In this document: positions 1-64,000 of the stretch, piece after piece
Layout of the letters: each line of letters starts with the position of its first letter
How positions within the stretch are numbered: the first letter of the stretch is position 1
DNA from: Poecilobothrus nobilitatus
Lineage: Eukaryota > Arthropoda > Insecta > Diptera > Dolichopodidae
Length of the DNA: 64,000 nt
NCBI GenBank assembly: GCA_947095535.1
Contig: OX352773.1
Span: forward strand, 167,784,438-167,848,437
Reading direction: 5' to 3'
Program-made: the position numbers and the translations under genes
The notes under the pieces: generated by a model
Told to the model about the DNA's origin: nothing
Database searches by the model: none
The model's input: the letters and a program-made list of their open reading frames with translations, nothing else

Positions 1-65
1 TTTTTTTACTTTTTAAATAATCAATGCTACCATTACATTATTATACAGGACCGCATTCACTATGA

Positions 66-234
66 TTCATGTGTGACATACATGAGTGATGGAATTCAAT
101 GTAGCACAGTGGATGGCGTTGAATAAATGTATGTCACACATGATGGTAAGAATCAAAATAATTTTGATTCCAATTTCGTCACTAATGTATGTCCAACATG
201 AAGCATAATGGACACGGCGCTTTATTAAGCGCCT
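66..234. repeat. Cluster of three short hairpins
   Basis: Three inverted repeats lie within about 170 bases. The first has 17-bp arms at 67-83 and 127-143 (core catgtgtgacatacat and its exact complement). The second is a 9-bp stem with a 3-base loop at 150-170 (gaatcaaaa/ttttgattc). The third is a GC-rich 7-bp stem with a 4-base loop at 216-233 (ggcgctt/aagcgcc). A degenerate third copy of the first arm (aatgtatgtccaacatg) is at 184-200. The stems are seen directly; the role is unknown. It could be the end of a DNA transposon or MITE running off the window. Confidence 0.6.
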
Positions 235-240
235 TAGTTT

Positions 241-3200
241 CATATCTATTTTAAAAATCTAGTTTAAAATCATAACAAAATATTAAACATAACATGAAAA
301 CATAGCAAAATATTGTCGCGTGTTGCAGTTGGCTATAAGGACATGTTTGCTATAATTGGTTCTCACTAGAAAAAAATTAACAATGTTTGAATAATTAGTT
401 ATTGCAGATTGTTGTTTGAATGTTTTAATGTCTATGGAAGTTTATTATTATTTTCAAACAACTTTTGTAATGAGTAAAAGTTAGGAAGAATAATTAAATA
501 TGTGTAAGTAGGTACAAATATAAAAAACATAGTAGGTTAGATCATTTTTGATTTGTAATATATTTCATAATGCAATATGAACAGAATTTTTGAAGTGAAA
601 AGGAGTTTCCAATTGTAAATATTAAATTGTAATAGTATTGATGATCGTGTTTTATGTTAGATTTAAAAGATTTTATGTTTTCTAAAAGATCTTGTTTCCA
701 TATAAATAAAGATCTTTAATTTGTTCAATATTCTATCAAAAAATTTAGATTTAAAAATTTTACTCTAACCTCAAAACAATTATTCACCTCGTTCATTTTA
801 TTCTTACTTTTTCAATTTTAGTCACAATACATTTTTGCTATAATTGCCAAAATATAAATTGATTCATTCACATACATATAAACTTAATTTTAATTAGTAT
901 TTTTCTTAATTTTTTTTACTTAATTTATTTTAAAAATATCTAAATTTAATTTCTAGAAAAATTACAATTAAATGTAAGAAAATTACTGAAAGTATGAAAA
1001 AAAGTTGAATTGATGTCGAAAAGTATGGTTTATTAAATTTGGGCAGAATAATATATCCTACTATACTCTATATATTTTTTTTTTAATAATGTACGATGTA
1101 CCTATGGTTTTGTTAAATAAAGCTGAAATATATGTCGAAATTTCGTCGCGATTCAAGAATTTCTTTTCGATTCGAAAATTATAATAAATACTAAATAATG
1201 TAAACTTAGCAAAATTAAAAATGAAAAAAATTTAAAAAATTTGTAACTATTGTTTCAATTTTTACAATAATGGTTTTTCAAAATTAATTTCTAAAATTTT
1301 ACTGTTACAAGTCACCGTTTCGAATATTTTTTCATTACATACGATATTTTATCTTTCAACTGTCAACGAAAAAGTTGTCGTAAAAAATCCGCTGCCGTTC
1401 TACGTATAGTTCCATTTAAATACATGGCTGACAAAAATGAAAATATGACAACCACCACGAAAAAAGTAGCGTCCAGGTTCTACTTTCAATAAAAAGAAAA
1501 ATAAATGTTTATCTCTTTTTAAATCTGATTAAGCTTACATTTCTTTTTGGATTCGGCCAAATTGGAAAATAAGAAAAATTAATTTTGATAATAATACCAT
1601 ATTTAGGTATAAAGAAAAAATAAATGGAAGCAAATAATATTTTAATATTTTCTATAAAAAATAAACAACTTTAATTCATAAATATACATAGGTACGTTTG
1701 TATATACCTATGCCGTAAACTTTTTTAAATTCCATTATTAAATTTCACTATATGTCATCTTCGTTATCACAATATGTCTCTTCTATATACATACATATAT
1801 ATATATCTTAACAAGTATATGTACTCTAAACTCGTATAAATAATAATTATAAAATTATAAAAAAAATAACATTCATTTTCAAAATTCAATTGTATTACAA
1901 ATATATTATACCTACCCTTAAAAATTGTAATTACATATTATAATAAAATAATGGATCTGATTCAATCAACTGAAAAAAAAAAACAAAAACGTAAAACAGA
2001 GTCATATTAACACTTACGTGTTAAATAATAATAATAATTATAATGAACAACAGATAACATTAAAATAAACATGAAATGAAAAGACAAAAAAAAAAAAAAA
2101 AAAAATCGCTTTTAAAAATAAATTAATTAAATAACGGCAGTGCTCATTCGTAAATCTTTAAAATCAAACGTACTTTTATCTTAAGATATTTTTTCATTAA
2201 TTTTTTCTTTTTATTTATTTATTAAAATTTAAAATTCGTAAATCACATAATATTAGTTTATTTAGCATAGGTACATAATAATTATATTCATATATGTATG
2301 TTCATATGTATGTATATACATATGTACACACATTTAAAAAATTTAAATTAACATTATTAAATATAAATATAATTTATTATAATTATTTTATTTAAAATAA
2401 AATAAATTTCTTATAAAATAATTAACACCTTTCGTTTACATATATTAATTCATCGAATATTTATGATCAAAATATGTAAATATTTAGTGAAAATCAAACC
2501 GCTATAAAAATAAAATCCGTTAAAAGCATTTTTCAAAAAAAAAAACCAAAAAAAAAAAAAGCTTTCTTGTTATCTTTCTATGTTTAATTGTATTGAGTTT
2601 TAATTTTTTTTTAAAGTTTACTATATATATATAAAAACTGTTATACAAATAATTTCGAATTATTTTTACATCTGTATTTTTAATGATAATAAAAATAAAA
2701 AAAACAGCAAAACTGTTATACCTTACGAATTAGGAAAATACAAAAACAAAAACAAAAAAAAAGAAAATATCTATAGATACAATGTGCTTTACTTATTAAG
2801 TTCAATTCAATAAAATATCATTTATAATTTGATTGCTCCAAAATCAAAATCTATCTATGAAAATTTTTGCTTTTTTTTTCTTTTCACATAACTTACACTT
2901 ACATTACTTTTGTATATTTTTCTTTACCACAGTCTTAGGTAGCAAACGGTGCTGTTCGGACGTGTCTATCGGATTATAATTTTTACTATATAAATTATAT
3001 CGGTAACAAAAAAAAAAAAAAAAAAAATAATAACAATAAAAAAAAACAAATAATAATAATAATGCTAATTTAAAAAAAAAACAAAATTTATTTAAAAAGT
3101 GACATAAAATATTTATTTTTTTAATTAACGGTAAAAGAAAATTTTAAATAACCGTTGCGTATTTGATAATTTCTAAGTGTAAGAAAAATAAAATTTTATA

Positions 3201-4550
3201 ATTTTTAAATTAAAAACTAAAGATAAATTTTTTTAAATAAATTAATAGTAATTATCAGTAAATTAAAAATAATCAGTGTGCTCATATTTATAATCACTTA
3301 TACTTAATATTTTCCCTTTTGTTTTTTTTTTTTTTTTTTTTGTGTGATTATGATTAATTAATAAATATAATTATAATAAAAAATATTTCTTAATAAATAA
3401 CATACATACATACCTAAATAAATCTAAATTAATTTTATTAAATTGTGTAAGAAATAACAAAAATATGAAAAATAAAAAAATTAATATAGAAAAGTATAAA
3501 AAATAGGAAAAAAAAAAAATAAATAAATGTATTTAATGTAATGTACTTAATGATTGCATGCCGGTCACTATTAAAAACACATACAAAACGATAATAAACA
3601 ATAAATTGTTTAACATTTATATAAATTATAAAATAATAAAAAAAATAAATAAATTAAACAAATAATACAAAAAAAAAAGAGTGAAAACAAAAAAAAAAAA
3701 TAAGAAAAAAGAAAATATAAAACTAAATGTTTTTTTTTTTATTTAAGTATACGGTAAAATGAAATCATAACTAAAAGGATACTATTACAAAAAAAAAATC
3801 AAAATCTTAAAATATTTTGTTTGTTTTTTTTTTTTTTTGTTGATTGGAAAAATTGTGGAAATACGTTTTTTTTTTTTATTTCCTGTTGATTAAGTTTTTT
3901 TTTTTTTTTTTTTTTTTTTGTTATTTTTTCAACAAATAGGTTGGAAAAATGTAAAATTACTTTTGATTTCTCTTTCTTTCTTTTCAACAATAAAATTAAA
4001 TAAGTTAAGATTGTTTCATATTTTTTAATTAAATTGAACGAATTTGTGAATTTTAAAGGATATAATCTTGAGTTTTAATGAACAATTTTAGTTTTTCTTT
4101 TTTTTTACTTTTATTTCAGAGCAAAATGACCGTAGAGAAATTTTATCCCTTTTAGGGGGAAAAAAAAAATCATTTAAAGTGTTGATTTTTTTTTTTTCCT
4201 CATTTTATTCTTCCTTTAATAAAATGAAATATATTTAAGGGTTAATTCTATTTAAAGGTGTTATATTAAGATTACTCCTTTTGTTTTAACATTTTAGGGA
4301 TATTACACGATATTTTCGTTTACGTTCGTTCGTACAAGAGAATATACTAAATATTTTAGTTTAGTGTCTATGTTCAATATTTATGTTCTATGTGTCTGTT
4401 GAGATATTTCGTTTTCCAAATCTTTCTTTTTTTATATATCTCTTAATGATGGGTATTTTAATCAGTAATTGTTCAAGTTCAAATTAGATCTTTAAAAATA
4501 TTACTATTTATGATTAAGAAAAGTAGGTTTTTTTTTTTTTTAGTTTAGTT
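241..4550. other. AT-rich gene-free stretch
   Basis: No gene, tRNA or recognisable element is visible. The stretch is very AT-rich with many A or T runs of 10-25 bases (for example near 2087-2105, 3010-3028, 3319-3341 and 3896-3919) and short TA-rich microsatellites near 1790-1806 and 2610-2632. Short open frames here are chance products of lysine and phenylalanine codons from the homopolymers. Confidence 0.7.
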
Positions 4551-4572
4551 TAGTTTATTCTCTTGCGCTATA

Positions 4573-4703
4573 AATGTGACCAGGAAATTACACATAAATG
4601 TAGTAAGAGGATTCTTATAACGTGTGTGACACTCGAATGTACACTCCCTCGGTGCTTATAGGCTATTTTATACGTTCTTATCCACTTGATCATCAAGGCC
4701 GCC
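4573..4703 (-). mobile_element. tRNA-derived SINE, diverged copy
   Basis: On the minus strand this reads as a tRNA-like head with a degraded A box, the shared core 'aacgtataaaatagcc...caccgagggagtgta', a degraded B box and the family body ending in 'tgtgtaatttcctggtc'. It aligns by eye with the copies at 9399-9590, 38853-39024 and 52413-52585, but has the most substitutions and several indels, so it is probably the oldest. SINEs are transcribed by RNA polymerase III and copied by LINE enzymes; that is family knowledge. No target duplication was identified. Confidence 0.75.
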
Positions 4704-4706
4704 ATT

Positions 4707-5245
4707 TTTTTTTTTTTTAAAGCGATAAACTGTATATTTGATTAATTTAAACAACAATATTCAACATTTTCCTTATTTTTTAAAAGTAAATAATGTACAG
4801 AAATGTAAAGAACAAATAAATAGTGGATAGAAATATTTTTGTACACATTTCAAAATGTGTAGAATTTAATGTTTTTTTGTAAAAAGCTTCGAACTGTACT
4901 TAAATTTTAACTTTAAAATTTTTTCAAAAAAAAAAAAAAGAGTTGTCCTTATTTTTGTGATGTCTCATACGAAAAAAAAAATTTGTTTTCTGAACGTAAT
5001 AAAGAACATATGTTTATTTTTATTATCCTAGAAAATTTTTAAATTAAATATGTAGAATAAAATAAATATACGACAAGATGTTACTAATATAACGAGATAT
5101 TATATGTAATGGACAAAATATTACAATTAAAGATAATAATATTGTAGATACATATATATGGCATAGACTTATTAATTAGTTTAAAAGTTTTATTTGGTTT
5201 TTCAACAAGAAAAGTAATTTAGTTTCTTTATATTAAAACTGATAC

Positions 5246-5278
<33 letters not shown>

Positions 5279-8200
5279 CACCATATATTGTAACTGAGAA
5301 CTTTTACTTTATTCTACATACAAGTTTTAAGCAAAATGTATCTATAAGTATATATTATTATGTACATATTTCGAGATTTCTGTTTAGAAGATTTCATTTT
5401 TGTTTTTAAAACATTCTATACAATATTTTACTTAAATAAATATCTAAGTGAAAAATATATACATATATATATATATATAATGCATGTATGTTCATAATAT
5501 TACATACAAGTACAAATATTCTAAAGTATGCTGTATATATATTATTACAAATTACAATATAATATTTTACTTATAAAATCAACATATACTTATACTTATG
5601 TAAAAACATATACTTAGTACCTAAATAACTGTATGAAATATTTATTTTATATAAATATAAAAAACAAAAACAACAAAAAAAAAAAAAAGTTGTAAATCGG
5701 TGTTATTTATTGGACAATTTATTAGCCATTATTACAACGTATTTGTTTTTTATTTTATTATTATTATTTATTTTTTTTTTTTATAATAAATTTTCTTTCT
5801 ATGTTTTGTTTTGTTTTTTTTTTTGTTTTTGTGTTAAAGATTAAAAATGAAAAATCATTGTTTTAAAGTGTAGAAAAAATTTCTTAAAAAAACAAACAAA
5901 AAAAAAAAAAAATTTGTATGGAAAATATTTAAAGAACGCTTATTAGTTATTATAGAAGTTATTAATGTTATACTATTTTAGGTATTTTAAAAATTTAACA
6001 TATAATAGGTATATATATATATATATTTATTTATTTATTTATATTAATATTATTTATATTTATATTAATATTATTTATATTTATATTAATATAGATAGAT
6101 ATATATACATATATGTATGTATGTATATATGCTTTAAATGAAAACAAACAATCAGACATACGAGAAAATCATTCATATTGACCTTATCAATGTGTTTGTT
6201 ATTAACAAAACAAAAATTTTAGCTGTACTTAAAGCAAATTATTTATTTTTTTTATTATATAGGTAGTAAAAATTTTGCGGGAAAGTGGAATCTCGTAAAA
6301 GCTGTTTTTTTTTCACTTAATAATAATAGTTGAGATATTAAAGTTTTGTTTTTTTTTTATATTAATAATATTGTGCAATATTTTTACTTAGATGATGAAT
6401 TGATTTATTATGTACATACCTACTTATTCCATTTTTTTTTTTTTTTTTGATTACACAAAAAATAAACAATAGATCAAAAAGGTTAAAATTAAAATATAAA
6501 AATAAAGTATTAAAATAATAAATAAAAAAAAAATAAAAAAAAAAAGAAAACAAATTATATGAAAATTTAAAAAAAAAAAAGTAAAAGTTTAGATAGAACC
6601 TTTTTATAAAATAAAATTTTTCATGTGGGTAATTTTGTATAGAAATTTTTCATTTTTATGTCGAGAGTAAATGTAAAAAAATATAAATACCAAAGTATTA
6701 GAATAAATTTTTAAACATAAAATCAATAAATGAACATTTGGAGTTGTTTTTTTTTTTTTTTTTGGATTCCAAAATAAATATTAACTGTTCTTTTCATGAT
6801 TTATTTGTTTTTTTTTTGTTTTATTTACATTTTTTCCATAAAAAACAAAAAAATAAATTTTTGGTGGATTTGGATTTTTGTAAATTAATATTTTTCCATC
6901 AAAAATTGTGATTAAAAATGATTTTATTTCTTAATATTTAAAAAAAAAAAACAAAAAAATGTTTTGATCATTAAAAATGAGTTTTCATTTTTTTACGGGG
7001 GACGGTGAAAAATATCGAAAGTTACTTAAAAGTCACTGTACGAGGTTGTTTTAGATAGTGTTGGTCTTTAATCAACCAAAACCAGCCCCTTTTAATTCAA
7101 AATTTTGGATGGGTCCTTTTAAATATAGTTATATTGACATTATGCAAAGTTTGGTTTTGGGAATAAGTAGGATGTGGGAACGAATTTTAGGAATTTGACA
7201 TTTTTTTGTTCCCGTTTCCATTTCTATATGGGTATCTGGGAATATGGGAATAGAATATGGGTATATGGGAATAGGGTATCCACTAGGTTATTTATTACAA
7301 ATATTTGACTAAATATATGATTCTGTTTTTGGAATCATTAAATTCACATTAAACCGTTGATTACTCGGCTGTATTTCAATTCAAAAAATTATTTTTTTTG
7401 CACTTAAGAATACGATAAAATTAGGTAGTAAAAATTCGGATATGTTTTTTTTTTTTAAAAATATTTTTACATTGCCCGTAGGAATTGGAATTCATTGAAA
7501 GAGAAATTACATTACATTGCCGGTAGTAGAATCTATTGAAAGAAATATTTTGAAGTATTTAGATATAGGATCTACTTAATGTATGTTTAGAAAATGAAGT
7601 GTTATATTTTTTTAATCAAAAATAAGTTAGAATAAAAATATATTGCAATATGAATATGTATGTACTTAGCAGTTTATTTATTTTTTCCGGCGTTTATAGG
7701 AAACTACCTATTAGATTAAGTGTAGGACTAATGGGTTTTTTTTTAATTATGTATTACGATTTTCAATTACTTTGAAGAAATAATTTATATCTTATTTTGT
7801 TTGTTTTCTTTAATATTTTTGGTATCATTTGGTTGTTTTTTTTTTTTTGTTGTAGCTAATATACGAGTACTTACAAATATTTTCTTTTAAATTTTCTTCT
7901 TATATTTTTCGTACGATATAATTAAAGATCATTGATTATTCATAAGTATAGATAAATAAATGAAAGATATATTGATAAATCTTTGATAAATTTAATAACT
8001 TCTAATAAATAATAACTATAATTTCTTTGTGAAGATTTTTTGATTTATACTATACCCAAATTTAAATACCCGTTTTTGTAAGAAAATTTCATAAGAAATC
8101 TCAAGAATATGTAGACGTAATATAGTAACTTATGGTATCGCAATCAGTTAGCTGAGTCTATAGGTCAAATCTATACTTATCTATAATTTGTGAATATAAA

Positions 8201-9164
8201 TGTTAAACTTATCTATATATTTGTGAATATGTTATCTTTTGGCTGTTCAGTAATCACATCTTTTAATTCTTTAAAATAATTTTGCTTCATAAAGATTGTT
8301 TTTTTTTTTTTATTTTAATTTATTTTTGGATCATAACTTTTGTGTGCTTAGCATGTTAAAAATGTTTAGTTCCTTTGGTTTTGTGGTATTAATTTTAAAA
8401 TGGCGTACTTATATATGAACTTTAATTTCATAACTTATTTTTGTAAGGTAGATAAACTTTTATCTGTTTTGTTTGTTATTTTTTTTTTTTCCATAACAAA
8501 GTAAAATATACAATAAAAGTCCTTTGGGAGATTTTTATCATATTTATTTCTGTTGTTTTTTTTTTTGTTTTATTTTTTTTGTGTTTCAAGATTTAATTTA
8601 TAATTAAAATAATATCCTTTCTTGTTATGTTTTTTTTTTTTTTTTTTTTTTAGTAAGTATATAATAATAATAATAACATGTACTATTCTCAATTGAGTCG
8701 TTTTCAACAAAAATATATTTGGTATATGATAATTATTATTTAATTAAAGATATTAGAAAATTTGATAATTAATTTTAACTTTATTTTCTGTAGAATTAAT
8801 GTGAATAAAATTTTTTAAATAATGAATTATGAATTTTATTTTTAAGTTTTTTAAATTGAAAAATAAATAATAAAATATTTAAACATATTATATATATATA
8901 TATACAAACATATATAATAATTGTATGTAAGTATATATTTTGTTTTTCGAATTTATTTTCAATTATACATGAATTTTTTTGTTTTAGTTTAAAAGTTTTG
9001 AGCACAGGATTTATATGCTCTAAAAATTATAAATAAATAAAAAAAGTATTTTTTTTTTTTTTGTTTTGGTTTTTGTTAGAATTTAGTTTTTAAACTTGAA
9101 ATAAGAAAATAAGAATATTTTTTTTAATATTTTATTTTTTGAAAAATACAAAAAAAAAAATTGT
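4707..9164. other. AT-rich gene-free stretch with simple repeats
   Basis: No gene is visible. A (TA)n run lies at about 5252-5278, a shorter one at 5460-5480, and a 21-bp AT unit (tatattaatattatttatatt) repeated about two and a half times at 6040-6091. Around 7000-7290 base composition is less extreme and there is a degenerate tandem of 'atgggtat/atgggaat' at 7227-7280. A 31-bp near-duplication (acttatctat...gtgaatat) is at 8176-8237. The rest is homopolymer-rich filler. Confidence 0.65.
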
Positions 9165-9168
9165 TATC

Positions 9169-10196
9169 GGGAACCGGCCAATTGGCAACTGTCACTTGAC
9201 AACTGAATATTTTGTTCAATGGATCTTCGACAAAAAAGACATTTAACAAAAAGAATATTTAACAATATGTATTATTAGCAAAATGACATTTAACAACTTT
9301 AACAAGTTGACACTTGGCAACTTGGACACTTAACCACTATAATTGCAAGTGGTCATTTCGTACAGCTTTTAATAAATAACAATTTAATTTGCAATTGAAG
9401 CCTCAGTGGCTTAGTATAGGTAAGAGCGTATAAAATACGCTGTAAACACCGAGGGAGTGTGAGTTCGAATCCCACACACGTCGAAAAGTTATTCTCCCTT
9501 ACGTCATTTATAGTCACGCCTAAAAAGAGAAGGCTGTGTAATTTCCTTTCCATTTATCTGAACAGAGAAATGCATTAAAAAAATCAAAAAAAAAAAAAAA
9601 TTTGCAATTCCTATGATTTCATTATCTTTTTCATAGGCTGAATAAATCTGTGTCGAAATAAATTATATGGAAAACGTACTTAGATACTTAAATCAAGTAA
9701 TATCAAAAAATTAACAGGATTTTAATATTTAACATTTCGTTTTTAGCTCCTAACATGTTTTTTTCGATTTTTTTATTTTTAAATTGATAAAAATGATTTC
9801 ACTTTTAAAAGTTTAAATAATCCTTTATTTTCGAGATATATGTACATTTCATTTTAGTTTAAAATATTTTCATTTTTTAACTAAATTAAGTTTCAAATAA
9901 ATTTGAAAAAATAATGAAAAAAGAAAATTGTAGAAATAATTGTTATCATTTTTAATTCCTTAAAGATTTGAACATTTGGTAACTTTTATTTATGTCGGTG
10001 CTCAGCACTGGTGCTCAGCGCTAAAATAAATAAAATTTGCCAAATCTCCTAATGTTAAATGTAACATTTTGCCAAATGTCTTTTTGTTAAGGGTCCATTT
10101 TGCTAAATATCTTTTTGTTGAGTGTCTTTGTTGTTAAATGCGTTTTTGTTAAGTATCTTTTTTGCGAAATGTCCAGTTGCCAAATGTACTGTACCC
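9169..10196. mobile_element. Foldback-like element FB1 with 16-bp-period arms
   Basis: Two inverted arms made of short tandem units flank an AT-rich loop. The left arm (about 9180-9345) repeats variants of gacatttaacaaaaag; the right arm (about 10038-10190) repeats the complement, and seven consecutive units there are each 16 bases long. Outer ends read GGGAACCGG on the left and GGGTACAGTAC on the complementary right end, each followed by a 'TTGGCAACTG' motif. Flanks (attgttatc and gtattatct) resemble each other only loosely, so the target duplication is unproven. A tRNA-SINE sits in the loop at 9399-9590. The architecture matches foldback transposons; no protein is encoded. FB2 and FB3 in this window share the GGG ends. 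Confidence 0.72.
9399..9590 (+). mobile_element. tRNA-derived SINE
   Basis: The head shows an A box (tggcttagtataggtaagag) and a perfect B box (gagttcgaatccc), the two internal RNA polymerase III promoter parts of a tRNA gene. The non-tRNA body continues through 'ttattctcccttacgtcatttatag' to 'ggctgtgtaatttcc' and ends in 'gagaaatgcattaaaaaaa', an A-rich tail. The head does not fold as a normal tRNA with an anticodon stem, so a functional tRNA gene is unlikely. It lies inside the loop of foldback element FB1 and must have inserted there later, or been carried by it. Confidence 0.85.
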
Positions 10197-10518
10197 GTAT
10201 TATCTTAATTTGTTTTTATATTTGCCTGAAAAGTAAACTTTGTAGTAGTTATAGGTATATATATGTTTAATTATTAATTAAAATAAAATGAAAAATATTC
10301 AAAAGGTAATGGTTTATTAAATGTATAAAATTATAGATGAAAATACATCGTACTTTGTATACTGCAAAAAAAAAAATTTTAATTTTTGAATGATTTTAAT
10401 AAAATTTTAGATTTACATTAGATTTTGTGTAATGTGTATATTAGAAACAGAATACAATATACTTGATTTAATTTTGTGCATCACACTTTTATATTGTATA
10501 AATAAAAAATAAAGAAAA

Positions 10519-10775
10519 AAGTTGTATGACAGCAACTAAAACTCTTTGGTCATGCTTGCTCACTTTTAATATCGAGACTAACAAAAATTGTACAAATATG
10601 ATAAAAATTTCAGAATCCTAGTTTTTGAGTATAGTATTTTTTGAGTTATCATGGGGACGAATAAACGGACATGTATGGCTAAAATAATTCAGAATTCGAT
10701 TCTGAGCAAGAATATATTGTGGATATATCTTGGTTTCTTTTAAGATGTTACAAACCTAATGGCAAATTTATTTAT
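10519..10775 (-). mobile_element. Helentron-like (mini-me type) element, 5' part
   Basis: Read on the minus strand it starts with 'aataaatttgccattaggtttgtaac', passes a degenerate TA-rich stretch, then 'tctgaattattttagccatacatgtccgt' and 'gataactcaaaaaatac'. The same order of motifs is found at 57187-57922 and in the 22250 and 52695 copies. The 3' hairpin end of the family is missing, so this is a truncated copy ending near a 'gttgctgtcatacaac' motif. Confidence 0.65.
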
Positions 10776-12390
10776 TCTAAGAACTACGTTTGTGTGGGTA
10801 TATAAACTAACATTTTTAGTTACTGCATGGTATTTGCAGTAAGTATATCATATTTCTTGTAATAATTTTGAACTCGAAATTTGTATAAATACGTATATAC
10901 ATATAAGATTATTCCGAATACGTGCGGTATCGGCTTTTATAAGAGTTCGTTGACGAATGTCGAATAGAATTCGAATTAAAGTAATTGTATTTTGATCAAA
11001 TTTCACGGCTTAAGCTAACAGGAAAGACAACATCTTAATACATCAATATTATCAAAGATTTTCAGAAAAGCTAGGAATATTTACAAATTGTGATATTTTA
11101 TCATAAATAGTTGTAAATTTTCACATTTAATACATATATTAAATGCTTATAATATAATTTTTAAAAAAATATTCTGTGAGTTAAAAAAAAATTAGTAAAA
11201 AAAAAGAATTTCTTATAGAAATGAGTACCTACTAAGCTTTTAAAATTTTTTCTTTCAACTTTTTTCTTTTTAAAATTTCTATAATAAATTGGCTGCGTTC
11301 AGTTAAATCAAGCAATGATGAGTTGAAGTACTTAAAAAATTGTTGGTGCAAAAATATTACTAAACATTTTGCAGCAAAATTTAAATATGACATTTGCCAT
11401 GACCATTTTGTATTTATTTTAATATTTTATTTGTCATAAACTAAAATATTTTTATATTTAAATACAAAACTTTTTAAAAACAAATAAATCATCACAGCTA
11501 CTAAATTTAAAGCGCTTTACTCAACTGAATGGCAACTATTGATATTATGATTTTTTCAAAATTTATAGTAGGAATAGTAAATTTTGTTAATATTAAACCA
11601 TGCATTCTTAACGAACTTACACTAAACCTGACAATTTCAACTCGTTATAATGTTGAGAAGTGGGAATTTGAATTGGACCCTCCTGTTAAGCTATTAGCCC
11701 GATAAAGCGAGCTAAATAAAAGCATTAAAAATTTTTAAAATTAATTTAAAAACAACCCTTTTTCTTAAATTGCAAAAATTTAATAACAAACAGATTCAAA
11801 TATACTTATATTAAGGACTTCAAATAACTAGTTATTGTTTCAAAAAAAAAAAAAACAAATAAAAACTTTTATATAATGAGCTTCCCTTTACGGAAACGAT
11901 AACAACTTTTCGTTAAAACAAAAACAACCATAAGTATAATACCGTAAACAAGTAAAAGATTAAGTTTTTTTTTTTGAAAATGTTTTCCCAATCAATCAAA
12001 GTATAAATAAAAAGTGATTTTTCACACATTTGTGACACAGTGATTGAACAAATAAACACTCTATAGTCTATAAAATACACAAATCCAGGACAAATTTATT
12101 GATTAATCAATTTCCAATAAAAAAAAAAGATTGTTTAAAACACGATTCTCTAAGTGTTGTGGTTGACAAATTATTTGAATTGAAATTTCCTAAATTTTTT
12201 TTTTATTTTTGTTTAGTTAATGTTATGATTTAGTTCAACTGAAAATTTCTTTTTAAAATTAAAAGAAAACCAGGCAAAATGTAAACCAACAGTTTTTAAA
12301 GAAGGTACATTTCCAAAAGACAATACAAAATGTTTAGAATTGTGACTTTGCATTAAAATTTGAAAATTTCATACATGTAATAAGAATAAA
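10776..12390. other. Gene-free stretch with a possible MITE
   Basis: Mostly AT-rich with no gene. At 11290-11538 an imperfect inverted pair is present: 'ggctgcgttcagttaaatcaagc' on the left and, on the complement of the right side, 'gccattcagttgagtaaagc'. About 14 of 19 core positions agree, and no target duplication is evident, so a roughly 250-bp MITE is possible but weak. At 11685-11715 there is a short inverted pair around 'ttagcccgataaagcgagctaa'. Confidence 0.4.
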
Positions 12391-12830
12391 TGTGAAAAAT
12401 AAAGAGACACTTTCTTGCATTTTAAGGGAACTCTATACATAATTAAGAAAAAACCATTAACACATGTAAAATTATAAAGATGAAGCCTTAATTTTTGCCT
12501 TTTATTTTGTAAAAATTTGTACAGGTGTCTAAAAATAGCAAATTTTCAATTTTTGAATCCTAACAGCTCTTAAACAGGTGGTGGTTAACACATTTAAATA
12601 GGGTATTTGCAACGTTTGAGGGTCTGTATAGCACCGTAATGGATGGGATTACATGGAAAACTTATTCTTCAACATTAATTTTTTTATGAGACCTACCGAT
12701 AATAAAAATTTCATCTTTAACGGTGTAGAAGTTTTGTAAACAGACAGACAGACAGACGGACGGACGGATGGTTAGAATGGAATTAAAAGGCACATTTTTT
12801 CAATTTTTTTTTGGAAATGTGCTAAAAATT
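12391..12830 (-). mobile_element. Helentron-like element, type III body
   Basis: On the minus strand it begins 'tttttagcacatttccaaa', carries a (GTCC)/(GTCT) block at 12748-12771, then 'acaaaacttctacaccgttaaaga', 'atcggtaggtctcataaaaaa', 'cccatccattacggtgctata', and later 'tttttagacacctgtacaaa' and 'cttaattatgtatagagttccctt'. The same motifs occur in the same order at 62274-62980, and looser versions at 22831-23420 and inside the full-length elements at 19996 and 50374. It has no coding potential. Confidence 0.68.
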
Positions 12831-13600
12831 AAATCATATAAACTAATTTTAAAATTCTTTTGAAAATAAAATTGTTTCAAATAGATTTCACTTCAAATTT
12901 ATTGTATATATATATATGTATGTACATATACCCATTTATATTACTAATTAAAAATGCTGTGATAGGATTTTCTCCTTGTTGAATAAATGTTAGTTTATAC
13001 AGATTTATCCAAGTAAATGAATTTATCAATTTTAAAAAAATTAGAATAAATCAGAATATAAATCAGCTTTGAAGATACGAGTAAATATGTATATATAGAT
13101 ATACATAAATTCGTATAAAAATTGTTTTATTTTTTAAAATTTAACAATTATTTTTAAGAAAATAGGAATATTTGATGTAATTTTCTAAATATTAAAATAT
13201 TTCACGTTAAATTAATTATGTCTTATGTCTTTATTAGAGGAGCTTATAAATTTTTATAGTGTAGAAAATTTTTTGCCTTTAATGCAATTGATTTTTAATA
13301 CATTGTCGTACTGCTTTTAAATTTTTAAAGAGTACACCATACATCCATTTTTCACCGCTAAAAACAAAAGCTTGTCATGAAGAAATAATCGGATCAGGGG
13401 TGCATTTATAAAAAAGAAACTAATTTAAAACAATATTTAAAGTTTTAAACAAAAAAAAAAAACTTAAAGTAAATATTAACTTTATAATTTCTTCATATTT
13501 TTATTATATCTATCTTCCCTCGTTCGCTATTGAATATCCAACCATAACAACTAAGTTTGGGCATTAAGTACCTCTACTGCCCTTTTTTTTATTTAAAACT
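12831..13600. other. AT-rich stretch, nothing recognised
   Basis: Short TA microsatellite at 12905-12917 and AT-rich sequence without a gene. From about 13500 the composition rises ('cttccctcgttcgctattg'), which may belong to the degraded upstream part of the Tc1-like transposase that follows. Confidence 0.5.
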
Positions 13601-13648
13601 GATATATGAATGGGATTCTTTCACAGAGCCCTGAAAGAGGTATGAATG

Positions 13649-14143
13649 TGGCCTACACAGAGCCCTAATTTTAACATAATTGAAAATGTTTGGCATAAGA
13701 TGAGGTCTACAATTCCTCAAAAAATTTCAAAATTAAAAGCATTTTCCAAGCCTTAAAAGCGTCAGCATGTGCCCCATTGCTGACGCTTTGAAGGCTTCGA
13801 ATGAAATAGACCCCCAAATGTTAAGAAATTTACTAGACTCCATGCCGAAACATCTTCAACAGGTAATACCTAAGGGCGGAAATACAAAATATTAATTAAT
13901 TCCACTTATGTCAGAAATGCCTCCTTAGTTTCCAGAATTACATTATTTTTTGTTTTTATTACGATGTGTAAATAATGTTGAAATTTTTGTGATGTGGTGA
14001 ATTTTTTGAATTGTTGAAAAAATAGTAAAGAATTTACAAATTAAATTTGAATTCAATTTGACAAAAATTGTAGAGAATATTTTAATTTCAGTTCATAGTC
14101 CCAACATAATTTGGTGATGTGTAAATAATATTGAAACTGACTG
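13649..14143 (+). pseudogene. Tc1/mariner transposase 3' remnant
   Basis: This is the decayed end of a Tc1-family DNA transposon. Codons from 13649 give W-P-T-Q-S-P-N-F-N-I-I-E-N-V-W-H, the conserved block around the third catalytic acidic residue (E at 13682-13684) in DDE/DD34E transposases. That frame stops at 13754-13756. A second frame from 13779 gives ADALKASNEIDPQML and then SMPKHLQQVI, ending G-G-N-T-K-Y-stop at 13893-13895, the typical Tc1 C-terminus. The frame change is caused by an extra 20-base inverted copy between them. A plausible right terminus, 'aatattgaaactgactg' followed by TA, ends at 14143. The upstream catalytic part is missing or unreadable, so it cannot be active. Confidence 0.85.
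13748..13797. repeat. 20-bp inverted duplication inside the transposase remnant
   Basis: The arms are 13748-13767 (aagccttaaaagcgtcagca) and 13778-13797, which is its reverse complement with one mismatch, separated by about ten bases. The right arm is the original coding sequence (A-D-A-L-K-A); the left arm appears to be an inverted copy that displaced or added to the normal sequence and shifts the frame. Confidence 0.75.
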
Positions 14144-14281
14144 TATGTATGTAGGTGTTTTAATAGTTTACAGGTTCTGATTATGTAAAAAAATACTTAC
14201 TTTCCTTTTTCAAAATACCACTTAAATAGATTACACCTATTTAGAATTCTAAAAAAGTGAATAAAAAAATAATTTTTATAA

Positions 14282-14870
14282 TTAAGAAATTAAAAGTAGA
14301 AAAAGTAGAAACTTTGAGATTATAGTTGTACAAAAAAATAAATAAGATAAGGATGAGAAAAATGTAAATAAAGAGGATTTAGAACATAATTGCATGATGA
14401 ATCTGTTTAGAATCATCTTAAAGTTAAACAGATTGTAAATTGAAACATCGTCAACATTTGGAAATACTTTGGGTAGTAATTTCTTCAATATTTTTGTAAT
14501 TCTGACAACAAATTATTTTGATATGAGTATCCAATAGATTATCACTTTCATAGTTCCACGTAGTAGAAATGAGCAATTACAATCCCTTTACTAGGACGTT
14601 AGAATTGTTTCTGAGGAGGATGGCATTTATGATTTTATTTCATCTGACCAAGTGTCATAATCTACAAAATATCTATATAATAAAGACGAAGAGCTCCAAT
14701 ACTACAACGAATGTCAAGAGAGAATTAAATGTATTAATCTAGACCCGGTCATTAATGAGATGAATAGCGTGTTTTTGAACTCGATCAAGGTAATTGAAAC
14801 AAGTAAATGAGATACCAGCCCATATATGTGAATTGTATTTCATATTAAGTCATTCATATATATAAGATTC
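14282..14870 (-). pseudogene. Non-LTR retrotransposon ORF2, C-terminal relic
   Basis: Fragments in different minus-strand frames line up in order with the region after the reverse transcriptase domain of LINE-type elements (Jockey/CR1-like). At 14811-14843 there is Y-N-S-H-I-W-A-G; at 14738-14790 L-D-R-V-Q-K-H-A-I-H-L-I-N-D; at about 14661-14718 S-L-D-I-R-C-S-I-G-A-L-R-L-Y-Y; and at 14383-14495 L-P-K-V-F-P followed by F-N-F-K-M-I-L-N-R-F. These correspond to the family's 'WAG...LDRVQ.RAIRLI', 'RR..AL.LFYR' and 'LP..VFP...FK..VNR' blocks. Stops and frameshifts separate them, so the element is dead. The catalytic YADD region is not found upstream. The clade cannot be fixed from this piece. Confidence 0.8.
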
Positions 14871-16318
14871 ATAAATATTAATCAGATGCCTCAAAAAGAA
14901 AATAATTTATTTTATTATTAAAACACATTTTCAAATTTCTTTTCCAATATATATATATGTATATATGTATATATTTTCACTTTTATAAATTTTATAAGTG
15001 AAAGAAAATTTTCGGATCAGATTATTGTATAATATTACAAAAAAAAAAACGAATTTTTAAAATAAATCTTTAAAAGAAAATTTTAAAAGGCAATATTATT
15101 CATTATATTGCAATAAAAATAAATTGGAAAATTTTATATTCTCATCATAAAAATGGAAATAAGTATTTCATATTATAAGCAAAAATATTGTAGCATTTTA
15201 ACACGATATAAGTACATATATCTTAAGTATGTTTTTATTATTTAAAAAAATTTTTTTTATGCAAAAAAAAAAAAATTATGTCATAAAATATAAAAAAGAG
15301 TTAACTAAAATCTTATTTTTATTTACGTATGTATGTTTGTATGCTTTAAATTTTAATATTTGTCATTTTCATTTATTTAATTCATTATTAAAATGGGTAT
15401 ATATTTAAGTTTTTCTTTATTTGGTGCAATTTTCAATGTTTATTTTCAATTAAAAGTTTGCCAAGTGAATTTTTTTTTTTTTTCTTATACGAAATTTTGC
15501 TGTTTTTTTTTTTTTTTTGTTTAATTAAAAGTGAAATAATATAAAGACAGAAAAAAAAAAAAAAAAAATTTTAATTTTTGCATTTATAATGTTTTTCCTT
15601 TTTTGTTTTATTTTGTATTGTATTTTATTTATGTATTAAGCAGATGACATTATTGCGTGTTTCATTAAACATTAAAAAAAACGTGATATAGAATTTATGT
15701 TAAAAAAAAAATTTTTTTTTTTCTTTTTAAATAAATTTCTAGAAAAACAAAAACAACAAAAAAAGAAAAAAAAAAGTTTTGGAAACTAAAAATGAAAATA
15801 ACTTAAAATTCAAAAGCAGAACTCGGAAAATAAAAGAGACGAAAGTTAACAAGCAAAAGAAAAAAACAGATATATTTTACCTAAATATTTAAAAAAAAAA
15901 AATATTTAAGTTTTTTATTTACTATTTTAAACATTTAAGTTGAAAATGTAATGTAGATATTATTTAATTCATAGATTTATTTATTTAAATTGTATTTTTG
16001 ATTTAAAAAGTACCTACACAAAAAAAGAAAATTAAATATTGACAAATTCTATATTAAATTTAATTAAATGTCAAAAATTATGTTTTTTTATCTATATCTT
16101 AAGTAAGTACCTATTATTATACACCAATTTTTTCTTGTACTTTCTCAGTATCCGTTTTTGTTTCAAATAACTTTCCTGTTATTTTTAAAGATTTTTTTCT
16201 GAACCATGTAAGTAGGTACCTACTTGAATAAACAAGCATATTGTAAAATACAGAGGGATGTCATATTATACAAGCTCATAATTTTCCATAAAATGTACTT
16301 ATAGTCGTTTAAATGAGC
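14871..16318. other. AT-rich gene-free stretch
   Basis: No gene or element recognised. Short (TA)n at 14948-14972 and many A/T runs (for example 15473-15483, 15504-15518 and 15551-15568). Confidence 0.65.
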
Positions 16319-18432
16319 TTATGGTAAATATGGGTAATTGTGACATAGTGGGTATTTGTGATCGTTTGACTTTATATAAGCAGAACTAATACGTTTCTTT
16401 TTTAAAATTTTCAATTTTACTACTAAAACATGCACCTGATGTCTCTTAATTATTTATGTTCTTTTTTTTTTTAAATTAGTGCTATTTTTGATGGTTAAAT
16501 TAATAAATTTGTAGTGTACTTCCGTCAATTCTATCAGTTTTCATATTTTTTAAGTATTTGAAGTGAGAAGTTAAGTAAAATTAATAAAAGCTTATAATTT
16601 ATATTTTAATAAAAAATGTGTGTTTTATTCAATATTGCTAAAGAATTATTTAAAAATCTTAAAAATAAAAACTGTCACAAATAGAGACATAATAATTTCT
16701 TCTAAGTTGGTATTTGTGATCGTATGTCCGAATTATAATTCAATCATGCTTCCCTTTTTACCGACCGCATACATTAATGTATAAGGTAGGATTGTTTTCA
16801 CATTAAACATTTGTACTCGAGATTTTGGAAATTATGCACTACTCCGGTGTGGAGAAGGCTGTAAAATATTTTTTAACATGATGTCCGTCTGTGTGTCTAC
16901 GGGCACGCGTACAGCTTAAACGACTGAACAGAATATTTTCATATCTAAGGTTTTGACGTAAATATCTCGGATAGATAAGCTTTTGGAGCAAATCGGACAA
17001 CTGCAAGTGGTAGTTTACTAGTGTACTTTTTAAGTTTTTTACGAATATTTCGTAACAAAAAAATTTTATGAGATAAATTATTAAGAAAAAGTTGTTACAC
17101 AAGTAAAGAGAAACAACTTTGCCATAGAATATTTTTTGATCCGACTAACTTTAACTTTTATTTAATTTTTTTTATGTTATGTTTGTTTTGTATTTGTTCA
17201 CAGTTTTTATTATTTTTTACTTCTAATATTTTTGAATGTAAAAAAAAATCATGTAGGTACATTACATAATAATGTAAATGGATGTATGAATGAATGCACA
17301 ATATATGATTGTATATTTTTACAATTTCATTGTTTATTATTGTTATTGTTTATTATTAGAAGTTATTTTGCTTTGATATATGTAAATTATTATGTAAAAA
17401 ATCTATAAATTTTGACATTGTACTTTTCGTGTAGTGGCGATCGGTCCTGTGATGGGGACAGATGATTTTTTTTAAATATTTGGCTAAATGAATTTAAATT
17501 TTTTTATCTTTTGTTTGCATTTTTAAAAATAAGAAAGATATTTGAATTTAAAAATGTATTTGTGACACTTCTTTTTAGCATGTATAAGCTGTAAAATATA
17601 TTAAAATAATACGATCACAATTATGCTCTTATAGGTACTGTCCGTAATTGGTACAATGTATCTCCGCTTTAGATATTTAGTAGCTCAATAATTTTTATTA
17701 AAATAAGTAAATTAAAAAAATGTTTCTGTTAATTCAAAATAATTAAATAAAACTATTTTAAATTATACAGAGAATAATAATTAGTATTGTGACAAACATA
17801 TTGTGTTTTAAAAAATAGGTGAGTTCTGTAACTTTTAACAATGTTCGAATTACAATCATTTAAGTTACAAATGCAATCTTCAATTTTTAGATTCCAAAAA
17901 ATGTCCAAATTAAATTTTAATTTTTTTATTGTATGTTTTAAGGATCAAAACTGAATGATTGTGATTTTTTATGTTTTTCTTTCTATTAAGAATGAATTTT
18001 TATTATTTTTTAATAAATGAAATTTGACCATTTAATTATTTTTGTTTTCTTTTTTTAATTCGTAATTAGCTTTTAAGAATTAAATTTGGATTTTTTGTGA
18101 TTTATTTATGTTTTTGTTAATTTTAAATTTTGTTTAAATTTTTTTGCAATTATGAAATATAATTGCTATAGTTGTCACAATTAGAAGCAAGTGTGTCACA
18201 AATACCTTCAAAACAGAATTTTAGAATAAATTTTATTAATAAATCAATTTTTTAATATTCTTAACTATAATTATTCTAAAATTAAGTTCTAGGCTGATAA
18301 TAATATATATTTAATTGAGAATTGATGAAAGCATTTTCAGTTATTTATCTTGTACTATTGTTTTTTTTACTCTTTCCCAAAGTAAAAAAAAAAAAAAATT
18401 TAAACTGTCACAAATACCCATATTTACCATAA
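16319..18432. mobile_element. DNA transposon or large MITE with 27-bp inverted termini
   Basis: The left end 16319-16345 (begins ttatggtaaatatgggta) and the complement of the right end 18406-18432 match at 26 of 27 positions. Inside, the subterminal motif 'gtatttgtgatcg' or its complement recurs near 16352, 16709, 17610 and 18195, as expected for terminal-motif multiplication in MITE-like elements. No transposase frame is seen, so it is non-autonomous. Family E (16760-17473) lies within it. I could not identify a target duplication and do not assign a superfamily. Confidence 0.72.
16760..17473 (+). mobile_element. Dispersed repeat family E, copy 1
   Basis: It begins 'accgaccgcatacattaatg', includes 'atgatgtccgtctgtgtgt', 'gtacagcttaaacgactga', 'ggttttgacgtaaatatctcgg' and 'gcaaatcggacaa', and ends 'gtagtggcgatcggtcctgtgat' before a T run. 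The same sequence recurs at 49687-52234. Ends show a short imperfect inverted match (accgaccgc versus accgatcgc). Compared with copy 2 it lacks about 230 bp after 'ttaacttttatttaatt', and at 'tattattttttac' (17210-17220) it preserves the empty site where copy 2 is interrupted. It has no coding capacity. Confidence 0.75.
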
Positions 18433-19995
18433 TATGTTCTAAGTTTACTTTTGGTGATTTTAATTAAATTGACTTAAGTCTCATAGAAAATATGGGAAAT
18501 TTTTGTTGGAAATTATGTTTCAAAAAATAAAAAAGATGCATCTATACAAAGTGCATATAAAATTTTATTTCTCATCGAAATCTGTTGCGTAATAATCTAT
18601 CAATTCAGTTAAAATAAGTGAAAAAAAACCCCCTTTATTTATTTTTTTTTTTAAATAGAATATAAAAGTAAAAAATGTGGGGTCCCAAACTCCGGTAAAT
18701 AAATCATTAAAATGTTGATTTTCTAACAAACTTTATAAGTTAAACGAACTGTATCTTAATTTTTTTTTATGAATTATAATTCTATTATGTTTTATTATAC
18801 TTATATCAATCAATTAAATTAATTAATTATCAATTAAAGAAAAGAGGTTGTAAAGTTGGTTAATGGTTTCAATAATTTATTTACCGGAGTATTTATAAAA
18901 CTTTAACCTTTTTGTTATATGTTATGTAAAAAAGTTAAAATTAAAGTAGGGATTTATGAGCAAATTTAAAAATCAAGGTTTCATTTATTTGATTAGGGAA
19001 GAAGTTTTTTTCACCGAGTCTTAGTTTTTAAGGGTAAAAGTTTACCAGTCGCATAATATCGACTGTGGATATGTGGAAGATTTTGTTGAAGAACAACAAA
19101 AACGACTACAAATTCATTTAAATCGAATTTTTTTTTTATTAATTTCATAATTTTTAATTACGAAACAGAAAAAAAGCTAGTGTTGTACCATTTACTGTTA
19201 CATATAAAATGGCATAAATCTGATTTTAAAATTGTAATGTGTTTTTCAGAAAATATATGGTATTTGTGGGCATAAAATATGTATTAAACCGTAAATGGTA
19301 TCTTCTGAATAGATTTCACACCAATATTGAAAATATTTTCAATAGTTGAGAAAATTAAAAACAAAATGCAAAATTAAAAAAACAAATCAATGGATTTGAT
19401 TTGTAGAAGATTCATTAAATAAAGATCCATTATCCAGAAATAAATATCCAGAATTAAAGAATCCATTTGTTGAAATAACTTGTCTTGTTTGACTAAAAAA
19501 AAAACAAATTATCATTGTAGATGTAACTATTAAAATATTAATTTGAAAGAATTTTGTACATTTTTTTTTTCAATTTTTTTTTTTTTATCAAAAAAAAAAG
19601 TAAAATTTTGCTCTATTGTTTTTTTTTTTTTGACTTTATTATTAAGAGTGATCAGTTTTTCTATAGTTAAAATGACGTGTTAAGATATTCTATCCTGAAT
19701 TAACTGAAAATTGACTAAAGATATTTTTTTCTCAGAACTTCTTGAATTGTATCTTATAGTCATCAATCAATTTAGGTTACATCAATCTTTTTCTATTTTT
19801 TTTTTAACTAATTCTTACATACTGAAAAATACTATACTAAATGTTCACTAATAGTTCTAGACATATACATAATACCACATCACTTCAGTACATTTTCTTT
19901 AACTTATTATTTTCTTGTTAGAGCTATTTTTAAATGTTTGTTGCTACTTTTTCTCGTTGTTATAAGAAATTTAAGGAATTTGATTAGTTTTATTA
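18433..19995. other. AT-rich gene-free stretch
   Basis: No gene recognised. The phrase 'cggtaaataaatcatt' near 18693 and 'aataatttatttaccgg' near 18872 form an inverted pair about 180 bp apart, a possible small MITE or chance in AT-rich DNA. Confidence 0.5.
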
Positions 19996-21556
19996 TACCC
20001 GTACGATAGGATCGGGTATAATAAAATTACTCCTCCGTTTGTAACACCTCGAAATAAGCGAGCTAGATATACCTTCAAAGGTATGGATCGGATCAGAAAA
20101 AAATTCTAAGACTTTTGAGCCATGTCCGTCCGTCCGTCCGTCCGTCAGCACGCTAACTCAAAAACTAAGAAAGCTAGAATCTTGAAATTTACACAAAATA
20201 TTTTGGGAGTAATTTGTAGGTTCCCTATTTTTTTTGGTTGAGTTTGGACCAAGCCTTAGGGTAGCTCTCGAACACCTAACTTTTAGATCTCCACAATTTT
20301 TTTGCAATAGAGCTATGAAATTTTAACTACTGATAGATCTCACAAAAATATTAATTTTATTTTTAATAACTTTTTTTTGTAGCCCCACCCGTTACGGAGC
20401 TACAGCTCCCCAAAGGTTCAAAAAAGCTCTATATTTAAATTGTTATAGCACAAGTTGTATAAGGTATATCTTCATTTTGAAAACGCCAAACGATTACTAC
20501 TTTCATTAGCTTTAAAAGTATATATACAATAAATATATATTTGTGGCATACGGTGTCTTAATTTACCGTTATGCGAAACTCAAATTTTGCAAAATTCTTT
20601 AACCCTTCCATCTTCTAAACGGTTAAAGTTGGAAACTTTGACAGAAGTTAGATCTTTGAAAATAAGTATGAGTCATTTCAGAAATTTTTTTTGTATCACC
20701 CCCCGTTTAGGAGCTGTAAGGGGTCAAAAACTGAAAATTTCCTATTTTTAAACACCTGTAACTTGAACACCTGTTAAAATTTTTTTGAAGTAATACACAA
20801 AAATTAAAGCTCCAACATTATATTTTTATTTCTGTTAACAACTTTTTTTAATAATATAGGGTTACTTTATAATTGACGAAAGTGTTACTTGATTTTTTCA
20901 AATTTTCTAACAAATTTCATTAACGAATTTTTTCCATTTTGTTTTACTCGATAATTTGAAATTGTTGAGGATATAATGCGTAGTACAAAAAAATGTAATT
21001 AAATAAACAACATAACGGTTGCTTGAAGAATTTTTATTTATATGATATTGATATATATACATACTTATATAAAATCATGTTTATTTACATATCGTATATG
21101 TCACTAGTGAATGAATGATAAGAGTATAGATGTATATTATATAGCGCCGTATTTACATACACATATGTATTTTATTGTACTTATAAGAAATTATTCTGTC
21201 AATGGAATATTTAAATATAATATAATATTTAAAATTATATTTACTGTTTTGTACTTAGTAAATTTAATATACATTTACCGCTTAGTATTAAATGGTACTA
21301 TAGAATATTTGAAAAAGTTTTGGATTGATAATCGTTATGTGGAAGGTTAGAATCTGCTTTTGAAGAATGGTCATATAAACATATAGTTTGAATATATGTA
21401 CAACCCATAGTTCTAGAAATTATAAAATTCACCCTAATTATTTTAAAATACTAAAATATTAAAAAAATAATATTGTAAGCAGAGTGGCTGTGAACATACT
21501 AACGGTTCGTACGGGTATCTAAGAGTTGACAAAGTCAACTGTATTCTTCCTCGTTT
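19996..21556 (+). mobile_element. Full-length Helentron-like non-autonomous element, copy A
   Basis: About 1.56 kb, closely matching copy B (50374-51965) throughout. The 5' end has acccgtacga (19997-20006), inverted near the 3' end as tcgtacgggt (21507-21516): subterminal inverted repeats. A 3' hairpin follows (agttgac-aaa-gtcaact, about 21523-21539) and the element ends 'cttcctcgtt'. It contains 'gtataataaaattactcctccgtttgtaacacc', then five GTCC units at 20124-20143, then 'aactcaaaaactaagaaagctag'. No replication or helicase frame exists, so it depends on an autonomous partner if mobile. Subterminal inverted repeats, a 3' hairpin, no target duplication and T|T insertion are hallmarks of Helentron-associated elements (DINE-1/mini-me group); the assignment is inference. 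Confidence 0.75.
20124..20146 (+). repeat. (GTCC)5 microsatellite in copy A
   Basis: Five GTCC units plus GTC. The otherwise closely matching copy B has nine units at the same place (50502-50540), so the tract changed length after the two copies separated. Confidence 0.9.
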
Positions 21557-22114
21557 TTAATAGAAATAACTCAACTCTAATGTAAATAATATCAATCAGA
21601 CCAAAAACCGATGAAGACAATTATTATTATAAGAGAAGGAAAAATGCTGATTATAAAATAATCTTTTAAGATTAGTAATTTTGATTTCTACATGTTCATG
21701 AAGCTTATATTTATAATTGTTATTTAATTAGTAAAGCGTTTGTATATAATTGATCATTAAATACCACGATTTACGTTGTTTTTAGAATATTTTTGTTCTA
21801 ATATAATTTTTTTTTTTAATATTTTAGAACAATAATAAATATTCTCGAGTATAGTCGCAGGATAGAGGATATTGCAAAAGACATTCGAAAATAAATTTGA
21901 GCATTGGAATAAATTGAAAATAAATTATTTTGTAACTATGTGAATTATTATTTTTTTTTTATATTATATCGTCCAGATATAAATATCTGCCGGATATTTT
22001 TAGGACTCTTTTACCTTTAACATGTGGACCATCTCGATACAAGTATTCAATTATAATTATATTTAATATTTTGTTTACATTATTTTATTATATTTTATAT
22101 ATTATTTTTGACTT
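21557..22114. other. Gene-free AT-rich stretch
   Basis: No gene recognised. Contains a short inverted pair 'atataaatatctgccggatattt' near 21977. Otherwise AT-rich filler between two repeats. Confidence 0.55.
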
Positions 22115-22181
22115 GACCGGGGTTTGAATCCGAGACCTTTCGCTTGAAAGAGTGGTGACTTATGCACTGCACCATTGGTCA
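22115..22181 (-). mobile_element. tRNA-like sequence, probable SINE head
   Basis: On the minus strand this reads gaccaatggtgcagtgcata..., with an A-box-like tggtgcagtgcataag and a B box ggattcaaaccc. The outer GACC/GGTC pairs could form a partial acceptor stem, but the T stem has two mismatches and the anticodon arm does not form a clean five-pair stem, so a functional tRNA gene is unlikely. It is not the same family as the SINE at 9399. A decayed tRNA pseudogene is the alternative. Confidence 0.6.
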
Positions 22182-22249
22182 GATATGTGGATTATGAATT
22201 AATTAAGGTTTTCATTATTCATTACATCAGTACGAAAATATTTGATTTT

Positions 22250-22830
22250 AAGGGTATAATAAATTTGCCATTACCTTTGTGATACTGTAAAAAAGATGAA
22301 ATAGATATGAAAATAGATTTGAACACGAAAAAAAAAAAATATATATATATATATATATAGTCGTGTTCAAAATTCAATGTTATATTGATTTAGCTAAGCA
22401 CTCCATCAATTCGTTCTTATGATAACTAAAAAAACTAATTAATCCTATAGGAGTCTAAAAATTCATTCATTCCATTCAAGGATTCCATTTCATTTTTAAA
22501 TAAATGATAGATAACTTTGCTGAAAAATTTTAACCGATTGATGCAAGTAGCTGTCATACAACATTTTTTTTATATTAGCATACTTCATAACTCAGTTTTT
22601 GTAAAAAGATTTATAATTTGTTATTTAAAATTTTGTTAAAAGTTCGACTTCGATCATATTGCGTCATTCTAACGTAACAGATTCTGGTAGCAGTCATACA
22701 ACTGTGAAATTTATTTATCTTGCTGTTTAATTAAGTTAAATATATCTGAAATTTTGTAAAAAATCATTACAATATATCAAAACAGAATATATTACGCTCG
22801 TAATACAGTCAACATAAAAATTTTTTCTCG
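22250..22830 (+). mobile_element. Helentron-like element, type II
   Basis: It starts 'gggtataataaatttgccattacctttgtgatac', has a (TA)n stretch at 22338-22358, then 'ttgatttagctaag', later 'caagtagctgtcatacaac' and 'ggtagcagtcatacaactg', and near its end 'aaaacagaatatattacgctcg', matching 'aaacaggatatattacgttcatacgg' at the 3' end of the 35330-36474 copy. The hairpin is degraded. The T-rich end 'ttttttctcg' abuts the next element directly. Confidence 0.65.
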
Positions 22831-23420
22831 TTTTTAGCACATTTTCCAAAAAATATTGAAAATTTTGCTTATTAGTTTCTCTCTGTCTATCGGTTCATCC
22901 GTCTGTTTTAGATAGATACAAAAAAGATCCCCTAAAAATAATGAACGTTTTAAATTACCTAAATGTCAATATAAAAATGTCCAATTTTTCAATATAAAAA
23001 TGTCAAACATCAAGACACTTTTTTAATTTTATGTATCCCTATATCAAGATTGTACAAATATTTGCAATTTAGTATTTAAATTTACCGTTATATGAGAAGA
23101 TCAAATTTTCCAAAGATTTTGCTTTCTTTATAAACTCTAGTATGCTTTTAGATGAAACGAAAGATCTTTTAGAAATTTTGATTAAGAAAGTTGCCTTAGA
23201 AAACGTGTTTGTACCTCCTCTCTCTTTTTAAGAACTCTTCAAGGCAAAAAATTTAAAATTTTCTTTTTTTTTAGACAGCTATCTTTTGTTCAGGCACCTG
23301 TACAAATTCTTTCAAAATAAACCGTAAAAAATAAAACTTTAACATTATAAATTTGTATGTCATAACAGCTTTTCTTAATTATATATACTGTTTCTTCAAA
23401 ACTGAAGACAGTCTTTCATC
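22831..23420 (+). mobile_element. Helentron-like element, type III body
   Basis: It begins 'tttttagcacattttccaaa', followed by 'gtctatcggttcatccgtctg', a diverged (GTCY) block. Further in are 'aaatttaccgttatatgag', 'taagaactcttcaaggc', 'caggcacctgtacaaa' and 'cataacagcttttcttaattatatata'. The same motif order occurs at 62274-62980 and in reverse at 12391-12830. It starts immediately after the end of the type II copy. The 3' end is unclear. Confidence 0.6.
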
Positions 23421-25519
23421 AGTTTTGATATTTATTTTTTCTAACATACGAAAATATAGAAAATTCTAAACGGTTTTTATTTTTATGTGGAAAATATGTG
23501 CATTTTTAAAAATCTTTGATTTTACATTCTATCTTATTTTTCTTTTTTTTTTTTTTGTATTTTGAAATAAAATTCTATTATTGACCACAGCTAATAAATA
23601 TTTTGTTGTATTAAAACAAGATTTTTCCAACTTTTTCTACAAAAAAAAAAAAAAAAAAATTTTTCTTCATTTTCTTTTTTTTTTATTAATTCTATTTCCC
23701 AAATTTATCGCGAAAAAGAAAAAGAAATAACAAAAAAATCTATAAAAGTAATTTAGATACTAAAAATAAAATTGTTTACTAATTCTTAAATTATTTCTTT
23801 ATATACACAAAAATTTATTGTAAAAATTTTTTCTTAGAAATTAAAATCGCTTGTAATAAGAAATTGTTTGCGTAAAAAAAAAATTGATTTGAAACGCATG
23901 AAATGAAAATGTATTTAGAGAAAAAAAATTTTTTTTTTTGTTTTTTTTTTGTATAAATTAAATAAATCTAATTATTTACGCAATCAAACTATAATATTTA
24001 TGAAATGTTTAATTTTATATCATAAATTTGAATGAAAATATACAAAAAAAACAATTAAAAAATAGAAAAAATAATATGAGGTTCACCATAGCTAAAAAAT
24101 GAAATGTTTATTATATTTACAAAGAAACATTTTAGTAAAATAAATAACAATTCATAAATTTTATAAAAATAAATCAATAAATTTTTTTTTTTGTTTTTTT
24201 TATACTTAATTTTATTTTTTTTCTTTTTTTTCTATTTATTTTTAATTTTTCTTATAGAAAATAAATTTATATTACATGTGTTGTGTGCAAAAAAAATTTT
24301 AAAATCAAAAATAAAACAAAGAAAAAATAAAATTTTTATTTTTTTATTTTTATTTTTTTTTTTTGAAAAAAGGAAAAATTAATTGAAAAATTATTGACCC
24401 AAATTACTCAGATAAAAGGGTATTGAGTGAATAAATAAGTGTAAAAAAAGAAAAAAAAAAAACTCAAAAAAAAAAAAAAACAAAAAGTGAGTAAAAAAAA
24501 AAATAAACAAAAACCCGGAGATTAGATAAAATATTGTGCAGATTTTTTTATTTTATCTTTGTTTAAATTTGGAATTTTTCAAAAAACTTTTGTACCCGAT
24601 CTAATAAAGGTAAATATTTATTTTAAAAATTGGTTCTAAAATATTTTGTTTGTATTCTTTTTTATTTTATTTGTTTTTTTTTTTTTTTTTCTGTAAATTT
24701 TTATCAAAATAGAATAAAGTTAATAAACTATTTTTTTTAGTTTTTTAGTTTTTTTTTAGTTTTTTATCGTATAAAATAGTTTTGATTCAGAAAATCAGTA
24801 AAAAAAAACTCGTCAAAAATGGATGATCGTAAAAATAAAGAGTTTTAAAGGGTTGCTGGGAATTTGAAAAAGGATTCAATAAAAGTTTTTCTTTTTTTCT
24901 TTTTAATATTTTTAGTTTTTAAAGAAAATTTGTTGATAATTTTTAATGTACTTTTTCGGAAATAAGTTGTTTAAAAACAAATATTAATATTTTTGGGTTT
25001 CCAATTAACAGTTTGATTGGTAGTTATTGTAAAAAATTCTGGTTGAAATCTATTTTGAAAAATTTATAAGATGTCATTTAAAGGTTATAACTATTTTATA
25101 GCCAAAATTTAAAATGAGTTAAAAGAGACTTTTTTTTTTTTAAAACGGTAAAACGGTGGTTTTTGGTTAAGGTAAAATTATGATGGATTTAGAAAAAAAG
25201 TGTGATGGTATATAGTCAATAGTGTATTAAGTAGATAATAAATATATGAGAATAATAGTGTGTTATATAATATTTTAAAAGTTTTAATTAAAAATATTTG
25301 CACTCTGATTAGTATACTTGGCAACATTAACCGGCGTTGCTCAAGAAAAATTTAAAAGTTTTTGGAGAAAAAACCACTTCACATTATTTTTTTTTTTTTG
25401 ATTTAGGGAAAGAATATATTGTATTAAAAAAAATTTTTTATGGGAGTTATTTTTTTTTATGGGAGATTGTTAAAATTTAAGCATAAAAATTTGGAACAAT
25501 CATCAAAAAACGAAAAATT
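23421..25519. other. AT-rich gene-free stretch
   Basis: No gene recognised. Dominated by A/T runs (for example 23640-23660, 24182-24240, 24455-24480 and 24675-24690) and 'ttttttagttttttagttttttt' near 24733. The short frame at 24191-24382 is a homopolymer artefact. Confidence 0.7.
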
Positions 25520-26500
25520 ATTATAAGGGTTTTATTTATTAAATATCGTCAGTATCACGACGAAAACGTTTTCTGCAAGAAACAATATTTCCGTGAAGTT
25601 TCAATTCAACCGATCAAATTATAAAGGTACTCGACGCTTGACACAGTATTCTACAAGACTATAATCTTATAACAGACTCTTTTTAGCAGATCATCATAAC
25701 CGGTTAGAATAAACAATGAAAAAACGAAAGATTTTTAAAACAATCTTATACCGCAATCTCTTTAAAGATTTTACTAAATTATTGAAGTATAGCTTTTTCA
25801 TTGTCCAAAAAACATCTGTTTTACATAGATTTAACTAAATCGGTGAAATAGTTTACGAAGAAAAACAAAAAATATTAAAATATTTTTGATAGGTTCTTGA
25901 GCTGTCGCGGATTTATGGAGCTTTTAAAATTTTTTAAAGTCGGTCGAAAGGTCGGAACTGATTGCCAGCCAAATTAATTCAGTGATATTTTTTTATCAAA
26001 GAGGAACATTTGTTCCAATTTTGAATTAAATCAGTTAAACCGTTAAATCATGATAACAAAAAACAAAAAAAAATTATTAAAATGTTGTCATGCGGGCACG
26101 TGTTAACAAAACTTAATTAAAAGTCAATAGAGCAAAATAGGGCAATAGACGCGCCCTGTAGAATTGAACGCAAATCCCAAATCAAAATTTTTTTGTAACA
26201 ATTGTAACCAAATAAATTTGTTGAACTCCTTTACTAAAAACTAACACCTGTGCCATCTATAAACTCAAACTATCGTAGTAGTTAGGCATGACAACAAAAA
26301 AAAAAATCAATAGAACCTGGAGTCAGAATGTGTTAATAAACTGAAACGTAACATGGCCTATATAACAATTTCTGAGTTCCGAGAATTCACTTATTAGTGA
26401 CGAGTAATGAAAGGTTTAAGATAAATACAGTTATAATTGGGGTAAAAAAACATTGAGTAGAATTTTCAAAACGAGACTAAGTATAGAGAGTTACCGGTTG
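25520..26500. repeat. Unclassified higher-GC relic with an internal duplication
   Basis: This kilobase is visibly less AT-biased than its surroundings. Two diverged direct units share the order 'acatctgttttacatagatttaactaaatcggtgaaatagtt' (about 25809-25852) and 'acatttgttccaattttgaattaaatcagttaaaccgtt' (about 26007-26046), each followed by an A-rich stretch and 'attaaaat'. A short inverted pair surrounds 'agggcaatagacgcgccct' (26139-26157). No protein is read. It is probably an old transposable element, family unknown. Confidence 0.45.
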
Positions 26501-27160
26501 TAGGTGATTCCAGACTATCGATATTCGTCTTTAATGTCATGTGGAAATGTACATAAATGAAAAAACAATATTATTTATTTTAAATTTATCTTTAAAAAGA
26601 AATTAATTTTAAAATTATTTTTTATCAATTTAAGTATGTATATATATAAAATATAATTTATATTATAGCCTGAAATTATTATTATAATATATATATATAT
26701 ATATATATGCATATTAATTATAATTTAATTGGATTAATAATTTAATCGTTTATCTATAATAAAAGTTCAATAAAAAATGAAGAATGTTAAAAATTTTAAT
26801 CATTGTAAGAAATTATTGAATTATAATAAAATAATTGGAAATTGTTTTATATATACATATATTGAAATATATTTATATAGTAATATAATAATTGGGATTG
26901 TTTTATTTACATTATTTTTATATATACATACTTATGAAATATTTGTTAAATGAAACACATGATACATTATTAAATAAATTTTAATTCAATTTTGTTTAAT
27001 TTGAAAAATTCAATTAATTTTAAACTATTATAACTTTTAATAAGATTTATTTTACTTTTAATTTATTAGATTAGATAATTATGGTGACATAATTCAAAAC
27101 AAATAATTGGCTCCATACCAATTCAAAATTTATTATTAAAACTATTTTAAGTGAAAACAT
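26501..27160. other. AT-rich stretch with (TA)n
   Basis: No gene recognised. (TA)n at about 26687-26708 and repeated AT words, including a duplicated 'ataataattgg(g/a)attgttttat' context at 26830-26900. Confidence 0.6.
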
Positions 27161-27490
27161 TTACAATATTTCTACACAATTGTCCTGCAAAACGGACATA
27201 AAATTGGTTGACCCTGTGGTACTATTTCTGTATATAGCAAGAATGACAAATTTTAAATTGCCATTTTTCGAAAAAATGGCATACATTTTTTTATCCGTTT
27301 TCATTGTTTTAAACAAATTTGGCATTTTCGATAATTTCCTTTTTAATACTCTCGTGTAATGAAACCAACAACTATTTACTGCAACACCAAGAAAAACAAA
27401 ATTAATTGTATTTCTTACATGCGTTTCAAAATCTAATCGAAACGAAGATGGATGGAATTCGAATAAGTTCGAATTGATGAACTGCAACAT
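27161..27490 (-). pseudogene. MULE-like transposase fragment
   Basis: A 109-residue open frame. Residues about 19-24 read L-D-F-E-T-H and residues 41-46 read S-C-W-F-H-Y, followed by a basic stretch V-L-K-R-K-L-S-K. In Mutator-like (MULE) transposases of insects the block 'DFE.al..a....fp...i.GCwFHy.qal.rk' holds one of the catalytic acidic residues, so this looks like an internal slice of that domain (about 400 residues in full proteins). A stop codon lies directly upstream of residue 1; an 'aaacaaatag' there could be an intron 3' end, but no matching upstream exon is evident. The first D and last E of the catalytic triad are not found. Alternative: a domesticated gene exon. The call rests on remembered family patterns. 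Confidence 0.5.
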
Positions 27491-27596
27491 ATGAGTGTAA
27501 GATTCTTGCTATTTGTTTTTAATTAGAATGTAGATGATAGGAAATACCTGTAAAGAAAATAATTAAAATGTTAGTCCAAAATAAATGCAAGTTTAG

Positions 27597-27698
27597 AGGT
27601 GGCGGGGAGGTGGTCGAAGTCGCGGTCAAGGCGGCAATAGGAGTTATGGGACTTATGACTCTGGGAGTTATGACATGTCACCGATAATTATTATTTAA
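27597..27698 (+). pseudogene. Orphan RGG-box protein C-terminus
   Basis: A GC-rich 100-base patch reads R-W-R-G-G-G-R-S-R-G-Q-G-G-N-R-S-Y-G-T-Y, then DSGSYDMSP and four isoleucines to TAA at 27696-27698. Arginine-glycine and tyrosine-glycine runs are typical of the tails of RNA-binding proteins such as hnRNPs. The frame is preceded by a TAG that could also be an intron 3' end (tttag). So it is either a processed-pseudogene remnant or the last exon of a split gene; no upstream exon was recognised. The sequence after the stop is repeated at 42200-42395, which favours a retrocopy or repeat. Confidence 0.45.
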
Positions 27699-27895
27699 GG
27701 AGTATAATTAACACTGCGATCTTTTAATGTAAATCTATATTGTACCCCCCCTGCCCTATTTACTAAGTATTACAAATTTTCGCTCCTCTTTTAATACTTT
27801 GTCAACCCTCCTACCTCTAAAAAACTAAAAATCTTTGTAGAGGCGTTTTATTGCTGGTAGTTCATCTTCAGTAAAGCAATATAGTCTTATCTTTA
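27699..27895 (+). repeat. Segment repeated at 42 kb, copy 1
   Basis: Shared words in the same order with 42200-42395: 'aacactgcgatcttttaatgtaaat', 'tttgtcaaccctcctacctct', 'gaggcgttttattgctggtagttcatctt' and 'gtaaagcaatatag'. It directly follows the stop of the RGG-box tail, so it may be the 3' untranslated region of that message copied twice. Confidence 0.65.
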
Positions 27896-30800
27896 ATTAA
27901 ATACAAATTACTATTTTTGCTGGATAAGTTTTATAGACATAATATTAGAATATACTTATTATTATTTTTTTTCTTTTTAACCCTTCTTTAAGACCTAAAT
28001 AATAGAATTTTTGTTTAATAAGTAAACAAAAAGCTGGGAGCACTACAGTTTTAAACTCGTCTATATTTAAAAAAACTAAAAAGAAACAAAAAAAAAATGA
28101 CAGGAAAACTTCTAATTATAGCCCTATTTTTATGACTATTTTCATGGCAAAAACTGAACGTGAAATTGAAACTCCAATTAAATGGAAAGCTCAATGGAAT
28201 GCTCAATTCACATCGATATCATTAAAATTTAACAAAATGAGCAGTTGATTGAGAACTTTAAAAAAATACTTATTTTAAATTAAATAAAAGCATACCCCAA
28301 TCTGTAGTACCATAAAAAGAATAAAACAACTATGTATAGAAAATTTACTTTTAAAAATTTATTAAAATTAAATTTTAATTATTATAAAATAAAAAATGTG
28401 GTTAAAATCATTATCTTTAGAAATTTATATAGTTATAGATGGATTTATTACCAAAATGTAAACATATGTTTTTCAATATGGTATAGATTTTAAAAATTAA
28501 ATAAACAATATCGTTGTATATATAAAATTTTTTCAATTAATTTTTAGAATTTAAATTTAAAATTCATTTTAAATGAATGTTTGTGATGTTTTAGTTTTGA
28601 TTTTTTTTTTTTTTTTTTTTTTTTTTGTTAAATTAAAACCTCTACTATACTTATATAATAATATCCAATGGCTTTTGTTAAAATATTTGCACAAATATTT
28701 TTCTACTATTATTTACAAAACTGAGTACATATACTTTAAAATTTAGGTTTACATAAAATTTTCATGTTAAATGTTTTTTTTTTTTTATTTTTTTGTTTTT
28801 TTTTTTTTTTATATGAATTTTATAAAATATCGTAGAAGGGAACCTTATTGTAATTTAGCGGTAACTGTCAATGACATCTGGTGGTGAACATTTAAAATTT
28901 TTCATGAAAACAATTAATGACTAAAATAGGGTCAATGAATTGATATTATTTTATATAAGTACTTATAAGTATAGGTACATGTATAATTATTTAACTTTTG
29001 CTGATCCATTAAGAATCTTTTGAAAAATAAAAGCATTTAATGTTGTAGTAGATATACTTGTACAAAAAAAAAAAAAAACTATACATGTACATATAGGTAC
29101 AGGATTTATATATGTTGAAAATATTTTGTTTGAAAACAATGAATTGATTTTTAATGATAATATAACCATAAAATATTTTTGAAAAATATTCATTGTCATT
29201 TTAAAGGTAACTATAAGTACTTATAATAAAAATGAACTTTAACATCCTATAACTATTAAAGTATCTACATATATTATATAGTTTTCTAATTTACACTTAT
29301 ATCCTTAAAAATTTTCAATATAACTAAGTACTTAAGTATATTTTTTATTTAAGAATAAGTAAATCCATTAAAAATTTTCCCATTCTTGATATTATTGAAT
29401 ATATGTTTAATACTTATACATAGTTTTTTTTTACGCATCTCATAAGTTCTATAAGTTTCTTTTTATTTTTTTTTTTAAATCTTATTTAAAAGGATTTTAT
29501 TTTTCCAGTTAAATGATTTTTAGGAATTTCTAAAAGATTTTTGTACTAATGTATAATCATTTTTTTTTTTGTTTTTGATAAATTTTAGAGGCTTTTTTAA
29601 ATTTAAACATATAAAAATGTGTTTGGACAATATAGAAATTTCTAATCTCTTGTAAAAAATAAAACAAAATCATCTACGACAGAGCTCTAACAAGTGTTCA
29701 GACACATAAGTATAGATTACTCTACCGAGATTTTTCTCTCAACTCTACCATTTTTACTCTTCCGTATGTACTTAGCTTTAAAAAGTTACGAATTATTATT
29801 GTCATGAACTTTTAGATTTAAAGACAGAATACAAGCAATCAAGAACCATGGTACATAAGTGCCGATTTAGTATTTATTTAAAAATTAATTCATTTCTTTT
29901 GCATGTAATTTTATTTTTGAACCTTTTAAATTGGGAAACTTTAAACTATCATTGAATTTATTGAAACTGCTCTAATTTAGTTTAATGAAAAATTGTTGTA
30001 AAATTTTTTCTATAGTTATTTAAAAAAAAAAAACCTTAGAAATAAAAATAAAATTTTAGGCTTTTCAATTTTTTTTTTTTTTGATTTTAATAAATTTAAA
30101 ACTTAATATTCTTTTACAAACATTTTTCATATATTTTAAGTATTTTTATGTTTTTATTCCAAAAAAAAAAACATTTTTTTTTTTTGTTTTTGGTAATGAA
30201 AATCCTAAATTGATCTCTTATTTAAATAAAAAAAAAAACGTACTTTTTCTTTTAAGTACTTAAATACTTTTTATTAAATAAAATATCCATATTTAAAAAC
30301 ATTTAATACTTTTTATTCATTTTCATATATACAATATTGCATATTTAATCCGGATTTTTGACCCAATTTAATTTAATTTTTTTTTTTTTATTTTATTTTG
30401 TGCAGGAGGATCCACTTAAAAACAAATTTATGAAACTAATATTTTATTTAACTTACTCAGCTATAAAATTTAGATTCTAAGTTTTTCTTTTTTTTTTTTT
30501 TTTCTTCAATTTTAAAACAAATAAAAAACTCTGGACCATTTCTCTGAATCATCTCCTTTTTTTTTGATTTTTGGTAGAATGAGAAAATCTTTTAAATAAA
30601 TCATAAGAAAATAAATTTCAATATATAAATTATGAAACATTATCTTCAAAGATATGAATGAATTTCTGAAAAGGAGAATATCTATTTAAATTTTTCGTTA
30701 TTTTACAATAGACAATTTAATTTGAATATTTTTTAATATTGTTTTTTTATGTCTCTTGGTTTTTTTTTTTTTTTTGCCTTCTAATACCAAAAAAAATGAA

Positions 30801-32920
30801 GAAAAAAAATTGAATATTTAAATGGCCATTATAGTTATGATCCTTTTGACCATTTTGTATTTTTTTTTTTTTTTTGTTTTTTTGTGGTTCTATTATACTC
30901 TCTATTCAATGACCATTTTAAAAAGTTTTTTTAGTTTTTTTTTTTTTTTTAAAATGCTTTTATTATATTGTGACTAAAGTTTTGTATCATAAATCATAAC
31001 AGGATAACAGTTTTATGAAAAGGATATTTCAAGGATCAAATCTATTGTTCTATCTTTACTTTGTAAAATACAAACAACAAAAAAAGAAACAAAAAAAAAA
31101 AAAATAAAAAAACAGAATCAAAAAAAAGAAAAAAAAAAGGTAAAATTGATTTAAAAATACAATAAATGAACGTTTTTTATAGGTTTATCCTCAATTAAAT
31201 ATAGGATCGGTATGATTTTTTGTTTTTTTTTAAATTGATTGTTGACCAGTTGTTATATAATGGAACATACGATTTTTTTGCAGCATTTTTTTTTTGTTTT
31301 TTATAGTTTTCTTTTTTATGTTTTTGGATAGGTTGGTAAACTTTAAAAATGCATTAGGAAATCTTAGATCCCATGATGTATTTGATTTTTTCATTTGAAT
31401 CTCCTTAAACGTTTTTTTTTTTGGCAGCTAGTAAAATGCAAGGAATACTCTAATTACTTTAACAGTAAAATGCATTAAAAGTTAGAATTGCAAAAAGATT
31501 TCAAATTAAAATTTAATGACTGTTGCAATTAATTTAACAAAAATTCATTTTAATTTATAGTTTATAGTTTAAAATTCGAACTGTCAAGTGGATTAAAATG
31601 AAATTAAAACTTTGAAACTTTTATCATTTTTAATTGATTTATTTAGCAACATTGTTTTCGCCTTTTTTTTCAAATTAGATGAATGTAAACTCAACAGTAG
31701 ATTAAGGACTTTTAGTACAAATGGTTTGTTCAGTTTGGAACTAATACATTGCAGAAAAAATCTGAATGACGAATATATAACAATTTTTAACGTAAAACAG
31801 AAGATATTTTACAATGTTTATGATATTTTCAATAAATGTATTACTTAGGGTAGTTTTTGTAACTCTCTATTTTTCAATTTTTGAATATTATGGGGAGAAT
31901 AAACACGAAAAGTTGAATCAAATACGAAGGTTAAGTGAAGGCAATTCCATTTTTTTTTTATAAGTTTTAAGCTGTTTAAACTTTTGCTAATTCATTAGAT
32001 TAACTTAACTCCAATATTTTTGTAATTACTTAACATTTTAAAAAAAGACTTAAAAGTATATTTTAAAAATTTAGTATTTAGTAATTTTTCAAATAAAGAT
32101 TTTAGTAATTACAAATACTTGTATAAGAAAAAATAATATTTGCGGGATTTTATTATTTTTTTTACCAAATACATTCTTAGCTCTCAAAAATAATCGCGTT
32201 ATTATTAAATTCCAAGGATGCTTGAATTTGAAATTGTGATTCAATCATACTTTTTTCTTTTTTTTAAATTTAATAAAAATGTAAATTAAGTTTTTATTAA
32301 TTTTTTTTTTTTTTATTAAATTCATAATCCATACTTTCAACAAATACTTTTTTTTTTAAATAATCTTTTATATGAATTTGTATATATATATATATATATA
32401 CATGTATATCGTAGAAGCTTATAGCCATAATAAAAATTTTATTTAAATTAGTCGAATTATTTTAATAATTATGAGACTAAATATTAATGACATTTGAACA
32501 AAAAAAAAAAATAATGATGATAATGATGTTATTTGGAAAAAAGAGACATCAAGAATTTTTACACCATATAATACAGAAAAATACAATTTTCTGATTTCTA
32601 TCATTGAAACATAATAAAACTTTTAATTGAATGGAGAATTGAAAGGGGGTACGTGTTTGCAATGAAAATTTAATGTTTAGAAGTTAATTATTAGAAGTTT
32701 TCTAGGAATGCGGTGTCGTATCTTTGTTAGATTTTAAAATTGCCTAGCATCAAATAATAATCTGTTATATTTATTGGCGATAGATTATAATCAGAAAATA
32801 ATAATTGACTGGAAATAAGGAACTAGGCAACAATATTGGTCAACAACGTATTAAATACATTCCTAAAGGTATGCAATATTTTATCACATAGAAAAAATAT
32901 AAATGAAAATAGTCAAAAAA
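27896..32920. other. Long AT-rich gene-free stretch
   Basis: Five kilobases without a recognisable gene or element. Long T runs occur at 28600-28626, 28800-28811 and 30490-30504, A runs at 29064-29078 and 31094-31104, and a (TA)n at 32385-32401. Open frames at 28987-29199, 30081-30263 and 31612-31848 show no motif and no plausible splicing partner. Confidence 0.65.
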
Positions 32921-33032
32921 GGGGCTTCGGTAGCCTAGTGGGTAGGCGTGTGGCGTATTAACCGTATGAGTGTGGGTTGGCTCCCTGTACAGGTCGTAAG
33001 TTTTTTTTTTTTTTACATACCCCTCTTACGAT
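32921..33032 (+). mobile_element. tRNA-derived SINE, second subfamily
   Basis: The head 'ggggcttcggtagcctagtgggtagg' is a clear A box and starts like the family at 52413 (complement ggggcctcggtggcctag). The B box is degraded to 'gggttggctccctg'. After 'aggtcgtaag' there is a 14-base T run that could end RNA polymerase III transcription, then 'ccctcttacgatcaaat'. It lacks the 'gtataaaatacgctgtaaac' centre of the main family. The overlapping 129-codon minus-strand frame is not a gene. Confidence 0.7.
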
Positions 33033-35329
33033 CAAATATAATGTAAATATGTAGTATATAATATAAACAAAATAAATAATATTAGTATATAATTTAATAA
33101 TAGTATAAAAAGCTATAATGGCCTTTAGTAGCCGATGATTCAATAATATTGCATTACATTTATATATGTAATATAAATATAAATAAAATAAATAAAATAG
33201 TTGAAATAACATATTACAAAATGTTCTAAGTATATCGAATTTATTGGTGTATAAAAGGAGAGAAATAAGAAAAGGATGTTTTCTTAATCCTATAATTGGT
33301 TTCGTACTGAGAGATACAATTTCAAACCATAAATTAAGAAATATCAAAACATTTTTCGTTAAAATTATATATTATATCCTCAATTATATATTATTTCCAC
33401 AATAAACATTTGAATGTTCTTACTCTACCAAAAAATATATCATCCGATAACATTTGTTCAGACACAAAAACGAAACTAGCAAGAAACTGAATTGTAAAAA
33501 AAAAAAATGGACTAAAACTCTATAGACAGGAAATTGCATTTATAAAATTTTATTTATATTTTCATTTTTTGTTTTCCTTTTTTATAAAGAAAAAAACATT
33601 AACAAATTAAGAAGTTGATCTCATTTTTAGTTACCAATATAGTACATTGAATCTACAATTTATTCTAGAATTATGTATCTTAAATATTAAAAAAAAAAAA
33701 ACATAAACATAAAAACAAATAAAAAATCCCGCAAGGAGAATAAAAATAATCCACTTTTTCCTTTTAGATATAATTAACATATTTTTATTTAGAATATACA
33801 ACCAAATATTATTTAAATTTTTATAATATTAATACAAACATAGGTTTATATTTATATACATATTTATATATATATGTACATTATATAAATAATGTTTATA
33901 TTAAATCTTTAAAGCTTATGTATTTTTCTTCTTCTTTTTTTTTTTTGTTGTTTGTTTGTGTAACATTAAAAATATAAAATAAATAAAATTGTCCTCAAAA
34001 CACAGAAAAACATTTTAAATAGAAGAAAAAAAAAAAAAGAAAAACAAAACACAAAATAAATAATATTTTTTTTTTTTTTTTTTTGGGCCACTAAAACATA
34101 CACCACAAAATCAAAACACCGTAACCTATATAAGTACATATAATACTTAAGATACATTCTTAAAGATACATAACATTAAATAAGCTTTCATTTACCATTT
34201 AATGTTATCCTTTTTTGCATCATATCATCTTTAAAACATTAACCAGGAAAAGCAAAAATAAAAAAAACAAAAAAAAAAAAAAAGCCACCAAAAACCAAAA
34301 ATTTTTAAGAACGGAAAATTTTTTTTTTTGTTTTTAGAGTGAATATTTTCTTAGATCTGTTGTTGTTCCTGAATTCCATATTTTTTTATCTTTTGTTTTT
34401 GTTTTGTTTCAACATAGTAGTAAATTTCAAGTGATTTATTAAAAAGGATATGAAAATAAACTAAATTACCAGAAACAACAATATAAAAATGAAAAATAAA
34501 CAAGCAAACATAAACCAAAAAAAAAAAAAAAAAGAAAAAAACATAAATGATTTTAAAATAGGTAGTTTTTTGGAAAATGTCTCTAAAGATCAGTGATAGG
34601 AAAAATTTTTTGTTGTAAGTGACACACAAAATTTATAATGAAAGATTTTCATTTTTTTTTTTTTTTTGTTCGTATTTGATACATCATTCTCAGTGATTGA
34701 ATTTTTATAAGTAAAAGGTAAAGATAAAAGGTAAAAAGTAAGTAAAAGGAAAAACAACAAGAAGATAACATATTTTTTTTAAAGTACAATAATTGTTTTT
34801 CGAACCTTTTTCAGCCTTGTTTTTTAAAACATGTATTCCCTAAAATACAAATTGGTATCTTTAAATTTTTTAGTTGATTATTCGTTTACGATTATATTCT
34901 CCTTCTCATCAATGGATCAATGGATCCCCTCGCTTTCTTCTTTGAACAGTTTTTAAACAATTGGTACTTATATAGAAATATCTCAGGACAAAGTAATATA
35001 AATATATATTTTTTTCATCACTGTATTTATAGTTTTAGAATTGTTTTTACTATAATATGTACATTTCTTTTGTTAATCTTTTAATCATCTTAAATTTTTG
35101 AGAATTTTTTTGATAGCACCACATTTCCAAGGCTTATTATTATTTTCTTGAGATTTTTTTACAACTATGACTATTTTTGAATTATTCTAGTGACTGAGGA
35201 AATTCTAGATCCTAATCCTAAATCCTATCCTAGTGACTGAAGAAAAACAAAAAAAAAAACTTTAAATATTTCAAGCTTAAGATATCTAAAAAACGCGGAA
35301 TTGTCAAACGTTGGTATTGATATTCAAAG
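33033..35329. other. AT-rich gene-free stretch
   Basis: No gene recognised. A/T runs at 34067-34084, 34268-34283 and 34655-34668 and TA-rich words at 33852-33875. Short frames at 33966-34157 and 34351-34629 are homopolymer artefacts. Confidence 0.65.
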
Positions 35330-36474
35330 GGCATATTAATGGGCTTAAGGAGCTAGTCTCGGGTTCGGGTAATGGGCGGGTTCGAGTAGCTGCCATACAA
35401 CTTCTATCTTTATATAGAAATAACTCAGTATCTATTCAAGCTACGTTTCTGAAATTTTGCAAATGATGATCAAGTTTTATGGCAACAACTTCTGTAAAAT
35501 TTGGTTGTGCTGGTAAGGCGGGTTCGGGTAGCTGCCATACAACTTCTCCGTTTAAATGAGAATAACTCAGTGTTTATTGAAGCTAGGAATCTGAAATTTA
35601 GTAAAGAGTTGCCGAGTTACATGCCAACAACTTTTTTAAAATTTGGTTGGTCTATAGCAGCCGGTTCAGGCTTCTTGCACTTCTTGGAACCTAATGAAGC
35701 TAGGCGTCTGAAATCTTGCAAATGATGATCAAGTTTTATGGCAACAACTTCTGCAAAATTTGGTTGTGGTGGTGCGACGGGTTCGGATAGCTGCCATACA
35801 ACTTCTTTTTTTAAATGAAAATAACTCAGTGTCCGTCCACACGATAACTCAAAAAATAAAGGAGCTAGGAGGCTGAAATTTTTTTTACGTCACTTTTGCA
35901 AAATTGTTAGTTTTTCTATTTAAATCCAACATTTTCGGTCGGCGGGTTCGAGTAGCTGCCATACAACTTCTATCTTTATATAGAAATAACTCAGTATCTA
36001 TTCAATCTAGGTATCTGAAATTTTGCAAATGATGATCGAGTTTTATGGCAACAACTTCTGTAAAATTTGGTTGTGATGATATCACAGGTTCGGATAGTTG
36101 CCATACAACTTCATACAACTTCATACAACTTCATACAACTAAATGAAAATAACTCAGTGTCTATTGAAGCTAGCTATCTGAAATTTAGTGAAAAAGTGTC
36201 GAGTTGCATGCCAAAAACTTTTGTAAAATTTGATTGGTCTAAAGCAGCCGGTTCAGGCTTTTTGCATTTCTTGGAACTTAATGAAGCTAGGCGCAATAGA
36301 TTCGGGTAGTTAACATACAACTCCACAATTTACATAAATATATCTCTGTAGTTCGGTACAAAACATCTGAATGTTTTTAAAAGATGATCAAGTTTTATAG
36401 AAACAGGATATATTACGTTCATACGGGTATCCCAGAGTTGACACAGTCTACTCTACTGCACTCTTCCTCGTTTT
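35330..36474 (+). mobile_element. Helentron-like element, type II, with internal tandem units
   Basis: Six units begin with variants of 'gcgggttcgggtagctgccatacaacttc' near 35376, 35519, 35779, 35941, 36086 and 36301, each followed by 'aataactcagt.tctattgaagctag', 'ctgaaattt' and 'gccaacaactt.tgtaaaatttggttg'. The block from 35941 to about 36297 repeats the order of 35376-35710, so the array grew by duplicating two units at once. A (catacaactt)4 tract lies at about 36103-36140. The 3' end has 'tcatacgggtatcccagagttgac', a hairpin-like 'agttgac-aca-gtctact', and 'cttcctcg' before T's. Open frames at 35501-35725 and 36067-36309 are by-products of the repeat. Confidence 0.75.
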
Positions 36475-37895
36475 TAATATAGAAATGAAATATTAAAGAA
36501 AACTATGGGCAACAAAAAAGAGAATGCATAGCATCTACTAACATTAATTTTTTATTTTTTATAAATTTCGTAATTTTTTACATAATTTTTTTTTGCGTCT
36601 TTTTTTTGGATTTGTCAGACTTTAGTTCTGCATAAATTGTTAATTTTATTATAGGTTAATTTTAGGATACAATAATTTAAAGTTTTGTTCATATTCAGTA
36701 CAATTATATTTTATTGTTTTTTTCTTTTGGTTTTTTCTTTTTTTATATTTATTTATTATACAATTAAACAATTCTTTGCTGGTATTCATACACAATTGTT
36801 ATACGACATGTTGAAACAATTAAAAAAAAAAAAGAACAAAAATAAAAATAATACAAAGATATAAATTAAAATTTTTTGACACTTCAAGTTGTCAAGTTTT
36901 GCTATCACTGCTATCTTCTTACAGTATATAATGTTTGCTATATGTACACCATAAAGTTATAACTTGCCGCTTGAGAACAAGAAAATTTAACAAAAAACGA
37001 TAAAACATCAACATTCAAAAGAAATTCATATCTTTTTGTTTTTTTTTTTGTTTTTTTTCCTTCTTATTGTTTTTGTATTTTGATTTTATTCTGGTTACTG
37101 TTCCTGCCGTCAAGAAAAAAAATTTTACCACCAAACAAACTAAAAACGAAATAAAAACAAAAAAAAAAACAATGAAACAAAAAAAAAACAAAAACAAAAC
37201 AAAAGCAAGAATTCTGTTTTTATATATTAGAATAAATTTTACTTAAAATCTTTTATTTAAGAAAAAAAAAAAAAAACTTCCTCCTTTCTCTTTCTATCGT
37301 TAATAAAACATGGAATTAAATTCGTTAGGTTAAGATTAGATGATAACTAAAATGAAAAAAAATAAAAGCAAAGAATCTGTTGATTTAAGATGCAAAAAGA
37401 GTAAAGTGGGGATTGGTTTATTTGAAGCATGAAAAACAATGATGATGAGTACTGACTACTGTATATTTTAAAATGTATTTTCTATATACTTCCCGTTTCA
37501 TTTAATATTTTTTATAATAAAAGGAAAAGAAAAGGGAAAACGAAAGGAGATAGGCAAAGTATAAGATTTTTATAAAAGTAAAAAACGACAAACAAAAAAA
37601 AAAAAAAACAGTAAAAATAAAAAATATACACATTATATTAGAATTGTAATAAAGATGGCATATCTTATAATTTTAAAATAAAATTTTTTAAAAGGAATCG
37701 CGTTTTAAGGCGAAAAATTAATTTCATGAGAAAGAAACAAAAAAACTCCTAAAAGAAACTTAAGGGACCGTAAACGTATTTTTTTTTGTATTGCAGAATG
37801 TAATTTTTCAATACAATATTTTTTTTTTTTTTATATGCAGTGAAAATTTCGGGAGCTAAAATGAACGGTTTTACTTTAAAACAATTTCATAATAA

Positions 37896-37932
<37 letters not shown>

Positions 37933-38745
37933 TATAGAAAATATCATGCGGTAATGACTTAGGGTTATATTTTAAATGCTAAATAATGATATGTTCTTAA
38001 CAAATATCTGTTCTTATTTATTCCCCACTTAAGAATACATATCACGTATATGAGTATTACTTTAATAAGATTTTTGTGAAATCAAAATTTCCTTTTCAAT
38101 ATATAAGGATATTATTTCTCAGAATGATATTTTATATATGGTATATACATACATACATATATTATTATTTATCTAAATTAAATTTAAATAAATCTTCCAA
38201 AGAAATTGATATTTATTTTTTATTTAATTTAATTAAATTTTTTTTTTTTTTTTAATTTAATTGAAAAAAAAAAAAAACCAAAAACATTTTGATGAAATAT
38301 TTTTGTCAAAATCATATAATTTATATTTCTAATATAAAAGTATGAAATGAGTTCGAAGGTGATATGCGACAAATTTTAAAATTTATTCTGCTAGGAATTT
38401 AAACAAAAATTTTAAATTAATGCAGAAAATATAGAAAATCGTATAAACGGGTTTATTAAATATTAAAAGAAAATATAAATACATACATTAAATGAAATTT
38501 TTATAAATAATTCATTAAAATTTTAGATATGTAAAAGATTAAGATTTAGATTAAATTTTTCTAAATCAGATTAAGTAAAAAATTCTGTAAATAAATATTG
38601 ATGTTTTTGAAGGTCTTAGTTGAATATCGCCTTTTCCTCCTTTTAATATATTTTATGTGTAAGTTTGGCATTTAATGCTTGCCTTAAAGAATTTTAATTT
38701 ATACTGGTTCAAGTCATTGATTTAGGCTAGCTAAGATTTTCACTA
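36475..38745. other. AT-rich gene-free stretch
   Basis: No gene recognised. A long (TA)n is at about 37899-37931; A/T runs are at 37261-37276, 37595-37609, 37820-37834 and 38239-38254, the last forming an AT inverted pair with 38255-38278. Confidence 0.65.
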
Positions 38746-38825
38746 AAATTTGATGTTAGCTTGCTAGCTATATGTTCGATGTTAGCTTGCTAGCTATATA
38801 TGTTCGATGCTAGCTAAGATTTCCC
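38746..38825. repeat. Short tandem repeat, about 29-31 bp unit
   Basis: The unit 'gatgttagcttgctagctatatgttc' occurs twice in full (second copy with an extra 'at') and a third partial copy reads 'gatgctagctaagattt', matching an upstream 'ggctagctaagatttt' at 38726. The palindrome gctagc recurs in each unit. Confidence 0.8.
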
Positions 38826-38852
38826 AGTAAAAGAAATATTTTTATTTTTTTG

Positions 38853-39024
38853 TTTAATGCATTTCTCTGTGGACAGGAAATTACACAGCCTTTCCTGTTC
38901 AGGCGTGGCTGTAAATGTCGTAAGAGGGAATAACTCTTATGACATATGTGGGATACGAAACCATACTCCCTCGGTGTTTACAGCGTATTTTATACGCTCT
39001 TACACACTAGGCCACCGGAGTCCC
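38853..39024 (-). mobile_element. tRNA-derived SINE
   Basis: Minus-strand copy of the family at 9399-9590. It retains the A box (complement of 'cacactaggccaccgg'), the core 'gagcgtataaaatacgctgtaaacaccgaggg', a B box with one extra base (complement of 'gggatacgaaaccat'), the body, and the end 'cagagaaatgcattaaac' followed by A's on its own strand. The plus-strand frame at 38946-39134 is an artefact. Confidence 0.85.
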
Positions 39025-42000
39025 TAAAAGAAAATGTGTTTGACAGTCTTAAATTCCTCGGAGAAAAAACTATAAAATTCAGTTTCTATTTTGTTTTCAC
39101 CATTAAAATACTATCACTCTGGAATTTACCATAGAGGATTTACTTTTAAGTATGGTATATAGGTAATATGCCATTTCAAAATTTTAATTTTTATGCCATT
39201 TGAAAATTTTCATTTTTACAGAATCTGTTATTTTAAAAATTATTCTTCTTAAATGGAGGAAAACATTTTTAACATTTTAAACATTTAAAACATTTTAAAG
39301 GAGGAAAACACTTTTGGTGAAATAAGTCTATTATAGGCGTTCAGTTTAACATAAAATTAAATGTTCAGTTTTTTTGTAAATTATAATATTTTGTATCGCT
39401 ATTCAGATAAAATAAAAAACTCCCAGTTTTCGGACTCCAAAGAAGTACAAAATTGTAGAAATTAAAAAAAAAAAAAAAATCCCAAAAGAAATAAAAATAA
39501 AATTGAACAACACTTTTTACAATTAAATTTTCTATTTAATTTTTTAATTTCTTATATTGGACAGAATAAAAAACAAAAATGGAGACCTTCATCAATTATG
39601 TCTATTAACTTTAGTTATTTTTTAATTAGTCATTTCTTGTTCCTAATTTAAGAAACAATTTCGTAATTATTTACAGTAGAAAAAAAAAGGACATTTTAAT
39701 TAGCATAATTTGTTAACAATGGATGCTTGAGGCATTTCTTAGAAAAAAAAAACCTTACAATATTGTTTACATTATAGAAAAATAAAAAAAAAAAAAAAAA
39801 AGACAAAAAAAAGTGTTACCTCGGGGTCATTACTATAGTGATAAGTGAAAACGAAAAGGTATTCAATATCAAGTTGAATTTTGTTATTCAAGATTAAAAT
39901 AGACCGTTGATGTTCTTTTAATGTTTACATAATTGCCTAGATACATTGTTTATTATTTTATTTTTTTATTCATTATTTTTTAGACTTTTATTAATTATTT
40001 CCTATCAAAAACTTTATATAGGTTAGTCACTATTTGTCACTAGTACTTAATATCACTGTTGAAAAAAACACAAACAAACATTCTGAGAAATTGATGAACA
40101 CGTTGGAGTGAATAAAAACAAGAGTGGAATGAAAATTATAAATTCCATTAATTTTCAATTTGTTAAGTTTTTGTGGGATTTTTTTACATAATTCTAGTTA
40201 ATTGTGTGGAATTTTAATCGAGTTTATGGCAGTCCATATTTTTATGCTTATTATATAATTATAGGCATTCCAGTTTGTTATTTCTTATACAAAATTTAGT
40301 ATCTTCAAGTCGTCATCAATTTTTTTTTTTATAAAATTTCTATAATTTATAATTGTCCGATCCGAGATTTGTAAACACTTTAAAGATTATTTTAAAGATT
40401 ATAAGTTAAATACTTTAAATAACATTTTCTTAACAGTCTGTAACGATATGTAGAACACTTACCTTTGTTACCTTTGTACTATTGTTAAGAAGTTAATGAA
40501 GGAAACTTTTCCTAGACTTAACACCTTCATTATGCATCTTTAATAAATAAAATTGGTGGAACAGAATTTAATAATATTAATTTTTGAATTTCTCGAAAAT
40601 ATTTAAAATTTCCTAACCTATTTAACTCTGTTTAAAAGTTTAATTTACCGTTAATCGTGTGAAAATCCTTAAATTTATTTCGCAATTGATTTACCTATAT
40701 TTAATTATGACTTTTATATCTCAATATTATTATTTTTTTTTTTTTTTTTAATATCATTAAAATTTTTTGAACGATTATTAAAAAAATAAAACAGAAACAA
40801 TAATAAAAAGGATGTCTATTATTTTGAACTTAAACTGATGAAAATTAAAGTCCAATTAAAATAATACGAAAATAACATTTAAAAAAAAAAAAAAAATCCA
40901 AAAAGAATGAAAAGCATTAAAAAAAAGCAATAATAAGTAAATTAAAAAAAAAATTTATTTTATTTTATTTTTATTATAAAAGAATTGAAGACTTGGAAAA
41001 AAAAAAATATTTATTTTTTTTATTTCCTATTAAAATTTAAAATAATTGCCATTTTTTTTTTTTTTTTTATGATATAATTTTTATTTTCTTGATCCTTTTA
41101 CTGTGATCCGAGTTAGTGCTCCTTCCAGAATTGTTCCTTATTAAAAAATCAAAAAAAAATACCAAAAAATATCCTTTAATATGGTAAAACTCAACAAAAA
41201 AAAAAAAAAAAAAAAGAAAAAGAAAAGAAAATCATAAAAAGAATAGAATACAGTTTATTAAGCCTCTCTATATTTCATATTTTCAGGATATTAAAATAAT
41301 AATATGAAATAATAAATTACAGGGTGATAAATGTTATTAAAAGAATTTTTTTTTTTAAAAATTTATTTATTCTTAACACTTTGTATACATACTTATGTCT
41401 TTTATTTGTTCTGTGTTCATATTTCTATACTAGGGATTATTTCCCAATCATTCCTAAGAGTTTTGTTTAGTTAGTTACAAAGTCGGTCATGTCATGATAA
41501 AATGAAAATATCCTAAGAAATTTTAATAGAAGAGAAGGAATTTGTGGTGTAGGCACTGCTGATTCCAACATTATACATTTTAAGTAAAATAAAAATTTCT
41601 TGAATTCTCGGTATTTTTTTTTTTAAAGGTAGCGTAAATAGTAGAGGAAATAATCAAATAACTCTTTAAGTTTAAAATTAATTTTATTAATTTAAAATTT
41701 GTATTTAACTTAACGAAAGAAAAAATCAACACAATTTCAAGAAAAAAAAAAAAGAAGAAAATATTAAAAGGAAATAAAAACAAAAACAGAACAAAAAAAA
41801 AAAAAACAATATTCAAAGATAAACAAAAAAAAAAAAAATATTGAATTGAAACAAAAATAAATGAGTTGTTTTTATTTTTTGTTGCTGGTGTTAAATTAAT
41901 TTTAGAAATATTAATTTTGAAGGCATTTATAAATATTTAAATAGCAATTCCACTTTATATATATATTATATATATATAGTGCGTTATATATATATAGATA

Positions 42001-42199
42001 TACATAGTTAAACAAGTTGTTGAAAATTCCTGTAACTTAAATTAATATTTAATTTTTATACTTCCTTTCAAATGTTTTGATTTAATAAATTCACCCCTTC
42101 TACTTATTTTTAAGTTTCCGTTTTTTAAATACATTTTGTAAAATGGTGGTATTTTTATTTGTGTTCTAATTTAATCACAAATATAAGATTAGATTATTG
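39025..42199. other. AT-rich gene-free stretch
   Basis: No gene recognised. At about 39245-39310 the words 'ggaggaaaaca' and 'acattttaaacattt' are repeated. A/T runs at 39464-39478, 39788-39801, 40733-40749, 41053-41070 and 41197-41216, and TA-rich palindromic words at 41958-42003. Confidence 0.65.
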
Positions 42200-42395
42200 T
42201 TTAAGGGAGAATGAGAAATACTGCGACCTTTTAATATAGATATTGATCCCACTATTATTACTAGGTGTTGTAGATTTTGCAGCCACTTAATTTATAATAC
42301 TTCTGTCAACCCTACTGTCTCTACGATATAGTAAAACGCTTTAGAATGTTTATTGATGACAGTTCATCTTTGGCATAGCAATATGCTTCTAGGCG
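42200..42395 (+). repeat. Segment repeated at 27.7 kb, copy 2
   Basis: Diverged match to 27680-27895: 'aaatactgcgaccttttaatatagat', 'tctgtcaaccctactgtctct', 'gatgacagttcatctttggcatagcaatatg'. The match may extend left to 'agattagattattgtttaaggg', opposite the stop codon of the RGG tail, but no RGG coding sequence is present. A moderately GC-richer stretch continues to about 42480 ('cttctaggcgcacgtttcttgctctg'). Confidence 0.6.
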
Positions 42396-45300
42396 CACGT
42401 TTCTTGCTCTGAGTAAATCTCAGGAGTTTTTGAGCTTATGTCCTGGAGAGTTTTAATCTTGACAGATTCTGCATATCTAGAAAAGGCTTAATTTTTTCTT
42501 TATTTCAAAGTGGTTTAGTTTCACTAAGCATTTCCGAACTAATTGGAATTTTATTATTTCCGAGCTTTGTAATGATATAGTTTTAATTAGACAATTCTTC
42601 ATTTTTTATAATATTATTTTTTGAATGTGTTCTACGAATTTTTTACCGTTTTATGATTTCATTAACTACTGAATTTTTCGCTATTTAAATATTCTTTGTT
42701 AAAACCAGGACTATTATTTTATCGTTTGCAAATATTTTGAACTCTTCATTTTTACACTTATCGAAGAATTATACTAAAGTACGTTTTTAAAGTTATTTAT
42801 TTTATTACCTAGAGTTACCTAAAGTTATGTATTTTATTACATTGTTTGTTTGTTTAACCTATGCATACCATTTAAGTCAGGTTGAGATAGGTTTGATTTT
42901 GATTTCGTGATTTGTAATAGGAATATCCACTTTGATGCTTTCGTTTGATAGTGGGAGGTAAATTAATGAACTGTTTTATTTTTCTAAAGGGATGATAATA
43001 TTTAAGAAACCTTTATCTAGTATTTTGTTATAAAACTAACAGTAAACTAACAGTGTCACTAAATTAACAGTTTCTCCAACGTAATAGTTCAGAATTAAGA
43101 GAAGAGAAAAACAAAATATGGAATCTTCATTATGGATTCAAATTTTTTTTTTTTTTTTGAGTGGATATTCTATTTCTCATCATATTAAATTGTGTTAGTT
43201 GACATGTTGCATAATCTAACCTTGAAAAAAACCAAATGATTTTTTGGTCACTCTATATTATTAAATAGATATTTAATTTTTTTGTTTTTTTATTTTTGAG
43301 TCCTTTTTTGTCATGCCCTTAGAATAATTTTTTTGACAATAAAAAAAATTTTTATTTAATTTTTATTTTTTCTTTTAGAATAAAAATTATTTTTTTTTTT
43401 TTTGTCATTTTATAAACTCTTACATAATGGAAATTTAAATATTTTTTCATAAATTACTTGATGACAATATTAACGTGGGATTTAAGCACAAAAATCGCCA
43501 AATTGTATTTTCTAACCAAAAGGATTTTATTAAAAAAAGAAAAAAAGGAAAAAAAAACTTATTTAAATAAAAAAAAAAAAAAAATAAACAGTAAAGGTCG
43601 TGTCGTATGGGATTATTCTGTGTCATATAAATAGACATCGTTATATACATATACTAATACTGTACACTGAAATGCTAAAATTTATGTGCATATAGAAATG
43701 GGAATAAAGACATTATGATAAAATATTATTATTATTTCTTTTTTTTTTTTAATATTGTGATATAATGATCATAAAATTAAAGATAATGAGGGTGTAAAAA
43801 TTTAAATTGAATTTAGGTATTGAATTATTAAATAATAATTACATATTTATATATGTAAAAAAAAATATTGAACATAAAAAAAATGCCTAAGTATAAGAAA
43901 ATAAAATAGTCTTTCTTGTACATAATAATTGTACAGGTAAAAAATTTGTATACAAGTATAAAAATCAAAAAATTACAGCCCGAGATCACGTATATTTATT
44001 TTGGCATATAAGGTAAAATAATAATCTTATATTTTTTGAAAATTTAACTAATTATTAAAAAAGTATCTATTGTGTAAAAATTTGTCAAAATTTGCCGAAT
44101 TTTAATCAAATAAACCTATTCAAAGTATCGAAAGCCGATACGAGTTTATAACTTATTTACTTAACTAATATATTAAAACACTTTTCATACTTGTATGTCA
44201 TACTTGTATGTCAATACAAAATTTTAAAAACTTAATTTTAAAAACATATTTTAAAAATATAATATAATGCTTTAATTAATTTGTACCCCATTGTATATGA
44301 CAAAAAAAAAAAAAAAAATAAACAAAAATAAAAAATTAATTTTTTTTGTGGAGGTACAATTGAAAGCATGAGCAACAGGAAAAGAAATGCTAATGTTGCT
44401 GTTTCTAATGTTAAACTTTTTAAAGGCTTTGACACAACAATTGTTAAAATGACATTACAATGAACCAAAAAAAAAAAAAAAAAAAAAACTAAACAAACAA
44501 AAAAAGAACAACAACAAAGAGAATAAGATAGAAAATGAAAAGTAAAAAAGAATTTTGACCTCAATTAGATGGAGAAAGAAAAAAAAAAAAAGAACAGAAA
44601 ATGAAAAAAAGCAAACTACCAGAATAAAATGATTTTTAAATTATATTATCCTTATTATAAATTGAAAGGATAATTTGGTTGCCAGTTTTTTTTTTTTGTT
44701 GTTTTCCTTGTTATAATGTGTTGGTGTTATTTTTTGTACTCTTTCTTTTTTTTTTTTCTATTTCTATTATATATATATACAAGAAGAATCTTCTACATAT
44801 ATACAAGAAGAAGGACCTTCTATAAAGTTAAGTTCATTTCATTTTCTTTAATTTTTATATTTTTTTTTTTCGTATTCCTTGTTTTTATTTTTGTTGCCAC
44901 TGTTGCTACTATATATTGTTGGTATTATTTTGTTTTATGGTGTTTTATTGAATTGACCTTTCTTGTAAGTTTTAAAAGTTTTTATATGTTTGATTTTAAA
45001 TTGTTTAAAACAAAAAAAAAAAAAAGGAAACATACAGGAATAAATTGGTAAAACAGAACATAAAAAAGAAAAACAAAATATATATATATATAAAATATAA
45101 CAAAATAAAAAAAAAAATAAAAAAAATAATGTTTTGGGAATTTATTAGAAATAAATACATGGAGGTCTGTTTTTCTTTTCATCTTTTATAGGCTTTTAAA
45201 TGCTTCTGAAATGTGAATACCTTTTTTTTTTTTTTTTTATTTTGATTTTCTGTTTTTTTTTATTTTTTTTTTTTGAAAGGTTAAATTTAACATTTGAATG

Positions 45301-46835
45301 ATCTTAGAGCATATTAAATTTAGATTTTAAAGCATTTTGACAGTTTGATAAAAATTTATTATTATGGGAAAAAAAGAGGCATTTTAAAATATATTATAAT
45401 GAAAAATTAATGTTTTTTAAGCAGAATTTTAGAATATTTATTTTTTTCGTTATTTTCATTTTCATTTCTGTATTTTTTGTTTTTTTTATTTTTTTTTGTA
45501 GTTAGTTTTGCCTATAAGCTATAAACCTTCTTAACTTATTGTTTTTATATAGATTTATAGATTTTTATTATTATTAAATGAACATTAAAATATTTAGGAA
45601 CCTAAAAGTTACAAAGAAAATTGAATCGTAAGTTTTGTTGGTTAAATTTTGTTTTGTTTTTATGGTATTTTTTTTTTTTTTTTTTGTTTAAATATGACTG
45701 CGTAATGGTAAAAAATTATTTTTTTCTTTTCGGAAACTTTGTTTTATTTTTGTTAAACATCTCCATGATATTTAAAATTTAGATGAGTCAATTTCCATTA
45801 ACAAACAATTTTGAGATATGTCAAACTTTTCAATTAGGTAATCATTAATCTTTTCAATGTGCTCAGATGTTCAGACATTTATATACAGTATAATTTTATA
45901 ATATATAGATATTATTTTTAAGTAAGTGTATACTTCAGGTTAAATAAGAAATATATAAAATATCAATATATTATTGTTCTATTACAGGTATTATCAGGTT
46001 AAAGATTTTTTTTTTGGGTGCAGTGAAATAACATCGAATAAAACATAATCTAATCGATTTTATTACCAAAAAAAACAATGGCAATAAACTTAAATCAACA
46101 ATTTTATATTAATTCCAATTAAAATTGGAAAAAAAAAAAAAATAAAATATATTTAAAATAAACGAAACGAAATTGAAGTGATTTTATTTCTGTAGTGAAT
46201 TTTGAAAATGTTTAGGTTCAACGATATAATGGTGTCTGTGGAATTAAAGGTCAAGGGATACATAAGATTTCTAAAAAAAATATTACCAGATTTTCGTAAA
46301 ATTTTCTTATAAAATTTTTGAAAAAAAAAAACAGATACAAAACTTAAACTATAAGCAAAATGTATGGTAGTTTTATTAAAATAAATTTCATTATATTGTC
46401 AATTTTATAGAAGATTCATTATCGTTTCATTTATTTTATTTTTTGAATATGTTTTTTTTGTATAAATAAGGTATTAGAAGTATGCGTATTCAAATTTATT
46501 ATCAATAGTAAATAGAAATAAAATCGATTTCACTTTATTTCAATCTAATGTTATATCACTGCACCGTACATGATTTCACTAATTCTATATTTTGTTCTTG
46601 TATTTATTTAATGGTAGAAATTGAAAAACATCTTTAAAAATAAAATCATTTCAGGATAAAATTTTGTAAAACTAAGGATAAAAATTGACCTAAAATAAAT
46701 ATGGTAGAATAATTTCAGCTACAATATACTATAACAGTGGATTGAAAAAATATAACATATTGTTTTTAACAATATACTATATTAACCGAGTATACTATTA
46801 TTGAGTATATACTATATTATACAATATACTCTTAT
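42396..46835. other. AT-rich gene-free stretch
   Basis: No gene recognised. Contains A/T runs (for example 43149-43160, 43570-43584, 44303-44319, 44468-44488 and 45223-45239), a 13-bp direct duplication 'atacttgtatgtc' at about 44188-44213, and a similar duplication 'tctacatatatacaagaag' near 44775-44812. Open frames here are built of homopolymer codons. Confidence 0.65.
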
Positions 46836-47510
46836 GACCGTTTCCGAAAGTATCGCACCGGCACTTCACAATATCATTACGTACTATTTTCCCCAGTTTA
46901 TCACACTATATTCCCCTCTTTAGTATTTTTCAGACTAAAATTTATGACAGTTAATATATTTTTAGGGGTAGAAGAAGTATTACCATAATGCATATTTTCA
47001 TAGCATTTTTGTGTCAAAATTATATTGACATCACTAAAAATGTACTTTATTTTAACATTATACAGCTACATTATGATAATTATGACAATATTGGACGCAT
47101 TTTATTTGAATATGTGAATTATCATTTGTTTTCTTGTCAAACATGAAGTTATAACAAAAAAGTTTTGTTTATAATTTATAATTGGTAATGTTTTTCTAAT
47201 TTTATTAAAAACTTATAATTTTTTTATTTAATAACACCTTTATTTACTTTATTTACGTTATTTTTCTTTTAAAAAATTTTAAAAAATATTCAGTAATATT
47301 AGCTGTCAATTTATAGTGCGTAGTGCGATCATCTAGCGTGGTTATATGTTAGTGTGGTTGCGATCATCTAGTGTGGTTACACTAAATATTTGACAGATAA
47401 TTTAGAATTAAAGCGAATACTTCCGGACAACATTTCACACTATTCGGAGTTTTTCGGAATAAATTTAGTGTGATTAGCTAGTTTTTAGTGCGATAGTTTC
47501 GGAAACGGCC
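46836..47510. mobile_element. MITE with 21-bp inverted termini
   Basis: The left terminus 46838-46858 (ccgtttccgaaagtatcgcac) and the complement of the right terminus 47488-47508 match at 20 of 21 positions. A subterminal 'ttatcacactata' on the left faces 'tagtgtgatta' on the right. The interior holds a direct duplication of 'gcgatcatctagygtggtta' at 47326-47378. No frame is present. Flanking bases allow a TA target duplication with a one-base offset, so the superfamily stays open. Confidence 0.75.
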
Positions 47511-49086
47511 TAAGTTACCAAGTTTCAAAATTTTTTCATCGATATGGTGTCAAAATTTATAAAGTATTTTTGCATAAATATAAAAATCCCACAACGATTC
47601 TGAATCATTCTTTCTTTTAATTATTAATAATAATTTATTAATAAAATATAGATAATATAAAATATAAGTAATATAAAAAACAAAAAAAAATTTGTAATCT
47701 TTAATAAATTAAAAAAAAAAAAATTTGTTTGGTTAGTTTAATCAAATTTAGTTTAGTTTTATTATCAAATTTAATTAATTTAATCAAAAAGAAAATTCTT
47801 GAAATAAATTTCATAACTAATTTTACTTTTAACTAAACTATACTATTCCCAATCATAAGTATTTTCCCTTTTTTAATCGCCAATATTGTCTTAAACTACA
47901 TATTTCTGCTTTACCTTCGATTCAACTTACTTTATAATCCTTCATCGTCATGCCCTTTTGCTGAATGAATGTTCCATATGCATAAAGAAAGGATACTCTC
48001 CATATCAAAGCATTGAGATACTGCTTTTTTATGTTATTATTATGGTATTTTTATGTTATTAACATTAGTTTTTCTCCAAGACTTAGATGAATTCTCTGAC
48101 ATGAATTTGAGAAGCTTTGAAAGCTTATCTCATAAGAGTTTTATCATCGTGACATAAATGTGGTCGAAGAGGAAACTTAATACCATGTCTTCCCGTTTTG
48201 AAGGTGTTCTACGAACCTGGAGTCTAGTAATTACTAACGTGTTAGCTCAGTCATCAATAAAAAAAAATAACAGTGTACTTTAATACTCATTTTGTTTGTG
48301 CAATATATTTATGACATTTCAATTTTTTTCCGGTATTTATCTAAAATGTCAAATTTATATAAGAATCAAAAAACACGTTACTATTACAAGACTTTATTTA
48401 ATTTCACTCTATCTCACTTAACTGTATTTTATTTATGACCAACTCTAAAGTTTCCCCCCTGCTAAACAAATGATCGGAACTTGGAACTCTGATTTTGTAA
48501 CGAACTCTTAAATTCCCGTTAAATATAGATTTTACATATACAGTCAAATGAAATACCGGCAAATGAAATACATAGAGTTGAATGATAAAACTTGCTTGCA
48601 ACTTGCAAAATATACAGTCATATGACACTGAAAATAAATGACATTTCAGGCATATGACACGTTCTCTGAAAAAAACTTTAGGACTTCGTTCAAAATTAAA
48701 AACCAAAAAAAAATATAATATTTTTGTCTAAATTATCCAAAAATTATCTATAAATTATCCAATAAATTATGTGAAAATAAAAAAAATGAATTTTCTAATA
48801 ATATAAATAGAAACATATTTAATGTACATATATTGAATATATGAATATATATATATACATATGTGTATGTATTTCCACAGATATGAAAATATTTAAAAAT
48901 AAAAAAAAAATAAAAAAATGAAAAGATAATGACATAGTGACATATGAACACAATGTTGTTACTAAAATGAATCGTAGTTACAACTTACAATCATTAGAAT
49001 TAATTGTAGTATGGGTAGTATTTGAAGGTAATTATTTTATATTCAGAATGATTGATGAACATGCACTCCAATTTTATATATTTATT

Positions 49087-49126
<40 letters not shown>

Positions 49127-49686
49127 AATTATAGTAAATAAATATATGTGTATATTTTGCATATATTTCTTTATATATATATATATATATCTATATTCAA
49201 CCATAAAGCTAAATTAAAAATAGAATTAACTAAGTTAAAAAAATAAAAAGTTAAAAGTGACATACAAGAATTGTGTGACAGTGCAATTTTTATTCTAATA
49301 ATTTATTTTTTATTTCAAATTTCCATTTACGTTTTATTTCAATTTTTCAGTTTTAATTTCATTTCAATGAAAAGTGGTTGATTGATTTTTTTAAAATGCA
49401 TAAAAGTAATTAAATACAATTTTTTTTTTCTTGTTTAATAATAGAGTTTTTGTTCAAATCAAATGTAAATATAAAAAATTATACAAAAAATAAAAAGTGT
49501 ACATATTTAATTATCATAAGTACTATATAGTAGTTACAAAGTGTTATTAAAAATCAAAAATGTATTTGTAGAGGGTATTTTGCCCTTGACTTTGTCGTAT
49601 ATTGAAAAATTTAAATACGTATAATTTGGTAAAAGAAATCGTATAATTTTAAATACGTATAATTTGGCTTAAAAAATCTTTTTTTT
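47511..49686. other. Gene-free stretch with an unexplained less AT-rich patch
   Basis: 47930-48250 is less AT-rich and has an open run in plus-frame from about 48080 (D-L-D-E-F-S-D-M-N-L-R-S-F-E) to a TAA near 48154, without a recognisable family. 48404-48706 holds a 100-codon minus-strand frame without motifs and a short direct repeat 'caaatgaaatac'. (TA)n tracts are at 49089-49122 and 49175-49190. No gene call is justified. Confidence 0.45.
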
Positions 49687-50373
49687 ACCGACCGCATACA
49701 TTAATGTATAAGGTAGGTATTGTTTTCATACTAAAAATTTCTACCCGAGATTTTGCGCAAAAATGCACTACTCCGGTGTGGAGAAGGCTGTAAAAAAATT
49801 TTCAGCATGATGTCCGTCTGTGTGTATGTGTGGGTGCGTGTGTGGGTATGTCTGTGGGCACGTGTACAGCTTAAACGACTGAGCGGAATTTTTTGAAATT
49901 TCATATTTAAGGTTTTGACGTAAATATCTCGGATTGATAAGCTTTTGGAGCAAATCGGACAACCGCAAGTGGTAGTTTTCAAGTGTACTTTTTAAGTTTT
50001 TTACGAATATTTCGTAACAGAAAAATTTTGTGAGAAAAATTATTAAGAAAAAGTTGTTACACAAGTAAAGACGAACAACTTTGCCATATAACGTTTTTTG
50101 ACCCGACTAACTTTAACTTCTATTTAATTTTTTTTTCTAAGGCCAAATTTCATACATAATACTCCATATGAATTTATATGAACAATTTTTTTTTGTTTTT
50201 TTTTTTATATCTCTAAAAATTTTTATACATACATATGTATGTACTTATATCTATGCCAATGCATATTATTCATTTGTTGATAACATAAAATTAAAAGGGT
50301 AAAATTTTTGTTAGCAGATTTAATATTAATCTTATGTTTGTTTTGTATTTGTTTACAGTTTTTATTATTTTTA

Positions 50374-51965
50374 TACCCGTACGATAGGATCGGGTATAAT
50401 AAAATTACTCCTCCGTTTGTAACACCTCGAAATAAGCGAGCTAGATATACCTTCAAAGGTATGGATCGGATCAGAAAAAAATTCTAAGACTTTTGAGCCA
50501 TGTCCGTCCGTCCGTCCGTCCGTCCGTCCGTCCGTCCGTCAGCACGCTAACTCAAAAACTAAGAAAGCTAGAATCTTGAAATTTACACAAAATATTCTGG
50601 GAGTAATTTGTAGGTTCCCTATTTTTTTTGGTTGAGTTTGGACCAAGCCTTAGGGTAGCTCTCGAACACCTAACTTTTAGATCCCGACATTTTTTTTGAA
50701 ATAGAGCTATGAAATTTTAACTGCTGATAGATCTCACAAAAATATTAATTTTATTTTTAATAACTTTTTTTTGTAGCCCCACCCGTTACGGTGCTACAGC
50801 TCCCCAAAGGTTCAAAAAAGCTCTATATTTAAATTGTTATAGCACAAGTTGTATAAGGTATATCTTCATTTTGAAAACGCCAAACGATTACTACTTTTAT
50901 TAGATTTAAAAGAATATATACAATAAATATATATTTGTGGCATGCGGTGTCTTAATTTACCGTTATGTGAAACTCAAATTTTGCAAAATCCTTCAACCCT
51001 TCTATATTCTAAACGGTTTAAGTTGGAAACTTGAAATTTTGACAAAAGTTAGATCTTTGAAAATAAGTATGAGTCATTTCAGAATTTTTTTTTGTATCAC
51101 CCCCCGTTTAGGAGCTGTAAGGGGTCAAAAACTGAAAATTTCCTATTTTTAAACACCTGTAACTTGAACACGTGTTAAAATTTTTTTGAAGTAATACACA
51201 AAAATTAAAGCTTCAACATTATACTCTTATTTCTGTTAACAACTTTTTTTTAATAATATAGGGTTACTTTATAATTGACGAAAGTGTTAGTTGATTTTTT
51301 CAAATTTTCTAACAAATTTCTTTGAAACGAATTTTTTCCATTTTGTTTTACTCGATAATTTGAAATTGTTGAGGATATAATGCGTAGTATAAAAAAATAT
51401 AAATAAATAAACAACATAACGGTTGCTTGAAGAATTTTTATTATTATTTATATGATATTGATATATATACATACTTATATAATATCATGTTTATTTACAA
51501 TATATCGTATATGTCACTAGTGAATGAATGATAAGAGTGTAGATGTATATTATATAGCGCCGTATTTACATACATATATGTATTTTATTGTACTTATAAG
51601 AAATTATTCTGTCAATAGAATATTTAAATATAATATTTAAAATTATATTTACTATTTTGTACTAAGTAAATTTAATATACATTTACCGCTTAGTATTAAA
51701 TGTTACTATAGAATATTTGAAAAAGTTTTGGATTGATAATCGTTATGTGGAAGGTTAGAATCTGCTTTAGAAGAATGTACATATAAACATATAGTTTGAA
51801 TATATGTACAACCCATAAGTTCTAGAAATTATAAAATTCACCCAAATTATTTTAAAATACTAAAATATTAAAAAAATAATATTATAGGCAGAGTGACTGT
51901 GAACATACTAACGGTTCGTACGGGTATCTAAGAGTTGACAAAGTCAACTGTATTCTTCCTCGTTT
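50374..51965 (+). mobile_element. Full-length Helentron-like non-autonomous element, copy B
   Basis: Closely matches copy A over its whole length. Subterminal inverted repeats are at 50375-50384 (acccgtacga) and 51916-51925 (tcgtacgggt); the 3' hairpin agttgac-aaa-gtcaact is at about 51931-51948, and the end reads 'cttcctcgtt'. It interrupts family E copy 2 between T's of 'tattatttttt|acttttaat', with no target duplication visible, which is what Helentron-type insertion predicts. It differs from copy A mainly by point changes, a (GTCC)9 block and a few AT indels. No protein is encoded. Confidence 0.8.
50502..50540 (+). repeat. (GTCC)9 microsatellite in copy B
   Basis: Nine GTCC units plus GTC between 'gagccat' and 'agcacgctaac'. 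Copy A has five units in the same context. Confidence 0.9.
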
Positions 51966-52412
51966 ACTTTTAATATTATTTTTTGAATGAAAAAAAAATC
52001 ATGTATCTACATTACAATAATAATAATAATAAATGGATGTATGAATGAATGTACATATATTTTTACGATTTCATTGCGTATAATTATTTTTATTGAATAA
52101 AACAAAATGTTATTAAATTATTAGAAGTTATTTTGCTTTGATATAAATTATTATGTAAAAAATCTATAAATTTTGGTATTGTACTTTTTGTGTAGTGGCG
52201 GGCAGTCTTGTGGTAGAGGCAGCTGATTTTTTTTCTATATATTTCTTTTTTTATATTATTTGTTGTTTTTATTCCGTTACATTTATGTGTTTTACATTTT
52301 CAGAACAACAAACTTATAAGTAATGAATTTTCATTTAAATTTCTTAACCTAACGAATTCTCTATAGCTTATAAATTTTGTATAATAAATTTTCTATATAA
52401 TTTTGTGGTTAT

Positions 52413-52585
52413 TTTTTACACACATAAATGTGGACAGGAAATTACACAGCCTTTCCTGTTTAGGCGTGGCTGTACATGTCGTAAGGGGGAATAACTGTTA
52501 CGACGTGTGTGGGATTCGAACCCACACTCCGTCGGTGTTTACAGCGTATTTTATACGCTCTTACATACTAGGCCACCGAGGCCCC
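52413..52585 (-). mobile_element. tRNA-derived SINE, best preserved copy
   Basis: On the minus strand it starts ggggcctcggtggcctagt (A box), runs through 'gagcgtataaaatacgctgtaaacaccgacgg', and has a perfect B box gggttcgaatccc. The body ends 'ggctgtgtaatttcctgtcc'. The core 'gcgtataaaatacgc' is a palindrome replacing the tRNA anticodon arm, so the head is tRNA-derived rather than a tRNA. The plus-strand frame at 52403-52606 is an artefact. Confidence 0.88.
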
Positions 52586-52694
52586 TGGTGTAGTTGTGAG
52601 TTATAAGATACGAAATGAAATTTTGTTTTGATATTGAGAATTTTTGATTTGTAATTTTGAATTATTTTTATACTGCAGTATGAATGCAGTTCTC

Positions 52695-53165
52695 AAAGTA
52701 TAATAAATTTTCCATTACGTTTGTGACATTTTAAAGGAGAAGAGCTAGATGTGACAAAATATACATATATATATATATATTCTTGTTTAGGATTGAATAT
52801 TGTGAATTGATTTAGTCAAGTATGCCTGTCAGTATCTTTGTTCGTACTATAAGTCAGAAAATAAAAAAACTAAGTTCTCAAATTTTTGACATGCCACTTT
52901 TAGTTGTTGTTAGTTTCAGTAATTAAATTGAGTATTTTCGGTTGTGCGCGTTCGGGTATTTACCATATAAATTCCGTATTTATAAGAAAATAAATCAGTG
53001 TTTATTGAAGTAAGGTATCTCGTTGAGAGTCAAGTTTCATGCCAACAATTTCTATAAAATTTGGTTGTCTTCTTCAATGAAATTTCGTGCCTACACCGCA
53101 AAAGGTTCGGATAGCTAATATACAATTTCGAATCTAGTCTAATCTACACTCTTTCCCGTTCGTTT
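52695..53165 (+). mobile_element. Helentron-like element, type II
   Basis: It begins 'agtataataaattttccattacgtttgtgac', has a (TA)n at 52762-52779, 'ttgatttagtcaagtatgcctgtcagtatctttgttcg', one repeat unit ('gttcgggtatttaccatataa', 'aataaatcagtgtttattgaag', 'atgccaacaatttctataaaatttggttg'), and ends 'ctagtctaatctacactctttcccg'. The 3' hairpin and subterminal repeat have decayed. Confidence 0.68.
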
Positions 53166-53872
53166 ATTTCAATGATTATAATCTACTAGATTTTATTATA
53201 CATATAAACTTTGTTTAAAACTTCTGTTTAATTGTGGGTTTTTCTTTTCCCGTTACAATATTTTCTTATTGTCTTAATCAATTTTTTTTCATACCACTTC
53301 GCACCTATGACATTACTTATAAATAATATTAAAAGCAAAGGCTTATTTAATAATAAATATATACATCCCTAAAATATATTATTTGCAAAATAAAAAGGGA
53401 TACGAAATTGCAATTTTATATAATTAATTTAATTAATAATTTTATATTGTTTATGAAATTGAGATGTAAAATACTTATTACGTTTTAAATATATTAATAA
53501 TTAAAAAACAAAACTGAACTAATTAACTATTTATGATAACTTTATTTTAATTAATTATTATAAAAAAAAAATTATCATAAAATATTGATAAAACAAACAA
53601 TTTAAAACATAATTAAATAAAATATCATAAAATTAAAATGTTTTCGAATAGTAAAATAAAATCGACCTTCAGAGTTAGGAATTCCCAAATAATAAACAAT
53701 ACGTAATAAATGGATTTAAAATTTTATGATTGGGCATAATAAAATGACATCTGATAATGGTAAATGCTGACAAAAAATCCATTTTTTTTTTGATTATATC
53801 ATTCAGTTTTTTCGATATGTAAGAAAATAAAAAGGTTTAAATTTTAATCTCTTTTGAAGCTCTTGTACCTTA
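53166..53872. other. AT-rich gene-free stretch
   Basis: No gene recognised; many 'aattaattaa'-type words and short A/T runs. Confidence 0.65.
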
Positions 53873-54186
53873 CTGGGTGTTTTTTAATTAAGTGCACTGC
53901 CATAATATCACTGCACAGATATTTACGAAAAAATGTAAAAGATACAAAATTCAATAGCTACTGGTTTAAAAGAATATCGCTTAAGCTTTCGAATACATTT
54001 TACAAAATTTTCATAAACGTAGTCTAGGAACAGAGTATGTAAAATTATGAAAAGTAAAAAAAAAATATTAAAATTTCATTTAAGCCCCAATAACTAGGAA
54101 ACTAGAAGAGCCCCACTTTAGCTCGGTCCCATACAAAAAATGTATCTATACTGATATAGCAGTGCACTTAATTAGGAAACAACCTG
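53873..54186. mobile_element. Tc1/mariner-type MITE with TA target duplication
   Basis: The ends are ctgggtgttttttaatta... and, on the complement of the right side, caggttgtttcctaatta...; both continue 'agtgcactgc', so the inverted termini span about 30 bases with a handful of mismatches. TA flanks each side (53871-53872 and 54187-54188), the target duplication of the Tc1/mariner superfamily. At 314 bp and without a frame it is a non-autonomous derivative. The interior contains 'gccccaataactaggaaactagaagagccccac'. Confidence 0.82.
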
Positions 54187-55396
54187 TATATACCAAAATG
54201 CACTAAAAAAGTTTCACGTCACTCAAAAGAGTTTCCGAAGCATGTAAAAAAAAATATCTAAAAGCTTTTTAATTGTTATTTTTGGATACAGTAAATAGAT
54301 ATTATTGTTACTGTTTGAGAATTGTTAAAAGACTAAACTTATAACTAAGCACTTTAGCCCGCTTTTCTGTCAATGAATGAATGAATCGTTTGCTATTTAT
54401 ACCTTATAACTAAATCAACTGAATCAGATTATTTTCCCATCCCTTAGTAAAGGTAAACGATAGTTTTTGGTGACATTCTTATACTTTAGAGAATTTTTTT
54501 GTATTATCTGTTCTTTCGAAAAGAAAAACATTTCACCTCCAAACTGCACAAATTACAATCAACAGAATGAATGTTCCTCAAAAAAAGTAATATCAAATAT
54601 AGTATAGTATAATTAAAAAAAAAAACAAAAACTGAATAAAAAAAATGCTATAGAAAATAATTAAACTTAAAAAAAAACAAAAAAAAAATTATTTTTGAAA
54701 AATATATAAATGGCACGTGTTTTTTAATGATACTTGGGTATCAAAATTTTAATAACATTCATGATATTATTTAATTTTGCATTGAAAATTCGTGATCTCA
54801 TTAAAATTATAAATAAAAGCAATAATTATTATTAGAAAATTTTAATGTGGTAAAAAATAAATAAATTTTTTGTCGATTTTAAAATAATTTTTAAATTATC
54901 AGTTATTGTCGCCGTCATCGTTGTCTCATAAAATATATCTAATCTCTTTAATCTTTCTATATGATGATTAAAATTTAGTTTATTTTTTGAATTTTTCTGT
55001 TTATTTATTTAATTTTAACTTTGGGAAAGTATTTTTAAAAGATTTTTCTTTTTTTTTTATGTTTTTTTTTTTTTTTTAAATGAAATAGAAAATATTATTT
55101 GAGATATTAATTATATAGAATAGTTGAGAAAAAAGTATGAAACTCTTTATTTATTTTTATATGACCCGATTATTTATGGAAATTTTTATATGAAAATTTA
55201 AAATATTTTCTTATATTAGCTTAGCATTAATAAATAATTTTTTTGACATTTATTTATGTATATATATATATATATATATATGCAATATATGAATATAAAA
55301 TTATATATCATTGTATGTTTCATTGTACCTTTGTGTTAAATTTTCTTTTTCCTCAAATATATACGTATAAGTTTTCTTTTGGAACTTCTCAGAGGG
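54187..55396. other. AT-rich gene-free stretch
   Basis: No gene recognised. (TA)n at 55258-55281; A/T runs at 55051-55076 and several 'aaaaaacaaaaaa' tracts around 54610-54690. Confidence 0.65.
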
Positions 55397-55405
55397 GATA
55401 AATAT

Positions 55406-56726
55406 GGGAACGTCTTAAAATTCCAAATCACAAAATCCCTAAGTAACAAAATCTCAAAATTTCAAAATCCCAAAGTTATAAAATCCCAAATCATATAATC
55501 CCACATTTCAAAATCACAAAATTACAAAATCCCAAAATTAAAAAAATTTTAAATATTAATTTTCAAAATTAATTTTTTTCATATAAAAACATGAAAATTT
55601 TTAAAAAACTTACTATTTTTCATAGACAAATGTCAAAATTTAATACTTTTGTAGGAAAGATTAATTTTAGAATTGAATTCACAATCAGGGTTCCAATAAT
55701 ATCATTAGCGGTGGTTTGGGGGTAGCAGCCATCTTTAAAAATTAATTTTACGTACTGAAATGTCAAAATTTTAACAAGACTTACTATTTTTCACAGTCAA
55801 ATACCAAAATTTAATACTTTTGAATGAAGTACTGTAAACATTTACATACTATTAGCATTGATTTTAGAGTTGGATTTAAAATCAGGGTTTCAATAATATT
55901 ATTAATTATTTTATTATTCCTTCTAAATTTATTATATTTCATTTAAATGAAAATGTGGAAATTTAATTTTTTACTATAAGTATTTTATTTTACGATTTTA
56001 AGTACGATTGAAAATCTGGGTACGAAGTATTTATACATTCGTGTACGTGAGATTCTGAATTAGGAAAGATTTTAGAGTTGGTTTTAAAATCAGGGTTGCC
56101 GCTTTCTCCAGAGGATTTATGTATTAGTGTATGCCAGATTCTGAATTAGGAGGGATTTTAGAGTTGGTTAAAAAATCTGGATTGCCCCTTTTGCCGGAGT
56201 TTTTATATATGTACTTGTGTATGCGAGATTGAATCAAAAAGGTTTTTAGAGTTGATTACAAAATCAGGGTTGGTCCCTTTTTAGGAATATTTATATATAC
56301 GAGTATATACGGATTTTTACATCGTATTGTCTATTAATCTGATTGTACATGTTTCGATTTTGAAAGTTAGGAATTTGACGCATTTGTATTTTGATGCATT
56401 TGTATTTTGAAAGTTTTGATTTAAATACATATTTGGATTTTGAAAGTTTGGATTTTAAAATTTGGATTTTGTAGCAGAACCCATGAGGTTAAGTCTTTCC
56501 ACCTTTGATTCGCTACGAAAGTGAAGAAAAATATCTGTTTTGACCGTGTTTAACGGTGGGTCCATCTGCTTGTTTTTTGGAATTATTTTTTGGAACTTCG
56601 TACCAAACCCGAATAAGATTTGGCAATTTGGGATTTTGTGATTTGGAATTTTGTAATAAAATTTGTTGAAAATTTTTTGAGATTTTGTGTTTGGGATTTT
56701 GTGATTTGAGATTCCGTACCCAACCC
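55406..56726. mobile_element. Foldback-like element FB2 with 9-bp target duplication
   Basis: The perfect direct repeat GATAAATAT flanks the element (55397-55405 and 56727-56735). Ends are GGGAACGTC on the left and, on the complement of the right, GGGTTGGGTACGG. The left arm (about 55424-55550) is a tandem of 15-16-base units around 'aaaatcccaaa'; the right arm (about 56376-56726) carries the complement 'tttgggattttgt'. Two extra right-end-like motifs, 'gtagcagaaccc' ending at 56482 and 'cgtaccaaaccc' ending at 56610, suggest internal duplication or nested copies. Between the arms is a tandem of about 95-bp units. A 9-bp duplication and inverted arms of short repeats are features of Drosophila FB-type foldback elements (family knowledge). 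The open frame at 56455-56754 is repeat-derived. Confidence 0.8.
55655..56300. repeat. Central tandem repeat of FB2, about 95-bp unit
   Basis: Five diverged copies carry 'gattttagagttggattaaaatcagggtt' (near 55668, 55864, 56069, 56154 and 56240). The last three are in close tandem with 'ccgctttctccagaggatttatgtattagtgtatg' and 'gagattctgaattagg'. The same unit is present in FB3 at 63185-63310, which ties the two elements together although their arm units differ. Confidence 0.75.
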
Positions 56727-57186
56727 GATAAATATAGATAAAGCTATAAAACAAGTTTTTGTTATCCTGCGCGTTTAAGTAATGTTAATCAACAGATATT
56801 TTTCCAAACTTCTAAAAGAATTATAAGTTTTTTTATAGTCCGTTAATAATCAAATTAACTAAACTAAAAGGAATTGAAATTAAGAAAGTAAAAGATATTG
56901 TATTTTCAGATTTTCAATCGCTAACAATATTCTCAATAGCTCAGCTTTTAATTTATTATATTCCGTCCATTATTCTGTAGAAAGAAAACAAGACCAAGTT
57001 AAACAAATGTTTAATATAACTTCAGTTTATTTTAAAAAATGGCTGTTTAAAATTAACTCGAATAAGTGCAAAAGTTTATCATTTATAGGTGTTCATCTGC
57101 ATTAAATTTTAAAATATATGGCCCATAAGTAATTTGAATTTCTAAAGGTATTCATGGCATAAAAGAAGTTGTTTTATAATAAAAAA
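56727..57186. other. AT-rich gene-free stretch
   Basis: Nothing recognised between FB2 and the next Helentron-like element. Confidence 0.6.
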
Positions 57187-57922
57187 ACGAGGAAGAGTGC
57201 GGTAAAGTAGACTGTCTCAACTCTGGAATATCCGTAAGAACGTATTAAATGCTGTTTCCATAAAACTTGGTCATCTTTTTCAGAATTTTAGAAATTTTAG
57301 TACCGACGTTAATTACCCAGATATATTTATGTAAAATTTGGAGTTGTATAACAGCTGTCCTGAGCTGGTGCACTAGCACAACCAAATTCTACAGAAGTTA
57401 TTGCCCTAAAACTTCATCATCTTTTGTAAGATTTCAGATGCCTAGTTTCTATTAACTTCGAAGATGTACAAGCTACCTGAATCTGCTTCTCTAGCACAAC
57501 CAAATTTTGCAGAATTTGGTAGTATACAACTTGACATCTTTTAACTAAATTTCAGATACTTAGCTTCAATTGACACTGAGTTATTTTCATTTAAAAAGAG
57601 AAGTTGTATGGCAGCTACCCGAACCTGTCGTACCAGCACAACCAAATTTTAAAAGTGTTGGTCTCCTGTAACTCGTCACCAGTTTGCAAAATTTCAGATA
57701 CGTAACTTCAATGGACACTGGTTCAAAATGCTGGTTTTGCATAGCGAAACTAACAATTTTGCAAAAGTTACTCAAAAAAATTGCAGCCTTCTAGCTGTTT
57801 TCTTTTTTGAGTTATCATGCGAACGTACATGACTTAATCAACTCAGAATTCAAATTTTGAGTCTACATCTAGCTCGACTTCTTTAAGGTGTCATAAGCAT
57901 AATGGCAAATTTATTGTATCCT
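57187..57922 (-). mobile_element. Helentron-like element, type II
   Basis: On the minus strand it begins 'gatacaataaatttgccattatgcttatgacacc', continues 'ctcagaattt...ttgattaagtcatgtacgttcgc', 'gataactcaaaaaagaaaacagctag', and several units with 'ggttcgggtagctgccatacaacttc' and 'aataactcagtgtcaattgaagc'. Its 3' end is 'ttacggatattccagagttgagacagtctact' followed by 'gcactcttcctcgttttt' (57187-57230), the same terminus as the 35330-36474 copy. Frames at 57267-57455, 57587-57775 and 57891-58079 are repeat-derived. Confidence 0.75.
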
Positions 57923-59065
57923 TGAACATACGTTCATACAGATATAAACAGTAGGATTCAAATTTTTGGCATATCAACCCGTTGGTAAGATTAATTATTA
58001 CTTCGAAATCTCCATGTGGTACAAAATTAGCTACAGCCTGATAGAGCAAATTCGAAAGGAAGTATATTAGAAATTGCATAAATAAATTTAGAAAACCAGA
58101 AACTGAATTTAAGCACTTTTATTTAAAATAAATAAATATATAAGATGTCCCAAGTGAAGAATTGATAATTTTAGAATTATCAGAAATCAGAGATATTATG
58201 GGAATGAAGAGAAGAACAACATTCAAGAGGCCTTAAAAATGAGATTATTGTCCGAGAATATTTCATCTTTCTTGTTAAAAAACAGCTTACATACAAAATC
58301 AAAATGCATTTTCCTAACTCATATCATCATAGTAGGCGATCGACCTACAAAATAATAGAAACGTACGTACATGCTAACATCAATATTTTAATTATACACA
58401 TTCAAATGTCCCTTTTAATAGCACACTTATTAACTGAAACTAATTGTGGTGAAATTATAATTGGAAGTACAAATAAACCATTAAGTATATAAGAACTTTT
58501 GGTTAATATTTTTAGTTTTAAGTTTTATTTAAACATTTTTGCTAATTTCGGTATCTGTTGAGATATTTGGCATATTTTCAGTTTTATTTAATATTTATTT
58601 TTGTCTATTTTCGATTTAAGATTTTTAAAATAACTGCTAAATGTCAAAGCTATTATTTCTAAAAAAATTTATTTTAAAATAATTCTTAGAATTCCTTACT
58701 GTTAATAAAAAGATTAGATTAAAATGAAAAGTTATTTGAAAAAAAAAAAAAATAAAATAAAATACATAAGTACTATACTAAGCAATTAAAAGAAAATTTG
58801 ACTAAAGATTTTTAAAAGTTATAATGCAAATTTAAGGTTAAATTGAATTTAGATAACTTAAGTACTTTTTATTTTGAAAGAAAAATTTAAATAATAATTT
58901 TTCTTGTTATTTTATAAAGAAGAATTCATTTCCTTACATAACTTTTTTATCCTTTAAAATCTTTAAATGAATGTCTATGACAAAACACTTAGGATTTTAA
59001 ATTAACATAACAAAAAGAATTTAAAAATTTTCTTTTAAAAATTTGAATGAACAAAAGAAAAAATT
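57923..59065. other. Gene-free stretch, nothing recognised
   Basis: From 57923 to about 58500 composition is less extreme. A 62-codon plus frame at 58304-58492 has no motif I recognise. The rest is AT-rich filler. Confidence 0.5.
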
Positions 59066-59655
59066 ATGAAAAATACAGTTGATCTTGTCGACCCTAAAAT
59101 ACTCATACGATACGAAGCCAATACAATGGTTGAAAAACAAGATTTTCTTCACTTTTCATTATTTTTAAAATAAAAATTTTGTATGGGTTCCAAAAATTTA
59201 TATGACAGCTAACCTAATTTTTAGTTCGAATAATATCAAACTTTCTAAATACACTTGCAGTCCAGCTGTACGCCCAATTTTAATTACAAGTTACGCCCAT
59301 TTTTAATTCAATTTAGTAGCCTTATTTGCTACGAAGATGCAGAAACCGACTCCAGAAATTTTAATTGAAGTTACCCGAAAATATCATTGTAATAATTTAA
59401 AAGTTTTCAAATGGGTCGATCGATCTCAACCTAATAATATTCATACAAATGGTTTCAATAATATGTTTGGTGAACTTCATGTTTCCAGTTTTTTTGGTGT
59501 TTAAGTTATCGTATCGTAATGATAGATGGACGGGCATTGCTACATCAACTAATTTTATACTGAGCCAATCTATACACTTGGGTCTATTATATGGTACATC
59601 TATCAGGCCTAGTTATATGCGTTTCAAACGAAGGAACAATTTTAATGTACTTGTG
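59066..59655 (-). mobile_element. Helentron-like element, diverged subtype
   Basis: On the minus strand the 5' part reads 'gtcacaagtacattaaaattgttcctt', then 'acccaagtgtatagattggctcagtataaa', 'gatgtagcaatgcccgtccatc' (a remnant of the GTCC block) and 'taggttgagatcgatcgacccatttg'. The 3' end has 'tcgtatgagtattttagggtcgac-aa-gatcaactgtattttt', the same plan as copies A and B: a 'cgta.g.gtat' motif, then a hairpin, then 'ctgtatt'. A 10-bp inverted pair tacgatacga/tcgtatcgta is at 59106-59115 and 59509-59518. The frame at 59449-59676 is an artefact. Confidence 0.6.
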
Positions 59656-62273
59656 ACTTTCTTCAAATGGTTATAAAAATTCAAATTAATAACAATTAAA
59701 TTTTTTGAATAAATTGATACAAACAAGGATTTTGCAACAACATAAATATATTTTGGATTTAAAACGATTAAATAGTTCAGTTCTGTTTTTTCTTATTTAT
59801 TGTTACTTATTAGTTTTCTTTTAAAGAAAATTCTAAAAACAAAAATAAAACTTTTAGAATAATATTATTTAATTAAAGTACTATTATTTCGACTATATAT
59901 ACTATTTTATGTTTGAGTTTTTGTATAAAATAATGAAAATTAAATATAAATGGGTGACTGAAAATCTTCTATGATTTGTTCTTTCAGACCGATGTGTGAG
60001 TTGGTAATAACTAACATAAAATATTAATATTTAAACTGTGAATTTAAGAGATACAATGAAGCATCTAAAATAGAATTCTTCCGTTTTATATTTTTATTTT
60101 AATTTAAATATTAAATTTTTACACTTATGTTATTCAATTTTTGAAAACAATTGATGCTAATAGTATTACCCAAAATCCGATTAATAAGTTAGATACACTC
60201 AAGATTTTAACCAGGATTTTTAATTATCTTAATGGTAGGTAGGTCTAGGTAGGTATAAATTATTTTAATGGTAAGTAGGTAGGTAGGTAGCTGGCTGCAT
60301 ATGCACACTTAGGCCAGTTTAATATCAGATTTTCAGATTTGTTTTCTCATAACTAAACTATTAGAAGCTTATTACAAAGCTCTGCAAAACGATTAAGCCC
60401 ACCTCCGACAAATCAAAAAGATTATTTCAGAAGAAAATTTCTTATTTTGAGAGCAAGATCTGGCCATTCACAGAAAAGGTAAACGATTTATTTTTCTTCC
60501 TGTTTATTTTTGTAACTTCTCTCAAAGTCATATAAGAACAGTTCTAACATTCAGGCATGTCTGCGGATAGCAGTGTCTGCTTGAACCCATTTTACATTCT
60601 TGGTTTTGCGGTGTTTTAGTTATCCAATTTAGGTGAATTGAATATCACAAAGATCAAGTCAGGTGAATTGAAAAAAAGTTATTAAAACGTTATTAAAATA
60701 TCTTATTTCGAAATTATATATAAAACTTAAATAGCACTTTTTGTGGAATGAAAGCATCTATACATACAGTTCCAACACAATACATAAGTTTTTTTTTAAA
60801 TTTGTATACAGCATAAACATAATACGTATAATAAATGATGATTATGGTAATACTTAATTTAATATATAATAATCCACTGAAATAAAGTTTATTATTATTT
60901 TATAGGTAACTTAAAAAAAGAGTTTAACATTATTTCAAATTATTAAATCCCACCAAATTTCTTTTACAGACAAAAAAAAACAAGTCAAATTTTGAAACGC
61001 TAAGCTTTGAGGCAATTGAAAAAATTCTCATATTTTTGCACTTTCCTTTTCTTTTCATATATCGAAAGTTAGATACAAAATCTGTAATACAAAACAGAAA
61101 TGACACTGAAGATGGATTCATAAAAAAAATCAATTTGTTGAAGTACTCTCAACCATTTCTATAAATTATTTTAAGTATTTCGCGGTATTATCTAGATTTT
61201 ATATCTAAATATACCTACTTCTTTTTGAAATGAAATGACGAGGTGATTTTAAATTATTTATCATATACAATTTTAAATTAATTATAATTTAAATTTATTT
61301 CTAAATAATTAACACCATTTAAAAAAATCATTATCATACCACAAGTCGACGAAATCAAAAATAAAAATTTAAAAATTTTCAATAAATTTTAATGGATAGA
61401 GGGAAGAGATGTTTCAGCAGATCAAAATTTAAGAAATAATTGTACGAGAAAATGGTGACTATTCTCAACTGTCTGTATTAAAGAGTTAGGGTGTTAAAGA
61501 GTTTTACACTGACACTTACACTTATTTATCATGCCAATAAAATCAAAATATTATAAGATAGAATAAAACGGAGTAGAAAATTTTAAAACTTATTAAACTT
61601 CAAAATAATTATTTTTGTGCTGTAAAATGCCTTCTCTCCTATATTTGGAGCATACTAATCGATAGTAGACCAAAAAATATAAAAGTTAGATATACTGAAA
61701 AATTCTTTTAAATTCATAGACATGAAACTAAACGAACATAAATATTGGGAGTAAAAAAAATTTCTGAGACCATATATTTTTAAATGGTATAAAATAGATG
61801 TCATTTTCTTTCTTATCACCTGAACCACCTTTAACTCCTTGTTAAATTTATATCGAAACGCCCTGCATAAAAGTAAATCACTTTATCAGTAGTTACAATG
61901 TTGCACTGACCTTTAGTAGAATAGAATAAAAAAGTAAATAATTATTTGATCTTAAAACTGAGAGATTTAGAAAATGAAAAAGTATACTTATAATATCAGA
62001 CATGATGTTAACTTTGATGAGTTGAATAATTTTCTCTTTGCTATCCAGTTTTATAATAATTTCAAGCAAATGTTACAATTAACTTATAACATATGTATCG
62101 CAGTACTAGGATTTCTTGAACTTTCAACCATTGATTGTGTTTTTCACTATTGTGTAAACTTTCGATAAGATTTATTTAATCATATCTGATTAGAGTAACG
62201 AAAGATGTATTTAGAATCTTGTTCATTGTTTTATTTCTTAAAAAAAAAAAAAACTTTAGATATAAGTATAAAA
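59656..62273. other. Gene-free stretch with a (GGTA)n patch
   Basis: No gene recognised. A degenerate (ggta)n repeat is at 60233-60292 in two blocks separated by 'taaattattttaatggtaa'. 60350-60620 is less AT-rich ('gagagcaagatctggccattc', 'ggcatgtctgcggatagcagtg') but no frame or family could be assigned. The 64-codon frame at 61974-62168 has no recognisable motif. Confidence 0.5.
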
Positions 62274-62980
62274 TTTTTAGCACATTTCCAAAAAAAATGT
62301 TGAAAAAATGTCTCCATTAGTTTTAAGCTGTTAGTCTATACGTCTGTTTACAAAACTTTTACACCGTTAAAGATAGACAAATGAAATTTTTATCATCGGT
62401 AGGCCTCATAAAAAAATTAATGTTGCAGAACAACTTTTTCATGTAGTCCCATCCATTACGAAGCTACAGCCCCTCAAACTATGAAAAATCTCTATTTGTA
62501 AATGTGTATATCTCATGCTCTGATGCTTATCATTTTGTCAATTTAAATAAACTCCATTCAACAGGATTTTTTTTTATCTTTGTAAATTTGTAAAATTATA
62601 CAATCATTTTAAATTTAGAATTTAAATTTACCGTTATAATCAAATTTCGAATTATTTTTCTTTCTTTATAATTCCAGCATGCTTAGAGATAGAGACTTGA
62701 AATTTTGAGATAAGAAAGAACTTTTAGAATTAGCATAAGTTTTCTCAGAAATTTTGTTTTTCACCACCCTCTGTTTAAGAATTATTAGGGTTCAAAAATT
62801 TAAAATTTGCTATTTTTAAACACCTTTAACTTAGACATCTGTATACATTTTCTTCGGTAAAACATTAAAAATTAAAACCCCAGCTATATGTTTTTACGTG
62901 TGTCAACGGTTTGCCTTAATTATGTAGAGTTCCCTTAAAATTGATAAAAGCGTTTCTTTATTTTTAGCATTTTTTCTTAT
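62274..62980 (+). mobile_element. Helentron-like element, type III body
   Basis: Begins 'tttttagcacatttccaaaa', then 'gtctatacgtctgtttacaaaacttttacaccg', 'atcatcggtaggcctcataaaaaa', 'cccatccattacgaagctacagcccctcaaac', 'aaatttaccgttata', 'tttaaacacctttaacttagacatctgta', and 'cttaattatgtagagttcccttaaaattga'. The later motifs also occur in copies A and B ('cccacccgttacggagctacagctcccc', 'aatttaccgttatg', 'aaacacctgtaacttgaacacctgt'), so type III is a shortened relative of those elements. It ends right next to FB3. Confidence 0.68.
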
Positions 62981-62991
62981 TTTATGAAATT

Positions 62992-63418
62992 GGGAGCGGG
63001 TCACAATCCTGGACGCCAAAATCAACCTGCGACAAAATCTTGGTTTGTTTTTTATCTTGCATTACAAAATCTATCTTTCTAAAATCTTGCATTATAAAAT
63101 CTTTCACAGACAAAATCTTGCAAAATATTTTTAAAACAATAGATTATGGCTTTGTTTTTAAAGTATGTATAAACAAATAGTTAAAAAGGATTTTAGAGTT
63201 GGATTGAAAAGCATGGTTATGAGGGATTTTAATGTTGGATTCAAAAGCAGGTTTACCGCTTTTTACAGAATATTTATATATAAGAATATGTGACATTCTG
63301 AATTACATGCAAGATTTTGTCCTAGTAAAAATTTGAAAAAAAATTTTGTTTTAAAAGATTTTCGAAAGGAAGATTTTGTCGCATTAGATTTTGACGTAAA
63401 AGATAATGTAGCAAACCC
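62992..63418. mobile_element. Foldback-like element FB3 with perfect 9-bp target duplication
   Basis: The direct repeat TATGAAATT flanks it exactly (62983-62991 and 63419-63427). The ends are GGGAGCGGG and, on the complement of the right, GGGTTTGCTAC. The left arm (about 63010-63135) is a tandem of 15-16-base units based on 'aaaatcttgcattac'; the right arm (about 63305-63410) carries the complement ('gcaagattttgt', 'gaagattttgtcgcatta'). Between them lie about one and a half copies of the unit found in the centre of FB2. No frame is present. At 427 bp it is the most compact and best delimited of the three foldback elements. Confidence 0.85.
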
Positions 63419-63427
63419 TATGAAATT

Positions 63428-64000
63428 CTAACAAAATTTTCAAATTTTGATGTAAGTCACACAGCTCTAAACAGTTTGTATTGTCTTTCCGAAATTTGCA
63501 ATTTTAAAACCCATTTGTTTACATTCTGCCTTGTTTTTTTGTTTTATTACTTTTCTCAATTTTTACGCTAATGTCAAGTTTGTTAACTTATATAACATGT
63601 ACCTATAACAGTGATCTTGAAAAAAAAAATTTAATGAATAACAATCAATTCTGTTACATAATTACAAAAAAAAAAAAATTTTATGTTTTTTTTTTTTAGT
63701 TTATATAAGATCGTAAAATTCATTTCTACCCACACAAATTTAATTCTTTAATTTTACACCATTTTATAATTGGCTTTATCTTAAATTTTTATGTATACAT
63801 AATATATATATATTTTTTTTAATACCCAATTCATTCTTTTTATATTATCCGCATGGTATCCTCAGAAATCGCTATGTTGAGTACAAAAATTAATAAAAAT
63901 TGAGTAGAAATGTATAAAGAAGAAATTTATTGTTATCATTTTATAAACTAGACATTTAGGCAATGTATACATTTTTTACATAAATTTAATCCTGGAAAAT
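63428..64000. other. AT-rich gene-free end of window
   Basis: No gene recognised; A and T runs at 63667-63681 and 63690-63699 and a (TA)-rich patch near 63801-63813. Confidence 0.65.

Follow-up and report, generated by a model that had tools for sequence, protein, structure and literature searches.

The 427-bp sequence that lies between two exact copies of TATGAAATT in the 64-kb stretch of DNA analysed here (the window) is very probably, as judged from its sequence, a non-autonomous Class II transposon: a MITE with foldback arms that belongs to the Phantom-type Mutator (MULE) group. This placement is made because coding elements with the same arm unit, kept in the same register from the tip, carry FLYWCH and MULE domains; the Phantom-type placement of those coding relatives rests in turn on domain architecture and homologs. 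The Phantom group of MULEs is reportedly that of Marquez and Pritham from 2010. Regarding the term foldback, it denotes a shape and not a lineage: the element belongs to this structural class by its opposed tandem-repeat arms, able to fold back, and it is a MITE by its length, its lack of a frame of at least 90 amino acids and its 369 left tips. In addition, the 9-bp duplications found in its family lie within the 8-10 bp of Phantom-type elements.

The element starts with GGG and ends with CCC, running GGGAGCGGGT...TAGCAAACCC, and its parts are collected in Table 1. Both arms are opposed tandem arrays of CAAAATCTTGCA-type units of about 15 bp, and the tips do not form a simple inverted-repeat pair (GGGAGCGG vs GGGTTTGC). 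Counted from the left tip, CAAAATC cores with at most one mismatch are found in the window copy at 10, 25, 41, 73, 88, 103, 119 and 129 bases; counted inward from the right tip, they are found at 25, 40, 55, 70 and 99 bases. When an 11-base core was sought with up to three mismatches in 40 copies of the family, the commonest unit spacings were 15 (87 times) and 16 (60), then 10 (33), in the left arm, and 15 (88 times) and 14 (44) in the right arm; forward cores numbered 276 in left halves vs 99 in right halves, and reverse cores 233 in right halves vs 113 in left halves. As single-stranded DNA, the element folds at -52.8 kcal/mol, compared to -38.1 (sd 4.5) in 100 shuffles (z -3.29), none of which folded as well. 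The foldback architecture that an earlier note on this DNA had described is thereby borne out, as is its remark that the copy contains no transposase, no stop-to-stop frame of at least 90 amino acids overlapping the element. The window has 23% GC, with CpG at expectation, and Rfam and tRNA scans over its whole length gave no matches.

Table 1. Features of the element and of the repeat into which it is inserted, in positions of the window.
Feature	Position	Strand	Evidence or remark
Host repeat, left part	62267..62990	+	older, very abundant; element inserted into it
Left copy of the 9-bp target-site duplication, TATGAAATT	62983..62991	+	exact repeat; family-wide duplication test
Whole element, 427 bp	62992..63418	+	no frame of at least 90 aa; 369 left tips recognisable genome-wide
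Left tip, family majority GGGAGCGGGTCACAATCCTGCACGC	62992..63016	+	24 of 30 both-ended copies aligned; 369 genome matches
Left arm, tandem CAAAATCTTGCA-type units	63017..63131	+	cores start near 63017, 63033, 63065, 63080, 63095, 63111
Core, two 36-bp direct repeats (63177-63212, 63213-63248)	63132..63307	+	
Right arm, CAAAATCTTGCA-type units inverted	63308..63393	-	cores (leftwards) near 63393, 63378, 63363, 63348, 63335, 63319
Right tip, inward reading GGGTTTGCTACATTATCTTTTACGT	63394..63418	-	tip alignment and tip comparison
Right copy of the 9-bp target-site duplication, TATGAAATT	63419..63427	+	exact repeat
Host repeat, right part past the insertion	63434..63538	+	
Host-repeat paralog elsewhere in the window, continuous over the insertion point; TATGAAATT present once	12263..12588	-	

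The element belongs to a dispersed family with fixed tips. Its left tip, taken as a 32-nt pattern with at most three mismatches, occurs at 369 places in the 943.8-Mb assembly (84 contigs), compared to none for the reversed pattern. A DNA search of the same assembly with the element gave 1784 candidates, 40 of which were scored, yielding 54 matches in 40 places, and all 40 were read (the window copy and 39 others). Ten copies without one or both tips (at most four mismatches of 12 per tip) were left out. Of the remaining 30 both-ended copies, 18 are flanked at the fixed borders by direct repeats of 9 bp that differ in one position at most, and in 11 of these the repeat is exact. When left and right flanks were re-paired in 5000 trials, the mean was 0.16 and the maximum 3, and exact flank repeats of 5-8 or 10-12 bp were found just 0-2 times among the 30 copies. 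Twelve copies miss the 9-bp repeat at the fixed borders; three of these (L024, L043 and L047) have an exact 9-mer after one border is shifted by one base, and another (L042) after the left border is shifted by four. The targets of the 18 duplication-bearing copies are AT-rich, with no clear motif. Moreover, the 24 copies that were aligned out of the 30 are 81-95% identical in pairs (mean 90%), and their conservation ends at the proposed element borders. The 9-bp duplication is a property of the family. The certain borders and the staggered 9-bp cut claimed beforehand from this one copy agree with these data, and the further copies anticipated in the genome do exist; the 9-bp duplication for which the earlier note wanted every copy tested is present in many of them but not in all. 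In exact-pattern scans of viral contigs, a 16-mer of the tip was found at nine places, roughly the chance level estimated for a collection of that size, and the arm unit pair at none.

The insertion interrupts an older host repeat, for which the genome search gave 12324 candidates and scored 40; the median identity among the 29 copies fetched is about 85-90%, and the repeat has a GTCC microsatellite near its start and a partial internal duplication. Within the window, it is represented by five whole or partial copies (62267-63538, 12263-12830 on the minus strand, 20307-20897, 23046-23551 and 50701-51299), and pieces of it were also observed in the flanks of several fetched MITE loci. The joined flanks of the element align over the junction in all 29 of the other paralogs fetched, and ATGAAA occurs near the junction exactly once in 25 of these 29, not at all in three and twice in L073. 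Immediately to the right of the insertion, the window has some 11 bases (63428-63438, CTAACAAAA-like) that are absent from most of the host-repeat paralogs inspected, which are therefore not perfect empty sites. Better ones are given by L006 and L007, where TATAAAATT occurs once and is followed by CTAAGAAAA or CTACGAAAA (CTA(A/C)GAAAA), while the window reads at the same place TATGAAATT, element, TATGAAATT and then CTAACAAAA; L015 and L026 likewise span the insertion point. That these 11 bases are kept similarly in L006 and L007 hints at two lineages of the host repeat. Empty sites, which the earlier note wanted examined for one copy of TATGAAATT, do exist, all those compared being paralogous and none orthologous.

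Other repeats were noticed in the window. Positions 20124-20423 and 50518-50817 are 98% identical over 300 bp at a distance of 30.4 kb, and 20632-20849 and 51033-51250 are 97% identical; together, the two pairs suggest a recent duplication. Segments 35355-36500 and 57183-57720 (inverted) hold partly tandem repeats of about 142 bp with GCCATACAACTTCT motifs, and 3.9 perfect copies of CATACAACTT lie at 36102-36140, with related inverted blocks about 21 kb off.

Besides compact copies such as that of the window, the family has longer members. An internal segment of about 120 bp is common to four of five longer copies and present in part in the fifth (L034), and a further internal segment is shared by L034 and L038. 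A second query led to twelve loci, including the place of L034 itself, 11 of which have both arms and measure 596-1022 bp; at the remaining one (L069), a left arm was not found. Those 11 loci carry core repeats of about 85 bp, more than one in most of them, and also, ahead of the right arm, a further segment of some 210 bp; their longest stop-to-stop frame has 112 amino acids, far below transposase size. By comparison with these longer members, in which the core region holds more of the repeats of about 85 bp and additional segments, the window copy is a compact internal variant of the family. In a separate observation, L101 carries open frames at about 4144-5999 that resemble, by eye, a Ty3-like reverse transcriptase and integrase, as well as the right arm of a MITE (196-325), which is separated by almost 2 kb from core repeats (2231-2746).

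The core repeat of the MITE (about 85-135 bp) is also found, 79-86% identical, in a second MULE family, where it lies upstream of the transposase gene; two copies of that family were read (C8:162.09 Mb and C2:114.83 Mb), and its arms consist of a different unit of about 16 bp. It is conceivable, if rather doubtful, that the core is an exchangeable cargo module, with interiors swapped between Phantom-type families and the tip register conserved. Against such swapping, the core repeat is found elsewhere too, outside MITE-family and MULE elements, so it may be a dispersed repeat acquired by both. Family A/B (L114-L119), proposed as the partner of the element for its MITE core, was rejected, as its arms are built of another unit and as the core repeat occurs outside these elements too. 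At C8:162090729-162093974 (G000; L114, L116 and L117), a MULE element was observed whose long foldback arms consist of a different unit of about 16 bp, of the GGACATTT-GCAAAA type. Its tips are GGG...CCC, and scanning showed it to be flanked by an exact repeat of 8 bp, TCGTATAT.

The coding relatives were recovered with the Pfam MULE profile (PF10551), which gave 390 candidates in the genome; 150 were scored, all of them above the cut-off, and five loci, one per apparent family (L103-L107), plus eight others (L108-L115) were read. The closest of those read is L103, a 2213-bp stretch between two copies of ACTAAAAAT, with left end GGGTTGGGG... and right end, read inward, GAGAGCGG..., a GGG start and arms of opposed CAAAATCTTGCA-type / CAAAATCTTGC units. 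It contains an intact open frame of 469 amino acids, in which FLYWCH scores 48.8 bits (cut-off 23.6; 8.1e-13) and MULE 57.7 bits (cut-off 27.6; 1.7e-15). ACTAAAAAT is the only exact 9-mer in the 160 x 160 border scan of L103, and 25 shifted scans average 2.0 chance 9-mers, so that it gives no evidence of a duplication by itself and takes its weight only from its position next to the GGG tip and the arms. For L104-L107, too, scanning turned up exact 9-mers at their ends, which are no more certain than the one of L103; as duplications, those at the ends of all five loci were given little weight, being expected by chance from the shifted L103 scans. Near the L103 element (L103:137-754), an open frame of 206 amino acids was noticed with the look, by eye, of a Tc1/mariner-type transposase.

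Both FLYWCH and MULE are present in four of the five loci (L103, L104, L106 and L107), and MULE only in L105. Arm similarity to the MITE at E < 0.001 was obtained for L103 only among these five; L104 and L106 possess both domains with other arms, which means that the FLYWCH and MULE combination is more widespread than the CAAAATCTTGCA-type arm unit. L107 has GGG...CCC tips and both domains, and its protein shares 37% identity with the L103 protein. Among named homologs of the L103 transposase, the three with the best scores come from flies, namely the hoverflies Episyrphus (46%) and Eupeodes (52%) and the fruit fly Bactrocera (46%), which makes a fly the probable host. Within the genome, five full-length matches to the L103 protein are 98-100% identical, one of them with an inner stop (115 matches listed, from 91 scored of 1131 candidates). 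L103-type elements look recently active, and the MITE copies are older.

In tip comparisons, the family-majority left tip agrees with each of the two tips of L103 in 24 of 32 ungapped positions, a level reached nowhere in 62.9 kb of the window on either strand (maximum 20), and the window copy's own left tip matches the right tip of L103 at 23 of 32. The right tip of the MITE against the left tip of L103 gives a weak 21 of 32, reached at two places in the window, and 14 of 25 once the first unit core is excluded, a level met at 411 window places. Meanwhile, CAAAATC cores lie at 10, 25 and 41 (left) and 25, 40, 55 and 70 (right) in the MITE, at 10, 25, 40 and 54 (left) and 25, 41, 59 and 75 (right) in L103, at 10, 40 and 55 (left) and 10, 25, 39, 54 and 70 (right) in L107, and at 25, 41, 56 and 71 in the 3' end of L110, the only end of it compared; none is present in the first 140 bases of the left ends of L104, L105 and L106. 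The unit register of about 10, 25, 40 and 55 bases from the tip is the stronger link between the MITE and these coding elements, compared to the letters of the tips. L103 shares the units with the MITE, and its tips are similar and not identical to those of the MITE. The hint of the earlier note at a MULE- or FB-type partner agrees with the FLYWCH and MULE coding elements that share unit and register with the MITE, and the longer coding copy with the same ends that it had envisaged is matched in coding capacity but only approximately in the tips.

As expected from MULE biology, a larger relative elsewhere in the genome would supply the FLYWCH and MULE transposase, whose FLYWCH domain would bind the phased CAAAATCTTGCA-type units in both arms; the transposase would then pair the GGG...CCC tips and excise the element by cut-and-paste. 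The ends would be joined to a target cut with a 9-bp stagger, and repair fill-in would produce the 9-bp duplication. For the foldback-like element Galileo, footprinting placed one transposase binding site, and more sites were identified in the tandem repeats of its arms, according to the relevant part of PMC3688188; by analogy, a reading of the MITE arms as binding arrays is plausible, although the protein differs. A protein of the L103 type may thus bind the units and may have moved the window copy.

There are about even chances that the element was moved instead by a Phantom-type element of its own, extinct or unlisted, L103-type elements being cousins and not partners, which is a refinement of the best explanation. 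The burst of the MITE is older, as its copies are on average 90% identical, compared to 98-100% for full-length L103-type frames, and the L103 tips match those of the MITE at just 24 and 21 of 32 positions. Moreover, a MULE gene inside exactly MITE-family tips was not found among the 100 of 369 left tips listed and the 150 of 390 MULE candidates scored, where no left tip lies within 16 kb of a MULE place and the nearest pair is 16.2 kb apart; on the other side, this compares both sets in part only. The age of the MITE copies and the lack of a pair nearer than 16.2 kb suggest that the direct partner may be unlisted, more diverged or extinct.

Far less probable is a family of another superfamily (P/Galileo-like, Merlin or hAT) in which foldback arms evolved independently. 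In the P superfamily, with Galileo, the target duplication is 7-8 bp, whereas it is 9 bp in the MITE family, and the same unit and end register recur in the FLYWCH and MULE elements of this very genome. On the side of this reading stand the foldback-like arms of Galileo (PMC3688188) and the statement in PMC3169594 that foldback elements do not form one lineage. Finally, a chance coincidence of a 9-bp repeat and inverted arms without any insertion, for which a window of 23% GC rich in short repeats might be invoked, is already refuted by hundreds of copies with the same tip, by duplications specific to a length of 9 bp, and by paralogous sites without the element.

Drosophila FB elements have tandem-repeat arms and a 9-bp duplication, and the MITE is like them in both of these structural features. 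The letters of its unit and tips gave no description in a text search of open-licence papers, in which one unrelated paper matched. The architecture itself has been published, as seen in the excerpts of two sources on Tm1 (PMC3169594) and on Muta1 and Muta5 (PMC5225508), and the earlier note's impression that nothing comparable was described must be given up. Tm1, a Phantom-like Mutator/Foldback element of Meloidogyne, is described in that portion of its source with composite arms of units of about 14 bp, 9-bp duplications and a FLYWCH and MULE protein (PMC3169594). Its MITE-like class Tm1-ML resembles the present family in variable unit numbers, asymmetric tips outside the units and 9-bp duplications, and Tm1 also in having non-coding MITE-like copies beside a FLYWCH and MULE coding copy as well as empty paralogous sites; it differs in its unit (CGATTCAGTATCGC vs CAAAATCTTGCA here), its tips, its root-knot nematode host and its low copy number (PMC3169594, same portion).

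Muta1 and Muta5 of Aedes aegypti, in the part of the source used, have subterminal units of 12 and 15 bp, 8-9-bp duplications and hundreds of derivatives (PMC5225508). The likeness resides in subterminal arms of tandem units with a short terminal motif and in the more than 300 and more than 200 non-autonomous derivatives; for the arms of Muta, however, inverted repeats of 145-151 bp are described, and the likeness is one of described structure. Phantom MULEs, as covered by the section of PMC6446971 consulted, share the FLYWCH and MULE protein, here present in the coding relatives, the 8-10-bp duplications and variable arms. Likewise non-autonomous and of foldback shape, Tetris of Drosophila virilis has duplications of 8-10 bp and tandem repeats in its interior, and was put in Mutator because of these features; its repeats are different and longer (TIR-220), and the excerpt of PMC4079207 reports no coding copy there, in contrast to the coding relatives found here. 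The MITE family is therefore filed as new, of an already known kind, by comparison with the literature.

The picture of how foldback MITEs work is left unchanged by this element. Within a single genome, a gene-less foldback MITE can be linked to coding FLYWCH and MULE relatives with the unit in register from the tip, and the register of about +10, +25, +40 and +55 holds across coding families with proteins about 37-58% identical to the L103 protein. For the question of whether foldback arms consist of arrayed binding sites of the transposase, the MITE and its relatives thus offer a good natural test.
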